A DNA stretch of 59,391 bases, from positions 1-59,391 of the forward strand of contig JAAYPO010000115.1 in NCBI GenBank assembly GCA_012519745.1. The letters run 5' to 3'. Under the pieces are notes generated by a model. The model saw only the letters and a list, made by a program, of their open reading frames with translations. It did not search any database and had not been told where the DNA came from. Shown here one piece after another: positions 1 through 59,391 of the stretch. The translations under genes and the position numbers were made by a program. Every line of letters begins with the position of its first letter. The first letter of the stretch is position 1. The DNA is from Clostridiaceae bacterium. GTDB lineage: Bacteria > Bacillota > Clostridia > Acetivibrionales > DTU013.

Positions 1-136
1 AGAAGACCTTTGAGAGGGTCTTCGAAGTGACTTTAAAGAATATTCCAGTGAATTTGGGGTCGATACCACGAAGGTTTGTAACTGGAAAATTGTTTATTAA
101 AACCTTACGAGAAATATTATACGAGGATGTGTCAGG
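1..136. other. Upstream edge of window, no gene called
   Basis: No convincing coding sequence is seen. A small hairpin (GAAGACC at 2-8 with GGTCTTC at 16-22) may be the tail of a terminator belonging to a gene outside the window, although no T-run follows. The remainder is the AT-rich leader of the SLH protein gene, with a GAGG about 11 bases before its ATG. Confidence 0.4.
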
Positions 137-2176
137 ATGAAAAAAAGAGTTTGTTCTGCAATCTTGTGTGCTGTAATGCTGCTGGCGTTGCTGCCAATAG
201 CTGCTGAGGCTGCAGATGGGGTCATTGAGGTCTCCACTGTGGAGCAGCTGCGTGCTTCGTTGGAAAATGATGCAGGAGCCCATGTGAAGATCATGAAGGA
301 TATCACCTTCACCAGGGCAAATGCAACAGACAGTCAGTTTGGTGTCAATCTGGGCGATGGAAGTTATACGATCGATTTGAACGGCCATACGATAAAGTAT
401 CATTATATGACCGGCGGCGAGTTCACCGATCAGGGAGACACTATAAGTATGGGCGCTCATGGAAACGATACCAAAATGCTCGTTGTTAACGGGCCCGGTT
501 CGATCATTGGGGGTATAACAGGTATAAGAGGCTGGAGCAATAAAAGTATATTGATCGTCAACGGCGGGACCATCAAGGGTATCATGGGAAACGGAATCAC
601 AGGCGGCGGTCTTATATATATAAACGGTGGGACCATTGCAGGTAATTTTGGAAGCATCGAATACGAACAAGGTATTGTTGTAATCAACGGCGGCGATGTA
701 AAAAAAGTGAATTACAGAACCTTTGACAAAAACAAGGTGCCGGAGTCTGGATATGGTGTTATCAGGAACGGTGTATTTACCGGTCATGCTGTTCTTTTCA
801 GGACCATTCTGGATGTCGCCGATCTTACTATCAGCGAAGGTTCATCCATCGCGGTCAAAGACAGCGGCGGACTCGTTGTCAGAAACAGCTTTATCAACAA
901 AGGGACATTCAATTATGAATCGGGCCTTAAAAGTATCGGCGGCCAGGCTGTGATCAAACCGAATGCAGAAGGATATTACAGACCCCCGGAAATAATGTAT
1001 GACATGAGCTTTAACAGTCTGGATATACAGGATAAGGGCCATATGCGGATCAAAAACGGCGCTGTGGTGACTGTCACCGGCGCGTTTTCCACCGGCACGG
1101 GCAGCAGTATTGTTGCTGAAAACGGAACACTGAGGCTGCTTGGAAGCATAGACCACAAAGGCGGGTCCGAGGGTCTGCCTGAGCTCGCTGCGCTGGAAGA
1201 CCCCGGCGGAGGCCCTGGGGGCGGAGGTCCGGGGCGTGATTTCATACATGAGACCATAACAGCCCGGCGGCTCAAGGGACTCGGACTGTTCCAGGGTGTC
1301 GGTACGAATCCGGACGGAAGCACAAACTTTGACCTTACCCGCAAGCCTTCAAGGGTAGAGGCACTGGTAATGCTGATACGTCTGCTTGGCAAGGACAATG
1401 AGGCGAAAAACGGCGACTGGAAGCACACCTTTACGGATGTGCCGGGATGGGCCGACAAATATGTGGGCTACGCCTATGAAAAAGGGCTTGCAAATGGCAT
1501 CTCCGCCACCGAGTTTGGCACCGGCGAGGCCACCAGTCAGATGTATCTGACTTTCGTTCTGAGGGCCCTTGGCTACTCTGATGCCGCCGGAGGTGATTTC
1601 TCATGGAAAGAGCCGGAGAAACTGGCGATGTATCTCGAGATCATACCACACCGCGTCAATATGGAAAATTTCCTCAGGGCTGACGTGGTCCTCGTATCCG
1701 ATGCCGCACTTTCGGCAAGACTCAAGAACAGCGAGGAAACTCTGCTGGACAGGCTGATCATGGACGGTGCGGTGATGAGACCGGACAACAGCCTGCTGAT
1801 CAATGCTTTATCCACTCCGGGCAATGCGTCCGTTACGCTGACCGATGATATTATTATTGATGTGACAGATATTGAGATCGACGGGAGAAAGGAAATCATC
1901 CTCAATGGCTATACGCTGGCTCTCACAGGATCTTATCGCGTAACGGACAAAGCCTATCTGGATATCCATCCGGGTAAAGGCACTGATATAGGGGCTTTTG
2001 ACATATCCATGCTCAGATACGATCATAGGGATCTCCCGATTGGTTTTTCAGAGGAGCTGACGATCATGGAAATACAGCCCGGCACGATATTGGGCCTGCC
2101 TCCTGAGGGCTATGGAGTTTCCGTAAACAGGGATCCTGACGGTCTGATAGTCATAACCAATATGCCGGTGCAATAG
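137..2176 (+). CDS. Secreted SLH-domain protein with beta-helix-like region
   Basis: 679 residues. A signal peptide is plain (residues 1-25, KKR followed by a hydrophobic stretch ending AAEAA). Residues about 30-350 are rich in short N-G-G repeats (VNGGTIKG, INGGTIAG, INGGDVKK) typical of right-handed beta-helix surfaces. A glycine/proline linker lies near residues 355-367, and residues about 375-500 resemble S-layer homology motifs (FTDVPGWADKYVGYAYEKGL, then a second weaker unit), which in this group bind pyruvylated cell-wall polymer. The last 130 residues are another small beta-rich region. It is probably exported and held non-covalently on the wall. The ATG at 137 follows GAGG at good spacing. 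The ligand or substrate is not visible. The neighbouring sugar transporter may be coincidental, since a promoter separates them. Confidence 0.75.
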   Translation: MKKRVCSAILCAVMLLALLPIAAEAADGVIEVSTVEQLRASLENDAGAHVKIMKDITFTRANATDSQFGVNLGDGSYTIDLNGHTIKYHYMTGGEFTDQGDTISMGAHGNDTKMLVVNGPGSIIGGITGIRGWSNKSILIVNGGTIKGIMGNGITGGGLIYINGGTIAGNFGSIEYEQGIVVINGGDVKKVNYRTFDKNKVPESGYGVIRNGVFTGHAVLFRTILDVADLTISEGSSIAVKDSGGLVVRNSFINKGTFNYESGLKSIGGQAVIKPNAEGYYRPPEIMYDMSFNSLDIQDKGHMRIKNGAVVTVTGAFSTGTGSSIVAENGTLRLLGSIDHKGGSEGLPELAALEDPGGGPGGGGPGRDFIHETITARRLKGLGLFQGVGTNPDGSTNFDLTRKPSRVEALVMLIRLLGKDNEAKNGDWKHTFTDVPGWADKYVGYAYEKGLANGISATEFGTGEATSQMYLTFVLRALGYSDAAGGDFSWKEPEKLAMYLEIIPHRVNMENFLRADVVLVSDAALSARLKNSEETLLDRLIMDGAVMRPDNSLLINALSTPGNASVTLTDDIIIDVTDIEIDGRKEIILNGYTLALTGSYRVTDKAYLDIHPGKGTDIGAFDISMLRYDHRDLPIGFSEELTIMEIQPGTILGLPPEGYGVSVNRDPDGLIVITNMPVQ

Positions 2177-2278
2177 AGCATGAAGCGCCGGGGGGGGGAG
2201 TTCTGAGATTTTCAGCCCGGAAGCGCCGGGGGAAGAGTGGGCATCAATGGAGATATATTGCTTTCAAGGGTCGAAGTT

Positions 2279-2338
2279 TTGTACATAATATATAGACAAA
2301 CACATAATAGTATTATATAATTGTGGTGAAACGTTTGA
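2279..2338 (+). promoter_or_regulatory. Promoter and palindromic operator before sugar ABC operon
   Basis: TTGTAC at 2279-2284 and CATAAT at 2303-2308 (18-base spacer) form a plausible vegetative promoter. Downstream, TGAAACGTTTGA at 2327-2338 is centred on the palindrome AAACGTTT (2329-2336), the central-CG type of site bound by LacI-family repressors; it is one base short of a standard CcpA cre site. A similar AAAACGTTTT recurs at 5297-5306. The rest of the 2177-2472 gap holds a GAAGCGCCGGGGG direct repeat (about 2187 and 2220) and AT-rich leader. Confidence 0.45.
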
Positions 2339-2472
2339 CTAGCGCGGTCCGGTCACTAAAACCCCTGTTTTTTAATCATACTTCCAAATATCGCAATATG
2401 GGTCGCGCCCAGGATATTGATTAATTATTGAAAAACATTTTCAATAAATTAATAAAAGAAAGGGGATCAATA

Positions 2473-4203
2473 ATGAAGAAAACGAAAATTCTCGCACTGC
2501 TTTTGGCCGTTGCCATGATCGTAACTGTTTTCTCGGCATGCGGCGCGCCTGAAAGCAAAGGTCCAAGCGGCGGAGACCAGCCGGGACCTTCCACCACACC
2601 TCCAAGTCAGGACAATCCAGCGGTTGAGCAGCCTCCTGAGAAGAAGCTTGACCCAATAACGTTCACCATGTTTGTAGCAGGACCTGGAGAGGCACCTCCG
2701 AAGGACAACAAGATCGTTCAAAAGATTCAAGAAATCACAGGTGTCACCATCGAATTTGAATTTTTAGTAGGCGACATGGAGCAAAAAGTCGGTGTCATGA
2801 TCGCCGGCGGCGATTATCCCGATCTGATCGGTGCCGGGCAAGCGCGCGGAAGATTTTTAAATGCAGGCTCCTTTGCAGCGCTTGATGACTATCTCCCCAA
2901 CTATCCCAATCTCATGAAGCACTTTGGCCCTTATATGGATACGCTCCGCAGTGTAGCAGCAGATAACAAGGTTTATATACTGGACATTTGGAGCCGCGAA
3001 TATTGGCTCAACGATGGACAGGACGACTTCTATCAGGCTGATTATAACGGCCCGGCTTTCTGGATCCAGAAGGATGTACTTGCATGGGACAATTATTCAA
3101 ATCCCACAAAATTGGATGACTTCTTTGATTTGCTCGAGCGTTATGCAAAAGCAAATCCCACCATTGACGGTCAGCCCGTTCTGCCCTTCGAGGTACACTC
3201 ACAGGATTGGCGCTCGTTCTGTCTGAAAAATGCTCCTCAGCATTTGATCGGTGGACGTAACGAAGGTGACGTGGTTGTACATCCCGACACCCTTAAAGTC
3301 GAAATATACCAGAACAAAGATTACGCAAGAGACTATTACAAGAAACTCAACGAAGTATATAAGAAAGGTCTTATAAGCCCCGAGACATTCTCCAGGAACT
3401 ATGACGATTATCTGGCCACTATTTCCACCGGTCGTGTGCTTGCTATGTTCGACCAGCAGTGGAACTTCCAGGATGGAGAAAACGTATTGGTTTCCGAAGG
3501 CAAGATCGAGAGAACTTATGTCCCCATCGGCGTCAGCTTTGACGGCACCGTAGTTCCGTACAACAGGGTAAGGAACGAAGGTATCATAGGCGGCAACGGT
3601 ATGGGCATCAGCGTAAACTGTAAGGATGTTGAACGTGCTATGCAGTTTATGGATCAACTGCTTGAAGAAGATGTGCAGAAGCTGCTTTACTGGGGTATCG
3701 AAGGTGAAGACTACTATGTCGAAAATGGTCGTTTCAGACGTACTCCTGAGCAGAAAGCCAATTTCGACAATCCTGACTGGAAACTCGCTAACGCCGGACA
3801 GGTCATCGGCGACCAGTTCCCGAAGATTCAGGGCCGTTATTCCGACGGAAACTCCGCTGTCCCGACAACACAGCCGGAGGAAAGACTTGCAAACCAGTTC
3901 CCGTATGACAAGGAATTCTACCAGAAGTACGGTTTCTACACCAAGTCCGACTTCCTGCCTCTGATGGATCATCCCGGATATCCTGAGGTATGGTCGATAT
4001 TCTCCACAATGGAGGATGACAATGTCGCCAAGCCGATATTTGACCAGATAACAGATCTTCAGAACCGTTACCTGCCAGGTGTTATCATGGCGGATAACTT
4101 TGATGCTGCCTGGGCGGAATACGCAAAGAGATACGACAAAGTTGACGCTGCAGCTCTTGAGGCAGAAATCGAAAGACAGATACAGGCACGTTTGAAGAAA
4201 TAA
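2473..4203 (+). CDS. Sugar ABC transporter substrate-binding lipoprotein (LplA type)
   Basis: 576 residues from the ATG at 2473, which has AAAGGGG just upstream and starts a clean lipoprotein signal (KK, hydrophobic core, lipobox FSAC with Cys23). An upstream in-frame TTG at 2428 is less likely. After a Pro/Ser/Gly-rich tether the sequence is a large family 1 extracellular solute-binding protein (PLTFTMF-like first strand, PDLIGAG, W-rich C-terminal half), the long LplA class paired with LplB/YtcP permeases in Firmicutes. It should sit on the outer membrane face and deliver an oligosaccharide or polyuronide. No ATPase gene is present; such systems usually share an MsmX-type ATPase. The GH120 xylosidase alongside suggests xylo-oligosaccharides, by inference only. 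Confidence 0.85.
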   Translation: MKKTKILALLLAVAMIVTVFSACGAPESKGPSGGDQPGPSTTPPSQDNPAVEQPPEKKLDPITFTMFVAGPGEAPPKDNKIVQKIQEITGVTIEFEFLVGDMEQKVGVMIAGGDYPDLIGAGQARGRFLNAGSFAALDDYLPNYPNLMKHFGPYMDTLRSVAADNKVYILDIWSREYWLNDGQDDFYQADYNGPAFWIQKDVLAWDNYSNPTKLDDFFDLLERYAKANPTIDGQPVLPFEVHSQDWRSFCLKNAPQHLIGGRNEGDVVVHPDTLKVEIYQNKDYARDYYKKLNEVYKKGLISPETFSRNYDDYLATISTGRVLAMFDQQWNFQDGENVLVSEGKIERTYVPIGVSFDGTVVPYNRVRNEGIIGGNGMGISVNCKDVERAMQFMDQLLEEDVQKLLYWGIEGEDYYVENGRFRRTPEQKANFDNPDWKLANAGQVIGDQFPKIQGRYSDGNSAVPTTQPEERLANQFPYDKEFYQKYGFYTKSDFLPLMDHPGYPEVWSIFSTMEDDNVAKPIFDQITDLQNRYLPGVIMADNFDAAWAEYAKRYDKVDAAALEAEIERQIQARLKK

Positions 4204-4230
4204 GCCTGCTCTTTGTTCATAACGACGCAG

Positions 4231-4262
4231 AGGCGGCGGCCGTAAAGCCGGTCGCCGCCTTC
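4231..4262 (+). terminator. Hairpin after substrate-binding protein gene
   Basis: AGGCGGCG (4231-4238) pairs with CGCCGCCT (4253-4260), with inner GC pairs, but only TCTGT follows. In this operon position it more likely stabilises the binding-protein message or partly attenuates read-through to the permeases than fully terminates. Confidence 0.55.
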
Positions 4263-4311
4263 TGTATGATATCATAAAACGGCTGTGAATCAGAGCTGGG
4301 GGGATGGCGAT

Positions 4312-5295
4312 ATGATAACCGAAAAAGTAAGTACCGAAAGTGATATAGTAAAGCAGCAAAAACCGATAAACAGGAACAGTTTTTGGTATAAGGCTGATAA
4401 GCAAAAAGAGCTAATCCTGATTTCTATACCCTTTTTTATTTACATCTTTATTTTTTCATATTTACCGCTAGCGGGTCTTACCATGGCATTTCAGAATTAT
4501 AAACCGCAAAAATCCTTTTTTGATCAGGAATGGGTCGGTTTAAAGCACTTTAAGAATCTATTTACCGATCCTGATTTTTACCGTGTAATGCGAAATACGC
4601 TGGCAATGAGTATAATCAACCTTGTGCTGGCGTTTGTTACGGCCATAGTGTTTGCGTTGCTCTTAAACGAGCTTACGGGGAGATTGAACGGATTCAAGCG
4701 AATCGTGCAGACAATATCGTATATGCCCCATTTTCTCTCATGGATCATCGTCTGCGGACTGGTCTCAACTATCCTTGCAATGGACGGCGGGATCATCAAT
4801 GAGATTCTGATATCATTGGGACTCATCAAAGATAAGATACACTTTATGGGGACACCGGAGTACTTCTGGTGGATCGTCGGATTTACGAATGTATGGAAGT
4901 CAATGGGCTGGAACAGCATAATATATTTGGCAGCGATAACTTCTATCGACCCGGCGCTGTATGAAGCCGCGGCAATAGACGGTTATGGCCGCTTCGGCAG
5001 GATGTGGCATATCACATTGCCGGGCATAAAGTCGACCATTATAATCCTTCTTATCCTGAATGCAGGCTGGATCCTCAACGCGGGTTTTGAAGTCCAGTAT
5101 ATCCTGGGCACTAACGGTCTCGTGCTTGATGTATCGGAAACCATTGATATTTTCGTACTCAAGAGGGGCTTTGGCAGATCCGGTGGTTTTGCCTTCGGAA
5201 CCGCAGCCGGTATGTTTAAGACAGTGGTCAGTGCTGCGGTCCTGTTGTTGTGCAATAAGATCGCCGGTTGGTTAGGAGAGGAAAAACTGGTTTAG
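4312..5295 (+). CDS. Sugar ABC transporter permease, LplB type
   Basis: 327 residues if started at the ATG at 4312, which has a GGGGGG Shine-Dalgarno about 8 bases upstream; an in-frame GTG at 4285 gives 9 more residues and is less well placed. Six hydrophobic segments and the permease EAA loop (YEAAAIDGYGRFGRMWHITL) identify a binding-protein-dependent transport permease. The F-SYLPLAGLTMAFQNYKP opening is characteristic of LplB. It forms the membrane channel with the YtcP-like permease encoded next and is fed by the lipoprotein encoded upstream. Confidence 0.88.
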   Translation: MITEKVSTESDIVKQQKPINRNSFWYKADKQKELILISIPFFIYIFIFSYLPLAGLTMAFQNYKPQKSFFDQEWVGLKHFKNLFTDPDFYRVMRNTLAMSIINLVLAFVTAIVFALLLNELTGRLNGFKRIVQTISYMPHFLSWIIVCGLVSTILAMDGGIINEILISLGLIKDKIHFMGTPEYFWWIVGFTNVWKSMGWNSIIYLAAITSIDPALYEAAAIDGYGRFGRMWHITLPGIKSTIIILLILNAGWILNAGFEVQYILGTNGLVLDVSETIDIFVLKRGFGRSGGFAFGTAAGMFKTVVSAAVLLLCNKIAGWLGEEKLV

Positions 5296-5296
5296 C

Positions 5297-5306
5297 AAAA
5301 CGTTTT
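5297..5306 (+). promoter_or_regulatory. Second AAACGTTT-centred palindrome
   Basis: AAAACGTTTT is a perfect 10-base palindrome in the 43-base gap between the two permease genes, matching the core of the site at 2329-2336. It may be an auxiliary operator (roadblock) for the same regulator. A chance occurrence in an AT-rich gap is possible. Confidence 0.3.
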
Positions 5307-5338
5307 CGTTGCGCTATTCGGCTTGGAGGTATATATAA

Positions 5339-6223
5339 ATGAGAAAAACAAACGGTGATAAGATTATTGATGGAATCATTGTGTTCTTTATGCTGATCGT
5401 GGTCATTGTTATGTTGTATCCGCTCTGGAATACGTTGATCACATCATTCAATGAAGCAAGAGATTCCATAAAAGGCTCGCTCTACCTGTGGCCGAGAAAA
5501 TGGACGCTTTTTAACTATCAAAGCGTGTTTAAGACGGAAAAGGTATTTAATGCCTTCCTGGTGTCGGTTGCCCGTACAGTGCTCACAATGGCGCTGAATG
5601 TGCTTTTATCGGGTTTGCTCGCATATGTACTGAGCCGCAAGGAATTTATGTTCAGGAGGTTTCTGACAGTATTTATGGTAATGACGATGTACCTGAATGC
5701 AGGACTGATCCCACAGTATTTCCTGTACCGGAACCTTGGTCTCATCGACACCTTTTGGGTCTATATAATCCCTGCGATGGTGGGAGCTTTCAACGTTGTC
5801 GTCATACGCACATATATAAATTCATTGCCGGCATCTCTTGTGGAATCCGCGAGGATCGACGGTGCCAGCGAACTGAGAATATATTTCAGCATAATTTTTC
5901 CGTTATGCCTGCCGGTTTTGGCCACCGTGGCACTGTGGGTCGCTGTCGGCGCATGGAACTCATGGTTCGACTCCTTCATATTTGCACCAAAGCAGGAATT
6001 GAGTACTCTTCAATATGAGATGATGAAGATATTGTCCTCATCCATGCAGTCGGGAGTCAGACAACCGGATTATCTGGCCGCATCAAATCAGACACGCAAC
6101 ATGGTCACACCGAATTCATTGCGTGCAGCCATGACTATCGTAGCTACTGTACCTATCCTGGTGGTATATCCATTCCTCCAGAAATACTTTGTTACAGTTA
6201 ACATCGGCAGCGTCAAGGAATAA
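5339..6223 (+). CDS. Sugar ABC transporter permease, YtcP/LplC type
   Basis: 294 residues, ATG at 5339 with TTGGAGG upstream. Six membrane segments and the EAA-loop motif (VESARIDGASELRIYFSIIF) place it in the MalG-side permease family; the final segment ends in LQKYFVTVNIGSVKE, close to the QKYFVKGIMxGSVKG ending standard in YtcP proteins. It is the partner of the LplB-like permease and completes the three-gene transporter (binding protein, permease, permease). Confidence 0.88.
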   Translation: MRKTNGDKIIDGIIVFFMLIVVIVMLYPLWNTLITSFNEARDSIKGSLYLWPRKWTLFNYQSVFKTEKVFNAFLVSVARTVLTMALNVLLSGLLAYVLSRKEFMFRRFLTVFMVMTMYLNAGLIPQYFLYRNLGLIDTFWVYIIPAMVGAFNVVVIRTYINSLPASLVESARIDGASELRIYFSIIFPLCLPVLATVALWVAVGAWNSWFDSFIFAPKQELSTLQYEMMKILSSSMQSGVRQPDYLAASNQTRNMVTPNSLRAAMTIVATVPILVVYPFLQKYFVTVNIGSVKE

Positions 6224-6227
6224 TCTG

Positions 6228-6305
6228 AACGGGGTAAGTCTTTGGTGGTCTCCTGATTCGAAACTCTGATGAATCAGTGGATCACCCAAGCCTTACCCCG
6301 TTTTT
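6228..6305. terminator. Long bidirectional terminator hairpin, dispersed-palindrome family member
   Basis: AACGGGGTAAG (6228-6238) pairs with CTTACCCCGTT (6291-6301), with inner pairing CTGATTC/GAATCAG, followed by a T-run into the convergent xylosidase stop codon. It serves both the permease operon and the GH120 gene. Read on the minus strand it starts GGGGTAAGGCTTGGGTGATCC, resembling the elements at 39104-39188, 40806-40838 and 49995-50074. Confidence 0.75.
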
Positions 6306-6306
6306 T

Positions 6307-8295
6307 CTACAGCTCGATTTTATCAGATGGTGATGCGAAGGGACCCGGGACAACGCTGATACCGCGATGATCTCCGAAAAAGTCAGTGTCAAAGCGTATA
6401 GGTGTTCCGTCTGCGTTTTCAAAGCATGCTTCCGGTTCGAAGGCTTTGCCGAGAAGCTCGGTGTTGATCATCCGAACACTGAAATCCTTGAGTTGATCAT
6501 ATAGATTTGTGCACAGATAATAGTGACCGTCTTTTTCCACCAGTTCTACTTGAATATCCTGATCAGCCTTTTCAATGAAGAGACCCTTGACTTCGTTTTT
6601 CCATGGCTTAGCGCCGTTCAGATATACATTCCCCTCGCTCCATATGGGCAGACGACCTGAATGAGCAGGTTCTAAGGCCATCATGTTTGGACGCTGAGAA
6701 AAATCGAATTGGGCGATCCATTCATCATAGGTCGGGTAATCATCGAAAACATGTGTGCCCACGAGCCTGTTTTCACCTTTGGAGCCTGCACCCTGGTCAT
6801 GATGGATCACATAGTCATCGCTGGGCCATTTCTGGACGAAGATATTGTTGTAGAAGCGGTCATCTCCATGGCGAATAGTCATAAAGCCCATCACTTCGGT
6901 ACGGTGGGGGATGTGATAGGGTGTATAGCGCGGACCTGTTCCCTCACCGACACTGGTCAACGCACCACAGATCAGGTTGTGGACCAAAGCTACGCCCTGT
7001 GTTGCAAAGCGAAGGCTGGCGTCTGAGAGCAGAATATTGTTATCGATCAGTGTAGGGCCATGACTGACCTCTACAAATATGTCCTGAGACATCATGCTCC
7101 CCTGAAGATTTTTAGCGTACGAAGGACGCTGATTATCATGCAGCAGGTTCTGGGTGATGCGTGTGCCCTGTGCTTCCCAGTCACACCAGATCCCCATCGT
7201 ACAATGGTGGATATGGTTGCGGCGGATAAGCACATCGATGGCCGCATGCATTTTGATGCCGGAAACTTCAGCCCCGCCAAGCTCCATCATATTGTTGATA
7301 TGGTGGATGTGGTTGTCCTCAATGATGCTGAATACGCCGCCCATACGGCCTATAATGCCGCCCTGTTCACAGTGGTGGATATTGCAGCGGCGCACTATGT
7401 GGCTGCCGACCTTTTCCTTCAGCCAACCGTGGTACTGGCCGCGGCAGATGGCATCACGTTCCATTTGGGTAGGACTCTTTACATGCTTGTTTGTGAAGTA
7501 ATGCTCGTTGTCAGGATCAAGATATTTTCCAAGAGAAATACCGGCGCACTTGCTGTTTGAAATCTCACAATCCTCAATGATCCAACCATAGCTCCAGTGG
7601 GGACCGATCATACCATCCTGAAAGGCCGCAGGCGGTGCCCAGGTGGTGGCCGCTTTGTCGATCTTGAAGCCTCTGACGATGTGATGATCGATGCCGGTGA
7701 CAGAAGGCATAAAGCACCTGCGGCGGACATTGATCTCCACATTTTCAACATTGGGATCCAAGCCCTGGAAATTGGCATAAAGAATCGTTTCATCAGCCTC
7801 GGTATCCTGTTCTGTATACCACTTATAGACAGATTCTTCCGGCACCCAGCTGCATTCATAAATATCGCCCTTTATGCACTCTTCCAATGTAGTAGTTTCA
7901 TACATGGCCCTGTCGTTTAGATAAACACAGCCGGTATGCTTATTTGGTGTTGCGAAGTACCAGTCTCCATATACTAAAGTCGTATAGGGATTGTAATCGC
8001 CGAAGACACTGTTGGCGATCCGGCATACCCAGACATTATCCTTATAATGCTGCCAGGTTTTTACCTGTTCTGCGCCGGTGATCACAGCGCCCAGAGGCGT
8101 GGTGCCGGAATATGTAATAGGTGCATCCTTGGTACCGGCATGGACCGGATCTACATATTCACGGTAGATCCCCGGCGCTACCAGTACTTCATCCCCGGGA
8201 AGCGCCAGCCCCGCGGCTTCGCTGATGCGGCGGAAGGGTCTATCTCTGGAGCCGTTGCCGTTTTTCGCTGCATTTGCATCTACATAGTATTTCAT
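6307..8295 (-). CDS. xylC: GH120 beta-xylosidase (XylC-like)
   Basis: 662 residues, starting at an ATG preceded by AGGAGG. It is a right-handed parallel beta-helix protein matching family GH120 (Thermoanaerobacterium XylC) through its length: GIYREYV, FGDYNPY, YANFQG, EINVRRRCF, WAPPA, IGPHWSYGWIIED, KMHAAIDVLI, DWEAQGTR, FVEVSHGP, DDRFYNNIF. In XylC the catalytic nucleophile is the Asp of DWEAQGTR and the acid/base the Glu of FVEVSHG; here these are Asp372 and Glu409, so the site is intact. About 14 extra residues (381-404 region) separate the two compared with my recollection of XylC. There is no signal peptide, so it should split imported xylo-oligosaccharides in the cytoplasm, consistent with the convergent sugar transporter. 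Confidence 0.9.
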   Translation of the reverse strand: MKYYVDANAAKNGNGSRDRPFRRISEAAGLALPGDEVLVAPGIYREYVDPVHAGTKDAPITYSGTTPLGAVITGAEQVKTWQHYKDNVWVCRIANSVFGDYNPYTTLVYGDWYFATPNKHTGCVYLNDRAMYETTTLEECIKGDIYECSWVPEESVYKWYTEQDTEADETILYANFQGLDPNVENVEINVRRRCFMPSVTGIDHHIVRGFKIDKAATTWAPPAAFQDGMIGPHWSYGWIIEDCEISNSKCAGISLGKYLDPDNEHYFTNKHVKSPTQMERDAICRGQYHGWLKEKVGSHIVRRCNIHHCEQGGIIGRMGGVFSIIEDNHIHHINNMMELGGAEVSGIKMHAAIDVLIRRNHIHHCTMGIWCDWEAQGTRITQNLLHDNQRPSYAKNLQGSMMSQDIFVEVSHGPTLIDNNILLSDASLRFATQGVALVHNLICGALTSVGEGTGPRYTPYHIPHRTEVMGFMTIRHGDDRFYNNIFVQKWPSDDYVIHHDQGAGSKGENRLVGTHVFDDYPTYDEWIAQFDFSQRPNMMALEPAHSGRLPIWSEGNVYLNGAKPWKNEVKGLFIEKADQDIQVELVEKDGHYYLCTNLYDQLKDFSVRMINTELLGKAFEPEACFENADGTPIRFDTDFFGDHRGISVVPGPFASPSDKIEL

Positions 8296-8327
8296 GATAA
8301 CCTCCTGTTATTGAGATATACATGTCG

Positions 8328-8347
8328 GTCAGGATAATGCTCCTGAC
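8328..8347 (-). promoter_or_regulatory. Palindrome in the xylosidase 5' leader
   Basis: GTCAGGA (8328-8334) and TCCTGAC (8341-8347) form a perfect 7+7 inverted repeat with a 6-base spacer, between the xylosidase ATG (8295) and a minus-strand TATAAT near 8362-8357. It could be a repressor operator or an RNA hairpin. No regulator for it is identified in the window. Confidence 0.4.
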
Positions 8348-8391
8348 ATGATTAATTATACAATATGATTGTCTATAGTTCACCATTTATG

Positions 8392-8400
8392 TGGTATAAT
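8392..8400 (+). promoter_or_regulatory. Extended -10 promoter of the mgtE leader
   Basis: TGG followed by TATAAT (8395-8400) is an extended -10 element. No good -35 is seen (TTGTCT at 8369-8374 is 20 bases away). Transcription from about 8407 would give a leader of roughly 215 nucleotides before mgtE. Confidence 0.45.
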
Positions 8401-8507
8401 TCTGATATATGTGCACAGGCAGGCTTGGGCAATTATCTTTTTCTGCCTGCTGTCAGCTATTATTTTGCTTGGTGAATCGATAACTAAATTTTCAATAGGT
8501 AGGAGGT

Positions 8508-8613
8508 GGCAGTTATGGATCCCGAACCTTTATCCGGTTATTTTGATGAAAAAGCGAATAATAAATACTGGGCCATAGCTGCCGGCAAGGTAGCGGGGCT
8601 CCATTAAAGGAGG
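8508..8613 (+). promoter_or_regulatory. Candidate structural switch in the mgtE leader
   Basis: Three pairings compete. (A) GGCAGTTATGG 8508-8518, holding the leader ORF's start codon, is complementary over 11 bases (one G-U) to CCATAGCTGCC 8573-8583. (B) GCTGCC 8578-8583 pairs with GGTAGC 8589-8594, extended by GGGCC 8570-8574 with GGCTCC 8597-8602. (C) CTCC 8599-8602 can pair with GGAG 8609-8612, the mgtE Shine-Dalgarno. A excludes B; B excludes C. This is not the M-box (Mg2+ riboswitch): none of the M-box consensus that I know is present. Confidence 0.5.
8515..8607 (+). CDS. 30-residue leader peptide ORF upstream of mgtE
   Basis: ATG at 8515 is preceded by a perfect AGGAGG (8501-8506) with 8-base spacing; the ORF ends in TAA at 8605-8607, fifteen bases before mgtE. 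The product starts MDPEPLSGYF and ends AAGKVAGLH. Alternating acidic and proline residues directly after the start (D-P-E-P) are the pattern that destabilises translating ribosomes at low Mg2+; the enterobacterial mgtA leader peptide MgtL begins in the same way (M-E-P-D-P). A role as a translated Mg2+ sensor for mgtE is therefore inferred. It could also simply be a translationally coupled small protein, or a chance ORF inside a structured RNA. Confidence 0.6.
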   Translation: MDPEPLSGYFDEKANNKYWAIAAGKVAGLH

Positions 8614-8621
8614 ATCGCAAA

Positions 8622-9956
8622 ATGAAAGAAAGAATTCTCTTGCTTATTGAGCAGGGCAAATATGCTGAAATAAGAAAAGAAATCATTGAGATGAATGTTG
8701 TTGATATTGCGCAGCTTTTTGAAGAGATAGACCAGCAAAAGCTGCTGGTGGTTTTCAGGATACTGCCCAAGGATATCGCTTCAGGTGTATTCTCTTACAT
8801 ACCCTATGAGCTTCAAAGGTATATTATAGGATCAATAACCGACAGGGAAATAAAGAGTATTTTGGATGAGCTTTTCTTTGACGATACCATCGACTTTTTA
8901 GAAGAAATGCCTTCGAACATAGTGAAGAAGGTTTTGAAAAATACAGATGAAGAAACGAGAAAGCTTATCAACCAGTTTTTGAATTACCCTGAAGATTCTG
9001 CGGGCAGCGTAATGACCATCGAGTTTGTCGACCTGAAAAAGGAAATGACGGTAAAACAGGCATTACAGCACATCAAGGAAACAGGGGTAGACAAAGAGAC
9101 CATCAATACATGCTATGTTATCGACAACAATAGGATCCTTGAGGGTGTCATATCCATCAGAAAGCTGATATTAAGTGAAGAGTCAGCAGTGGTCAAGGAT
9201 ATCATGGAAAAAGATCCTGCGTATATAAACACCCATGATGACCAGGAGAAAATCGCATCGCTGTTTAAGAAATATGACTTCCTTTCAATGCCTGTGGTGG
9301 ACAACGAGCGCAGGCTGGTCGGTATAGTGACGATAGATGACATTGTAGACATCATTGACCAGGAAAATACCGAAGACTTGCAGAAGATGGCTGCTATGCA
9401 GCCTACGGAAGAGAAATACCTGAAGACGAATGCTCTGGTGCTGGCAAAGCATAGAATAGTCTGGCTTTTGATCCTGATGGTTTCAGCAACCTTTACAGGA
9501 AATATAATAAGAAAATTCGATGATATGCTCCAGTCGGTGGTCGTGCTTGCTTCATTCATCCCGATGCTCATGGACACAGGCGGAAATTCCGGCTCCCAGT
9601 CATCGACACTGGTCATCAGAGGCCTGGCTCTGGGAGAAATAAGCCTTAGAGACGCTTTAAAGGTTTTTTGGAAGGAGATCCAGGTGGGCTTTCTTGTAGG
9701 GCTGGCTCTATCTGCCGTAAATTTTGTAAGGATATACTATTTTGAAAGGATCGACCTGTCTATATCCATAACCGTAAGCATTACCTTGTTTTTTACCGTT
9801 GTACTGGCAAAGGTCGTCGGCGGTATATTGCCTATCATAGCAAAAAAACTTAAAATCGACCCCGCCATCATGGCAAGTCCTCTAATAACGACTATTGTTG
9901 ATGCTGCCGCTTTGCTGATATATTTCTCAACTGCAGCATGGTTGTTAGGCATATAG
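8622..9956 (+). CDS. mgtE: Magnesium transporter MgtE
   Basis: 444 residues, ATG with AAAGGAGG 8 bases upstream. Order of parts: MgtE N-terminal superhelical domain (about 1-125, with FDDTIDFLEEMPSN), two CBS domains (about 130-255, including DFLSMPVVDNERRLVGIVTIDDIVD), the plug helix, then five membrane segments (about 280-444) carrying the pore signature LMDTGGNSGSQSS. MgtE is a homodimeric Mg2+ channel gated by Mg2+ bound between the CBS and N domains. Length is normal for the family. Expression is probably set by the leader ORF and foldable RNA immediately upstream rather than by an M-box. Confidence 0.95.
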   Translation: MKERILLLIEQGKYAEIRKEIIEMNVVDIAQLFEEIDQQKLLVVFRILPKDIASGVFSYIPYELQRYIIGSITDREIKSILDELFFDDTIDFLEEMPSNIVKKVLKNTDEETRKLINQFLNYPEDSAGSVMTIEFVDLKKEMTVKQALQHIKETGVDKETINTCYVIDNNRILEGVISIRKLILSEESAVVKDIMEKDPAYINTHDDQEKIASLFKKYDFLSMPVVDNERRLVGIVTIDDIVDIIDQENTEDLQKMAAMQPTEEKYLKTNALVLAKHRIVWLLILMVSATFTGNIIRKFDDMLQSVVVLASFIPMLMDTGGNSGSQSSTLVIRGLALGEISLRDALKVFWKEIQVGFLVGLALSAVNFVRIYYFERIDLSISITVSITLFFTVVLAKVVGGILPIIAKKLKIDPAIMASPLITTIVDAAALLIYFSTAAWLLGI

Positions 9957-9988
9957 ATAATGGCCGGCGTGATATTAAATGATCAGAT

Positions 9989-10017
9989 GGACGGAAGCGG
10001 ACGGTCTGCTTCCGTCC
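9989..10017. terminator. Bidirectional terminator between mgtE and lysR gene
   Basis: GGACGGAAGC (9989-9998) pairs perfectly with GCTTCCGTCC (10008-10017) around a 9-base loop, between two converging stop codons. T-runs are poor on both sides. Confidence 0.65.
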
Positions 10018-10020
10018 GCC

Positions 10021-10911
10021 TTATGCTTCCCTCAACCGGATCATTCTTTCAAACCAATACTCTATCTGTGATCTATCAGGGCAATTTTTCAGGTAGACGA
10101 AGCTAAAGGGATGAACGATATTTATGCCTTGCAAAGGGATCTCTTTGAGATACCCCCTTGCTATTTCCTTTTTTACAGCTTCCCTGTACATAAATGTGAT
10201 CCCGATATCTTGATGACACAATTGCTTTATGGCGTTCATATTACCGATTTCGATTATTCTGTTAAAGTCCTTGGGGCTAAGATTTCGATTGTACAGTACC
10301 TGTTCGAGTATATCACGGGTCCCGCTGCCCTGTTCGCGGAGGATAAGGTTTTGCCCGAGCAATCCTTCCAGAGCGGCAACGGCAGATGCGATCTTGTTAT
10401 CAGGCGAACAGACACCTATAAATGTTTCATTGGATATCAGCTTAAACTCGAATTGGTTCGCGTCAAAATGGCCCTCCAGCAATGCGAAGTCGATTTTTCC
10501 CTCCCAGAGCATCCTTTGCAGAACATGAGTATTTTCCACATACATTGAAATTTCTATCTCCGGATCCTCTCTGAATATCTGATGCAAAATAGGAGGGACC
10601 ATGTACTCTCCTATAGTCAATGTTGCCCCGAAATTCAAAGGTCTTGCTTTGTTCTTTATGCGGTGCAATAATGGCAGTATCCTCTCTGAATTGGCGTTGA
10701 GAGTTCTTGCATATTCCTGCAATGCTTTGCCTTCTTCGGTAAGGGAAAATTTCTTTCCCTTTGCTGAAACCAATTCCACCTGGTAATAATCCTCCAAAAG
10801 CCGGATATGCTGTGAAACGGCAGGCTGTGTCATATTTAGCTTTCGTGCGGCCGCAGTGTAATTGCATGTTTCACATAGTGTAAGAAATGTCTCTAGTCTA
10901 TGGTCCAGCAT
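10021..10911 (-). CDS. LysR-family transcriptional regulator
   Basis: 296 residues. An N-terminal winged helix-turn-helix (residues 1-60: LETFLTLCETCNYTAAARKLNMTQPAVSQHIRLLEDYY) is followed by a two-lobe periplasmic-binding-like effector domain (about 90-290, with REQGSGTRDILEQVL). The ATG has GGAGG 6 bases upstream. It is divergent from a YeiH-type exporter gene across 110 bases, the usual layout for a LysR activator of that exporter. The effector is unknown; sulfur compounds are a guess based on relatives such as CysL. Confidence 0.92.
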   Translation of the reverse strand: MLDHRLETFLTLCETCNYTAAARKLNMTQPAVSQHIRLLEDYYQVELVSAKGKKFSLTEEGKALQEYARTLNANSERILPLLHRIKNKARPLNFGATLTIGEYMVPPILHQIFREDPEIEISMYVENTHVLQRMLWEGKIDFALLEGHFDANQFEFKLISNETFIGVCSPDNKIASAVAALEGLLGQNLILREQGSGTRDILEQVLYNRNLSPKDFNRIIEIGNMNAIKQLCHQDIGITFMYREAVKKEIARGYLKEIPLQGINIVHPFSFVYLKNCPDRSQIEYWFERMIRLREA

Positions 10912-11021
10912 TTATACCTCCTATAAATATATTTTATGTAAATATAAAATATTATAATTTCATTTTATAATAAAAATGTTGTATATTCAAGGTATGACTT
11001 TATTAGACTTGGAGGCACATT
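10912..11021. promoter_or_regulatory. Divergent lysR / yeiH promoter region
   Basis: A very AT-rich 110-base spacer with several TATAAT-like hexamers (for example TATAAT near 10952 and 10966) and short A+T dyads of the T-N11-A class used by LysR proteins. The exact operator cannot be fixed by eye. TTGGAGG (11009-11015) is the exporter's ribosome binding site. Confidence 0.4.
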
Positions 11022-12038
11022 ATGTTAATGAAATTAAAGAGCATAGCACCCGGGGTGCTGCTTAGCGCTTGTGTTGCGGTCATTGCAATGTTTTTGAGCA
11101 GTCTTATCCCGGGTGATATCATAGGGGCAGCTGTTATGGCTCTTCTTGTCGGAATGGCATTGAATCCTGTTTTAAATAGATTTAAGCGATTCGATACAGG
11201 AGTTAGTTATACCGGAAATATGGTCCTTCGTATCGGAATCATACTTATGGGTGTCAATTTGAATTTTGCTGAGGTCCTGAATGTAGGGAAATATTCACTT
11301 TTTGTAATGATCTTTACTATGGCGGCGGCATTTGGTGCAGGAAATCTGATAGGAAAGGTTTTCGGAATGAACTGGAAACTGACCAATCTATTGTCAGTGA
11401 GCACAGCGATATGCGGCGGCTCTGCTGTAGCAGCTGTGGGACCCGTTATTAAAGCAAAGGATAAAGATGTAGCATATGCGATTTCATCGACATTCATATT
11501 TGACGTTCTTACGGTTGTCGCGATCCCGTGGATAGGTGCGGCTCTTGGTATGTCGGATACGGGTTATGGCTTGTGGGTGGGCACTGCTGTAAACGATACA
11601 TCATCGGTGGTAGCAGCAGGCTATGCATTTTCTGAGCTTGCCGGAAATACTTCGGTGATAGTGAAGCTCACCAGAACACTTTTCATAATCCCATATGTAT
11701 TGATTTTCTCTGTTATATCAGAAAGGCTGGAGACAAAACCACAGGCCGGGCATGGTCGAAGGACTGTAAGTTTAAAAAAGATATTCCCATACTTTATTGT
11801 ATTGTTCCTTGTTGTGGTAGCTGTGCGCAGTGCAGGCATCATACCTGAAATCCTGATACCCGGTCTTTCTAAAGCCTCAAGGTTTTGCATGGTAATGGCT
11901 CTGGCAGCCATAGGCCTTAAAACCAGCTTCGGAGACATCAGGAATATCGGACTAAAGCCAATGTTCCTCGGTTTCATCGTAGATACCCTGGTGGTTTTCG
12001 TATCCATTGGTGTTCAGATCGCGACAGGGAGATTCTAG
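11022..12038 (+). CDS. yeiH: YeiH-family (UPF0324) putative sulfate/anion exporter
   Basis: 338 residues, about ten membrane segments. Family hallmarks are visible: VGMALNPV, FDTGVSYTGNMVLRIGIILMG, STAICGGSAVAAVGPVI, WVGTAVNDTSSVVAAGYAFS. These proteins are usually annotated as putative sulfate exporters and commonly lie next to a divergent LysR gene, as here. The transported ion is not proven for the family. The ATG at 11022 follows GGAGG. Confidence 0.88.
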   Translation: MLMKLKSIAPGVLLSACVAVIAMFLSSLIPGDIIGAAVMALLVGMALNPVLNRFKRFDTGVSYTGNMVLRIGIILMGVNLNFAEVLNVGKYSLFVMIFTMAAAFGAGNLIGKVFGMNWKLTNLLSVSTAICGGSAVAAVGPVIKAKDKDVAYAISSTFIFDVLTVVAIPWIGAALGMSDTGYGLWVGTAVNDTSSVVAAGYAFSELAGNTSVIVKLTRTLFIIPYVLIFSVISERLETKPQAGHGRRTVSLKKIFPYFIVLFLVVVAVRSAGIIPEILIPGLSKASRFCMVMALAAIGLKTSFGDIRNIGLKPMFLGFIVDTLVVFVSIGVQIATGRF

Positions 12039-12218
12039 CCGGAATTGCGGATTTGAGGAGTCTTGCCGCCAGCAGGCTTTTATTTGTTGCCTGAATAGGT
12101 TATAATGATAGGTAGCTGCGCTTTTCTCTCAATGCAGCTTTAAATATGTTGTGCTCAACTGCAACGAATTCCAAAAACAACTAAATAGCAAAGGAGTTGA
12201 AGCAAAATATTCAGTCTG

Positions 12219-13805
12219 TTGTTAGCGAAGCTAAAGGAGTCATCCTTTTCGGTAATACCGATAATTATTCTGGTCATGATATTAAATTACACCATAGCGC
12301 CTATTCCGTCATGGAATATCGTGCTTTTTCTGGTCAGCGCTTTTGTGTTGATCATGGGAATAACGCTATTTAATCTCGGTGTGGATATATCACTGATCCC
12401 TATAGGCAAGCACATAGGCTCTGCCCTGGTAAGGACCAGGAAGCTGCCATTGATCGTGATCCTGACATTCTTCATTGGAGTCTTCATAACGATGGCAGAA
12501 CCGGATCTGATAGTGATGGCAGGACAGATAAGCGGAGTGCCTGACTCTGTTATTATCATTAGTGTCTCATTGGGTGTTAGTCTGGCGTTAGTCGGTGCTT
12601 TTTTACGAATTTTGTTCCAGGTGCCGCTTTCGTTCATACTGATCGGCTGCTATATCCTGGCCTTTATTTTATCCTTCTTCACCGGCAGGGACTTTCTTTC
12701 TATTGCATGGGAATCGGGAGGGGTGACCACAGGTCCCATTATGGTGCCTTTTGTAATGGCCCTTGGACTTGGTCTGGCATCGGTCCGTGCAGATAAGACT
12801 TCAGAAGAGGATAATTTCGGGCTTGTATCTCTGTGCCTGATCGGACCTATCATTACTGTCCTGATTTTAGGCATGTTCTTCAATCCTTCCGGGGGAAGTG
12901 CAATGACAGTCCCGAATCTGCAGTCGGTTTCGGACATTGCCCTGCTTTTTGGCTCGAATATATTCGAGTATATAAGACAGGTGGCGGTAGCACTTTTTCC
13001 TATGATACTGACCTTTGCAGTTTTTCAGGTCATAAGGATCCGTCTTAAGCTAAAAGACATTTTGAAGATCAGCGTAGGAACGATCTATACCTATATCGGT
13101 CTCGTATTGTTCCTGCTGAGTGTGAATGTGGGCTTTATGCCGGTGGGATACCAACTGGGCGGTATCCTGTACGAAAACAACAGCGGTATCATACTGATCC
13201 TGGTAGGAATGGTGACCGGATACTTTGTGGTTTCTGCAGAGCCCGCTGTTTTCGTGCTCAAGAGGCAGGTGGAGGAGGTAACCAGCGGAGCGGTCTCCGC
13301 AAGAGCGATGGGGATAGGATTATCCGTTGGAGTAGCGGCATCGGTGGGATTGGCCATGCTGAGAGTCGTTACGGGATTGTCCCTGCTGTATTTCGTGATT
13401 CCAGGGTATGTGTTTGCTCTGCTGCTTACATTTGTCGTACCGCACCTTTTCACATCCATCGCCTTTGATTCCGGAGCAGTGGCTTCGGGACCACTGGCAG
13501 CAACCTTTATGCTTCCTTTGGCAATCGGAGCCGCTGAGGCTAAAGGCGGGAATATCTTCACCGATGCATTTGGGATAGTGTCTCTGGTAGCCTTGACGCC
13601 GGTCATTACACTCCAGATATTTGGATTGATCTATTCCATTAAATCAAGGCTTGTGAAGAAGGCAATGGTTGTTCCGGAATCCGACGACATTATTCTAGAA
13701 TTGGACTATTCATCACCGGAGCAGGAGGATGAGGAACCTGCCGGGAGCAGCAGTGAAGGCGTTAAGGACAATGCTGATGCAAGCATAGACAAGGCTGCTA
13801 ACTAA
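12219..13805 (+). CDS. DUF1538 integral membrane protein, copy 1 (putative transporter)
   Basis: 528 residues from TTG at 12219. About twelve hydrophobic segments are arranged as two homologous halves: each has a GVDISLIPIGKHIG-like segment, an AEP motif (TMAEPDLIVMAGQ; VSAEPAVFVLKRQ) and a glycine-rich SGG motif (ESGGVTTGPIMVPF; DSGAVASGPLAATF). This is the DUF1538 architecture. An acidic cytoplasmic tail ends the protein. The start is uncertain: AAGGAG (12191-12196) is 22 bases before the TTG but 10 bases before an in-frame ATA at 12207, and the added residues (IFSLL) align with copy 2 at 25305. The adjacent P-II-like gene suggests the transporter is gated by a P-II-type regulator. Substrate unknown. 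Confidence 0.8.
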   Translation: MLAKLKESSFSVIPIIILVMILNYTIAPIPSWNIVLFLVSAFVLIMGITLFNLGVDISLIPIGKHIGSALVRTRKLPLIVILTFFIGVFITMAEPDLIVMAGQISGVPDSVIIISVSLGVSLALVGAFLRILFQVPLSFILIGCYILAFILSFFTGRDFLSIAWESGGVTTGPIMVPFVMALGLGLASVRADKTSEEDNFGLVSLCLIGPIITVLILGMFFNPSGGSAMTVPNLQSVSDIALLFGSNIFEYIRQVAVALFPMILTFAVFQVIRIRLKLKDILKISVGTIYTYIGLVLFLLSVNVGFMPVGYQLGGILYENNSGIILILVGMVTGYFVVSAEPAVFVLKRQVEEVTSGAVSARAMGIGLSVGVAASVGLAMLRVVTGLSLLYFVIPGYVFALLLTFVVPHLFTSIAFDSGAVASGPLAATFMLPLAIGAAEAKGGNIFTDAFGIVSLVALTPVITLQIFGLIYSIKSRLVKKAMVVPESDDIILELDYSSPEQEDEEPAGSSSEGVKDNADASIDKAAN

Positions 13806-13856
13806 AGGTAAAATAGTAATAAATAGCTGTCGAATGTAACCGAATGGAGGGAAATG

Positions 13857-14546
13857 ATGGTTAGTAACTCGGAGGCCAGACTGGAAGCAATGATAACAAT
13901 AGTGGATCATCGTCTGGAAGATGTTCTGTTGAATGTTTATAAGAGTAATAATTTGCCTATATTATTGCTGACTCATGGGAAGGGTACAGCCAAGTCAGTC
14001 GTATATGAGATCCTTGGATATGAAGGACAGAAAAAAACTCTTTCCATCAGCATTCAAACGAAAGCTATGTCGGATTTTTTATTGAAGCAAATAAATGATC
14101 ATATCGATTTTAGCAAAACCGGAACGGGAATCGCTTTCACAATAAATGTAAGCAGCATAAGCAGTATTCTTTCGAAGATTTGTATCAAAGCAGATGAGAA
14201 TTTAGTGATAGGAAGTGAGGATATGCCTTTAGCATCAAAAGAACCTTATCATTTAGTTGTAACTATCGTAAACAGCGGATTTTTTGACCAGGTCATGGCA
14301 GCGGCAAAAAAGGCGGGAGCCGGCGGAGGCACCGTGGTCCACGCCCGCGGCCTGGGGTCCAAAGAAGCGATGAAATACCTCGGGATAACCATACAGCCGG
14401 AAAAGGATCTGGTACTGATACTGACGCCAAAGGAAAAGAAACTGGCCATTATGGAAAGCATTATGCATGAGGTCGGGCTGAATACGGCCGGAACAGGTAT
14501 CTGCTTCTCCTTGCCGGTGGACAGTACGATAGGAGTCAATGATTAG
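13857..14546 (+). CDS. Tandem P-II-like regulatory protein
   Basis: 229 residues from ATG 13857 (GGAGG 6 bases upstream; ATG 13854 also in frame). Two P-II-fold domains lie in one chain: residues about 10-110, ending GTGIAFTINVSS, and about 125-228, ending GTGICFSLPVDS, each with the beta-alpha-beta double repeat of P-II proteins. The second has the VVHARG segment where the T-loop begins; neither has the classical T-loop Tyr51 context. The two halves correspond to the two separate proteins at 27012 and 27339 beside the second DUF1538 gene. P-II proteins act as trimers; a tandem fusion implies a pseudo-hexamer or other arrangement. Likely partner: the DUF1538 protein encoded 50 bases upstream. 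Confidence 0.8.
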   Translation: MVSNSEARLEAMITIVDHRLEDVLLNVYKSNNLPILLLTHGKGTAKSVVYEILGYEGQKKTLSISIQTKAMSDFLLKQINDHIDFSKTGTGIAFTINVSSISSILSKICIKADENLVIGSEDMPLASKEPYHLVVTIVNSGFFDQVMAAAKKAGAGGGTVVHARGLGSKEAMKYLGITIQPEKDLVLILTPKEKKLAIMESIMHEVGLNTAGTGICFSLPVDSTIGVND

Positions 14547-14607
14547 TTGAGGCGGGGACGTGATCCGGAAAGGGGAATATTCATAGACTGTCCCCGGGTG
14601 TGATGAT

Positions 14608-16800
14608 ATGGTGGATTTTGTGAGAAAGAAAGTCCGATGCAGTGAAGTTCACTCTCCCAGCGGCACAATAAATAATAAGTGTGTTGTTATAAGCTCGATA
14701 GTTTTTATATCGATCATATTAACAGCTATAGCGGCGCCCTGCTTTGCTGCAGGAAGCAGCATCAGCTGGGAAGAGGATGAGCTGGCCTTTATGGAGGCTC
14801 ATCCGGTGATCCGGCTTGGTGTGGACCCTGGGTTTGTGCCCTTCGAGTTTATCAATGCAGACGGTGAATACAAGGGGATAGCTGCGGACTATCTGGATTT
14901 GATCAGTAATAGGACAGGCCTGCAGTTTGAAGCTGTAAAAGGCCTGACCTGGCCTGAAGCATATGATATGGCTCTTGCGGGGGAGGTTGACGTACTGCCC
15001 GCTATCGGCAAAACAATTGAAAGAGAAGAGCATTTCCTATTTTCAGAACCATATTACTACTATAAAAGAGTCATCGTGACCCGTGACACAGATACAGAGA
15101 TATCGGGTATAGATGATCTTGCAGGATACTCAGTAGCTGTACAGCGCAATAGTTCGCATCACAGCTACTTGTTGTCTTATCCGCAGATTAATCTCAGTCT
15201 CTATGATTCTGTGGAAGCTGCGCTTACTAATGTTGCAACGGGAACGGAAAAGGCCTTTATCGGAAACCTTGCCACAACAGATTACCTGATACGTTCAAAC
15301 GGTCTGACGAATCTCAGATTTGTATCCTTTGAGGCAGAAAGGCAGCAGGCTCTGTATTTTACGGTACGAAAGGACTGGCCCGTGCTGGCCCGCATCCTTG
15401 ATAAGGCAATGGACTCCATCACCGAGAGTGAAAGACTTGCCATCAACAACAAGTGGATCGAACTGGATACGCACATGGATTATGGACCGATCGTCCGCAT
15501 TATTTCCGTCATCGGGGCTATCATCGCTATCGTTTTATTTGTATCGTTTTTCTGGATCGCACGGCTGCATAAAGAGATCCGACAAAGAAAGCAGATCCAG
15601 CTGGATCTGAAAAAAGCAAAGAGTGAGGCTGATGAGGCAAATGCATTCAAATCAAGCTTCATGGCAAGGATGTCCCATGAAATAAGGACTCCCCTCAATG
15701 CCATTACAGGCATGTCATATCTTTTGAAAAAGACCGAGACATCTTTGACCCAGAGTATGTATATAGACCGGATCACGCAAGCGGCAAACAATATGCTGAG
15801 CATTATAAACGATATCCTCGATTTCTCTAAGATCGAAGCGGGGAAGGTAGAGCTTGAGATCACATCATTCAGCATGGATCAGGTGATCCAGGATGTGGTC
15901 AGTATTGTTTCATATAAGATCGATGAGCAGGGGATCGGGTTCCGTTTGTCGAAGGACCCTCTTGTACCCAATTGGTTTTTCGGTGATTCCAAGAGAATCG
16001 AGCAGATTTTGATCAATATACTGAACAATGCCGCAAAATTCACCAGTGAAGGTGAAGTGTCGCTGGATATGAGTCTGTTGGCAAAGGAGAATGACAAGCA
16101 TCATATCTCATTTACCATCAGGGATACAGGAATAGGCATGACGCAAGAGCAGGTAAGCAAGCTCTTCACACCCTTCGAGCAGGGTGACAGCAGCATCAAT
16201 CGCCGTTTCGGAGGCTCCGGCCTTGGATTGTCCATAGTAAAAAACCTGCTGGACATGATGGGGGGAGAAGTACAGGTATTCAGCACCCCCGGAGAGGGTT
16301 CGACCTTTATCATTCGTTTATCGCTGGATGTCGATAAAGAAAAGGAAGCCGTTTATATCAAAGCATTATCGGCTGATCATTTTAAGAATGTCAGGACCCT
16401 GGTCCTTGAAAAATCGGGGGCAAATATCAATCTGATCGAAAGCTATCTGAACAGCTTTGGGATACACTGTGAGCTAACCAGCTCAGAGGCCAGTGCTCTG
16501 AGTATGCTCGAAGCTTCCAATGGAAAATTTGCCATGCCCTTCGATTTGTTCATCATTGATTATGATACTCCGGCCCTGGGCGGCTTCAGCTTTATTGAGG
16601 CAATGCGCGGCAATGATAAGATCGTTAAGCTCCCGAAGATAATAATGCTTTTTCCGATGATGAGGAAGGATCTGTTTGATAAGCTCAATGAGCATGGGAT
16701 AGATATGGGTATCGGAAAGCCGATCATTCCCTCGATACTGCTCAATGGGATCCTGGATATTTTCAGCCTGAAGGCGGTTTCAGGTTCCCAGCCTTCGTAA
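14608..16800 (+). CDS. Hybrid sensor histidine kinase with solute-binding sensor domain (5' part of interrupted gene)
   Basis: 730 residues. Order: N-terminal membrane segment/signal (about 24-46), bacterial solute-binding family 3 sensor domain (about 60-290, RLGVDPGFVPFEF), second membrane segment (about 295-320), HisKA with His357 in FMARMSHEIRTPLNA, HATPase_c (N box NILNNAAKF, DTGIGM, GGSGLGLSIV), and a degenerate receiver (LFIIDYDTP keeps the Asp; the N-terminal acidic pair is lost). This is a BvgS/EvgS-like layout. The frame then meets TAA at 16798-16800 and continues open, in the same frame, into a second receiver and an Hpt domain. Start ATG 14608 has only a weak GGGTG upstream. Confidence 0.85.
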   Translation: MVDFVRKKVRCSEVHSPSGTINNKCVVISSIVFISIILTAIAAPCFAAGSSISWEEDELAFMEAHPVIRLGVDPGFVPFEFINADGEYKGIAADYLDLISNRTGLQFEAVKGLTWPEAYDMALAGEVDVLPAIGKTIEREEHFLFSEPYYYYKRVIVTRDTDTEISGIDDLAGYSVAVQRNSSHHSYLLSYPQINLSLYDSVEAALTNVATGTEKAFIGNLATTDYLIRSNGLTNLRFVSFEAERQQALYFTVRKDWPVLARILDKAMDSITESERLAINNKWIELDTHMDYGPIVRIISVIGAIIAIVLFVSFFWIARLHKEIRQRKQIQLDLKKAKSEADEANAFKSSFMARMSHEIRTPLNAITGMSYLLKKTETSLTQSMYIDRITQAANNMLSIINDILDFSKIEAGKVELEITSFSMDQVIQDVVSIVSYKIDEQGIGFRLSKDPLVPNWFFGDSKRIEQILINILNNAAKFTSEGEVSLDMSLLAKENDKHHISFTIRDTGIGMTQEQVSKLFTPFEQGDSSINRRFGGSGLGLSIVKNLLDMMGGEVQVFSTPGEGSTFIIRLSLDVDKEKEAVYIKALSADHFKNVRTLVLEKSGANINLIESYLNSFGIHCELTSSEASALSMLEASNGKFAMPFDLFIIDYDTPALGGFSFIEAMRGNDKIVKLPKIIMLFPMMRKDLFDKLNEHGIDMGIGKPIIPSILLNGILDIFSLKAVSGSQPS

Positions 16801-17562
16801 GATGCAGGCTCGGCTCCGACAAAGCTGGAACAGACATATCATGTATTGCTGGCGGAGGACAACAAAACGAACCAGCTGATCGCAAGGTCGCTGTTGGAGC
16901 AGGTGGGGATAGAATCCACCATTGCCGGCGACGGCAGGGAAGCTGTAGAGCTGTATCAGGAGCACAGGGACAGCATCGATTTGATTTTGATGGATCTGCA
17001 CATGCCTGTTATGAACGGCTATGAAGCAGCGGAAAAAATCAGGGAGATATCAGCCAGTATCCCTATCGTAGCAATGACAGCGGACGTGATCCTGGGTGTT
17101 CGTGACAAACGCCTGAGAAGCGGGATACACCATTACATCAGCAAACCCTTTAACCCGGATCACTTTATTAAAACCATCAAAGACATCATACTTGAAAATG
17201 AACCAGTCGCCCGTGGGAACGCAGCCGTCCTTGACCGGCAAATGGGCCTGAAGAATATGGGGGGCAACCTTGAGCTGTACCACCAGGTGCTGGAGGAGTA
17301 CCGCAAAGAGAACCAGGATACACTGGAGAGGCTCTATTCAGCAATTCGCGATAAAAGATATGCTGATGCTGTGCAAATCGTACATAAAGCAAAGAGCAGT
17401 TCCGGAAGTATCGGTGCCAAAAAGCTGCAGGACGTAGCTGTGTCATTGCAGAGGGCACTGGAGCATGAGGCGGATGTTGCAATAGCGTCATCACAGAAAA
17501 GATTTTCCGGATTGATGGGTAAACTGCTTGACGAAATCGAGCGGTTGCGCGACTTGGAGTGA
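16801..17562 (+). pseudogene. Detached receiver-Hpt 3' part of the hybrid kinase
   Basis: In the same frame as the kinase, immediately after its TAA, the reading frame runs through a typical inter-domain linker (DAGSAPTKLEQTYHVLLAEDN), a full receiver (Asp in LILMDLHMPVMNG, Lys in ISKPFN) and an Hpt domain (phosphorylatable His in HKAKSSSGSIGA). The first usable start is TTG at 16846, already inside the first receiver strand and without any Shine-Dalgarno, so independent translation looks unlikely. It is best read as the end of one kinase gene broken by a single nonsense change. Alternatives are stop-codon readthrough or a sequencing error. Confidence 0.7.
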
Positions 17563-17588
17563 GTGTTGCTAAGAAAGGGGGATCTACA

Positions 17589-20090
17589 ATGCAAATTAAG
17601 ATTTTGGTAGTTGACGACTCGGCAACGGACAGATTGATCATCAAAAGCATGCTAAGTGAATATTTGGTATTGAATGCCTGCAACGGTGTGGAAGCCATGA
17701 GTGTGCTTGAAGAGCATGACGGGATCAACCTGGTCGTCCTTGATCTGAATATGCCCGAAATGAACGGGTTTCAGGTCCTTGAAGCACTGAATGGGGACCA
17801 GCGGTTCAGCAAGGTGCGCACCATAATATTGACCAATTATGATGAGCTGGAAAATGAAATCAGAGGCTTGAAGCTTGGTGCCGTTGATTACATCCGCAAG
17901 CCGATCCACATGGAATCATTGAAGGCCAGGATCGAGGTCCATGCAGCGTTGTTGCGTGCTCAGCATGCATTGGAGCAGCAACTGGATGAAAAGACCATTT
18001 CATTTGACATGATTTTCGATCAGGCTCCTATCGGTATTGCAATTTCGCACAGCTGCGGCACGGACAATTCTGAAGAGGCCATTGTAAGAATCAACTCAGT
18101 GTATGAGAGAATAACGGGCAGAACGAAAGAAGAGCTCATTGATACAGGGTGGTCAAAGATAACACATCCGGATGATATAGAGGAGGACATGAAAAATCTG
18201 AGAAGGCTCCAGTCAGGTGAGATCAAGACCTATTCTATGGATAAGCGATATGTCAGACCGGATGGTTCGATAGTCTGGGTCCATATGGTCGTTGCCCCGC
18301 TCGCATTGTCGAATGAACAGCAGTACAGGCATATATGCCTGGTCCAGGATATCACCGGGCGCAAGGAGATCGAAAAAGCTCTCAATGAGAGTGAGCGCAG
18401 TAAATCTGTTCTTCTTTCCAACCTTCCCGGGCTTGCATATAGATGCAGTTATGATCAAAGCTGGACAATGCAGTATGTTTCCGAAGGCTGCTACGCCCTC
18501 ACGGGCTATCCTCCGGAGAGCCTGCTGTACAACAGAGATCTGTCCTTTAATGATATCATCTCCCCCGAGTACCGAGATGATTTATGGAATGAATGGCACC
18601 ATATCATTGTACATAGGAAGCCGTTCAAATATGAGTATGAGATCATAACCGCTGCCGGCGAGAGGAAATGGGTGCTGGAGATGGGTCAGGTTATTTATAA
18701 TGATGACGGCGGGGTAGAAGCGCTGGAAGGGATCATTCTGGATATATCTGACCGAAAGGCAATTGAAAATACTCTGAAGTATAATAATGAGCACGATAGA
18801 TGGACGGGGCTGCATAATCGCGACTATTTGGTGTCTTTTCTTAAAAAGGACGCTGTGCATAAGGAAAATGTCAAAAAAGCACTTATAGGCATTAATTTAA
18901 GTACGGTCCAGCTGGTGACAGCCAATTATGGGTTCCAGTATACTCAGAATCTGCTGAAAAAAGCAGCTGAGGCTCTTGCTCAGTATTGTACTGACAAGCG
19001 TATGCTATTTCACACATATCATAACCGTTTTGTTTTTTATGTGGCGGACTATAAAAACAGAAACGAGTTGATCGAATTCGGCCGAACCATCGCAGATATG
19101 CTGGAGTCCTTATTCTTCATGGATAGGATCAGCGGAGGGATCGGGATCCTTGAAATCGAGCAGAACAGTGATGAAGCGGATGCGGAGCTGCTGCTGAGAA
19201 GACTGCTGATCGCCTCAGAAAGGTCTGTCAGCTTGTTTGACAGAGACTTTGATTTCTGTTTTTATGATGAAGAGCTGGAGGCCCTGGTCAACCGCGAAAG
19301 AGACATTGTGGAAGCTCTCAGCCAAATAGCGGCGGATGATCACGGCAATGATGATCTGTTTTTGCAGTATCAGCCCATCATGGATGTAAAAACCAGCTCA
19401 ATCATTGGTTTTGAGGCGCTGGCCAGATTGAGGACCAAAGAGCTTGGGCAGGTGTCGCCGCTGGAATTCATCCCCATTGCGGAGAAAACAAAGCTCATTC
19501 TTCCCATCGGTGAAAAAGTCATCGTTAAGGCATTTCGATTTTCAAACAGGCTCAGGGAGTGTGGATATGAGGATATCGGCGTTTCCATCAACATTTCAGC
19601 TATCCAGCTGCTGAAACCTGATTTCACCGACAGGCTCTTTGAGTTTATGAGGGATATGCAGATAGAGCCTAAGAAAATCGGCTTTGAGGTCACGGAATCG
19701 ATTTTTGTTTCCGATTTTGAATACATCAACAGTATTATTGAGAAAATGAGGGAAGTTGGGTTCCACATAGCTATAGATGACTTCGGGACAGGCTATTCGT
19801 CTCTGGCCAGAGAAAAAGAGCTTAAGGTCGACTGCATGAAAATCGACAAGCAGTTCATCGACAGACTGCTGGGGACGGACCTGGGCAAGGAAATAACAAG
19901 CGACATAATCTCCATGTCGCACAAGCTGGGCCATTGCACGATAGCAGAGGGTGTCGAGCACGAGAGCCAGCTCCAATACTTAAAGGAGCACAACTGCGAC
20001 AGAATACAGGGCTATCTGATCAGCAAGCCCCTTGACGAAGAGGATGCCATCCATTTTCTAAAGGAATACGATGCCGGGCGCGGCATCTAG
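17589..20090 (+). CDS. Receiver-PAS-PAS-GGDEF(degenerate)-EAL c-di-GMP phosphodiesterase
   Basis: 833 residues from ATG 17589 (AAGGGGG upstream; an in-frame GTG at 17559 overlapping the previous stop is less likely). Receiver (1-125, VVLDLNMPEMNG), two PAS/PAC domains (about 140-255 and 270-390), a GGDEF domain whose signature is replaced by HTYHNRFVFY and so is probably not a cyclase, then a complete EAL domain (about 590-830): GFEALARL, NISAIQLL, GFEVTESIF, IDDFGTGYSSL, DCMKIDKQFI, AEGVEHE, QGYLISKPL. All recognised metal and substrate motifs are present, so phosphodiesterase activity is predicted. Its receiver is a natural target for the Hpt domain encoded upstream. Confidence 0.9.
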   Translation: MQIKILVVDDSATDRLIIKSMLSEYLVLNACNGVEAMSVLEEHDGINLVVLDLNMPEMNGFQVLEALNGDQRFSKVRTIILTNYDELENEIRGLKLGAVDYIRKPIHMESLKARIEVHAALLRAQHALEQQLDEKTISFDMIFDQAPIGIAISHSCGTDNSEEAIVRINSVYERITGRTKEELIDTGWSKITHPDDIEEDMKNLRRLQSGEIKTYSMDKRYVRPDGSIVWVHMVVAPLALSNEQQYRHICLVQDITGRKEIEKALNESERSKSVLLSNLPGLAYRCSYDQSWTMQYVSEGCYALTGYPPESLLYNRDLSFNDIISPEYRDDLWNEWHHIIVHRKPFKYEYEIITAAGERKWVLEMGQVIYNDDGGVEALEGIILDISDRKAIENTLKYNNEHDRWTGLHNRDYLVSFLKKDAVHKENVKKALIGINLSTVQLVTANYGFQYTQNLLKKAAEALAQYCTDKRMLFHTYHNRFVFYVADYKNRNELIEFGRTIADMLESLFFMDRISGGIGILEIEQNSDEADAELLLRRLLIASERSVSLFDRDFDFCFYDEELEALVNRERDIVEALSQIAADDHGNDDLFLQYQPIMDVKTSSIIGFEALARLRTKELGQVSPLEFIPIAEKTKLILPIGEKVIVKAFRFSNRLRECGYEDIGVSINISAIQLLKPDFTDRLFEFMRDMQIEPKKIGFEVTESIFVSDFEYINSIIEKMREVGFHIAIDDFGTGYSSLAREKELKVDCMKIDKQFIDRLLGTDLGKEITSDIISMSHKLGHCTIAEGVEHESQLQYLKEHNCDRIQGYLISKPLDEEDAIHFLKEYDAGRGI

Positions 20091-20207
20091 ACACCTAACT
20101 TTTTGTGGTAATGGTGAAGCGTGGCAGAATAAAAGACTCCGCCCCAGGATAATCATACAGCATGAAGAAATAGAGGGCCGATGCCCAAACAAACGGAGGG
20201 AAAAGGT

Positions 20208-20558
20208 ATGAATAATGAACGCGTATATAAAATGAAATTTTCTATTGTCTATCCTCTGTATATAAAAAAGGCTGAGCGCAAGGGGCGTACGAAAGAAGAA
20301 GTCGATACCGTCATCAAATGGCTGACGGGCTATGATGAACAGGGATTGCGATCTCAGATAGACAAAGAAGCGGACTTCGAGACGTTCTTTGCCGAGGCCC
20401 CCCAAATCAATCCCAACGCTCCAAAAATAACCGGAGTGATCTGCGGGATCAGAGTCGAGAATATTGAGGATCCGCTGATGCAGAAGATACGCTGGCTGGA
20501 CAAGCTGGTGGACGAACTGGCGAAAGGGAAGGCGATGGAGAAAGTGCTGAGACAGTAG
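20208..20558 (+). CDS. DUF2200 family protein
   Basis: 116 residues from ATG 20208 (GGAGG about 10 bases upstream). The opening [21 protein letters not shown] and the TGY motif are the pattern of the DUF2200 family, small cytosolic proteins of about 115 residues that are wide-spread in Firmicutes and have no established function. It is separated from the phosphodiesterase gene by 117 bases and is probably its own unit. Confidence 0.8.
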
Positions 20559-20701
20559 TTCCCATGCTATAACCCCTAGTGTGATCTTATCCAGACAGAA
20601 AGAAGTTTCTGCCTATTGTTGTTTTAGTTTACAACTGTGGGCGGAAATTTTTTTGCATTTTTGCATGGCAGAAAGAGGAAACGAAAAATAGTGTAAGTCT
20701 A

Positions 20702-20865
20702 TTGAAATTAATCAATAAACTAGTATAATGCTATTTTAAGCACTGTTTTGAGCTGCAAACCTCATTGCTTATGTAAATGGATGAACACAGCAAGGATAGT
20801 GTAAAGCAGCTTATGAAAAAGTCCAAAGTGCTATCAAGATAGAATGAACACAGGAAGGGAGGGGG
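20702..20865 (+). promoter_or_regulatory. Promoter and folded leader of the GT2 gene
   Basis: TTGAAA (20702-20707) and TATAAT (20724-20729), spaced by 16 bases, are the best vegetative promoter in the window. The 130-base leader can form a closing stem AGCTGC (20752-20757) / GCAGCT (20806-20811) around TTGCT/AGCAA, with conserved-looking GCAAACC in the junction. GCAAACC occurs in c-di-GMP-I riboswitches, but the second GGTAGGTAGC-type hairpin of that class is absent, so it is not called as one. The remainder of the 20559-20874 gap holds nothing recognisable. Confidence 0.45.
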
Positions 20866-20874
20866 GTGAACCGT

Positions 20875-22230
20875 ATGGATATACGCGATATGCCGCTGGA
20901 AAACCGGTCAGTTAAAACTGTCATAAAGAAGCGCCGCTATATCGAGGTAAACAAAAAGTTTTGGATCGGGCATGGTGCGGCATTGCTATGGCTGATCTTC
21001 TCGATCGTCGTATCCGTTCCATGGCTCAATGACCTCGGTGTCCATATCGGCAGACCCCTTGCTTTGATATTGATTGCCGGTATTGGATACATTCCCGGGT
21101 ATATTAATATGTTCATAGCGGTAAGCCTGATTTTCGACCGGCAGCCTCCGTTTAAAACTATAGATCCTGAGGACCCCTTAACAATTATCATTGCCTGTCA
21201 CAATGAGGAGAAAAACATTGCCCATACGCTTGGGTATATCAAGAATCAGGATTACAAGGGTCTGATCCGGGTGGTCGTGATAGACAATGCCTCAAGTGAT
21301 AAAACAGCAGAGGCTGCCCAAAAGGCAGGACAGGAGCTGGGAATCGACCTGGTGGTCCTGTCTGAAGAAAACCCCGGCAAGTTCAATGCGCTAAATAAAG
21401 GATTGGAACACGTAGTCACCGAGTGTACGGTTACACTGGATGCCGATACTATACTGCACAAATCAGCGATCCGCTATCTGGTTGCCCGCATCAAATCCTC
21501 TCCCAAAGAGGTATGTGCAGCAGCCGGGACTGTGATGGTCAGAAACAGCCGGGATAATCTGTTGACACGTCTCCAGGAATGGGACTACTTTTTGGGTATT
21601 GCCAGCATCAAGCGTATGCAGGGCCTGTATCAGGGTACCCTGGTCGCACAGGGAGCCTACTCCCTGTACAGGACGGAAGCGTTGCGGGAGGCCGGCGGCT
21701 GGCCTGACGCCATTGGTGAGGACATCGTCCTTACCTGGAGATTGCTGAACAGTGAGAAAAAGGTGTTTTTCGAACCATTGGCCGTAGCGTTTACCGAAGT
21801 CCCCGCTGCAGCTAAACACCTGCTTCGTCAGAGAAGCCGCTGGGCACGAGGGATGATCGAAGCCCTGAGGTTGTTCAAGCCATGGCAGCAGCCTATCAAA
21901 TATGTCAGATACCTGACAGGTATCAACCTTGTCATGCCTTATCTCGACCTGGTGTACACCTTTTGCTGGATGCCGGGATTGATACTGGCTTTCTTCGGCA
22001 AATTCTGGATAGTGGGACCTGCGACACTGTTCGTCCTTCCTCTTGCCCTGCTCCAGAACTATATACTCTACAGCTATCAGCGGGGCGTGTATAGAAGGCT
22101 TGGTTTGCGGATCCGCCGCAACCGCTTGGGCTTTGTTTTTTATGTTCTGTTCTATCAGATGCTGATGAGCCCTATGTCTGTAATCGGTTACTGCGAAGAA
22201 ATACTGATGCTGCGGCGAAAATGGAAGTAG
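20875..22230 (+). CDS. Membrane-bound family 2 glycosyltransferase (IcaA/PgaC-like)
   Basis: 451 residues from ATG 20875 (GGGAGGGGGG upstream; GTG 20866 is also in frame). Two N-terminal membrane segments, a GT-A domain (LTIIIACHNEE, VVIDNASSDKT, DADT at the metal site, GEDIVLTWRL, and the processive QRSRWARG = QxxRW motif), then three or four C-terminal membrane segments. This is the layout of processive polysaccharide synthases making poly-N-acetylglucosamine, hyaluronan or cellulose. Product and export partners are not shown in the sequence. The upstream phosphodiesterase makes c-di-GMP control of the product plausible, but no PilZ domain is present. Confidence 0.85.
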   Translation: MDIRDMPLENRSVKTVIKKRRYIEVNKKFWIGHGAALLWLIFSIVVSVPWLNDLGVHIGRPLALILIAGIGYIPGYINMFIAVSLIFDRQPPFKTIDPEDPLTIIIACHNEEKNIAHTLGYIKNQDYKGLIRVVVIDNASSDKTAEAAQKAGQELGIDLVVLSEENPGKFNALNKGLEHVVTECTVTLDADTILHKSAIRYLVARIKSSPKEVCAAAGTVMVRNSRDNLLTRLQEWDYFLGIASIKRMQGLYQGTLVAQGAYSLYRTEALREAGGWPDAIGEDIVLTWRLLNSEKKVFFEPLAVAFTEVPAAAKHLLRQRSRWARGMIEALRLFKPWQQPIKYVRYLTGINLVMPYLDLVYTFCWMPGLILAFFGKFWIVGPATLFVLPLALLQNYILYSYQRGVYRRLGLRIRRNRLGFVFYVLFYQMLMSPMSVIGYCEEILMLRRKWK

Positions 22231-22448
22231 AAGATGGCGGACTCTCTCGCCGGGCTTTTCTGCAGTGTACAAAATTGCAAGTAAAGTCCGCTTTTCGGGA
22301 AATAATTGTGATAATTTACCATAAACCGTAAACATAACTTAGGAGTATGCTGTGTAATGTTAACCGCAGCTGGGAAATACTAGACTATACTTGAAATTTT
22401 GTACAACCGGGAGCAGGAAGCGGGATCGGTGAAAACCTTGGATGGGTC

Positions 22449-22655
22449 ATGGATCCCCAAAATGCCGAGTTAAGGGATAAACTCCGTAAAGCATTTTCTG
22501 AATGGTACGATTTCGCAAATAATGAAAAGGACGAAAACTGCATTATCCTAGCGATCCGCATCTCAAGGGCCACAGTGATCAAGGATCACGGCGCTGTCCG
22601 TTACAATATGGACTTTGTGAACAAAGTTGAAACCGAGGAAGGGAAGATCAAATAG
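22449..22655 (+). CDS. Small acidic hypothetical protein
   Basis: 68 residues, no recognised family. The composition (LRDKLRKAFSEWYDFANNEK, then a beta-rich second half) looks like real protein, but there is no good Shine-Dalgarno before ATG 22449 and the frame is open back only to 22395. A terminator follows 60 bases downstream, which supports a transcribed unit. Confidence 0.45.
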   Translation: MDPQNAELRDKLRKAFSEWYDFANNEKDENCIILAIRISRATVIKDHGAVRYNMDFVNKVETEEGKIK

Positions 22656-22712
22656 GGTTACTTGTCATTTCAGACAGCATCATAACCCATTTTCTGATAA
22701 TATAAGGTTCCA

Positions 22713-22757
22713 GGTGCCCGTATCAAATCAGCTGATTGCTTTGATGCGGGCCCTTTT
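22713..22757 (+). terminator. Intrinsic terminator
   Basis: GTGCCCGTATCAAA (22714-22727) pairs with TTTGATGCGGGCCC (22740-22753, mostly matched with G-U pairs), followed by TTTTC. Confidence 0.7.
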
Positions 22758-22934
22758 CTATGCAATAGCCTTCCACCGGAGTGACGTATAATCCATTTTG
22801 TGATGTGAACTTGACATAGCTGGAAAATACCAGTACAGTTTAAACGGCAGACATGGTTTTACTGTCAACGCTGAATGCCTGACCAAATATGCGGGCAAAG
22901 AGGATCTATACATATAGGCGAGGAAATAAGTGCT

Positions 22935-23669
22935 ATGAGAAGATTAAGAGATGTTTTCTATATAAATGCGAATTTCAATGAAAACTACTTCATTTATTAC
23001 GGAATGGAGTTCTGTGAATTTGTCAGGTATAGTCCGATAAGCCTGGATAATATCCTGGTGACCGATGGGAGCTATATCACAAATAATTTCAACAGGAGTT
23101 GGTTTCTGGAGACTGCCTGCGGCAAGGATGAAATCATTGAGCTATCAAAAGAAGATATTTACGGTCTTGGCAGTTTTCATTGGATAGATTACAACAATGA
23201 AGCAGATCTGAATGATTGTACTCCCGAAGAGAAGGCTGAAGTATTATATTTGTCCCATTTTGGCAAGCCTTTGAAATCACCGTTTTTTGATCGGATAAAT
23301 AATAATTTCGTCTATCTTTCTCATGATGATGGATGGTTTTGCAAGCTTTACTGCAAGGACATGCCTGTATTTAAAGAAATAATGGCTAATAAGATCATAG
23401 AGAGCTTTTCTACAAATAAAAGAAGAAAAATATATCCTATGGATGAGCGTACAAAAAATCAACTGCTTGAATTGACCGGTAAAGGGCTGTTGATAGATTT
23501 TTCAAATATATTCAGGGACAATAGGAGCATAAGTCTGAATTTCTATGTGATAGGGAATTTTTTAGATATGGATGAAATGTACAATGATCTTGAGAGACAC
23601 AAGCACAGAGCAAGCGTTAAGGGGTATATAGAGCATAGTAACAAGTCGTGGAAAATTACTACTTGGTAA
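22935..23669 (+). CDS. Unrecognised protein, likely cytosolic
   Basis: 244 residues from ATG 22935 (GAGG 11 bases upstream). I do not recognise the family. There is no signal peptide or membrane segment; the sequence is rich in aromatic and acidic residues (NENYFIYYGMEFCEFV, FHWIDYNNEADLNDC) and looks globular. The last 60 residues are partly repeated as a decayed copy at 25074-25245, on the other side of the lipoprotein gene, so this locus has been duplicated and lost. The lipoprotein gene follows after 77 bases and may be co-transcribed. Confidence 0.6.
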   Translation: MRRLRDVFYINANFNENYFIYYGMEFCEFVRYSPISLDNILVTDGSYITNNFNRSWFLETACGKDEIIELSKEDIYGLGSFHWIDYNNEADLNDCTPEEKAEVLYLSHFGKPLKSPFFDRINNNFVYLSHDDGWFCKLYCKDMPVFKEIMANKIIESFSTNKRRKIYPMDERTKNQLLELTGKGLLIDFSNIFRDNRSISLNFYVIGNFLDMDEMYNDLERHKHRASVKGYIEHSNKSWKITTW

Positions 23670-23746
23670 GCAGATATTTGAACTTTGTCAGATGCAAGTA
23701 CGTCTATAATATAAATCTATCAGTGGGTTCACAAAGGAGGATGCTG

Positions 23747-25072
23747 ATGAAACGGTTAATTCTGTTTATTGTGCTTGTGCTGATATTCACTGCAGGTTGT
23801 CAGAGCCAGGAGAGTTCATTTACTGGCCACGTTGATGGAGAAAATGAAACTACTGCCGCTTCAAATAGTGTAACTGATTCAAGTGTGGTGACTTCTCCAA
23901 AAACCATTCCTGCTGAAACCGGTGCAGATACAGTCACAGATATAAACACCAATAAAGATACCAATACAGATACCAATACAGATACTAATACAGATCTAGA
24001 CGCAGGGCAGGATATTGTAAATAGTCTAGATGACCTCTATAGATCCATGCATACATTAAAGATCCAAAAGAATGGTGAAAGCACTGTCTATGATGCGGTA
24101 AGGCCGCTTGTATCCGTATTCGGAGATATGCTCTCAAAGGTCGAGACAGTGTATACGGATACCCCGGAAGGAAATGAAAAAATAAAGGATTTCGATTACG
24201 GTCATTATGATTACCGGCTGAAATTCAATGGAGCAAAGGATATACTGTTTACCAGGAAGGGGAATATGCTCCACTTTGAGGGGGAGAAGAAGGTTTATTA
24301 TCTTTGGGGCTCTGCCGACTCCCTATGGGACAGCCTCATTTTTAATGACAGCAGCAATATCGTTGATATTGACGGGGAAATAATTCAGGTAATGAGCAAT
24401 ACTTACAATCAGGATGTGGATGGCGATGGGAAAGCCGAGGACATCGAGCTTGTCTATGAAAGGGGCAAGACTGAAGACTTCAAAGGGAAACTGATCGTCA
24501 GGGTCAATGGCAGCGAGGCTGTCGTATTGGAGAGTGATGATTGGTATACCAAGCCCTACCGTACCATTGGACAGATGCCTGAAATAAAGATGCTGCATGA
24601 GGAAAACGGAAACAGCAAGGCATTGCTTGTGATCTATTCGTGGGCGACAAACGGGATTGGCTCCACAGGGATCGTAAATGCTTACAAGTATGTCAATGGG
24701 AGTATCAGCGAGGTCGAGGTCAAGGATGTAGAGGGGATCATAAATTACAAGGGGGATGATGTTGTAACCATTGGATTCCCAACACTTAATAAAAATATGG
24801 ATATTAAAATCGAAACGAAAGAAATGATAGAGTTTTTTGGAGATGAGGATTCATTTAAGCAGGAAATAGAAGCTGATCAAATCTGGGAACCTCATAAGTT
24901 TTGGTATTTTGTAGAAGACCATGATGGTGATGGACAGGAGGAGCTTTGCTGCGAATCAATTATTCTTATGTATCCCTTCGATCTGTGCAGGTTGTATACC
25001 TGCTATAAATATGAGGGTGGGGAAATCAGACCGGTTCAGGTGCGTGTCAACGCGATCCATTCTGACGGATAG
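23747..25072 (+). CDS. Lipoprotein with Asp-Thr-Asn repeat linker
   Basis: 441 residues from ATG 23747 (AAAGGAGG six bases upstream). Signal peptide with lipobox FTAGC (Cys18), then a Thr/Asp/Asn-rich linker encoded by a 12-base tandem repeat, then a globular region holding two DxDxDG calcium-type loops (QDVDGDGKAEDIELVY, DHDGDGQEELC) as in VCBS/FG-GAP-like repeats. It is probably an outer-face lipoprotein. No precise function can be given. The upstream long frame contains an untypical N-terminal extension that I discarded. Confidence 0.75.
   Translation: MKRLILFIVLVLIFTAGCQSQESSFTGHVDGENETTAASNSVTDSSVVTSPKTIPAETGADTVTDINTNKDTNTDTNTDTNTDLDAGQDIVNSLDDLYRSMHTLKIQKNGESTVYDAVRPLVSVFGDMLSKVETVYTDTPEGNEKIKDFDYGHYDYRLKFNGAKDILFTRKGNMLHFEGEKKVYYLWGSADSLWDSLIFNDSSNIVDIDGEIIQVMSNTYNQDVDGDGKAEDIELVYERGKTEDFKGKLIVRVNGSEAVVLESDDWYTKPYRTIGQMPEIKMLHEENGNSKALLVIYSWATNGIGSTGIVNAYKYVNGSISEVEVKDVEGIINYKGDDVVTIGFPTLNKNMDIKIETKEMIEFFGDEDSFKQEIEADQIWEPHKFWYFVEDHDGDGQEELCCESIILMYPFDLCRLYTCYKYEGGEIRPVQVRVNAIHSDG
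23952..23999 (+). repeat. 12-base tandem repeat in lipoprotein linker
   Basis: Four near-identical copies of a 12-base unit (ACCAATACAGAT type) encode the DTNT repeats of the lipoprotein linker. The unit length keeps frame, so slippage would change linker length only. Confidence 0.8.
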
Positions 25073-25073
25073 A

Positions 25074-25245
25074 CAATTGAATAACTATTGATTGATTTTC
25101 TGAATATATTCAGGGATAATAGAGGCATTGGTCTAAATTTCTATTTGATAGGGCATTATGAAGATATTGATGAAATTGATAAGAATCTTTAGTGATACAA
25201 ACAAAGGAAAAATATTTGAGGCTGCATAGAACATAGAAGAAAGAT
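25074..25245 (+). pseudogene. Decayed copy of the 3' end of the gene at 22935
   Basis: From 25090 the frame reads LIDFLNIFRDNRGIGLNFYLIG, then HYEDIDEIDKNL and a stop, matching LIDFSNIFRDNRSISLNFYVIG and following residues of the protein at 22935-23669. After a frame-preserving stop the match resumes as GCIEHRRKIWEI against GYIEHSNKSWKI up to the former C-terminus. No start or upstream part is found. Confidence 0.75.
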
Positions 25246-25304
25246 ATGGGAAATTTGCGTATATACTAATGATTGAGTACAACAAATGACAGGCGGACAC
25301 TGTA

Positions 25305-26954
25305 GTGAAAAAAATGTACCTGAAACGCAAGCTTAACATTTTCGTTAATACACTAAAGGAAGTTTTTTTATCTTCACTGCCACTGGCAGCTGTTATTATC
25401 ATTGTTTGCGGATTTATTGCCCCTTTGGAGGATATATCGGATTATATCAAGCTAGTCGTCGGTTACGTCAGCGTAGTTGTTGGACAGGCATTGTTTCTGG
25501 ATGGATTGAACATTAGTATCCTTCCCATAGGGAAGCTTGTCGGAGGATCACTGGTAAAGCTAAAAAAGGCGGTATTTATTATCTTTTTCGGTCTTGTTTT
25601 CGGCTTGCTTGCAACTGTTGCAGAGCCTGCATTAACTGTATTGGCAAAACAGACCAATATGATCATGCCGATCATCAATAAAACGGTCTTTATCTGGATC
25701 ATGGGTGCCGGGATCGGCGTCATGGTCGGATTTTCTCTGTTTCGGATCATGAAAGATATAAATATCAAAGTCGTTTTTGCATTTCTGTACATCATTACTT
25801 TTACAACGATTTTCTTTGTTCCTGATCAGTTTATTGCTTTAGCCTTTGACGGCAGCGGTGCGACGACAGGAGACATTTCAGTCCCATTCATATTAGCCCT
25901 TGGCCTGGGTGTTTCTGTTACTATGTCCAAGCATAAAAGCAATGATGATAGTTTTGGGATCATCGGCCTTGCTTCTGTAGGTCCCATCCTTTCATTGGCG
26001 ATCTACGGGATAATACTGAATACTTACTACAATGGCGTACTGCCCGCCGAACAGATATATGCCCCCGGAACAGCGGGAACCTTAAGCGAGATAATAACCG
26101 GCAATCTTCTCGGGGTGGTATTAGCTATTTTGCCGGTCATCATTGTATTTCTGCCGTTTCAGTTTTTTTTGATCAAGCAGCCGAAAAAGGAATTTGTAAG
26201 GATCCTGTTAGGGGCTATTGTAGTATTTGTTGGGTTATTGATATTCCTGTCAGGTATTGATTATGGATTTGCTTTTGCCGGCAAATATATAGGGGAAATA
26301 TTCCTGGACAATGCTCGTCCTGAGTGGTTCAAGTGGCTGCTTCTGATGGTAGGGGGCATCCTGGGCGCGGCGATCACCTTGTCAGAGCCTGCCGTTACTG
26401 TGCTTGGAGAGCAGTTGGAGGAGATAACCAATGGTCATATCAAAAAGATGACGATCCGTATGACGCTTGCGATAGGCATCGGCTTTGCCTCTCTGCTTGC
26501 TATGGTGAAGATTTTGACCGAGATCCATATACTATGGTTTTTAGTGCCGCTATATGTTGCTGCACTTGTAATGATGCCTTTTACACCGAAGCTGTTTGTG
26601 GGACTGGCGTTTGACTCGGGAGGTGTCTCCGGCGGCGCTCTGACTTCTGCTTTCCTGACACCGCTGACCCTTGGAGCAGCACAGGCAGTAGCTGCCAACT
26701 CAATCAGCGGAGGGCAGTCGATTTTAGTCAATGGCTTTGGGATCATTGCTTTTATTTCAGTTACTCCATTGATTGCTGTGCAGTTTTTAGGAATAGTGTA
26801 TGATATAAATATGAGAAGGGCAGACAAGACTCTGGCAGATGCCGAAAAGACTGAAATAGCAGAACTGGCTGTACTTGCCGGCAATGTTGATGAGTCGAAC
26901 AGGCACCGCCTGGAGCAAGACAGTGAGGATGGTACAAAGGAAATACGGCCGTAA
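25305..26954 (+). CDS. DUF1538 integral membrane protein, copy 2 (putative transporter)
   Basis: 549 residues from GTG 25305 (ATG 25314 is also possible). Same two-half architecture as the protein at 12219: AEP motifs (TVAEPALTVLAKQ; TLSEPAVTVLGEQ) and glycine-rich motifs (DGSGATTGDISVPF; DSGGVSGGALTSAF), each between hydrophobic segments, with an acidic tail. It diverges well from copy 1, so the duplication is old or one copy was acquired. Two single P-II-like genes follow at short spacing, matching the tandem P-II gene beside copy 1. Substrate unknown. Confidence 0.82.
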   Translation: MKKMYLKRKLNIFVNTLKEVFLSSLPLAAVIIIVCGFIAPLEDISDYIKLVVGYVSVVVGQALFLDGLNISILPIGKLVGGSLVKLKKAVFIIFFGLVFGLLATVAEPALTVLAKQTNMIMPIINKTVFIWIMGAGIGVMVGFSLFRIMKDINIKVVFAFLYIITFTTIFFVPDQFIALAFDGSGATTGDISVPFILALGLGVSVTMSKHKSNDDSFGIIGLASVGPILSLAIYGIILNTYYNGVLPAEQIYAPGTAGTLSEIITGNLLGVVLAILPVIIVFLPFQFFLIKQPKKEFVRILLGAIVVFVGLLIFLSGIDYGFAFAGKYIGEIFLDNARPEWFKWLLLMVGGILGAAITLSEPAVTVLGEQLEEITNGHIKKMTIRMTLAIGIGFASLLAMVKILTEIHILWFLVPLYVAALVMMPFTPKLFVGLAFDSGGVSGGALTSAFLTPLTLGAAQAVAANSISGGQSILVNGFGIIAFISVTPLIAVQFLGIVYDINMRRADKTLADAEKTEIAELAVLAGNVDESNRHRLEQDSEDGTKEIRP

Positions 26955-27011
26955 ATCAGCTTAGACATCGATAGTCGGATCGAATATTATCGGGGGAGGG
27001 GACTAATAGCC

Positions 27012-27326
27012 TTGACTGAGTTAAAACACGGTGTTGATTTTTTGACCTTAATAGCAGGCAGAAAGCGCAAGGATGAGATATTGAAGTTTTTGTTGGACTC
27101 CGGGTGTCATCTTATTGATGTGGTCTATGCCAAGGGCTCCGTGCAGGCCGGATATTTCAGGGACATGCTGGGACTTGTGCCGGAGGAGAAGAAGATTCTG
27201 GTCACTTGTTTGATTGCAGGCAATCTATCCGGCCGGCTGCTTGATGGACTGATTAAGCAATTCAATTTTGACAAGCCAAATACAGGCATTGCTTTTACAA
27301 TACCTGTTGATAAGTTGTCAGTATGA
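27012..27326 (+). CDS. P-II-like protein (first of split pair)
   Basis: 104 residues from TTG 27012, with GGGGAGGGG about 10 bases upstream. The GTGIAFTI/NTGIAFTIPVDK ending and alternating strand-helix pattern match a P-II fold; it corresponds to the N-terminal half of the tandem protein at 13857. No classical T-loop uridylylation tyrosine is evident. It lies 57 bases after the DUF1538 gene and 12 bases before a second P-II-like gene, so all three are probably one operon. Confidence 0.75.
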   Translation: MTELKHGVDFLTLIAGRKRKDEILKFLLDSGCHLIDVVYAKGSVQAGYFRDMLGLVPEEKKILVTCLIAGNLSGRLLDGLIKQFNFDKPNTGIAFTIPVDKLSV

Positions 27327-27338
27327 CATGAGGAAAGG

Positions 27339-27641
27339 ATGAGCAATAATATGAAAGCTTTGTATATCGTTGTCAATGCAGGATTTGCCGAACAGGTAGT
27401 TGATTTTATTCGCTCCAAGGGTTCTTCCGGTGCTACAATTATCAATGCCCGCGGTATTAGTTCGCTGCACAAGGAGATCATGGGGATCAGTATTGATAGG
27501 GAGAAGGAGATAATCCTGACTCTTACCGACATTGAAACCGCTGATAAGATCATGGAGGATGTAAAACGCAACACAGCATTCAAATCCGAAGCCCATGGTG
27601 TTTGCTTCACTCTGCCGGTATCGAAGGCAGTTGGGATCTAA
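27339..27641 (+). CDS. P-II-like protein (second of split pair)
   Basis: 100 residues from ATG 27339 (GAGGA just upstream; ATG 27351 also possible). Opens LYIVVNAGFAEQVVDFIRSKG, has TIINARG at the T-loop base and ends HGVCFTLPVSKAVGI, the C-terminal strand pattern of P-II proteins. It matches the C-terminal half of the tandem P-II protein at 13857. Likely partner of the preceding P-II-like protein and of the DUF1538 membrane protein. Confidence 0.78.
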   Translation: MSNNMKALYIVVNAGFAEQVVDFIRSKGSSGATIINARGISSLHKEIMGISIDREKEIILTLTDIETADKIMEDVKRNTAFKSEAHGVCFTLPVSKAVGI

Positions 27642-27656
27642 TTGAACCGTACCGGG

Positions 27657-27714
27657 CACGACACTTATACGTCTATCGGATAACTGTTCGATAATAAGTG
27701 TCTGAGTGTCGTGT
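27657..27714 (+). terminator. Long hairpin after second P-II gene
   Basis: ACACTTAT pairs with ATAAGTGT and, inside, TATCG with CGATA around a 10-base loop; GACAC/GTGTC extends the base. No T-run follows, so it may be a processing or Rho-type end; a real T-tailed hairpin lies at 27767-27787. Confidence 0.5.
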
Positions 27715-27738
27715 CTGGCATCGCTATTACACACTACT

Positions 27739-27768
27739 ACCATTCGAGCAAAAAAACCTACCATTCGC
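27739..27768 (+). promoter_or_regulatory. Direct repeats with LytTR-operator geometry
   Basis: ACCATTCGA (27739-27747) and ACCATTCGC (27760-27768) are direct repeats with a 21-base period, i.e. 9-base boxes separated by 12 bases, the arrangement bound by LytTR response regulators. The box approaches the AgrA-type consensus [TA][AC][CA]GTTN[AG][TG], with A in place of the G. The pair lies 17 bases before the -35 of the giant SLH gene. A LytTR regulator is encoded at 38292-39059. Confidence 0.45.
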
Positions 27769-27787
27769 GCCGCAGGGCGCTTTTTTT
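27767..27787 (+). terminator. T-tailed hairpin upstream of giant SLH gene
   Basis: GCGCC (27767-27771) pairs with GGCGC (27776-27780), followed by seven T residues. It ends the DUF1538/P-II operon; it overlaps the edge of the direct repeats and the -35 of the next promoter. Confidence 0.7.
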
Positions 27788-27813
27788 GACCCCTTTATCG
27801 TAGAATGGATAAT
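27786..27813 (+). promoter_or_regulatory. Promoter of giant SLH gene
   Basis: TTGACC (27786-27791) and GATAAT (27808-27813) with a 16-base spacer. The -35 begins within the T-run of the preceding terminator. Confidence 0.6.
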
Positions 27814-27887
27814 GGACTAAAGCATTGATGCAATTGATACAGCATCTATTTGCAGTAACGATAAAATGTCAAAAGAGGTAGAAAAGT

Positions 27888-30800
27888 ATGAAGAGGAGAA
27901 TTGTCAGCCTTCTGTTGGTCATTTGTACACTAATTACTCTGATTCCCCTGCAGGCTTTTGCCGTACAGCAGACCGATCCGGCGGACCCGGCAAATCGGAT
28001 GGATCCGTCGGACCCGGCAAATACAGCAAGTTTGGAGAACCCATTTGCCGATGTAGGTGTCGGCGATTGGTTTTATGACGCAGTTCAATATGTTTACGAA
28101 AACAATATTTTTAACGGAACCTCTGATACAAAATTCACACCCAGCGGCACCATGACCCGGGGGATGTTTGTGACGGTGCTTGGCCGCATGGCCGGAGTGG
28201 ACAGGGAGGAATATGACCAAGAGACGGCCTTCACCGATGTGGGCCGGTCCGCATATTATGCTCCCTATGTCGCATGGGCGGCAAAGCACGGCATCACCAG
28301 CGGTACCGGTGACGGGAGATTCTCTCCTGATGCACTGATCAACCGGGAGCAGATGGCCACCTTCTTTGTGCGATACTTTGAAATCTTCGGTGTGGAGTTT
28401 GATACCAATGAGGAAATCGACACGATCCCCGCTGACATCGATCAGGTATCTGACTACGCGAGGGAAGCGGTTTTAAAACTGTGGAAAACCGGACTGTTGA
28501 GTGGGGACGGTGTGAATTTCAATCCAAAAGCCAATGCTTCCCGGGCTCAGGCTGCTGCGCTGTGTATGCGCACGGATGCGTCGGTAGAGGTTTGGTACAA
28601 GGAGCCCGGAGTTCCCTCCCAATGTGAAAGAGAAGGAGCGGGAGTGAAAAATGATGAGCCCGGGCAAAAAAGTGCCAGGACAGTCTATTACAACTTCAGG
28701 TTTGTCACCAACGGCGGCCCAGGCATCTCCGACAGAAGCATCCGCAGCGGCGCCAAGCTCAATAATCTGCCAGTACCCTACAAGGAGAATGCCCTTTTTG
28801 TCGGATGGTGCTATGATGAAGAGCTGACACAGCTGGCGGCCAATACCGATACAGCGCAAAAGAGCACTATCCTCTATGCAAAATATGAAGAACTCCCACC
28901 ACTGAATGAGGAATTTCTCACTCCGGTGGCCAGCGCTATCGACGCAGACAAGTTCTTTTCCATAAGTGTCGCTGCGCCCGCTGACATGACTATCGAAGAG
29001 TTCATGGAAGGGGTCTCGCTGAAGAACCTCAGCTCCAACGAAAACAGGGATTGGTTCAGCATTACCGGCAGTAATGGCAGCTTCACCATTTCCGGTGTGA
29101 ACTATCTGGGAGAGCAGGGAGCTCAGCAGCCTGGCTTTGTGGAGGGCTCTGCATACAAGATCACGCTGGAGAACAACAGGCTCTCCTTTAAGGGACAGGA
29201 TGAGGATACATGTGAATATGTGTTTACCATCAAGCGGGAGGAGATCGTCAACGTATCTCTGAATGCCGATATGAAGCAGATCTCACTTTACGATATCTCT
29301 GATCTGATCGTCAATGGAGCAAAAGCCTCCGCTATATCCATACCTGTGATCACAGTAGGTGCAGACGGCGCGCCTGCGGAAAACGGAATTACAAAAGGCA
29401 GCTTTACCTTCAGCAAGGGTACCCTTGCCGTGGGCGATACCATTATGATATATGAGGGGGACGCTCCTCCTGCCATGGATGCCGTCAATAGTGATGAAAA
29501 CACTGCTTTTGTGGAGATCACGGATAAAATCGGAAATCTATATACATATAAGACAGCCTCCGCAGAGAACGTCCTTTTCACTCCGGATATTTTGCCGGTG
29601 AGTGTAGAGGCCGACACCGATGGTGATCCGGGTAATAACTCCATGACCGTTCCTGTTTCGGCCATGACATACACCGACGATCATTTTGCTATGGCCGGTC
29701 TGGACTCCATGACGACCATCGACCCGGGCGACTTTATCTCCTTCTATTCCGGTACACTGACCGGAGAAGGCACTCTCTCCGAGGGCGGCGTCTTGTGCGG
29801 GTATGCCAGGATCACATCGGTGGAAGAATCGGAGGGATCATATATCATCGCCTACCAGCCTGTTGTCCTGTCCGATGTGCAGCAGGCTATGGCAGCATAT
29901 AAAAAGGAAAACATAGCCAGCGAGGATCTGCTGGAAGGAGTGGATAAGGAGGCCATTGAAGAAAGTGTTGAAAAGCAGGCGCTTGAAAGCGGCTTTGCTG
30001 AGGAAGCGGGAATGTATCTGGCGGCTCTTGCACTGGAGACAGACTCCTTCACACAGCTCAGCGACGAATTTGAACTGACTGCCGTAAAAATGACCATGAA
30101 CGGCCAGCCCATCACTCAGGAGACCCTGAAAAGCATGGGCGGTGTCAAAGCCGATGTCGAGCTGAGCAAGCTACAGGCTACACTAAACAATAGGCTGGTC
30201 CATTTTAGCGGTCTCAAAGGATTGCGTCTGACTCTGGATGTGGGCGTCAAAGTGTCCATCCAATGCAATGACGATGTCACCATAGAGATCGAGATCGTGG
30301 GCTCCTTTGAGCAGGAAGTCCGTATCGATATCGGTGTTGATGGCGACGCGGTCTGGAAATGGTGGGGCATCTTCCCATACATTGCCGAATATGAGGTAAC
30401 TGCCTTTGTAGAGCTGTATGAATACACCGGTATTGGTATCGAAGCGACCATTGCTACTATAGAGACTGAAGAAGATGGCTTTGGTACAAAAAATGAGACC
30501 ATAGAAAAGATCGGAAAGCAGATCAAGGATCTGATGGACGAGAAGGACAAATACCTTGGCGACGGCTTGAAGACCGTCGGTGACAGCCTGGAGGAAAAGT
30601 ATTCCGACATGCTGGGAAATGAGACCGACTGGGTGACGCTTTTTGAAAAAGCGCTGATCGATCAGGACTTTAATGTCCTTTTGGTCATTGCCATAAATGT
30701 TGAGGTGAAATTTGTTGTTTCAGCCAACCTGAATATCTCCCTTGGCATGGACTTCTGGTATGAGAACGCAAAGCGCTACGTCTATACCATCCAGGTCTTC

Positions 30801-33800
30801 TCCAACAAAGTTAAAAGCGATGTGATCGACCTGGTGGAGGAGCACTGGGAGTTTGAGTTCTATGTTATGGGGACCATGGGCCTTCGGGTCGGTATTCGTG
30901 CCGGTATAAGTGTAGGTCTGTTATCTACCAAGCTTGCCAGTGTCGGCTTCGCTGCGGAAGCAGGGGCATATGTCCGTGTATGGGGCTATTTCTACTATCA
31001 GCTCAAATATACCGCCTCCCAGGGAAGAAGCAGCTCCTATTCCGGTGCCATTTATCTGGAGTTTGGTGTCTATCTTGAAGTTACATTTGAGGCGCAGGCT
31101 ATAGGTGGCAAGTTCAGTTATGAGAAAAGTCTGTTTGATAAAGAATGGCCGCTGCTCAAGGCAGGAGACAAGGACAATGTGCGTGACTTTGCGTACACGC
31201 AGAAGGCTGTCCCGGGCATCAAGCTCAAGAGCTATATCACTTCCGCCCGGCTGCCGGACAGTGTCTTTAGCATGGCCTATCTGGATCTGAAGGAGGGCAT
31301 GGAAAAGGATGAAAAAGGCAACAGGGTATTGTCTGTGGCCAATTACGATGCCCCGCTGGAAGAGATCAAAAAGGACGTTGACAAGGAAAAGCTGGACGAC
31401 GAAAAGAATTTCATCATCCAGATGACCAATCCCGCATTTTCATATGATCCTCACACCAACACCGTCAGTGTCACCCCCGGCAGTGAGGTCAAGCATGAGG
31501 GAGAAATGACCATCACCTGGAAAAGCAGGCCCATGGAATTCAGCTCTGTGCCCATCCGGCGCACCATACCGCTCTACTGGGACAACCTGAAGGACGGTTA
31601 TATCATTGCACCCTTTACCGATGGCGGCAGCTATGTGCCCTTTATCATAAGGAAGTATGAGGAAGCGGTGACTGCTCCCGAAGATCCGGTAAAGCTGGGC
31701 TATATATTTGCCGGCTGGTACAGCGATGAAGGCTTGACTATGCCATATACCTTCCCCAAAACAATGCCCAATGTGGACACCAGTATCTATGCCGCCTGGG
31801 AGCCTGCCACCGACACTCCTTATACTGTGGAGGATTACCGCCAGAAGCTTGGCTCCAGTGAGTATGAACTGGCGGAGCGTGAAACCTTTACAGGTACCAC
31901 CGACGGTACTGTCACACCTCTGACCAAGTCTTACACCGGCTTCAGGGCCCCGGAAGCACAGACGCTGGTCATCAAGGCTGATGGTTCATCCATCCTGCGT
32001 TATTACTATGACCGCCAGACATATACCGTCACCTTTGAACCAGGTGAAGCAGGCGGCGACCCCGTGGTGATCCGACTGAAATATGGTTCGACCATCGCTG
32101 CACCTCAGTTCAGTGTCAAGGGCTATATTTTCAAGGGCTGGGACAAGACCGTCAGCACTTATATGGGCGATCAGGACCTGACCTATACAGCGATTTGGGA
32201 AAAGGACATGTCTACGGAGTATCGTGTTGAATACTATGTCCAGCAGCCCAGCGGTACATATTCGCTGCAGGGTGTTGTGTACCGTACCGGTACGACAGGG
32301 GACAGTATCGAGGCCAGCAGCCTGCGCATTGATGATGCATATGCAATTGAAGGTGAGACATCCTTCCTGAATGTAACAGTGAATGGTGAGAACAGTAATA
32401 CCATTAAAATCGAAGGCGGCGGCAAGACTGTTGTCAAGGTCAATTACAAACGTGAACAGCACACAGTTACATTTGAACCCGAAAACGGTGATGAGGATAT
32501 CATCTACACATTGTATTCCGGCGCTGCGGTCACACAGCCGGAAGTGAGCTATCTGGGCTTCTCCTTCGTCGGCTGGTCACCGGAGCCCCCTCCGGCTGTG
32601 GGTAAGACAGATCTGACCTTCTCTGCCTTGTGGGACGGCGTCAACGGCATCGGCTACAGAGTGAAGCACATCCGTCAGGCTTTGGATGGCTCATATCCTG
32701 AAGACGGAGAGCTTGTCGAATATATTGATATGTCCGGCAAGACCGGCAGCGATACCGAGGCTGAAAAATTGACCTACGAGGGCTTTACGGCTGAGAGCTT
32801 CAGTCAGAAGAAGATCAGCTACGACGGCTCCACCGTGGTGGAGATCCGCTATAAGAGAAACACCTATCCGGTCCACTGGATAGATGATGATAAGACCGAG
32901 ACGGTCCAGGTCAAATATGGCGCGGTCATCACAAAGCCTGAAGACCCAACGAAGTCGGGCTATGTGTTCGACCACTGGGATGGATTTGCAGAACAGACCA
33001 TCATGACTACTGCTGATAAGACCTATACTGCAGCCTGGAGACCTGCAGCAGATACGCCGTACACAGTAAGACACATTGGCCCCGATGAGGAAGAGCTGGA
33101 GATCGAGACCAGGTACGGTATCACCGATACATGGACCGCTGCTGCTGCAAAAAATATTGACGGCTTCACAGCCACAAGTGTGAAACAGAATATAATCAAG
33201 GGTGACGGTAAAACGGTCGCTGTCATCCATTATGACAGAAAATCCTATGCTGTCTCCTGGATAGCTGATAACCAGGTCTTTGACACCACGAACGTGATCT
33301 GCGGCGACGCTGTAAACCCGCCCGGCAGTACTCCTGTAAAGGATGGCCACACCTTTGACAAGTGGCTGGATATTCCCGAGAAAATGCCTGCAGAGGATAT
33401 CAGGATCGAAGCGGAGTTTGCTCCGATAAGGTACACAGTTACATTAAAAATGAGTGATGATGAAGATGCGGAACAGGAATCAATAGAGGTGGCCTATGGC
33501 AGTTCCTATGGGAAATTACCCGAACCTGTGAATACCAGCAGTGCCGCCCTGCAGTTTGAGCGATGGAAGGATGAGGAAGACAGGACTGTCAGAGAGGATA
33601 CCATTGTAAACAGGAAGGAAAGTCATACACTCACGGCTGTTTGGGCTGATGAAGATACAATGGTTTATACGGTTATACATAAGCTGCAGGATACTACCGG
33701 TGACGGGTATGAAGAAAACGTTGAGACTCGTTATGGTCAGGTTGGTGAGTATACCACTGTCAAGGCAAACTTCTACAAAGGCTTTACTGCGGGTGTAATT

Positions 33801-36800
33801 GAGCAGGCCGTGATCGAAGACAACGGGGGTACAGTGGTGACGGTGGAATATGCCCGCAACAGTCATTGCGTCATATGGAATATAAATGGCGACGAGATTG
33901 AAGAAACCTATCTCTTCGGTCAGACCATCATTGCTCCTGTGCCTGCCCGTGCCGGCTATAGATTCGTAGGCTGGGGTGCGGATGTTCCGGACACCATGCC
34001 CGACATGGATCTGGAATACACAGCCCAATGGATGGAAAGTACATACACTGTCAGTTTCGACGGCAATGGGGGAAGAGGTATCGATCCCCTGACTGTCACC
34101 TATGGCGGCCGATACCCCGCCCTGGCAGAGAGCAGCCGTACCGGTTACACTTTTGACGGCTGGTATACGCAGGCAGCAGGCGGCAACAAGGCAGCAGCAG
34201 GCGACCCGGTTGAGATCACCGAGGATATCATTCTTTATGCACAATGGATACCGAATGAATATATAGTAAGCTTTGATCCTAACGGCCTGGAGGGGACTTT
34301 TGATGACATCACCGTGAAATATGATGAGAAGTACGGCAGCAGACTGCCCGAAGTCACCGAAACCAGGACCGGCTATTACTTCAGCGGCTGGTATACAGCG
34401 CCTGCAGGCGGTGTGGAGATTACCGGAGATACGGATGTTATGATTACCGGCAACAGCACTTTGTATGCCCGGATGGTCCCAATTACTTACACGGTGAGGT
34501 TTGTTGCCAACGACGGCAGCGACAGAAAGTACGACCAGGTCCATACCTACGACAAGATCCTGGCTTTATCGGATCTTGAGTTCAGCAGACCTGGCTATAC
34601 CTTTACAGGCTGGAACACCAAAGCTGATGGAAGCGGCATCACAACTTGCAGTAACAGAGAAAGAGTGATGAACCTGACTGATGACGAGGATGAAGTGATA
34701 ACACTTTATGCCCAGTGGAGCATCAACAGCTATACCGTCACCTTTAACAGCGACGGTGGTACGTCTATTGAGGCTGTCACGCAGACATACGGCACCGTTG
34801 TTGAGCAAGCCGATGATCCGACAAAATACGGCTATAACTTTGTTGGCTGGATGAATGGGGAAGAATTGATCACATTCCCTGCGGCACTTACCGACAATCT
34901 CAATCTGACTGCAAAGTGGCAGGCGGTGGAATACACTATCACCTATGTTAATATGGATGGCGTTGAAAACAGCAATCCGAAAACCTACACTGTCGAGAGA
35001 GGCAGCATTATTCTGGCCAATCCCGGCACCAGGACCGGATATACCTTTATGGGCTGGTACACCAATGAAGACCTCTCTGACAGCAGCAGGGTCATCGGTA
35101 TCGCTATCGCATCGCGAAGTACGGGTGCAAGGATCTTCTATGCAAACTGGAAGGCAAATGTCTACGGTGTCAACTTTGACGACGGCACCGAGTCCAACAA
35201 CGCAGGCGGCAGCATGTCGGCCCAAACCTTCACATATGATGTGGCGCAGCCGCTGCGGAACAATGAATTCACCAATCCCGGCTACAGCCTTGAGGGCTGG
35301 GCTCTTGCCCCAAGCAGCCCGTTTGTATACACCGATGGTGAGAGTGTCAAGAATCTGACGCCTTCCGGCAGCATTACCCTGTACGCACAGTGGAAGCCCA
35401 TACCCTACACTATTTCCTTTACCCTGGGCTCAGGTGCTTCAGGTGTGAATAACCCGACCACCTACACCATCGAGACATCTGATATAATGCTGAAAGCTCC
35501 CTCCGGCATCAAAGCCGGTTACAGATTCCTCGGCTGGTACAGCGGTGACACTGAGGTGACTTCGATACCCAAGGGCAGCACAGGCAATGTTGCGCTGAAA
35601 GCCATGTGGGAGCACGGAGGTACATTCACGCTGGCTGTGACATCAGAAAAGGTCAGCGGTTCAGCCAGGGATGTCACCTTCACCGTGACGCGCAGCTTCC
35701 CTGCGGATGCTGTTCCAACTGCTGATATACAGTATGTCTATTACCGCACAGTGAACGGCACGGCCATTGGCGGGACGGCAGCGCCCATCCATTTCAGCCA
35801 TGCGGGAGGAGAGGATATATTCCTGACCTTCGGTCCCGGCGATACCAGCAAGACCTTTGTGGTCAGAAGTGAAAGGTATCTGACCGGCAATGATGATATT
35901 GTCAACAGCTTTACAAATGGCGTGAACCGTTATTATGATGTTGAGCTGTACAAGGTCAGCAGCGCGTCCCAGATCTGTACAGGTACTCTGGGCAGCACTT
36001 CCGGTGTGCGCCGTACACTGATACAGGGTGCGGATTACAAGCTGAGCAGTTCCATCTACACAAATGAGTATACTTCTGTTATCAATACGTCGCAATTTAC
36101 TGTAAAAAGCGAAGGGTACAACGGAAACAAGTCTTTCACTATAAGGACCGGATACAGCAATCTTGGAATAAAAGAAGCACAGCTGCTGTATACTCAGGCT
36201 GTTGGAAACAGCTTTGGGCTGCGTGTGAGCATGGATGCAACAGAAGAGTATGACGGCTACCAGTATGTGAAGTTTTTCAGCAGCCTGGATTCATCGCGCA
36301 CAGACGAGTATAGGATCGAAATAGTGAGAGGATCCCGTGCTAAAAACTGGTATACTATATTCTTCCCGATGTTCAAAACCGCAGGTGACGTCGTGCTGAA
36401 CACACACACCCCCAAAGGGATGGATTACTACAATAACTACCTCCTGTATACTCCCGGAGAGCAATTCACGATGCGCTTCAATGCGTCAGGAAGCGGGAAG
36501 GATTACTGGTATGTTGATGACATCAAGGCCTATATGAAGATTTTCGATACGGCTGAGCCTGGCGTCAAGCGTATTGCACCTATGGCATACGGTACGTACA
36601 AGAAGGGGGACATCGTTACCATTGCCGTTGAGTTCAACGAGATCGTCGGCAGTGCGTCCAATGTGACGATGAGCAAGATCGGTGCAATTCCCGTAAACAA
36701 CTGGAATTATGAAAGCGGTGCCGGCACCAATATGCTGGTGTTCAAGGGCGTCCTGACCAGTGACTTCAAGGTCGATCCCAACATGAACATGACGTTGACC

Positions 36801-36845
36801 GGCACTAAGCCAACAGTAGGCGGCACGATCAGAGATATTTACTGA
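27888..36845 (+). CDS. Giant SLH-anchored cell-surface repeat protein
   Basis: 2985 residues, ATG with AGAGG upstream. Signal peptide (1-25), a short DP-rich linker, three SLH domains (about 45-230; FADVGVGDWFYDAVQYVYEN, FTDVGRSAYYAPYVAWAAKHG), one InlB-B/Flg_new-type beta-grasp repeat (about 265-335), a 900-residue beta-rich region of unknown type, then a long array (about 1240-2575) of some fourteen Flg_new repeats, recognisable by their [FY]xGW motif and VTF/AxW ends. In the first half these alternate with five MucBP-like units (YTVxxx near each start). The C-terminal 400 residues include a Calx-beta-like segment and unknown beta domains. It is probably an adhesin or matrix protein held by SLH domains to the wall. 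Its regulation may involve the LytTR system next door. Confidence 0.85.
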   Translation: MKRRIVSLLLVICTLITLIPLQAFAVQQTDPADPANRMDPSDPANTASLENPFADVGVGDWFYDAVQYVYENNIFNGTSDTKFTPSGTMTRGMFVTVLGRMAGVDREEYDQETAFTDVGRSAYYAPYVAWAAKHGITSGTGDGRFSPDALINREQMATFFVRYFEIFGVEFDTNEEIDTIPADIDQVSDYAREAVLKLWKTGLLSGDGVNFNPKANASRAQAAALCMRTDASVEVWYKEPGVPSQCEREGAGVKNDEPGQKSARTVYYNFRFVTNGGPGISDRSIRSGAKLNNLPVPYKENALFVGWCYDEELTQLAANTDTAQKSTILYAKYEELPPLNEEFLTPVASAIDADKFFSISVAAPADMTIEEFMEGVSLKNLSSNENRDWFSITGSNGSFTISGVNYLGEQGAQQPGFVEGSAYKITLENNRLSFKGQDEDTCEYVFTIKREEIVNVSLNADMKQISLYDISDLIVNGAKASAISIPVITVGADGAPAENGITKGSFTFSKGTLAVGDTIMIYEGDAPPAMDAVNSDENTAFVEITDKIGNLYTYKTASAENVLFTPDILPVSVEADTDGDPGNNSMTVPVSAMTYTDDHFAMAGLDSMTTIDPGDFISFYSGTLTGEGTLSEGGVLCGYARITSVEESEGSYIIAYQPVVLSDVQQAMAAYKKENIASEDLLEGVDKEAIEESVEKQALESGFAEEAGMYLAALALETDSFTQLSDEFELTAVKMTMNGQPITQETLKSMGGVKADVELSKLQATLNNRLVHFSGLKGLRLTLDVGVKVSIQCNDDVTIEIEIVGSFEQEVRIDIGVDGDAVWKWWGIFPYIAEYEVTAFVELYEYTGIGIEATIATIETEEDGFGTKNETIEKIGKQIKDLMDEKDKYLGDGLKTVGDSLEEKYSDMLGNETDWVTLFEKALIDQDFNVLLVIAINVEVKFVVSANLNISLGMDFWYENAKRYVYTIQVFSNKVKSDVIDLVEEHWEFEFYVMGTMGLRVGIRAGISVGLLSTKLASVGFAAEAGAYVRVWGYFYYQLKYTASQGRSSSYSGAIYLEFGVYLEVTFEAQAIGGKFSYEKSLFDKEWPLLKAGDKDNVRDFAYTQKAVPGIKLKSYITSARLPDSVFSMAYLDLKEGMEKDEKGNRVLSVANYDAPLEEIKKDVDKEKLDDEKNFIIQMTNPAFSYDPHTNTVSVTPGSEVKHEGEMTITWKSRPMEFSSVPIRRTIPLYWDNLKDGYIIAPFTDGGSYVPFIIRKYEEAVTAPEDPVKLGYIFAGWYSDEGLTMPYTFPKTMPNVDTSIYAAWEPATDTPYTVEDYRQKLGSSEYELAERETFTGTTDGTVTPLTKSYTGFRAPEAQTLVIKADGSSILRYYYDRQTYTVTFEPGEAGGDPVVIRLKYGSTIAAPQFSVKGYIFKGWDKTVSTYMGDQDLTYTAIWEKDMSTEYRVEYYVQQPSGTYSLQGVVYRTGTTGDSIEASSLRIDDAYAIEGETSFLNVTVNGENSNTIKIEGGGKTVVKVNYKREQHTVTFEPENGDEDIIYTLYSGAAVTQPEVSYLGFSFVGWSPEPPPAVGKTDLTFSALWDGVNGIGYRVKHIRQALDGSYPEDGELVEYIDMSGKTGSDTEAEKLTYEGFTAESFSQKKISYDGSTVVEIRYKRNTYPVHWIDDDKTETVQVKYGAVITKPEDPTKSGYVFDHWDGFAEQTIMTTADKTYTAAWRPAADTPYTVRHIGPDEEELEIETRYGITDTWTAAAAKNIDGFTATSVKQNIIKGDGKTVAVIHYDRKSYAVSWIADNQVFDTTNVICGDAVNPPGSTPVKDGHTFDKWLDIPEKMPAEDIRIEAEFAPIRYTVTLKMSDDEDAEQESIEVAYGSSYGKLPEPVNTSSAALQFERWKDEEDRTVREDTIVNRKESHTLTAVWADEDTMVYTVIHKLQDTTGDGYEENVETRYGQVGEYTTVKANFYKGFTAGVIEQAVIEDNGGTVVTVEYARNSHCVIWNINGDEIEETYLFGQTIIAPVPARAGYRFVGWGADVPDTMPDMDLEYTAQWMESTYTVSFDGNGGRGIDPLTVTYGGRYPALAESSRTGYTFDGWYTQAAGGNKAAAGDPVEITEDIILYAQWIPNEYIVSFDPNGLEGTFDDITVKYDEKYGSRLPEVTETRTGYYFSGWYTAPAGGVEITGDTDVMITGNSTLYARMVPITYTVRFVANDGSDRKYDQVHTYDKILALSDLEFSRPGYTFTGWNTKADGSGITTCSNRERVMNLTDDEDEVITLYAQWSINSYTVTFNSDGGTSIEAVTQTYGTVVEQADDPTKYGYNFVGWMNGEELITFPAALTDNLNLTAKWQAVEYTITYVNMDGVENSNPKTYTVERGSIILANPGTRTGYTFMGWYTNEDLSDSSRVIGIAIASRSTGARIFYANWKANVYGVNFDDGTESNNAGGSMSAQTFTYDVAQPLRNNEFTNPGYSLEGWALAPSSPFVYTDGESVKNLTPSGSITLYAQWKPIPYTISFTLGSGASGVNNPTTYTIETSDIMLKAPSGIKAGYRFLGWYSGDTEVTSIPKGSTGNVALKAMWEHGGTFTLAVTSEKVSGSARDVTFTVTRSFPADAVPTADIQYVYYRTVNGTAIGGTAAPIHFSHAGGEDIFLTFGPGDTSKTFVVRSERYLTGNDDIVNSFTNGVNRYYDVELYKVSSASQICTGTLGSTSGVRRTLIQGADYKLSSSIYTNEYTSVINTSQFTVKSEGYNGNKSFTIRTGYSNLGIKEAQLLYTQAVGNSFGLRVSMDATEEYDGYQYVKFFSSLDSSRTDEYRIEIVRGSRAKNWYTIFFPMFKTAGDVVLNTHTPKGMDYYNNYLLYTPGEQFTMRFNASGSGKDYWYVDDIKAYMKIFDTAEPGVKRIAPMAYGTYKKGDIVTIAVEFNEIVGSASNVTMSKIGAIPVNNWNYESGAGTNMLVFKGVLTSDFKVDPNMNMTLTGTKPTVGGTIRDIY

Positions 36846-36856
36846 TAGCGGACAGG

Positions 36857-36897
36857 GACGGGGCGCTGTGTTAGGCAGTGCTCCGCTCTGAAGTCCC
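36857..36897. terminator. Bidirectional hairpin between giant gene and kinase gene
   Basis: GGGGCGCTG pairs with CAGTGCTCC around a short loop, with GGGAC/GTCCC forming the outer base. It lies between converging stop codons. Confidence 0.55.
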
Positions 36898-38199
36898 TTA
36901 GAGATAAGCAGAGGGGCGGTCTCTCAACGGGATCATGACCTTTAGGGTGAATATGCCGTCACTGGCGCTGAAAATTGCCTGACCGCCGTGAGCATCGGCT
37001 ATGGCTGCGATGCTGCGTGTTCCGTAGCCGTGTCCCTCAACAGATGTGTGGGGAAGTCCTTTTTTCATCAAAATCTTGCCGTCATAGGGGTTTTCTATCA
37101 AAATCAGCAGATTGGCCTTATGGACAGCGGCCTTGACAGACATGGTCCTATGCTTCGGGTCGGGGCGGAGGACAGTGGCAGAAATGGCGTTTTCAAGACC
37201 GTTTGAGAGCAGGGAGCAAAGCTCCGTGTCGCTCAAAGGTATCGAACCGGGCAGCTTTGCATCCACGGTCATCGTGATCCCTGCATTCTTCGCTTTGGCA
37301 GCAAAGCTTGACAAGATCAAATTGACTGTTTCGTTTTCACAGAAACGGATCGGGGTTATTGCATCTATATCGGACTGCGCAGTATTCAGATAGGTTTTGA
37401 TTCTTTCTATACTGCCTTCGGTTGCCATACTCTGCAATATACCGAGATGATGGCGCATATCGTGACGGTAAGCGGCGGCGGCACTCTGCATCTGCCGCAG
37501 TGATATGAGCTCCATATGGGCGCCGTGGAGCTGGGCTGACAGCATATCCCGCTCTCTGCTGGCAATCGCCTGCTTTTGCTCTTCAATGTAGTGAAGGACA
37601 ATAAAAACAAAATAGAGGACCGATAACACAGAGGGCATGAACTGGACCGCCCCCTTTGCGCCTGTGTAAAGCAGATCTGTATAGATCGTGGTGATGTAAT
37701 CGAACAAATAGAAAAACAGCGGAACGGCGCCAAGCAGAATGCATGATTTGACGGATTTCTGCATCAACTGACGAAGGGTATCGGCCACTAACACCTGAAA
37801 GAGGTAATATGCCAGGAATATGGCTATGATATAGACAAGATGCTCGCCCAGTTCACTGCCGATGACCGCGCCGCCAATGCTGCCGATCCAACGGGGCAGC
37901 TGACAGCACAGGTAGGCGGTGAGTACGCTGACAGTGGAAATAAGCCAGGAGTGCTTCAGATATATAGTGAGGAAAAGGATCATAGGCAGATGGATGATCA
38001 GGGGGTACAGCTTTGACGTTAAATCCAGTCCAAACAGCCTCCAGCTGAAGAATTGCACAAGAAGGAGAATGAAGATACAGATGCCGGCAGCAAACCTGTT
38101 CCTCCGCGTATGCTCCATGCCTGCGAAGCAGACTGACAGCGCGGCTCCGAAGACCAGAGAAAAACCAAATCGAATAAGTCCAATGTATGTCGTTAACAT
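36898..38199 (-). CDS. GHKL-type sensor histidine kinase (AgrC/NatK-like)
   Basis: 433 residues: six or seven membrane segments over residues 1-205, a coiled helix (about 206-240), a phospho-acceptor helix with His246 in AYRHDMRHHLGIL, and a GHKL ATPase (about 320-430; LSNGLENAIS as N box, GHGYGTRSI as G2 box). This is the class of kinase that works with LytTR regulators, usually sensing peptides. It follows the regulator gene on the same strand with a 92-base gap, and shares the same transcript by inference. No peptide precursor gene is seen nearby. Confidence 0.88.
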   Translation of the reverse strand: MLTTYIGLIRFGFSLVFGAALSVCFAGMEHTRRNRFAAGICIFILLLVQFFSWRLFGLDLTSKLYPLIIHLPMILFLTIYLKHSWLISTVSVLTAYLCCQLPRWIGSIGGAVIGSELGEHLVYIIAIFLAYYLFQVLVADTLRQLMQKSVKSCILLGAVPLFFYLFDYITTIYTDLLYTGAKGAVQFMPSVLSVLYFVFIVLHYIEEQKQAIASRERDMLSAQLHGAHMELISLRQMQSAAAAYRHDMRHHLGILQSMATEGSIERIKTYLNTAQSDIDAITPIRFCENETVNLILSSFAAKAKNAGITMTVDAKLPGSIPLSDTELCSLLSNGLENAISATVLRPDPKHRTMSVKAAVHKANLLILIENPYDGKILMKKGLPHTSVEGHGYGTRSIAAIADAHGGQAIFSASDGIFTLKVMIPLRDRPSAYL

Positions 38200-38248
38200 T
38201 CAACACCGCCTGTTCTGACCAATATCAGATCTGGCATACAGCCCTGCA

Positions 38249-38332
38249 TCAGATCTTCTGCTTTGCCCAATACCAGCTCTTTCGCATAGCTCTATTTCAG
38301 ATCTTCCGCTTTGCCCAACACCAGCTCTTCCG
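38249..38332. repeat. In-frame 48-base period duplication at regulator gene end
   Basis: A segment of about 37 bases starting TCAGATCTTC at 38249 recurs, with a few changes, at 38297. The period of 48 is a multiple of three. On the minus strand the second copy encodes the regulator's last residues (ELVLGKAEDLK); after the stop the first copy would encode AKELVLGKAEDLM in the same frame. TCAGATCT also occurs at 38225. Confidence 0.75.
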
Positions 38333-39059
38333 CCTCAGAGAACAGGTACTGTGTATAGGCTGTCCTCACCTGAGTATAGGCTGCTCTGGACACAGGCACC
38401 CGCTTTTCCGATACAGTGATAAGCTCTCCCTGCCGTAGTTCCTTAACCCACTGCAGATTAACGAGATAGGAGCGATGCACCTTGATAAAACCTGGTCTTT
38501 TCAGCAGAGCCTGTTCAAAGTCAGCCAGTCTGCCGGTTACCTCCCGCGAGCTGCCGTCTGTAAGATAAAAATACAGCTTTTTTGCGCTTACCTCTATGTA
38601 CTCTATTTTCAAATAAGGAAGGCTGAACAGCCTGGCATGGGTTTTGATGAGCAGTGCATCCTCCGGCTTTTTTAGATCGTCCAGCAGTTTGTCCAGAATA
38701 GGGAACAGCTTTTCCTCTGATGCGGGCTTCAATATGTAATAGTATGCCCGCACGCTGTAGCTCTCCACCGCATATTCCGGTGAGGAGGTCAGGAATACGA
38801 TCTGTACCCGGCTGTTGCGTTCCCGGATCTCGCGGGCTGCCTGCATACCGTTGATACCGGGCATCAGCATGTCCAGCAGCAGCAGATCGTAATCCCTGCT
38901 GTCCATCGAGACAAGAAGCTCCGTGGCATTCTGAAAGCTCGCATAGGAAAGCTCTGCATTGCGCCCGCGCTTGTATGATTCCAGCAATGAAGCGATCTGC
39001 TGCAGATCCCGGATATCATCATCACAAATTGCTATCTTCAGCCGGTCCACCCCTCTCAT
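38292..39059 (-). CDS. LytTR-family response regulator
   Basis: 255 residues from ATG at 39059: receiver (LKIAICDDD, Asp63 in LLLLDMLMPG, Lys in YILKPA) and a LytTR DNA-binding domain (about 150-245; YIEVSAKKLYFYL, VHRSYLVNLQWVKEL). No Shine-Dalgarno precedes the ATG, but AGAGGGG inside the first codons lies 7 bases before an in-frame CTG at 39041 whose product would begin at LKIAICDDD, as homologues do, so the true start may be that CTG. It pairs with the GHKL kinase downstream. LytTR proteins bind paired 9-base direct repeats, and such pairs are seen at 27739-27768 and less clearly at 39217-39248. Confidence 0.88.
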   Translation of the reverse strand: MRGVDRLKIAICDDDIRDLQQIASLLESYKRGRNAELSYASFQNATELLVSMDSRDYDLLLLDMLMPGINGMQAAREIRERNSRVQIVFLTSSPEYAVESYSVRAYYYILKPASEEKLFPILDKLLDDLKKPEDALLIKTHARLFSLPYLKIEYIEVSAKKLYFYLTDGSSREVTGRLADFEQALLKRPGFIKVHRSYLVNLQWVKELRQGELITVSEKRVPVSRAAYTQVRTAYTQYLFSEAEELVLGKAEDLK

Positions 39060-39103
39060 ACTTTACATAACTATTTTACTGTAATTCCTGCTTTTCTTCA
39101 ACC

Positions 39104-39188
39104 GGAAAACGTGGTCAGGCTTGCGCAATTCACTGATTTGGCAGGGGTTGGGAAATCGAGGGATCACGCAGGCTGATCCACGTTTTCC
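39104..39188. repeat. Large palindrome, dispersed-palindrome family member
   Basis: GGAAAACGTGG (39104-39114) pairs perfectly with CCACGTTTTCC (39178-39188), and TCAGGCTTGCG with CGCAGGCTGA inside. The left arm contains TCAGGCTTG followed by AATTCACTGATT, shared with elements at 6228, 40806 and 49995. Here it lies in a divergent promoter region rather than after a gene. Confidence 0.65.
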
Positions 39189-39216
39189 GACTCCCGCATT
39201 TCAGGCTTAAATCACT

Positions 39217-39248
39217 ACCATTCAGGCAAGAAGTAATTTTCCGTTTGG
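39217..39248 (+). promoter_or_regulatory. Possible LytTR boxes near the regulator gene
   Basis: ACCATTCAG (39217-39225) repeats the box seen upstream of the giant SLH gene, and TCCGTTTGG (39240-39248) fits the AgrA-type consensus exactly. The period of 23 is one or two longer than usual. It lies before the gene at 39305 and about 160 bases upstream of the regulator start. Confidence 0.35.
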
Positions 39249-39304
39249 TTTATTTGGTAATATATTTATGAGTATTTAGAAACAAGAGAGAGGTGTGACA
39301 TCAC

Positions 39305-39637
39305 GTGCTCATTTTAATAGCTTGCATTATTGCAGGCATATGCGCAGCAGGATTTGTGACGATCTGGTTTGTGACTGCATATGCAGAACTGTCGGCAAAG
39401 CGAAAAAGCCTTGCCGATCTTGATGAGCAGCTGCGCCTGCACGAAGAGCTGTACGCTCAGTTGAGAGACAGGGCTGACGCGCACCCATCCGCTGGGATGC
39501 TGGAAACCAGCAGGATGCTCTGCCGTGAAGCGTCTAAAAGCTATAACCGCATCCTGCGCAAGCCAATGAACCGCATTCCTGCCCTGTTGATGGGCTTTCG
39601 GGCTGTGGACGAGGGGAACGATATTTTGCGGCGATGA
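39305..39637 (+). CDS. Small single-pass membrane protein, LemA-like
   Basis: 110 residues from GTG 39305, with GAGAGG about 13 bases upstream. One N-terminal membrane segment (residues 1-24), then a long helical region with a coiled-coil character (ELSAKRKSLADLDEQLRLHE) and a C-terminal SYNRILRKPMNRIPALLMGF that recalls LemA proteins, which have the same topology. Too short for a full LemA (about 185 residues). Function unknown. It may be under LytTR control because of the boxes upstream. Confidence 0.6.
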   Translation: MLILIACIIAGICAAGFVTIWFVTAYAELSAKRKSLADLDEQLRLHEELYAQLRDRADAHPSAGMLETSRMLCREASKSYNRILRKPMNRIPALLMGFRAVDEGNDILRR

Positions 39638-39761
39638 TATTTGTTGAGGCAGCATTCTGTATCGGGTTAATTATTGAAAACAATGTGATATCGGTAACAA
39701 TCCATATGCTGTTAACATAAACTGATACTATTAGTTAACCTTTTACAGGGAGGTATTAGCC

Positions 39762-40685
39762 ATGCTTTCAAGCATTGATTTTATAAAGCAATCCATTGGT
39801 CTGCATTTGTTTTTTGCAAGAATCATGAAAGAACACTCGTTTTTCCTTGAAGCGGGGTTTACACCGAGGGACGCAAGCTTTACACAACAGGCAGACGCTT
39901 TTCGCAGAGAATTTGATGGAATCCTTGGAGAAGCTATTTCTGTTTCAAATGGTGTTGTCAATCCGGGAGTCCTTCAATCAGGAGAAGTAATAACCCCTTT
40001 CACTTTGAATGCAGAAATGGCAACCACATATTTCACAGGGGTGCAGATACCGACTCAACTGACACAGGCGGAAGCAGGACTGTCAGGCGGCGGTATGATA
40101 ACGGTCAGTCCTATCCTGGAACAATATGTATCCGCACTCAACCAAAGGGCTATAAATGCAACTGCTGCGTTGATCCAGTTCAAATCAAACATTTTATCTA
40201 ATGTTACAAGCTGCAAAATGTTTACATTTAATTATCCCTTGTTGATCATACACATAATCCGAGAGGCAGAATTATATCTCTTGCAGCTTAGACGACTTCA
40301 AAACAGGGAACAGATAAGTCTGGAAAGAGAAGCCTATGATCTTGAATTTTTCTGGAACAGGCAAATGGCAGAGCATGCCAAGTTTATTCGGGGATTGCTC
40401 GACCCGACAGAGGATGCTCTGATCAGTCAGGCTAATAATTTTGGAAATGAGTTTGACCAATTAACAGCACAAGCGAAGGCGGCAATAGATACGAATGCTC
40501 CACTGTCTAAAGTTACAGGCGAAAGCTTAAAGGCAACTGAGAATCTGCGGAACTTCAAAGCACAGGGTACCCAGGGTATTCTTGCATGCAAAGTAAAATC
40601 GATCATTATACCGCTGCTGGGCGATCATGTCCTGCGTGAGGCGAATCATTATCTGCGGCTGCTTAGAATGTTTGAAAGAAGGTAA
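39762..40685 (+). CDS. DUF2935 family protein
   Basis: 307 residues, ATG with GGGAGG upstream. Two similar helical halves each begin with a pattern of the form FWxxxMxEHxxFxxxxLxPxE (LHLFFARIMKEHSFFLEAGF; FFWNRQMAEHAKFIRGLLDP) and end with a conserved HIIREAELYL / HVLREANHYLRLL helix. These are the DUF2935 hallmarks; the His/Glu-rich helices suggest a ferritin-like metal-binding bundle. It is a common cytosolic Clostridia/Bacillus protein with no established role. A terminator follows. Confidence 0.85.
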   Translation: MLSSIDFIKQSIGLHLFFARIMKEHSFFLEAGFTPRDASFTQQADAFRREFDGILGEAISVSNGVVNPGVLQSGEVITPFTLNAEMATTYFTGVQIPTQLTQAEAGLSGGGMITVSPILEQYVSALNQRAINATAALIQFKSNILSNVTSCKMFTFNYPLLIIHIIREAELYLLQLRRLQNREQISLEREAYDLEFFWNRQMAEHAKFIRGLLDPTEDALISQANNFGNEFDQLTAQAKAAIDTNAPLSKVTGESLKATENLRNFKAQGTQGILACKVKSIIIPLLGDHVLREANHYLRLLRMFERR

Positions 40686-40705
40686 TTATAAAAGAAGATT
40701 GAAAG

Positions 40706-40745
40706 GCTTCCGTTGTTCGACAGAGGACAGCGGGAGCTTTTTTAT
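40706..40745 (+). terminator. Intrinsic terminator of DUF2935 gene
   Basis: GCTTCCGTTGTTC (40706-40718) pairs over 13 bases with GGACAGCGGGAGC (40725-40737), followed by seven T residues. Confidence 0.88.
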
Positions 40746-40805
40746 TGTGAGCGTAAACAAGATGACAATTGCGATATGTGCAGTCCGGATAAATACAAGA
40801 ATAAG

Positions 40806-40838
40806 GGAATTATGCAAGCCTGACCCCGTTTTTTATGT
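40806..40838. repeat. Half copy of the dispersed palindrome
   Basis: Minus strand reads CGGGGTCAGGCTTGCATAAT followed by TCCCTTATTC, matching the head of the elements at 49995 and 39104. The opposite arm is missing, so it cannot form the long hairpin. TTTTTT follows on the plus strand. Confidence 0.5.
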
Positions 40839-40881
40839 TGACACTATATGTTGTATGTGGTAACATAAACACAACAAAGTA

Positions 40882-41046
40882 TTGTTGTTACAGGTGACTG
40901 TACTTGACAGTTAAAAGGGAAGCAGGTGGAAATCCTGCACGGTCCCGCCGCTGTGATGGGGAGGCATTTCATACAGAGTCCACTGGTTAGATCCCGGGAA
41001 GGAATGGAGTGTCGTTGAGCCAGAGTCAGAAGACCTGCCTGTGATA
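40882..41046 (+). ncRNA. Cobalamin (adenosylcobalamin-type) riboswitch
   Basis: The conserved cores are plain: AGGGAAGCAGGTGGAAATCC, then ACGGTCCCGCCGCTGTGAT, and the 3' half GAGCCAGAGTCAGAAGACCTG. ACAGGT near the start closes with ACCTGCCTGT at the end. It precedes nrdD. In bacteria that also carry the B12-dependent class II enzyme, such riboswitches shut off the B12-independent reductase when B12 is available; a class II gene is therefore expected elsewhere in the genome. Confidence 0.93.
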
Positions 41047-41131
41047 TTGCACTATGATCTCTACGAGCGATAGAGGGGTGTCGGGTACTCTATGTGTATT
41101 TGGGTACAGCATAGGTGTTATGCTTTCACTG

Positions 41132-41163
41132 GCCTCTCGGCGCTTGTCGGGAGGCTTTATTTA
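41132..41163 (+). terminator. Riboswitch-controlled terminator
   Basis: GCCTCTCG (41132-41139) pairs with CGGGAGGC (41148-41155), followed by TTTATTTA, 44 bases before the nrdD start. GAGG in ATAGAGGGGTG (from 41070) could pair with the CCTCT arm as antiterminator. This is a credible expression platform for transcriptional control. Confidence 0.7.
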
Positions 41164-41206
41164 TGCGGATTATCTAAAAACTCAGTCAAAGAGGGTGCAA
41201 AGCAGA

Positions 41207-43531
41207 ATGATTACAAAGATCAGAAAGAGAGATGGAAGGGAAGTCCCATTCAGTATCGAAAAGATCGTAAATGCCATTTTCAAAGCAACCAGAGCGGCAG
41301 GAGAGGATGATTATACAGCAGCTCTGACTCTGGCGGAAAAAGTAGTAGATAAGCTGGATAGAAGCTTTGACAGGAAAACTCCGGGTGTTGAGGAAATACA
41401 GGATATCGTTGAAAGAGTTCTGATCGAAGAGGGATATGCCGGGACCGCCAAGGAGTACATACTGTATCGGGCCGAGCGGACGCGCATCAGGGAAATGAAT
41501 ACCCGGCTGATGAAGATCTATGAAGATCTGACCTTCAAAGAATCCAGCGATAATGATCTAAAACGTGAAAATGCCAACATTGACGGTGACACGGCTATGG
41601 GGACCATGCTCAAATACGGTTCCGAGGGTGCAAAACAGTTTCACGAAATGTATATTCTGAAGCCCGAACACACGAGGGCTCATAAAGACGGTGATATCCA
41701 CATACACGATTTGGATTTCCTGACGCTTACCACCACCTGCTGTCAGATCGATATTGTCGAGCTTTTCAGCAATGGCTTCAGTACAGGGCATGGTTATCTG
41801 AGAGAACCCAACGATATTCAAAGCTATTCGGCCCTGGCATGTATCGCTATCCAATCCAATCAGAACGATCAGCACGGTGGACAGAGCATACCAAATTTTG
41901 ATTATGGAATGGCTCCGGGTGTTGCTAAAACTTATTCCAGACTTTACAGGCAGAATCTGATCAAAGCATTGGAATTATTGTCCGATAGGGAAGATGCAGC
42001 AACACTGGCCAACCTTGTTTCAAAAAAACTGGCGGACAGGGACAATGCCTATCCGACCCTTGTACCAAGTGAAAAGTACTTTGAACTTGAGCAGGGATAT
42101 CTTATGGAATATATACAGGATGCTGTTGTTATCCGGAGAGCACAAGCTTTTGCGGCGGAAAAGGCGCAGGCGGAAACCGACAGGAATACGTATCAGGCAA
42201 TGGAGGCTTTTATCCACAACCTGAATACAATGCACAGCAGAGCAGGTGCGCAGGTGCCTTTCAGCTCCATAAACTATGGTACCGATACATCTCCCGAGGG
42301 CAGGCTGGTCATCAAAAATATTCTGCTGGTGACTGAAGCGGGTCTTGGTAATGGAGAGACACCCATATTCCCTGTACACATATTCAAGGTTAAGGAAGGA
42401 GTCAATTATGATCCCGGTGATCCTAACTATGATATGTTCAAGCTTGCCTGCAGAGTCAGCGCCAAAAGGCTGTTTCCGAACTTTTCCTTCCTGGATGCCC
42501 CCTTCAACATCAAATATTACAGGCCCGGTCACCCCGAAACAGAGATAGCCTACATGGGCTGCAGGACCAGGGTGGTGGCCAATGTGTACGACCCTTCCAG
42601 AGAAATAATAAACGGGAGAGGAAATCTGAGCTTTACCACTGTGAATCTGCCGCGGATCGCGCTAAAGTGCAATAACGATATCAGCATGTTCTATGATGAA
42701 CTGGATAAAAAAACTGATCTGGTGATCGATCAGCTTTTGGAAAGGTTTAAGATACAGGCTCAAAAAAAGGTCAAAAACTATCCTTTTCTGATGGGTCAGG
42801 GAGTATGGATCGACTCCGGCAAGCTCGACTGGGAGGATGAGGTCGGGGAGGTCCTTAAGCACGGGACCCTTACAGCAGGATTTATTGGACTGGCAGAATG
42901 CCTGAAGGCGCTGATCGGCAAGCACCATGGTGAATCTGAAGAAGCACAGAGGCTCGGTCTGGAAATAGTGGGACGCATGCGGAAACGTATGGATGAGGCC
43001 GGTAAAAAACACAAAATGAACTTCACTCTGATCGCAACTCCCGCCGAAGGTCTGTCGGGCAGATTTGTTAAAATGGACAGGGAGATATTTGGCTCCATTG
43101 AAGGCATTACCGACAGAGAGTATTACACAAACAGCTTCCATGTCCCGGTATACTATGAAACGAGTGCCTTTGACAAGATAAGGATCGAGGCCCCCTATCA
43201 TGAGCTGACCAATGCCGGGCATATAACATATGTTGAGGTGGATGGGGATCCGACCCAGAACCTTCAGGCCTTTGAGAAAATCATAAGGACGATGAAGGAT
43301 GCGGGGGTTGGCTACGGCTCTGTCAATCACCCGGTGGACAGGGACCCTGTATGCGGATTCACCGGAATCATAGGCCGGACATGTCCCTCTTGCGGCAGAG
43401 AGGAAGGGGATGTCAGGTTTGAGAGGATAAGGCGTATTACCGGATATCTGGTTGGTTCCGTTGACAGATTCAATGATGCAAAGAGGGCTGAGGAGCACGA
43501 CAGGGTTAAGCATATGTCCTTCTGCATGTGA
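41207..43531 (+). CDS. nrdD: Anaerobic (class III) ribonucleoside-triphosphate reductase
   Basis: 774 residues from ATG 41207, with GAGGG about 11 bases upstream; the frame is open further up through the riboswitch, but that part is not coding. An N-terminal ATP-cone (about 1-95; TKIRKRDGREVPFSIEKIVNAI) gives dATP/ATP control. The glycyl-radical barrel follows (DGDIHIHDLDFL, NLNTMHSRAGAQVPFSS, GCRTRV, NFTLIATPAEGLSGRF). Near the end, CGFTGI and CPSCG form the zinc site, and RITGYLVGSVDRFN is the glycyl-radical loop. It reduces NTPs to dNTPs without oxygen, activated by the NrdG enzyme encoded next. Confidence 0.95.
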   Translation: MITKIRKRDGREVPFSIEKIVNAIFKATRAAGEDDYTAALTLAEKVVDKLDRSFDRKTPGVEEIQDIVERVLIEEGYAGTAKEYILYRAERTRIREMNTRLMKIYEDLTFKESSDNDLKRENANIDGDTAMGTMLKYGSEGAKQFHEMYILKPEHTRAHKDGDIHIHDLDFLTLTTTCCQIDIVELFSNGFSTGHGYLREPNDIQSYSALACIAIQSNQNDQHGGQSIPNFDYGMAPGVAKTYSRLYRQNLIKALELLSDREDAATLANLVSKKLADRDNAYPTLVPSEKYFELEQGYLMEYIQDAVVIRRAQAFAAEKAQAETDRNTYQAMEAFIHNLNTMHSRAGAQVPFSSINYGTDTSPEGRLVIKNILLVTEAGLGNGETPIFPVHIFKVKEGVNYDPGDPNYDMFKLACRVSAKRLFPNFSFLDAPFNIKYYRPGHPETEIAYMGCRTRVVANVYDPSREIINGRGNLSFTTVNLPRIALKCNNDISMFYDELDKKTDLVIDQLLERFKIQAQKKVKNYPFLMGQGVWIDSGKLDWEDEVGEVLKHGTLTAGFIGLAECLKALIGKHHGESEEAQRLGLEIVGRMRKRMDEAGKKHKMNFTLIATPAEGLSGRFVKMDREIFGSIEGITDREYYTNSFHVPVYYETSAFDKIRIEAPYHELTNAGHITYVEVDGDPTQNLQAFEKIIRTMKDAGVGYGSVNHPVDRDPVCGFTGIIGRTCPSCGREEGDVRFERIRRITGYLVGSVDRFNDAKRAEEHDRVKHMSFCM

Positions 43532-43548
43532 TCGCTTGGTGAATTCAG

Positions 43549-44055
43549 ATGAATATTTATATACAAATCGCAGGAATTGTAAAAGAATCTATAGCAGATG
43601 GGCCGGGATTACGATTGGTGGTCTTCGCGCAAGGCTGCAAGCATAACTGCCCTGGCTGTCATAACCCGGAAACCCACTCTTTTGACGGGGGTACATTGGT
43701 GACAGTGGACGCCATACTTGAGCATGCAAAAGGAAATCCTCTGCTGGACGGCATCACATTCAGCGGAGGAGATCCCTTTGAGCAGGCCAAGGCCTTTGCT
43801 GTTCTTGCCCGGCAAGCTAAAAAGCTGGGTCTGGACATAATGACCTATACCGGCTACACCTATGAATACATTCTGGAGAACTCGTCAAGACACAGGGGCT
43901 GGGAAGAACTGCTCGATGAAACCGACATACTTGTGGACGGCAGGTATGAAGCGGCTAAAAGGAATCTTCTCTTGAAATTCCGTGGTTCGGAAAACCAGAG
44001 GATGATCGATGTAAAAAGGACAAGGGCAGAAAACAGGATCGTTCTTATGGATTGA
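43549..44055 (+). CDS. nrdG: Anaerobic ribonucleotide reductase activating protein
   Basis: 168 residues. The radical SAM cluster motif CKHNCPGC (Cys30, Cys34, Cys37) follows DGPGLRLVVFAQG; FSGGDPFEQ is the SAM-binding GGE-like motif. It installs the glycyl radical on NrdD. It starts 17 bases after nrdD, so both are under the same riboswitch. Length is normal for NrdG. Confidence 0.94.
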   Translation: MNIYIQIAGIVKESIADGPGLRLVVFAQGCKHNCPGCHNPETHSFDGGTLVTVDAILEHAKGNPLLDGITFSGGDPFEQAKAFAVLARQAKKLGLDIMTYTGYTYEYILENSSRHRGWEELLDETDILVDGRYEAAKRNLLLKFRGSENQRMIDVKRTRAENRIVLMD

Positions 44056-44073
44056 CAGATCAACGGATCTGTC
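44054..44073 (+). terminator. Hairpin overlapping nrdG stop
   Basis: GACAGATC (44054-44061) and GATCTGTC (44066-44073) form a perfect 8-base stem with a 4-base loop. It lacks an immediate T-run; CTTTTTAT lies 25 bases further. Confidence 0.5.
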
Positions 44074-44111
44074 CGACCGGCCAAATTTAAACTAAGGGCT
44101 TTTTATACTGT

Positions 44112-44257
44112 GGTGTGCAAAAACCTCGTTGCCTGGGCGCATAAATGCTGTTCTAAGGGCTCCAAACCTTCAAATGAACCCAAAAAACCCTTAATTTATT
44201 GAATAATCTCAATAAAATCAATGGAATCGTGCCCAGACAACGCGGTTTTTGCACACC
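44112..44257. mobile_element. MITE-like 146-base inverted repeat
   Basis: The 29-base ends 44112-44140 and 44229-44257 are inverted copies with about three mismatches (both begin GGTGTGCAAAAACC read inward). The interior carries TAAGGG/CCCTTA and no ORF. CTGTG occurs close to both outer edges and might be a target duplication. Found between nrdG and the ger operon. The remainder of 44056-44381 shows no gene. Confidence 0.55.
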
Positions 44258-44381
44258 CGCTGTGTATTGCCCAACAGTTATTGCCCAAATTATGACTGCA
44301 TTCATTCGCAGGAGAAAGTTGATTTACGAAAGCTGGCGTGACACATAGGCACCTATTGTCTGACTTCAGCCCATTAAGTGT

Positions 44382-45470
44382 TTATGCAGCACGCCGGACA
44401 GCCTTGATTATCAGGATGACGAGGGGCAAGATAAAGCCAAGGATTATGTTTACCGGCATGCTGATATAGCTTGTGAAATTTTCAAGCTCGAATTTATTTT
44501 GTGCTATGTAAAGTGAAAATATATAAGCAAATATCATAACCGGACTTATGAATGGTTTCACATCTGAAAGAGAGAAAAGTGACTTTATTATACTTACTAT
44601 TGCATATGAAATAACGGAGATTGTTATGAAGTCTGCAATGACCCAGGACACCACAGCAATTGACTCGATACGCTCGATGGTTTCCAATACGGATATGCTT
44701 TTTACCACAAAAGCATAAGCTGAAGGGACCCGTTCGATGACGGAATAGCCATATACCCCGATCGTCTGTATCAGCAGCATCATCGTTGTGATCAGCAGAT
44801 AGACTGATCCCTGCAGCCCAAATCTTTTTATATGCTCCTTATCGTTTATTTTATCTCCGAAGAAGAAAATGAACGTAAAGATACTCCATATGCTGATAAC
44901 AGAGTAGGATGACTTTATCAGGGGCAAAGCATCATAGTATGTGACAGGAAACAGATTTATTACTTCAAAATTCGGTATAGTAAGCACAAAAAGAATGATG
45001 AAAATGCAGGTAAGTATCAAAAAAAGGAATTCTGCAGTTCTGGATATGTATACGATTCCTCTGCGTAGAGTAAAAAAAGCAAGTGCAAGGATCGTCACAG
45101 TAAAAAAGCTTATCGGTGTGCTGGGAAGCAGTGATGATAAAAACCTTTCGGCAAAATTTCTTACGATTATACCAAGTGAGATCATCAGCCATACCAGATA
45201 AAGTGTTATTACTGCTGATCCGAAAAATTTGCCTAGGGTTTTGTAAATAATATCTGAAAGGTTTGCCCCTTTACTATCTATAAATAACGCCTGAATGATA
45301 TAGACAAGGCAGACAAAAGGCAAAAGAGCCACAACAGGAGACAACCACCCGGCCCGTCCAGCAGTCTTCGCCGCATATGCCGGAAATATCCGTATAGCTG
45401 CGGAATACACAAACATAAGAAAGAGTATGACTGCCTGACGTATAGATATTTTTTCTCTTGATGACAGCAA
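44382..45470 (-). CDS. Spore germinant receptor subunit B (GerAB/GerKB family)
   Basis: 362 residues, about ten membrane segments, with the family opening SSREKISIRQAVILFLMFVYSAAI and IERIESIAVVSWVIADF in the later half. It is an amino-acid-permease-like subunit that binds the germinant in the spore inner membrane. It is the last gene of the minus-strand operon A-C-small-B. The ligand cannot be read from sequence. Confidence 0.88.
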   Translation of the reverse strand: MLSSREKISIRQAVILFLMFVYSAAIRIFPAYAAKTAGRAGWLSPVVALLPFVCLVYIIQALFIDSKGANLSDIIYKTLGKFFGSAVITLYLVWLMISLGIIVRNFAERFLSSLLPSTPISFFTVTILALAFFTLRRGIVYISRTAEFLFLILTCIFIILFVLTIPNFEVINLFPVTYYDALPLIKSSYSVISIWSIFTFIFFFGDKINDKEHIKRFGLQGSVYLLITTMMLLIQTIGVYGYSVIERVPSAYAFVVKSISVLETIERIESIAVVSWVIADFITISVISYAIVSIIKSLFSLSDVKPFISPVMIFAYIFSLYIAQNKFELENFTSYISMPVNIILGFILPLVILIIKAVRRAA

Positions 45471-45476
45471 TTGTGG

Positions 45477-45677
45477 TCAATCCCCCTTTCCTGCGATCGA
45501 AAATATTATTTTTGAAAAACTGTCACGCGCCGGATCAGAAAAGTAAAATATAGCGAAGGCAGCGACCAGCAGCATGAAAACTGCATATACATACAGATCC
45601 TTCTTTCTGTTTTGGGATACCAGATCCCTGATGTCCGATATGCTGACGGTGGCAATGACTAATAGCAGGTAAACCAT
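45477..45677 (-). CDS. Small two-segment membrane protein in ger operon
   Basis: 66 residues from ATG 45677 (AAGGAG 5 bases upstream; GTG 45683 overlapping the gerC stop also possible). Two hydrophobic segments flank a short charged loop (SQNRKKDLYVY). It overlaps or abuts gerC and lies 7 bases before gerB. Small membrane proteins of this kind occur in some ger operons (D-subunit type) and tune receptor function; this one is assigned to that role by position only. Confidence 0.65.
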   Translation of the reverse strand: MVYLLLVIATVSISDIRDLVSQNRKKDLYVYAVFMLLVAAFAIFYFSDPARDSFSKIIFSIAGKGD

Positions 45678-45679
45678 AT

Positions 45680-46918
45680 TCACTCCTTCATCCTGTTTCC
45701 GCTGGGATCTCTGATATCATAGGTTCTTTGGATCCTTGACTCTACCTCTACATCGATTGGTATACTGGTGAAAATCTGCATCCACCGATCTTTAATCTTA
45801 TGCCATTTTAACGGCCTGCTGAGCCGTATCCCGTCACATATCTCAAGGCAGTCGGATTTTAGCTTCAAGACTTCTTCGAGAGCCTTTTTCATCTCATTTT
45901 CAAGTATCTTCGATTGCTGGGATTCCATATGAGAGATAGAGAGCTCATCTGTAAAACTGGTTTGGGATTGTATTTCACCAATGTTGCTGGTGACCTTTGC
46001 TTTGAGCAGAATGCTTTCCAGTTCGTCCCCGTTGAAGTATGGAATCACCTTTGTATCGCTGTCGATGATCTCAAGGGATGCATCCTGGCCTGTGGTGTCT
46101 TTTACTGTAACGATGGAAGACTCAACAGTGTTCGTAATGAGATTCACACCTCGTGATATATCGGTCCCTATAAATCCTGACAGCTTAAATCCACTGAAAA
46201 TAGCATATCCACAGCTTTCTATATCCTTGACCTGCTTTCCCGTCTCATTATCGCGATTTGTCAGGTATATGCATGGGACCCGTGCAGATGCATGATGCAC
46301 ATCGATAAAGCGTATCAACTTGTGGACCTTTATTTCTTCTGAAGTGCTGAGTAATTTCAGATTCTGTCCCAAGCTATCAAGTTTATCAAGAATAAAAAAG
46401 CCGGTCTGATTGAACAGTTCGATCATATCTTTGGCAGTCGAACCCTTTACTATGTATACTTTTGACTCGATACGCAGCTCATGATCGCGTATTAAAAAGT
46501 CAAGATATTTGGCAATGTTATCTTTAGCGGCTTCCTCTCCTATAAGGTAATACTCCGAGTGGCCCCAGAAAATATTTTTACTGCTGTGGGTCTGGACATT
46601 TCTGACAGCATCGAATATGGTCTTACCTCTTGAGGTCAAAACCAAAGCTTTTGATTTACTGCTGCCGGTATTTCCATCAGTGCTTCTTGCCATGCCTTCT
46701 GAACTCTCCTGTTCGCCCCCCGCCTCTAGGTTTTTGCTTGCAATTGTCAGCATACAGTCATTGGTCTCGCCCGGCAATCTATCGATCCCGATGACCTGAA
46801 CAAGCTGTAGATCATTGATTTCCTTGCTTTTTGGCAGAATACTGTATTTACATCCTGCAAGGCCTGCCAGTAAAAGAATGAGCACTGCTCCGACAATTAT
46901 CCTTCTCATATTCCGCAC
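45680..46918 (-). CDS. Spore germinant receptor subunit C lipoprotein (GerAC family)
   Basis: 412 residues. Lipoprotein signal with lipobox LAGC, followed by KEINDLQLVQVIGIDRLPGE, the usual GerAC opening, and GHSEYYLIGEEAAKDNIAKYLDFLIRDHELR in the middle. The C-terminal third (about 270-400) is the conserved Spore_GerAC domain. The protein is anchored to the outer face of the spore inner membrane. It starts directly after the gerA stop codon. Confidence 0.92.
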   Translation of the reverse strand: MRNMRRIIVGAVLILLLAGLAGCKYSILPKSKEINDLQLVQVIGIDRLPGETNDCMLTIASKNLEAGGEQESSEGMARSTDGNTGSSKSKALVLTSRGKTIFDAVRNVQTHSSKNIFWGHSEYYLIGEEAAKDNIAKYLDFLIRDHELRIESKVYIVKGSTAKDMIELFNQTGFFILDKLDSLGQNLKLLSTSEEIKVHKLIRFIDVHHASARVPCIYLTNRDNETGKQVKDIESCGYAIFSGFKLSGFIGTDISRGVNLITNTVESSIVTVKDTTGQDASLEIIDSDTKVIPYFNGDELESILLKAKVTSNIGEIQSQTSFTDELSISHMESQQSKILENEMKKALEEVLKLKSDCLEICDGIRLSRPLKWHKIKDRWMQIFTSIPIDVEVESRIQRTYDIRDPSGNRMKE

Positions 46919-48466
46919 CTATTGCTGACGTATTTTATTTCCCGTTTTAAGACTTATGGGACGTTTTTTCATTAGATACAGGGGCACCCGTATAATGGTA
47001 TCCTTTGCGATATCACGTCCGTCATTTGCCACAAAGGGGGACAAATAGGGAACTCCAAAGGTTTCCAGTGTACTGAAATGGTATATGAGCAGCAGGAAGC
47101 CCAGGGAGAGCCCATAAAGCCCCGCAACGGTTGCAAATATCACAAACAGCAGTCTGCTGATTCTGAGAGCATTGGAAAAATCCTGGTTGGGCATCGTGAA
47201 GCCTGCCAGACCGGCTATGGCAATAATGATGACAACCACCGGTGATATGATTTTTGCCTGAACAGCAGCTTGCCCTACGACCAGAGCACCTATGATCGAG
47301 ATAGTCTGTCCGATGGTCTTCGGCAGACGAAATCCGGCTTCGATCAGTACTTCAAACGCCATTAGCATGAAGAGTATAGAGGATGATGTGGGAAAGGGTA
47401 CCTCCTCTTTGCTCTTGATTATGGAGATGGCAAGCACCGTGGGTATCATTTCCTGATGGAATGTTGTTATAGATATATAAAATGCAGGCAGCAGCAGTGT
47501 TATCACCGAATTGACAAATCGCAGGCCCCGAAGGAAGGAGCTGACGATATAATTCTGGGCATAATCCTCCGGAGCCTGAAAAAACATATTCAGGGTCGCT
47601 GGGATAATATAGGCTGTCGGCAATCCATCTATAAATAACCCTACTCTTCCTTCCAGTATATTGTGGCAAAACTTGTCGGTCCTTTCCGTGTTCAGGATCA
47701 AGGGGAACAGGGTGTGTTTATTATCTATTATGTTCTCCTCGATGATCCCGGCGGTAGTAGCACCGTCGATATCCATATCGTTCAGGCGCTCCAGCACTTC
47801 ATCGACGATCCTTTTGTTAGTCAGGTTTTCTATATAAATGACAGCGATTGGTGTTTGCGATTGTTTTCCCACAATGGTTTCCTTTATCCGCAAATAGGGC
47901 GTGTGGATTTTTCGCCGTACCAGTGATGTATTGACCCGAAGAACTTCGATGAAAGAATCCTTTGACCCTTTAAGGGCGCTCTCGTTTGTCGGTTCGGCTA
48001 TACTTCTTTTTAAGAAGTTTTTTATGTCAAAGGTGATGGCCTTTTTCTCCTTGTCAAATACCAGAGCCACCGCGCCATCCAGAATATCTGCAAGAGTCTC
48101 TCCAAGACTGATGCGCAGTTTCCGGGAAGAATGATATATCGTGCCATGCTCGATCAGGTCGATGAGGCTGTCGTTATCTTTGGCTGCTTTGAGGACATTT
48201 TCCTGTGTCAGGGGCTTGAGAACATCATCATTGACTATCTTTGTATCGACCAGGCCGTCAACAAAGACGACTGTTACCGGCAGATCACGGCAGCCGTTTA
48301 TATAATGCAGCTGATAAATGACATCGCTGCTGTCGGATAAAATATCCCTGATGTTTTCAGCAGTAACCTCCTTATCACTGAACTCAGAGGTTTCCTTATT
48401 ATCCTTTTCCCTGTTTGCTTTGTATGTTTTTGTTTTTTTGCTGTTTCTGGCTCCGGCAAATCTCAC
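46919..48466 (-). CDS. Spore germinant receptor subunit A (GerAA/GerKA family)
   Basis: 515 residues. A charged hydrophilic N-terminus, a soluble domain (about 50-270; SSDVIYQLHYINGC, GRVGLFIDGLPTAYIIPATLNMFFQAPEDYAQNYIVSSFLRGLRF), then four or five membrane segments (ALVVGQAAVQAKIISP, FTMPNQDFSNALRISR). These are the hallmarks of the receptor A subunit. First gene of the operon. A CATATAA upstream on the minus strand resembles a forespore sigma -10, but no matching -35 is clear. Confidence 0.93.
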   Translation of the reverse strand: MRFAGARNSKKTKTYKANREKDNKETSEFSDKEVTAENIRDILSDSSDVIYQLHYINGCRDLPVTVVFVDGLVDTKIVNDDVLKPLTQENVLKAAKDNDSLIDLIEHGTIYHSSRKLRISLGETLADILDGAVALVFDKEKKAITFDIKNFLKRSIAEPTNESALKGSKDSFIEVLRVNTSLVRRKIHTPYLRIKETIVGKQSQTPIAVIYIENLTNKRIVDEVLERLNDMDIDGATTAGIIEENIIDNKHTLFPLILNTERTDKFCHNILEGRVGLFIDGLPTAYIIPATLNMFFQAPEDYAQNYIVSSFLRGLRFVNSVITLLLPAFYISITTFHQEMIPTVLAISIIKSKEEVPFPTSSSILFMLMAFEVLIEAGFRLPKTIGQTISIIGALVVGQAAVQAKIISPVVVIIIAIAGLAGFTMPNQDFSNALRISRLLFVIFATVAGLYGLSLGFLLLIYHFSTLETFGVPYLSPFVANDGRDIAKDTIIRVPLYLMKKRPISLKTGNKIRQQ

Positions 48467-48825
48467 CTTTGTATTTTCTCCTATTATAAGCAGTTTTTAT
48501 ATGTGCCTATAGTTTCCCAATAAGAATAATTTATTCGATATGGGCCAGCCTCAGACGATGGGCCGGTATTGACAAGGTGCGGCGAGCCCTGGTGCCCTGA
48601 GGGCATATCTCCCTCCTCATTGGAATGCGCAGATGCAATAAAATTTTTCTGCCGAGCGTAATTTGTGAAGAAAATTATCGCCTGTTTGATAATTTACCTT
48701 TGATGATGCGTTATAATTGGGATGATAGGGACTTGAGCAGCAAGGTGCATTCCGGCAGTAAGCACGGCCGGCTGTACGCGTGGATCAGTCTGCTGAAACA
48801 GAGATATACAGGAGGTGCAGACAAT
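48467..48825. other. Divergent spacer between ger operon and flavodoxin gene
   Basis: No gene is supported. It carries the ger operon promoter on the minus strand and a TATAAT at 48712-48717 that may serve the flavodoxin-like gene. A frame open upstream of the flavodoxin start has an unlikely composition and no ribosome binding site, so it was not called. Confidence 0.5.
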
Positions 48826-49311
48826 ATGATAATTGCTTATGAATCAAAAACAGGCTTTACCAAAAGATATGCCGATATGCTTGCGGAAAGGACAGGGTCG
48901 AAGGCTTATCGGGCAAAAGAGCTTCCGCCGGCCGATAAGGATGAAGAGATAATATTTCTTGGCTGGATCATGGCCGGGAAGGTACAGGGACTTGATAAAG
49001 TCAGAAAGCGCAATGTTATTGCTGTATGTGCATCAGGTACTGCCCGGACTGCCGAACCTGACAATGAAACGGTTATTGCAAGGAACAAGATAGAGGATAA
49101 ACCGTTTTTCTATCTGCGGGGTGGATGTTTGCCTTTAAAAGAGCTCAAAGGTCTGGATAAAATTTTGATGGCCATGTTCCTGAAGATGCTCAAGAGCCGC
49201 AAAGAGAAAGATGAGGAGCTCGAAGAGGGTATTTCGAACATCGAGAACGGTTTTGACGGTGTAAGGGAGGAAAATCTTGAGCCCGTGCTCCAATGGCTGA
49301 GCACCAGGTGA
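48826..49311 (+). CDS. Flavodoxin-domain protein
   Basis: 161 residues from ATG 48826, with AGGAGG about 11 bases upstream. MIIAYESKTGFTKRYADMLAE is a flavodoxin first strand and phosphate loop (T/S-x-T-G-x-T), and IIFLGWIMAGKVQGLDKV fits the Flavodoxin_5 family, relatives of protoporphyrinogen oxidase HemG. FMN binding is likely. The substrate is unknown. No signal or membrane segment. Confidence 0.82.
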   Translation: MIIAYESKTGFTKRYADMLAERTGSKAYRAKELPPADKDEEIIFLGWIMAGKVQGLDKVRKRNVIAVCASGTARTAEPDNETVIARNKIEDKPFFYLRGGCLPLKELKGLDKILMAMFLKMLKSRKEKDEELEEGISNIENGFDGVREENLEPVLQWLSTR

Positions 49312-49571
49312 TGGGGCAATGAAGCAACAGTCTGGATATGATGCAGGATGATGCGTTCAAGGATAATGAGTCCGTAGGATCTATTATGGAGCGGATCTCT
49401 GATCCTCACGGCAAACGATAAAAGAGAGAGCATACCCGGCCTCAGCCTTGATATGCTCCCCTCTGAAATGAATTTACGACAGCTTTGAGTCATCAAATGT
49501 GAAATATTGGCGTGCTATTCCTTGGCAAAATGCAAATCCTATATATAAAAAATAGAAGGAAGTGTGCATGA

Positions 49572-49994
49572 ATGGATGAGCCCAATATCAAAACGCTGAA
49601 TGAACTGCTCAAAGGCGAGCATATGGCCATACGCGGCTATGAAAGCGCGATGCCGTATCTGAGTGAAAACACCCGAAAGGAAATCAGCGGAATTATTAGA
49701 GATCACAAAGAGCATGCTCTGGAAATCTCGGACAGGATAACCAAGCTGGGCGGGATGCCCGTTGAATCCACCGGCATGGCAGGTGCCATGTCTCAAATCA
49801 TGTTAAAGGCTGAAGGCTTGGTACAGGATGAAAAAAGTATGCTCACAAAGCTGTATGACGGCGAGGACCAGGGCATTGCCGCGGTAGAGAAGGTCTCTGA
49901 AGGCGATCTTGACAAGACGAGCATGGAGATGGTCCAAAAAATGCTTCGTACCGATCATGACCATCTAAAAAAGCTGCAGCAACTGATTAACTGA
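49572..49994 (+). CDS. DUF2383 / PA2169-type four-helix protein
   Basis: 140 residues, ATG 49572 with AAGGAAG upstream. It is an all-helical sequence (LNELLKGEHMAIRGYE; DHKEHALEISDRITKLGG; DHDHLKKLQQLIN) of the DUF2383 or ferritin-like class, with Glu/His pairs (GEH, DHKEH) that could bind metal. Such proteins often belong to stress or spore-related regulons. It is followed immediately by a long palindromic terminator. Confidence 0.75.
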   Translation: MDEPNIKTLNELLKGEHMAIRGYESAMPYLSENTRKEISGIIRDHKEHALEISDRITKLGGMPVESTGMAGAMSQIMLKAEGLVQDEKSMLTKLYDGEDQGIAAVEKVSEGDLDKTSMEMVQKMLRTDHDHLKKLQQLIN

Positions 49995-50074
49995 AAAAGG
50001 GGGGCAGCTTGAGCAATTCCCTTATTCCTGCTGTGAGGCAATAAAGCAATTACTCAAGCCTGACCCCTCTTTTT
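49995..50074. terminator. Bidirectional terminator, dispersed-palindrome family member
   Basis: AAAAAGGGGGGCAG-CTTGAG (49995-50013) pairs with CTCAAGCCTGACCCCTCTTTTT (50053-50074). On the minus strand the first arm reads GGGGTCAGGCTTGAGTAATT, matching 40806-40838 and 39104-39188. It lies between the DUF2383 gene and the converging MFS stop codon. Confidence 0.75.
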
Positions 50075-51371
50075 ATTGCTCCAGCCTCCAGATATGTTTA
50101 TCCGCTCGGAACGGCAGGCAGGACAATGCGCCGAATATTCCTATCACCAGGAACAGCAAAGCGGCCCCGGAGCCTTTTCCTGCTCCGAACAGTACGACCA
50201 ACAAGCTGTTCAGCGGCTGTGCAGCCATAAATGGCTCGAATACTCTGTCGACTAAAAGGCCGCCGCACAAATATCCCAAGGGAATGGTAAAGAACTGCAG
50301 GGTATTTCTTGCGGAATAGACCCGTCCCTGCATCTCCACGGGGATTTTTGTACGAAAAAGCACATCCATATTGGCGCCCATAACAGGTATGAATACCCAT
50401 CCAAGGACAGCGCCCAGACACCACACAGGTATGCTTCTGCCAAAGGCAAGGATGAAATTCTCCGTACTCATGGCAAAAAGCAGGCTATTGAATATGACAC
50501 GGACACGGCTCTTTGGTGCCGGCAGCATGGTGACCAAAACACTTCCAAACATCGTTGCCAGCCCTGTAGCAGTATTGACCATGCCCAGGGCCAGCTCTCC
50601 TCCGCCGGTACGGGAAAGCATCATTGCCGGCAAGGCAGCATTGAAGATGGAGGCGGTGAAATTGATTATGGCCAGAAACAGGATCAGATCCAGGATCCCC
50701 CGGTTGTCCCTGAGATACCGCAATCCGCTTTTTGCAGCCTGCAATACTGTCTCGTTGCCGGTGGTGTTCTGTTTCGTGCTTTCAGGGATCCGTATAAAGC
50801 ACAGCAGTGCCAAAAATGCTGTGACGAAGGTGATCAAATCAAACAGGATCACGACCTGTATGCTTGTAAAAGAAAGCAGTGCCGCAGCCAACACAGGCGT
50901 CAGGACAGTTACCAGCGAATTTGACAGGGAACGCATCCCGCTGACCTTCTGATAATGCTGTTGGGGAACCAGCAGACTGATGGCCACATCTGATGCAGGC
51001 TGCTGTATCGTGTTCATCAACCCGTTCAGGGCATTGATCAAATACAGGTGCCAAACCTGCAGGCTTCCTGTTGCCATCAGAATAAACACAAATATGGTAC
51101 AAAGCGCTGCAAAGCTGTCACTGATCAGCATTGTGACCTTCTTGTTCCATCGGTCAGTCAATGTGCCTGCGAAGATACTCAGCAGGACATAGGGTGCATA
51201 TGAGCAGATGGCTAAAAGTGAGGTCGTAAGCGCCGACCCATGCTGCTGATAGGACCAGATCACCAATGCGAAGTTGGTCATAGCGCTGCCAAGCGCCGAA
51301 AAGGATTGTGTCACCCATAAAATCAGGAAAGTATGAAGCTCCCTGACAGTCGTCATTAAATTTTTATTCAT
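50073..51371 (-). CDS. MFS efflux transporter (macrolide-efflux-like)
   Basis: 432 residues, twelve membrane segments. The opening FLILWVTQSFSALGSAMTNFAL and AGTLTDRWNKKVTMLISD (motif A) with NALNGLMNTIQQPAS are shared by Mef-type macrolide and enterobactin-type exporters. GAGGAG precedes the ATG by 8 bases. A 12-codon leader peptide with mutually exclusive hairpins lies 100 bases upstream, suggesting inducible expression by ribosome stalling. The drug or metabolite exported cannot be read from sequence. Confidence 0.85.
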   Translation of the reverse strand: MNKNLMTTVRELHTFLILWVTQSFSALGSAMTNFALVIWSYQQHGSALTTSLLAICSYAPYVLLSIFAGTLTDRWNKKVTMLISDSFAALCTIFVFILMATGSLQVWHLYLINALNGLMNTIQQPASDVAISLLVPQQHYQKVSGMRSLSNSLVTVLTPVLAAALLSFTSIQVVILFDLITFVTAFLALLCFIRIPESTKQNTTGNETVLQAAKSGLRYLRDNRGILDLILFLAIINFTASIFNAALPAMMLSRTGGGELALGMVNTATGLATMFGSVLVTMLPAPKSRVRVIFNSLLFAMSTENFILAFGRSIPVWCLGAVLGWVFIPVMGANMDVLFRTKIPVEMQGRVYSARNTLQFFTIPLGYLCGGLLVDRVFEPFMAAQPLNSLLVVLFGAGKGSGAALLFLVIGIFGALSCLPFRADKHIWRLEQ

Positions 51372-51377
51372 AACTTT

Positions 51378-51519
51378 GCTCCTCTTTCATTTAAAATCTT
51401 TATTGATCAAATGAAAGTGCAAAGCCGGACGGACGAACCCGGTCCGCTCCGTGCAGCTTCGTCCGATTCAGGCTTTGCACGGAGCATCAACAATGCAGAG
51501 CTTCATTTCAGTTCCCCCT
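51378..51519 (-). promoter_or_regulatory. Candidate attenuator of the MFS gene
   Basis: On the minus strand the segment encoding the leader's last codons can pair in two exclusive ways: 51476-51485 with 51446-51455 (GCTCCGTGCA / TGCACGGAGC, 10 perfect pairs) or 51471-51480 with 51417-51426 (GTGCAAAGCC / GGCTTTGCAC, 10 perfect pairs). A further hairpin CTTTCATTT (51417-51409) / AAATGAAAG (51392-51384) touches the Shine-Dalgarno, and the leader's start region AAATGAAG (51508-51501) is a near copy of that last arm. Confidence 0.6.
51468..51506 (-). CDS. 12-residue leader peptide before MFS gene
   Basis: ATG at 51506, preceded by AGGGGG (51519-51514) at 7-base spacing, encodes MKLCIVDAPCKA and a TGA stop at 51470-51468. 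The last six codons form the shared arm of two alternative hairpins. Ribosome-mediated attenuation by short leader peptides is established for macrolide and lincosamide resistance genes; the same role is inferred here. No known stall motif is recognised. Confidence 0.55.
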   Translation of the reverse strand: MKLCIVDAPCKA

Positions 51520-51730
51520 GGATCTGCTCAAAATAAATTAATGCTATTTTACTATAATTATGGTTCCAAAGCCATACTGAATATACTGATCATTGGTTTG
51601 GCAAGCATGAGCCTGTTACAAGAGCCGGCGGCTTGCACACCAGGCCCAGCGGCAATTGCCTGCTATGCTTGGAAGGAATGTGGACGAATGTTATAATAAT
51701 GAGAGGTATTGAAAATCAGGAGAGATCGGA

Positions 51731-52045
51731 ATGAAGAAAGTAAGGATAACAGTGATGAGGCAAACGGTCTATCAGGACTTGATAGATGAATATGAAAATC
51801 CGATACAGGACCCTTGCGGTATGAAAGAAGGGCAGGTTTTTACAGCCAACGGGTGGGAGAAGCCTGAAGGAATGTGCGACAGTGCCTGGGAGAGCATGTC
51901 TGCTTTTGTGATGACCCTTGCCTATGGCGGTGAAGACATTTATAACGGCTGGATGAAGAATAAGAGGTCGGCGATGATCTCGTGCAATGACGGCTTTCGT
52001 CCTGTGAGCTTTTTGATAGAGGCGCTGGATGAGGACGCAAAATAA
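51731..52045 (+). CDS. TIGR04076 family protein
   Basis: 104 residues, ATG 51731, with AGGAGAG upstream. It has the family's pattern: a beta strand start VRITVMRQTVYQDLI, CDSAWESMSAFVMTLAYGG, WMKNKR, and SCNDGFRPVSF near the C-terminus, with conserved Cys residues in positions that could bind metal or react with thiols. The family is of unknown function and widespread in anaerobes. Confidence 0.8.
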   Translation: MKKVRITVMRQTVYQDLIDEYENPIQDPCGMKEGQVFTANGWEKPEGMCDSAWESMSAFVMTLAYGGEDIYNGWMKNKRSAMISCNDGFRPVSFLIEALDEDAK

Positions 52046-52064
52046 AGTGTCAGGCGCGACACTT
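52045..52064 (+). terminator. Short hairpin at TIGR04076 gene end
   Basis: AAGTGTC (52045-52051) and GACACTT (52058-52064) form a 7-base stem overlapping the stop codon. No T-run follows. Confidence 0.45.
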
Positions 52065-52398
52065 GGTCACATATTTTTGTACAAACAAAAGCATATCTAT
52101 ATATTCTTTTTGCTTCGGAGGCTAGATTATTGGCAGGCATATATCCAATAATTTTCTAACTGTCGTACCAGGAACAAAAACAGGAATTTCATTAATCTCA
52201 ATTCCATATACAAGAAAATAATGGGAAATAAAGGTAGAAATATGTTGTATATTGAATTACCCATAATGTAAAGCATTTTATTTTGTGGGTATATTTTTCT
52301 GCGCGGAAGATGTGACAGCCATTGCAGGCCTTCCGGTGTCAGAGAGCATGTGTATGTGATAGAAGGAATAACGATGCAGATGGAAAGATGAGGTGTGT
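52065..52398 (+). other. Spacer before YesN-type regulator gene
   Basis: 334 bases, AT-rich in the first two thirds, with no ORF of credible composition. GAGG at 52390-52393 is the regulator's ribosome binding site. A promoter is expected here, but no single one stands out. Confidence 0.4.
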
Positions 52399-54036
52399 AT
52401 GTACAGACTGCTTATTGCTGACGACGAACAGATCGTCCTGGACTCGATCAGGTTCATAGTGGAGAAAAACTTTACTGATGTGATCATCGTCGGAACAGCA
52501 AGATCTGGCCGTGAAGCGATAGAGAAGGCGGAAAACCTGAAGCCCGACATTGTTTTCATGGACATAATGATGCCCGGGATCAACGGCATCGAGGCGATAA
52601 AAGAGATTAGGACCAGACAGAGCAATGTCACATTTGTTATCCTGACAGCATATGATCAGTTCGATTTCGCCAAGGAAGCTGTGGAACTGGAGGTCATGGA
52701 ATACCTGCTGAAGCCTGTGAGCCAGAACAAGATAGTAATGACGCTGAAAAAATCTGTTGAGGCCATAAACAGGGAGAGGGACAAATGGAAACGAGAGCTG
52801 GAGCTTAAAGAAAGGCTGGAGAGTGTATTGCCCATTGTTGAAAATGGATTTATCTACTCAATGCTGTTTTTTGATGACTTCAGCAAGGAGTTTGGAGTAT
52901 ATAAGGACATCTTTGAGCTGAATGAGGAGAATGGGTATGTGGTTACGGTCAAATTCACAGATGGGAAAGGAGAGGGCAGTACCGGGAACCAGACAAGTCT
53001 CAGAGACAGAAGCCAGACCCTTTATCCCTATATGAGAGAGTCCTTCAAGCGAAAGTGCAAATGTCTTGTAGGACCCTTGATGCTGGATAGGTTTTTTGTA
53101 TATATCCCGGCACACCCAAAGGGCGATGAGCAAACTATGAAGCTGGAAGCCATAGCCATAGCGGAGTATGTTTACAGCTCGCCGGCCGAAAGAGGAAGGA
53201 TGGATGCCGCCATAGGGATCGGAAGGGTATACCCCGCCCTGGAGAACATCTCCAGGTCTTATGAGGAATCCATCAGGGCAGCCAGATTTCTGGCCGACAG
53301 CGGTATAATGCATATAATGGATGTCCCTGCTGATGCAGGTGCCGCATCAGAATATCCTTTGGCAAAGGAAAAGCTGCTGCTGGAAAAGGCGGCCTCGGGA
53401 GATACGGAAGCGTGCCTGCAAGTATTCGACCAGATCTATGACTGGCTGCTGAATGAGTACACTTCCAGCCTTTACAGTATCAAGAAGAGGCTGTTGGAGC
53501 TGATGGTCATGATACACCGCATAGGGATAAATTACAAGATCAGGAATGATGGATATTTCAAGATAGATGACTATGTGGAGGACCTGCTGAGCATAGAAGA
53601 CCCTGTAGAGCTCAAGGTGTGGTGCAGGGAAAGGATCGAGCATGTTTCACAGGGAATAGACAACATGATGGGAAAAAGGGTCAACAGCCTTATTCTCAAA
53701 GCGGTCAACTATATCAAGGAAAACTATAGAAATGAAATCGCCCTTGAGGATATTTCCAGAGAAGTCAATATCAGCCCTCATTACTTCAGCAAGCTCTTCA
53801 AGGAGCAGGTGGGTGAAAACTATATCGATTACATCACCTCTCTGAGGATCCAAAAGGCAAAGGAGCTTCTTGTGGAAAACCGGCTCAGCATCAAGGAGAT
53901 CTGTTTTGATATAGGCTATGCCGACCCCAACTATTTCAGCAGGCTGTTCAAAAAAATTGCCGGAGTCACTCCCACGGAATACAAGGAGGCAGCCTGCTCC
54001 GGTGAGATGACTGTATTTGCAAGACACTGCTATTAG
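52399..54036 (+). CDS. YesN-type AraC-family response regulator
   Basis: 545 residues from ATG 52399 (GTG 52393 also in frame). Receiver domain (1-120; LLIADDEQ, Asp55 in IVFMDIMMPG, Lys in YLLKPVS), a 300-residue middle region of the type found in YesN proteins, and two AraC helix-turn-helix motifs at the end (about 440-540; LEDISREVNISPHYFSKLFKEQ, IKEICFDIGYADPNYFSRLFKK). Such regulators normally pair with a YesM-type membrane kinase and control sugar uptake or degradation genes. No kinase is encoded beside it here. The secreted GH3 gene downstream is a possible target. Confidence 0.9.
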   Translation: MYRLLIADDEQIVLDSIRFIVEKNFTDVIIVGTARSGREAIEKAENLKPDIVFMDIMMPGINGIEAIKEIRTRQSNVTFVILTAYDQFDFAKEAVELEVMEYLLKPVSQNKIVMTLKKSVEAINRERDKWKRELELKERLESVLPIVENGFIYSMLFFDDFSKEFGVYKDIFELNEENGYVVTVKFTDGKGEGSTGNQTSLRDRSQTLYPYMRESFKRKCKCLVGPLMLDRFFVYIPAHPKGDEQTMKLEAIAIAEYVYSSPAERGRMDAAIGIGRVYPALENISRSYEESIRAARFLADSGIMHIMDVPADAGAASEYPLAKEKLLLEKAASGDTEACLQVFDQIYDWLLNEYTSSLYSIKKRLLELMVMIHRIGINYKIRNDGYFKIDDYVEDLLSIEDPVELKVWCRERIEHVSQGIDNMMGKRVNSLILKAVNYIKENYRNEIALEDISREVNISPHYFSKLFKEQVGENYIDYITSLRIQKAKELLVENRLSIKEICFDIGYADPNYFSRLFKKIAGVTPTEYKEAACSGEMTVFARHCY

Positions 54037-54057
54037 CAGGAGGGGAGAGGTGCCGCT

Positions 54058-55422
54058 ATGATTCGTAAAAGGAATTTGCTGAATAAAAAAGTATTTGTGA
54101 TCATTGTATTGCTGTTTGTATCCATTATCTCGAGCTGCGGCTTTGCCAATGCCGGCAGGATGCTTTCGTCGGGAGGATCTCATGGGGCTGCAGCTGATGC
54201 ATCAGGTGCGGGTCCGGCAAAACAGTCCGGGGGAGTATCGGAGGGCTACCGTGCCGTGTGTTATGACGGCGCTGTCTTCATGGCTGTGGGATCAAATGGC
54301 AGGATCGACAGGATAATGCCCGACAAGACTGTGATCAGCTCTCCCGCTGTCACAAAAGCCTGTCTGAACGGCGCAGCATCCATGGACGGCATCGATGTAG
54401 CTGTGGGGGATGGCGGTGTCATACTCGCTGCAAAGGACGGCGGAGATTTCAGGAAGGTAAAAAGCGGTACCGGCAGATCCCTCTACAGCGTGGCTGCATT
54501 CAACGGTACATTCTGGGCCGCCGGTGCCGGCGGTACCCTTCTTTATTCTTCTGACGGCGAGCATTGGAAATCGATGAAGACCGGGATAAAAAAATCCATC
54601 CTTTCCATCGCGGCAAATGAAAATATGTGCATGGCCATTGCCGGTGAAGGGCTGATACTGATGTCTGCGGATGGAAAGGAGTGGGATGTGCTGGACTACA
54701 ACACATTTTACAAGGGGTATACGGAACCGTGCTTTTTCCGAAGCGTCAGCGCCTGCGGAGATACCTTCTTTATAACAGGCAGATATCAGAACTATCCGCA
54801 AACACCTGCCATTCTTTCCAGTGAAACAGGAGAGATCTGGAGGGAACACATTTTTAACAGGATCAACGAAGAACCCGCTGCAGAGTACTATCCGCTTGAG
54901 GTCAATGCGGTGGCTGTAGACTGGGATCAGCTGGTTGCGGCATGCAACGGAGGCAAGCTGCTGACTGTGACAGAATGCATCACATGCAACAGGCTGGATG
55001 TCCTGTGCGAAGAAAACATCAACGGCCTTGTATCGGCAGATGGTTTGCTGGCTCTTGTGGGAGACGGCTTTTGGTATGACATACGCAAAAGCGATGCCTT
55101 CAGGCAATACAGCATTTCTGCCCAACAGGCACTGATGGACTATAAAAATGGAGCTTTTATCGTAGATGTTCGTAATGATGATGAGTATGATCGGCTGCAT
55201 ATCGCGGGGAGTATCCATATCCCGGTCGATGAACTGGAATCAAGACTGGAAAATACGATCCCATATAAAGACAGGAAGGTCATATTTTACTGTCAAAAGG
55301 GAGTCAGAGCGCAAATTGCCCTGGAAAAGGCTTTGCTCATGGGATACAGTAAAGTATACAACCTTGGCGGCATAAGCGATTGGCCTTATGATACCATAGC
55401 AGGCGATGCCGATGCACATTGA
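54058..55422 (+). CDS. Lipoprotein with beta-propeller-like repeats and C-terminal rhodanese domain
   Basis: 454 residues. Lipoprotein signal (lipobox ISSC near residue 27). Residues about 60-340 hold repeated blades with W and SxDGxxW motifs (LLYSSDGEHWKSMKTG, LMSADGKEWDVLD), like photosystem-stability-factor/sortilin-type propellers. Residues about 350-450 are a rhodanese domain (IVDVRNDDEYDRLHIAGSIH; catalytic loop Cys412 in IFYCQKGVRA). A sulfurtransferase-type cysteine on the outer cell face of an anaerobe is unusual. It starts 21 bases after the YesN gene, so it is probably co-transcribed. The role of the pairing is unknown. Confidence 0.8.
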   Translation: MIRKRNLLNKKVFVIIVLLFVSIISSCGFANAGRMLSSGGSHGAAADASGAGPAKQSGGVSEGYRAVCYDGAVFMAVGSNGRIDRIMPDKTVISSPAVTKACLNGAASMDGIDVAVGDGGVILAAKDGGDFRKVKSGTGRSLYSVAAFNGTFWAAGAGGTLLYSSDGEHWKSMKTGIKKSILSIAANENMCMAIAGEGLILMSADGKEWDVLDYNTFYKGYTEPCFFRSVSACGDTFFITGRYQNYPQTPAILSSETGEIWREHIFNRINEEPAAEYYPLEVNAVAVDWDQLVAACNGGKLLTVTECITCNRLDVLCEENINGLVSADGLLALVGDGFWYDIRKSDAFRQYSISAQQALMDYKNGAFIVDVRNDDEYDRLHIAGSIHIPVDELESRLENTIPYKDRKVIFYCQKGVRAQIALEKALLMGYSKVYNLGGISDWPYDTIAGDADAH

Positions 55423-55837
55423 AATTGATTTGGATTCATCCAAATCGCTCCGGCAGCTCCATGTAGTAAACATAAAAAAAAACAAAATATGTCTGCCCAC
55501 AGACATGGGGCAGCTGCCGCATCGGCTCTGCCTCATTTCTTTCAGCATTAATTTGTACATAACAAAGTGCTTCTTGTACTAATTAAATTTATCTGACAGG
55601 TAAATAAGAAAGAACATAATAATTTTCGCTAGTGAAATGATCGACAGTTCATATTATACTATACTTGATACAGAATGTAAAATTTTAACACAATTAGCAG
55701 AAAGATGCACAGGGTATCCGAAATCACAACCCATGCCAAACTCAGGTTACTATTTTTCACAGCTGTTTTCATCTGATGACGATGGAATAAGCCGTGTGAA
55801 ATTAGTGATAAAAAACTATTTAGCAGGAGGTAGAAAA
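55423..55837 (+). other. Spacer with hairpins before GH3 gene
   Basis: 415 bases without a supported gene. GATTTGGA/TCCAAATC (55427-55446) is a perfect 8-base stem right after the lipoprotein stop, and GTCTG/CAGAC with GGCAG/CTGCC-type pairing follows (about 55490-55535), without T-tails. TATACT-like hexamers near 55657-55664 may be the GH3 promoter; a single ACAGTTCAT at 55644 fits a LytTR box but has no partner. Confidence 0.4.
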
Positions 55838-58800
55838 ATGCAAAAGAGACGTGTAATATCGCTGATCCTCACAATCCTACTTTGTATCGGCATGCTCCCG
55901 GCGATGTCTATGACCGCATTCGCTGAGGAAACGGAACCGATTCCCATCTATATGGACCCCAGCTATACCTTTGCGGAAAGGGCAGCTGACCTTGTTGCCA
56001 GAATGTCGACCTCACAGAAGAGTTCGCAGGTGTACAGCCAGAATACGCCGGCTATCACTGCATCTCAGCTGGGCGGCGGCGCACTGAATGTACCGGCCAC
56101 AGCGGGGGTCCCAAGCTACACCTGGTGGCAGGAGGCCCTTCACGGGTATCTGAACGCACAAAATGCAAACTCATATCCACAGAACACATCCATTGGAAAC
56201 ACCTGGAACCCTGATCTTTACTATTCCGTGGCCACCGAGATCGCAAACGAGATACGTGAGCGGGCTCCCAAAAGTGCCACGGTTTCTACTGATGGCATGC
56301 AGAATGCGACAAACCTCAATTTCTACTCCCCGACAGTGAATATGCACCGTGACCCGCGCTGGGGCCGAAATGAGGAGTCCTACTCGGAGGATGTGTACCT
56401 CATGTCCAAAATGGGTACGGCTTTTGTCCAGGGCATGCAGGGCATGGATCAGGACGGCAATCTGCTGGATCCGGCAGGCCGCCGCAAGCTGAATCCGACT
56501 CTCAAGCACTATGTGGCAAACAACAGTGAACGCAACCGACTGGACGGAGGCGCTGATACTTCTTTGCGGGCACTGAGAGAATACTATGCCGCACCCTACC
56601 GCAATATCATTCGTGATGCGGATGTTTCATCCATCATGACGGCATACAGCACTCTGAACGGTGATCCCTGTACCTGGAGCAGTTACCTTATCGATACGCT
56701 GCTGCGCCAGGTCTACGGCTTTTCCGGGCATATGACGGGAGACTGTGACTCGGTTTCCACCATATCGAGACACAATTTCATCAACCCGTACACCGGCAAG
56801 GTGCTCACCATAGTTGAACAGTTTTCACAGGCCCTGGCACACGGCATGGACCTCCAGTGTAACGGTGGCCATGGCAGCGGTGCGAATACATATGCAAGCA
56901 ATATGGCAAGCATGATAGCACAGGCAGTTGAAACAGATAAAGGCAGATTCACGGAAAACCAGCTCGATATATCGCTCCATCGTCTGATGACGGCCCGTAT
57001 GCAGACCGGTGAATGGGACAGCGATAATATATTCACCACAGAGGCTGCCGCGCGTGTGGCGGAGCAGACCGGTTCCGTAGGCTGGCAGACACCTGAACGT
57101 CTGAAACTGATCGACGATGTGAACGCAGAAGCAGTCGTCATGCTGAAGAATGCAGTTCCCGACGGCTCCTCGGAAAAGATCCTGCCCCTTGCTGTCCCGG
57201 CTTCCGGAGACTATAAAGTGGTCATAGTCGGAGCCTGGCAGACAAATATGTATACAGGACTTTATTCCGGAGGACAGAGCAATAATACAAATCGTATAAA
57301 CATACAGGAGAGGATCGTAAGCAACATTAATGAGATAAACCCGGATGCGACCTTCACCTATCTCACAGGCTACGGCAATTCGACCTCATCCGCTTCCTAT
57401 ACCATCTCGGAAGAGGATCAGGCGACCATAGCCGCCGCTGATGCAGTTATAGTAGTTACAGGAACCGACGGCAACTACTCTAAAGAAGACGGAGACCGTA
57501 CTAGTATCGTTTTCTCAAACGGACAAGCCTCCCTGATATCCAATGTGGGAAAACTGAACCCCAGGACCATCGCAGTTATGGAGACCTGCGGACCGATGCA
57601 GGTGACCCAGTTTGAAGATGATGTGGCTGCTATTCTTTGGTCCAGCTTCCTGGGCAATCGCAAAGTCGGCTTTGGAGATGTCATTACGGGCAAGGTGAAC
57701 CCCTCCGGCAAGACCACCGATACCTGGTACCAGAATGTCAGTGATACCGGTGCATCTGATGTTCCAAGCATATATGATTACGACCTGATGTCATATGGTG
57801 ACAAGCAGGGACGTACCTACATGTACTTTACCGGCACGCCCTCCTATCCATTTGGTTACGGCCTCAGCTATACTGCATTTGAGTATTCCGGCCTGACCAT
57901 TAAAAAAGGAGATTCGGCCGCCGGTGAGTTTGATGCCAATGACACTGTGACGGTTTCCTTCGATGTTACGAACACCGGCAGCGTGAAAGGCAAAGAGGTG
58001 ACACAGCTCTATGCTGCCCAGCCTGACGCTCCGGCTGAGCTCAAGAGGCCGATCAAACGTCTTGTCGGCTTCGAGAAGATCGAGCTTGAACCGGGAGAGA
58101 CAAAGACTGTCACACTGGAAGTCAAGATCCCGGATCTGGCATTCTATGATGAGGCGACAGACAGGTATGTCGTCGATACAGGCGCATATGAGTTCCAGGT
58201 CGGCGGAAGCAGTGCAGATGTTCCCCTGACGGGCAGCATAAATGTTTCAGGCTCCCTGAACATAGTCCCTGCGGTCCTTACCGCAAAGCCCAGCCAGACC
58301 GATGACGATGCTATCGGCGTCGAAGAACGTCTGATATTTGACAAGGGCAAGATCGTCGAACCTAAGCTCACAGTGGCAATGAATGATGAAAGCCTCTGGG
58401 GCTATATCATCAAGCAGCAAAGCAGCCATGTGGTGAAAAAGACCAGCACGCCGTTCCCCGAAGGCATGAGCTTCACTTACTCCTCCAACCGTCCCTCCGT
58501 GGTATCGGTCACCGACGGCGTCATCAGGACGGAGAACCCCGGCGTCGCCACCATCACTGCAACAGCTGAATATAACGGCGTGTCCGTATCCACCGATTTT
58601 GTTGTATATGTGACAGCTTCAAACTACATCGATACCATCACTGTGGACGGCACACCCATCCCCGGCTTCCAGAAAAATGTAATGAACTATTCCATCGAAG
58701 TGCCTCGAGGCACAACGACGATCCCTGAGATAGTTCCGGTCAATACCAATGAGGATGTGGACGTGGCCTACACTCCGCTGACATCCATCCCAGGTGTGGC

Positions 58801-59391
58801 GACCATAGTTTCCACCAACAGGATCACCGGTGCTGTTTTGACATACCGGGTAGGTGTAGGATGGAAACCCGTGACTACTGACTTCAAGGAGGGGGAAGAA
58901 GCGGCGCTGGACAAGGGCTGGGTCTTCACGAACAAAAACGCTAATGCGGTGTTCGGGGAGGATGGCTTGACCATCACCACCGAAAGAGGTACCCTCACCA
59001 GTACGGAATACCCGTCGCAGAACGTATTCCTGCAGCCGGCTTTCGGAGACTGGGCCGCACAGACACATGTGCAGTATGACGTGACGCCCACTGCCAGCAA
59101 TCAGCAGGCAGGACTCATAGTATATGACGACAACAATAATTACATTCGCTTTGTATATGAACGCGCACCATCCACCAACACCAACAGGTTCCGTGTATAC
59201 AGCGCGTCCGGCGGAAGTGAGACGCAGGTAAATTCATTCAGCTCAGGTTCTCAGACCAGTGTATACCTGCAGATCGTAAAGGAAGGCGGGCTTTATACCT
59301 TCGGCTATTCGCTGGACGGTGATTCATGGACGACGTTTGGGTCAACAGTCACAGCCAATTATGCATACCCGCAGATAGGAGTGTATGCTGC
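55838..59391 (+). CDS. Secreted multidomain glycoside hydrolase family 3 (beta-xylosidase-like), 3' truncated by window
   Basis: At least 1184 residues; the frame is open to the window end. ATG 55838 follows AGGAGG by 7 bases. A signal peptide ends near residue 29 (MTAFAEE). GH3 N-terminal barrel: PSYTWWQEALHGYL, PRWGRNEESYSEDVYL, and nucleophile region MTGDCDSVS, where Asp302 aligns with the catalytic Asp. The WWQEALHG form is characteristic of xylan beta-xylosidase-type members. Then the GH3 C-terminal sandwich (VVTGTDGNYSKEDGDR), a fibronectin III-like domain (VTVSFDVTNTGSVKGKEVTQLY), a Big2-like domain (about 880-930), a cadherin-like segment, and a laminin-G/DUF1349-like domain. It probably trims xylan side chains or ends outside the cell, complementing the cytoplasmic GH120. 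Confidence 0.88.
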   Translation, partial: MQKRRVISLILTILLCIGMLPAMSMTAFAEETEPIPIYMDPSYTFAERAADLVARMSTSQKSSQVYSQNTPAITASQLGGGALNVPATAGVPSYTWWQEALHGYLNAQNANSYPQNTSIGNTWNPDLYYSVATEIANEIRERAPKSATVSTDGMQNATNLNFYSPTVNMHRDPRWGRNEESYSEDVYLMSKMGTAFVQGMQGMDQDGNLLDPAGRRKLNPTLKHYVANNSERNRLDGGADTSLRALREYYAAPYRNIIRDADVSSIMTAYSTLNGDPCTWSSYLIDTLLRQVYGFSGHMTGDCDSVSTISRHNFINPYTGKVLTIVEQFSQALAHGMDLQCNGGHGSGANTYASNMASMIAQAVETDKGRFTENQLDISLHRLMTARMQTGEWDSDNIFTTEAAARVAEQTGSVGWQTPERLKLIDDVNAEAVVMLKNAVPDGSSEKILPLAVPASGDYKVVIVGAWQTNMYTGLYSGGQSNNTNRINIQERIVSNINEINPDATFTYLTGYGNSTSSASYTISEEDQATIAAADAVIVVTGTDGNYSKEDGDRTSIVFSNGQASLISNVGKLNPRTIAVMETCGPMQVTQFEDDVAAILWSSFLGNRKVGFGDVITGKVNPSGKTTDTWYQNVSDTGASDVPSIYDYDLMSYGDKQGRTYMYFTGTPSYPFGYGLSYTAFEYSGLTIKKGDSAAGEFDANDTVTVSFDVTNTGSVKGKEVTQLYAAQPDAPAELKRPIKRLVGFEKIELEPGETKTVTLEVKIPDLAFYDEATDRYVVDTGAYEFQVGGSSADVPLTGSINVSGSLNIVPAVLTAKPSQTDDDAIGVEERLIFDKGKIVEPKLTVAMNDESLWGYIIKQQSSHVVKKTSTPFPEGMSFTYSSNRPSVVSVTDGVIRTENPGVATITATAEYNGVSVSTDFVVYVTASNYIDTITVDGTPIPGFQKNVMNYSIEVPRGTTTIPEIVPVNTNEDVDVAYTPLTSIPGVATIVSTNRITGAVLTYRVGVGWKPVTTDFKEGEEAALDKGWVFTNKNANAVFGEDGLTITTERGTLTSTEYPSQNVFLQPAFGDWAAQTHVQYDVTPTASNQQAGLIVYDDNNNYIRFVYERAPSTNTNRFRVYSASGGSETQVNSFSSGSQTSVYLQIVKEGGLYTFGYSLDGDSWTTFGSTVTANYAYPQIGVYA

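Follow-up and report, generated by a model that had tools for sequence, protein, structure and literature searches.

A conserved leader peptide and three competing RNA helices precede mgtE in Clostridia and may form a translational Mg2+ switch

Introduction

The closest described relatives of the leader reported here are enterobacterial. The Salmonella uORF mgtQ has 8 codons and lies between mgtC and mgtB in a Gammaproteobacterial operon; its acidic codons 2 and 5 (Asp2/Glu5) abort translation, and the RNA around it is wired such that helix 1:2 forms over the uORF and helix 3:4 over the mgtB ribosome-binding site, which is freed when 2:3 forms instead (PMC8092293). In the E. coli leader peptide MgtL, ribosomes drop off at the sequence EPDP at low Mg2+, which allows the downstream gene to be expressed (PMC11282234, PMC11552253), and the mgtA leader that encodes it adopts two exclusive RNA folds coupled to Rho-dependent termination. 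In the corL-corA system of E. coli and Salmonella, uORF translation is inverse to that of the Mg2+ transporter, and the uORF has one conserved proline near its N-terminus (PMC11552253). Clostridial genes for the Mg2+ transporters MgtE, CorA and the NRAMP type are controlled by the M-box (RF00380), a ligand-binding aptamer that involves no peptide. Two further Mg2+-gene leaders are confined to particular groups, namely the mgtE motif of the Breaker laboratory, found in Thioalkalivibrio (PMC11109978), and the uORF-bearing mycobacterial M-box leader with its uORF2, described as mycobacteria-specific (PMC12810186); neither has been described with an M-[DE]-x-x-P leader peptide in the helix order reported below.

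Here we analyse the leader of mgtE in a 59,391-nucleotide stretch of clostridial DNA, the whole of which is called the window. It shares with mgtQ the 1:2/3:4/2:3 wiring, an early acidic residue, inferred control at the level of translation and service to a Mg2+ transporter gene. Unlike mgtQ, it belongs to Bacillota, its family is mostly 20–50 codons long, it precedes mgtE, corA or NRAMP-type genes as part of their 5′ leaders, the start codon of the leader itself is enclosed in helix 1, and in some relatives the leader is far from the gene. With MgtL it shares an acidic/proline N-terminus and two exclusive RNA folds, whereas ribosome drop-off is a feature of MgtL that is only inferred here; in place of Rho-dependent termination there is a translational platform next to the gene or, in at least one case, a terminator. 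The corL-corA system differs in being Rho-dependent, in serving CorA only and in having a different RNA fold (PMC11552253). The leader differs from the enterobacterial systems in host phylum, target genes and leader length, and its reach is unusually wide.

Results

A short ORF and three competing helices upstream of mgtE

The features of the locus are as follows.

8501–8506, + strand: leader Shine-Dalgarno (SD) sequence AGGAGG, read from the sequence
8515–8607, + strand: leader ORF of 30 codons, MDPEPLSGYFDEKANNKYWAIAAGKVAGLH, ATG at 8515 and stop codon TAA at 8605–8607, read from the sequence
8508–8518, + strand: segment 1, the 5′ arm of helix 1, GGCAGTTATGG, spanning the spacer between SD and start and the start codon itself (sequence, covariation)
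8573–8583, + strand: segment 2, CCATAGCTGCC, which is both the 3′ arm of helix 1 and the 5′ side of hairpin 2, the two being mutually exclusive (compensatory changes in both pairings)
8569–8603, + strand: hairpin 2 (segments 2:3), the alternative to helix 1, which leaves the mgtE SD unpaired (fold, covariation)
8599–8602, + strand: segment 3, the anti-SD CTCC, in hairpin 2 or in the SD hairpin (fold)
8609–8613, + strand: segment 4, the mgtE SD GGAGG, sequestered by segment 3 in the putative OFF fold (sequence, fold, covariation)
8622–9956, + strand: mgtE, a Mg2+ channel of 444 residues, ATG at 8622 (Pfam MgtE, MgtE_N and CBS)

The original prediction, which was made from sequence alone, described a leader ORF of 30 codons with an SD sequence and an M-D-P-E-P start, and this held with exact coordinates. 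It placed the end of the leader 15 bases before mgtE; the gap between the leader stop and the mgtE ATG is corrected to 14 bases. Neither strand of the 59-kb window holds a second copy of the strict leader motif. The predicted 11-pair helix hiding the leader start codon was found in exactly the expected position (8508–8518 with 8573–8583, one pair being G-U), and the alternative hairpin, proposed at 8570–8602, is present as 8569/8570–8602/8603. The small hairpin predicted over the mgtE SD (CTCC/GGAG, 8599–8602 with 8609–8612) was also confirmed. It comprises only 4 bp and is the weakest part of the window structure; in relatives the equivalent helix is often 8–12 bp, and there GUGGCUCU pairs with either GAGCCAU or AGGGCUGCAC, the alternatives for segment 3. 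RNAfold returned helix 1 and the SD hairpin for the whole window leader, and hairpin 2 when the 5′ part was removed. The mutual exclusion of neighbouring folds that had been proposed also held, with covariation in the competing helices of relatives.

A known riboswitch at this locus was considered and rejected. No Rfam family matched at the leader, at the gathering threshold or at E < 10, the M-box included, and the M-box model (RF00380) was unmatched at its gathering score, in keeping with the original statement that no M-box is seen here. No intrinsic terminator was found when the window leader was searched for one. Among close relatives, conservation begins at the leader SD; no conserved element could be recognised 5′ of it, the UTR there not being alignable even within this group.

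Two observations concern the surroundings of the locus. The only Rfam match in the window is a Cobalamin riboswitch (RF00174, 40875–41056, + strand, 112.9 bits). The window MgtE is 78–87% identical to proteins from other families of the same order and only 50% identical to the MgtE found in its own genus, and mgtE is absent from three of the four genus mates searched; mgtE and its leader appear to have been acquired together by horizontal transfer.

The start of the leader peptide is conserved

Upstream regions of mgtE were gathered by protein search from relatives and across the class, using GTDB contigs and extra stretches. Leaders were counted with a pattern of an SD sequence and [ATG]TG-GAY-NNN-NNN-CCN, with 15 open codons, at −400 to −80. 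The pattern was present in 77 of 128 mgtE loci, where dinucleotide shuffles gave an expectation of 0.13 and the reverse strand gave 0. When residue pairs at positions 2 and 5 were counted with none preselected, D,P ranked first with 77 loci and the runner-up reached 7. The leaders of the nearest relatives begin MDSGPLPGYF, MDPESLPYC, VDSEPLPCC, MDFDPLPSN and VDPVPLPVN, and those further away MDSHPEP, VDPYPEP, MDSSPLP, VDPGPLP, MDAYPGR and MDAGPSN; carriers include Acetivibrio mesophilus, A. straminisolvens, Geosporobacter, Alkalibaculum, Anaerovirgula and Alkaliphilus. The D-P-E-P start of the original prediction is, in its strict form, a local version of M-[DE]-x-x-P, which often reads MDSGPLP, MDSHPEP, MDPVPLP or VDPLPR.

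Conservation lies at the level of the amino acid, as judged from free third bases in the conserved codons (GAT/GAC; CCT/CCC/CCG/CCA) and from exchanges between D and E. The ratio of nonsynonymous to synonymous change was 0.50 for codons 2–7 vs 1.12 for codons 8–16. This ratio is biased, codons 2 and 5 having been used in the selection, and the residue-pair count is the unbiased test. Residues past codon 7 are unconstrained, and the reading frame is kept: in 23 of 24 aligned leaders the distance from the start codon to the 3′ arm of helix 1 is 46, 49, 55, 58, 61 or 64, all of them 1 mod 3, and codons 9–20 are open in 65 of 67 leaders, compared with 25 and 7 when the other frames are read. Where the helix is strong, the leader runs past the start of the 3′ arm in every case (43 of 43), whereas its stop codon has no fixed place relative to the gene and falls between 67 nt ahead of the mgtE start and 82 nt beyond it. 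Sequence that drifts freely while the frame holds is what would be expected of a leader that serves to take a ribosome across the 3′ arm. A chance ORF was rejected on the evidence of the shuffles, the reverse strand and the frame tests.

A side branch of leaders reads M-[DE]-x-[GD]-S-S or similar (MDAGSSNG, METDGSS, MDADSSNGT) and has no proline at codon 5. These leaders (L018, L020, L037, L043, L056, L230, L231, L233 and L234) lie 180–340 nt before mgtE, some with a long start-codon helix. Separately, L002/L057 has a natural leader-less copy about 100 nt upstream of mgtE. It lacks the leader's start and first codons, retains the helix arm GGTGGTAGTT together with the 3′ arm, and is preceded by what appears to be the tail of a transposon-type ORF.

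Compensatory changes support all three helices

When a plain MAFFT alignment of 24 leaders was submitted to RNAalifold, helix 1 was predicted and nothing else. In this alignment 96.9% of helix 1 cells are paired, with 19 two-sided compensatory cells vs 6.4 after shuffling, and pairing collapses when the arms are slid against each other. The outer stem of hairpin 2 is paired in 89.6% of cells, with 7 two-sided cells vs 1.9 shuffled, and the helix between segment 3 and the mgtE SD in 79.6%, with two-sided change at four pairs. In the wider, class-wide set the arms are very divergent, and each sequence was scored for its own pairing; the mean was 23.8 vs 14.2 shuffled for helix 1, 19.9 vs 11.6 for hairpin 2 and 15.6 vs 11.5 for the SD helix. 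Examples are ATGGAGGTGGTAGAATG/CGTTCTACTGCCTCTGT (L116) and GTGACAAAGTTGGATG/TATCCGGTTTTGTCAC (L111) for helix 1, GGAGGGCTAGAAACT/AGTTTTTAGCTCTCT (L099) for hairpin 2 and TAATATGGCTCT/AGGGCCATATTA (L047) for the SD helix. The recurrence of all three pairings indicates that segment 2 chooses between segments 1 and 3, and segment 3 between segments 2 and 4.

Conservation of the ORF start and covariation of the helices in related mgtE leaders were the checks proposed for the original prediction, and both were borne out. Its refutation would have been an absence of such conservation or the presence of a known riboswitch class, and neither was encountered.

The consequence of an early ribosome stop was modelled by placing a ribosome in silico at leader codon 5. 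Predicted accessibility of the mgtE start region rose in 28 of 43 leaders and fell in none; in the window it rose from 0.55 to 0.74. The effect is significant for the whole start region and only a trend for the SD core alone (0.55 to 0.60, p=0.06). Moreover, most of the gain remained when the 5′ arm was shuffled (0.081 vs 0.099, p=0.08), which suggests that other pairings of the masked stretch contribute and that the simulation fails to isolate helix 1. The folding model agrees with early-stopped ribosomes being the ON state, but with an unclean shuffled-arm control it does not prove it.

In the closest clade, as read from the sequence, CCUUUA of codons 5–6 could also pair with UAAAGG of the mgtE SD, which would account at the RNA level for some of the conservation in that clade. 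As a further observation, the loci with MDPGPxx or MDAGPSN leaders (L014–L016, L024, L116, L124, L125, L128 and L129) have start helices of 12–17 bp, with a further 300 nt or so of structured RNA ahead of mgtE.

The leader accompanies Mg2+ transporter genes

A covariance model, R1, was built from the close form of the leader and run on 391 whole Clostridia genomes at E < 0.001. It gave 43 matches, all at Mg2+ transporter genes: 42 lie directly before mgtE, and one, whose leader begins MDADPLSFNQ, precedes a gene matching Pfam CorA (L191). In other classes of the phylum R1 found another mgtE (L187) and, with a leader beginning MDAGPEQ, an operon in which the gene for a PRC/MgtE_N/CBS protein precedes an NRAMP-like gene (L190). 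A weak match inside a coding region (L189, genome G513) was set aside as chance.

NRAMP-related genes of this type have been shown to carry Mg2+ (PMC4072509). M-[DE]-x-x-P leaders, such as MEGDPLRW, MEAGPLSR and MDGDPANK, were present within 600 nt of 8 of 16 NRAMP-type operons vs 0.01 expected, and L026 provides a further one at −583. At L027 (2347–2575) an MDADPVGN leader lies within the NRAMP-type operon itself, with the PRC/MgtE_N gene on one side and the NRAMP gene on the other, and is followed by an apparent intrinsic terminator, TCCCTCC..GGAGGGATTTTT, the 5′ arm of which can pair with GGAGGGA of the leader. This may be a transcriptional version of the device, placed like mgtQ. With a slightly relaxed pattern, leaders were found at 13 of 29 mgtE loci from outside the class, a sample that includes a few loci of the same class; the VDPLPR leaders among them have a helix of 16–17 bp.

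In many loci the leader is preceded by an M-box riboswitch; none was found in the window or in the five nearest relatives that were scanned. Where leader and M-box share a transcript, the M-box is independent evidence of a response to Mg2+. This refines the original prediction: as the two coexist in many relatives, the leader cannot be regarded merely as a replacement for the M-box. On one contig that carries mgtE with both M-box and leader, a NiCo riboswitch was also seen (L041, 352–439).

Discussion

Membership among the translation-aborting (IRD-type) Mg2+ leader peptides, such as MgtL and MgtQ, also demands ribosome dissociation on the leader at low Mg2+ and a Mg2+-responsive, inverse relation of leader translation to transporter expression, both of which are inferred here by analogy; the folding simulation points in the same direction, with the unclean control noted above. 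The tests that sequence can address were a short ORF with its own SD 5′ of a Mg2+ transporter gene, early acidic and proline residues conserved at the amino-acid level, and exclusive RNA folds of which one hides or terminates the transporter gene. The first is met by the locus, the second by D2 and P5 in 77 of 128 loci and the third by covariation in three competing helices. The architecture is established: a short ORF with a strong ribosome-binding site and an M-[DE]-x-x-P start has no stop codon until it reaches the 3′ arm of a long helix that encloses its own start codon, and folds 1:2 and 3:4 are alternatives to fold 2:3. There is accordingly little doubt that a conserved leader peptide and a three-helix cis-regulator are real.

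How the element works is inferred. As its wiring and type of N-terminus match those of mgtQ, we judge that it works like mgtQ, and the best explanation, which we regard as probable by analogy, is a cis-acting translational switch driven by a leader peptide that aborts its own translation. At low Mg2+, ribosomes that initiate on the leader would dissociate or pause among its first acidic and proline codons; the start region would then be occupied, helix 1:2 could not form, hairpin 2:3 would form in its place and the mgtE ribosome-binding site would be free (ON). With sufficient Mg2+, ribosomes would continue along the leader, unwinding 2:3 and advancing towards the mgtE start or across it, and the RNA behind them would refold as 1:2 and 3:4, hiding both the leader and the mgtE start in a self-locking OFF state. 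In relatives with 150–340 nt between leader and gene, or with a terminator as at L027, the same leader would presumably work through another expression platform.

Mg2+ sensing by ribosome abortion or hesitation is likely, although no experiment supports it; drop-off on the leader, Mg2+ as the signal and the direction of the switch all rest on analogy. To this extent the peptide-based Mg2+ sensor of the original prediction is supported, with these three elements still inference. In many leaders, MDSGPLP for example, a single acidic residue is present, and one side branch (MDAGSSNG) lacks the prolines altogether, which suggests that intrinsic destabilisation may be weaker than in MgtL or that there is another abort signal.

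Of the alternatives, an amino-acid attenuator, in which the leader would sense charged tRNA-Pro or tRNA-Asp and not Mg2+ directly, appears unlikely. Proline-codon attenuation has reportedly been proposed for Salmonella mgtL and mgtP. In its favour, P5 and often P7 are conserved at the codon level, and a ribosome stalled on proline codons would use the same RNA logic. Against it, there are only one to three proline codons and never a run, and the partners are only Mg2+ transporters and M-boxes, not proline metabolism, so that neither membership test for such an attenuator is met; moreover, conservation of D2 equals that of P5.

A regulatory arrest peptide is similarly improbable. Here the MDxxP start would stall the ribosome, perhaps with relief by EF-P, an ABC-F factor or a Mg2+-dependent ribosome state. 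A stall at codon 5 would affect helix 1 in the same way as abortion, and the conserved residues are close to the start codon. Known arrest peptides, however, mostly act through longer nascent chains in the tunnel, whereas only the first five to seven residues are constrained here.

An RNA switch that senses Mg2+ directly, with the helices responding and the ORF merely keeping the start region busy, could draw on the strong, conserved alternative helices, but is very hard to sustain: there is no conserved unpaired core as an aptamer would need, conservation outside the helices lies in codons (GAY..CCN, with free third bases) and in the reading frame, and Rfam has no match at the locus. Plain translational coupling, in which the leader would deliver ribosomes by termination and re-initiation without sensing, gains some appeal from the window, where the leader stop (8605–8607) abuts the mgtE SD (8609–8613), but is more remote still, as leader stops are unfixed over the range given above and coupling has no need for M-[DE]-x-x-P or helix 1.

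The translation-aborting switch remains the preferred reading. A leader of this kind in Bacillota was not described in the open-access literature searched, and the original suggestion that a peptide-based Mg2+ sensor would be new in Firmicutes met no contrary report there; only open-licence text was covered, which is weak evidence of novelty. On a bolder reading, towards which the balance tips by a small margin, these leaders form a phylum-wide Bacillota class of peptide-based Mg2+ sensors, with M-[DE]-x-x-P and a start-sealing helix, that control the three unrelated families MgtE, CorA and NRAMP-related transporters, alone or with an M-box, and that either arose independently of MgtL and MgtQ or were inherited from a very old mechanism.

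As far as we could find, only enterobacterial leaders have been described as gauging Mg2+ by how stable the translating ribosome is. On the reading preferred here, the presence of leader and M-box on one transcript would raise the question of why two Mg2+ sensors are kept, and the many compact natural leaders offer material for asking which early codons make ribosomes fall off. If the inferred mechanism is true across Clostridia, for three transporter families and often beside an M-box, ribosome drop-off would be a general bacterial gauge of Mg2+.
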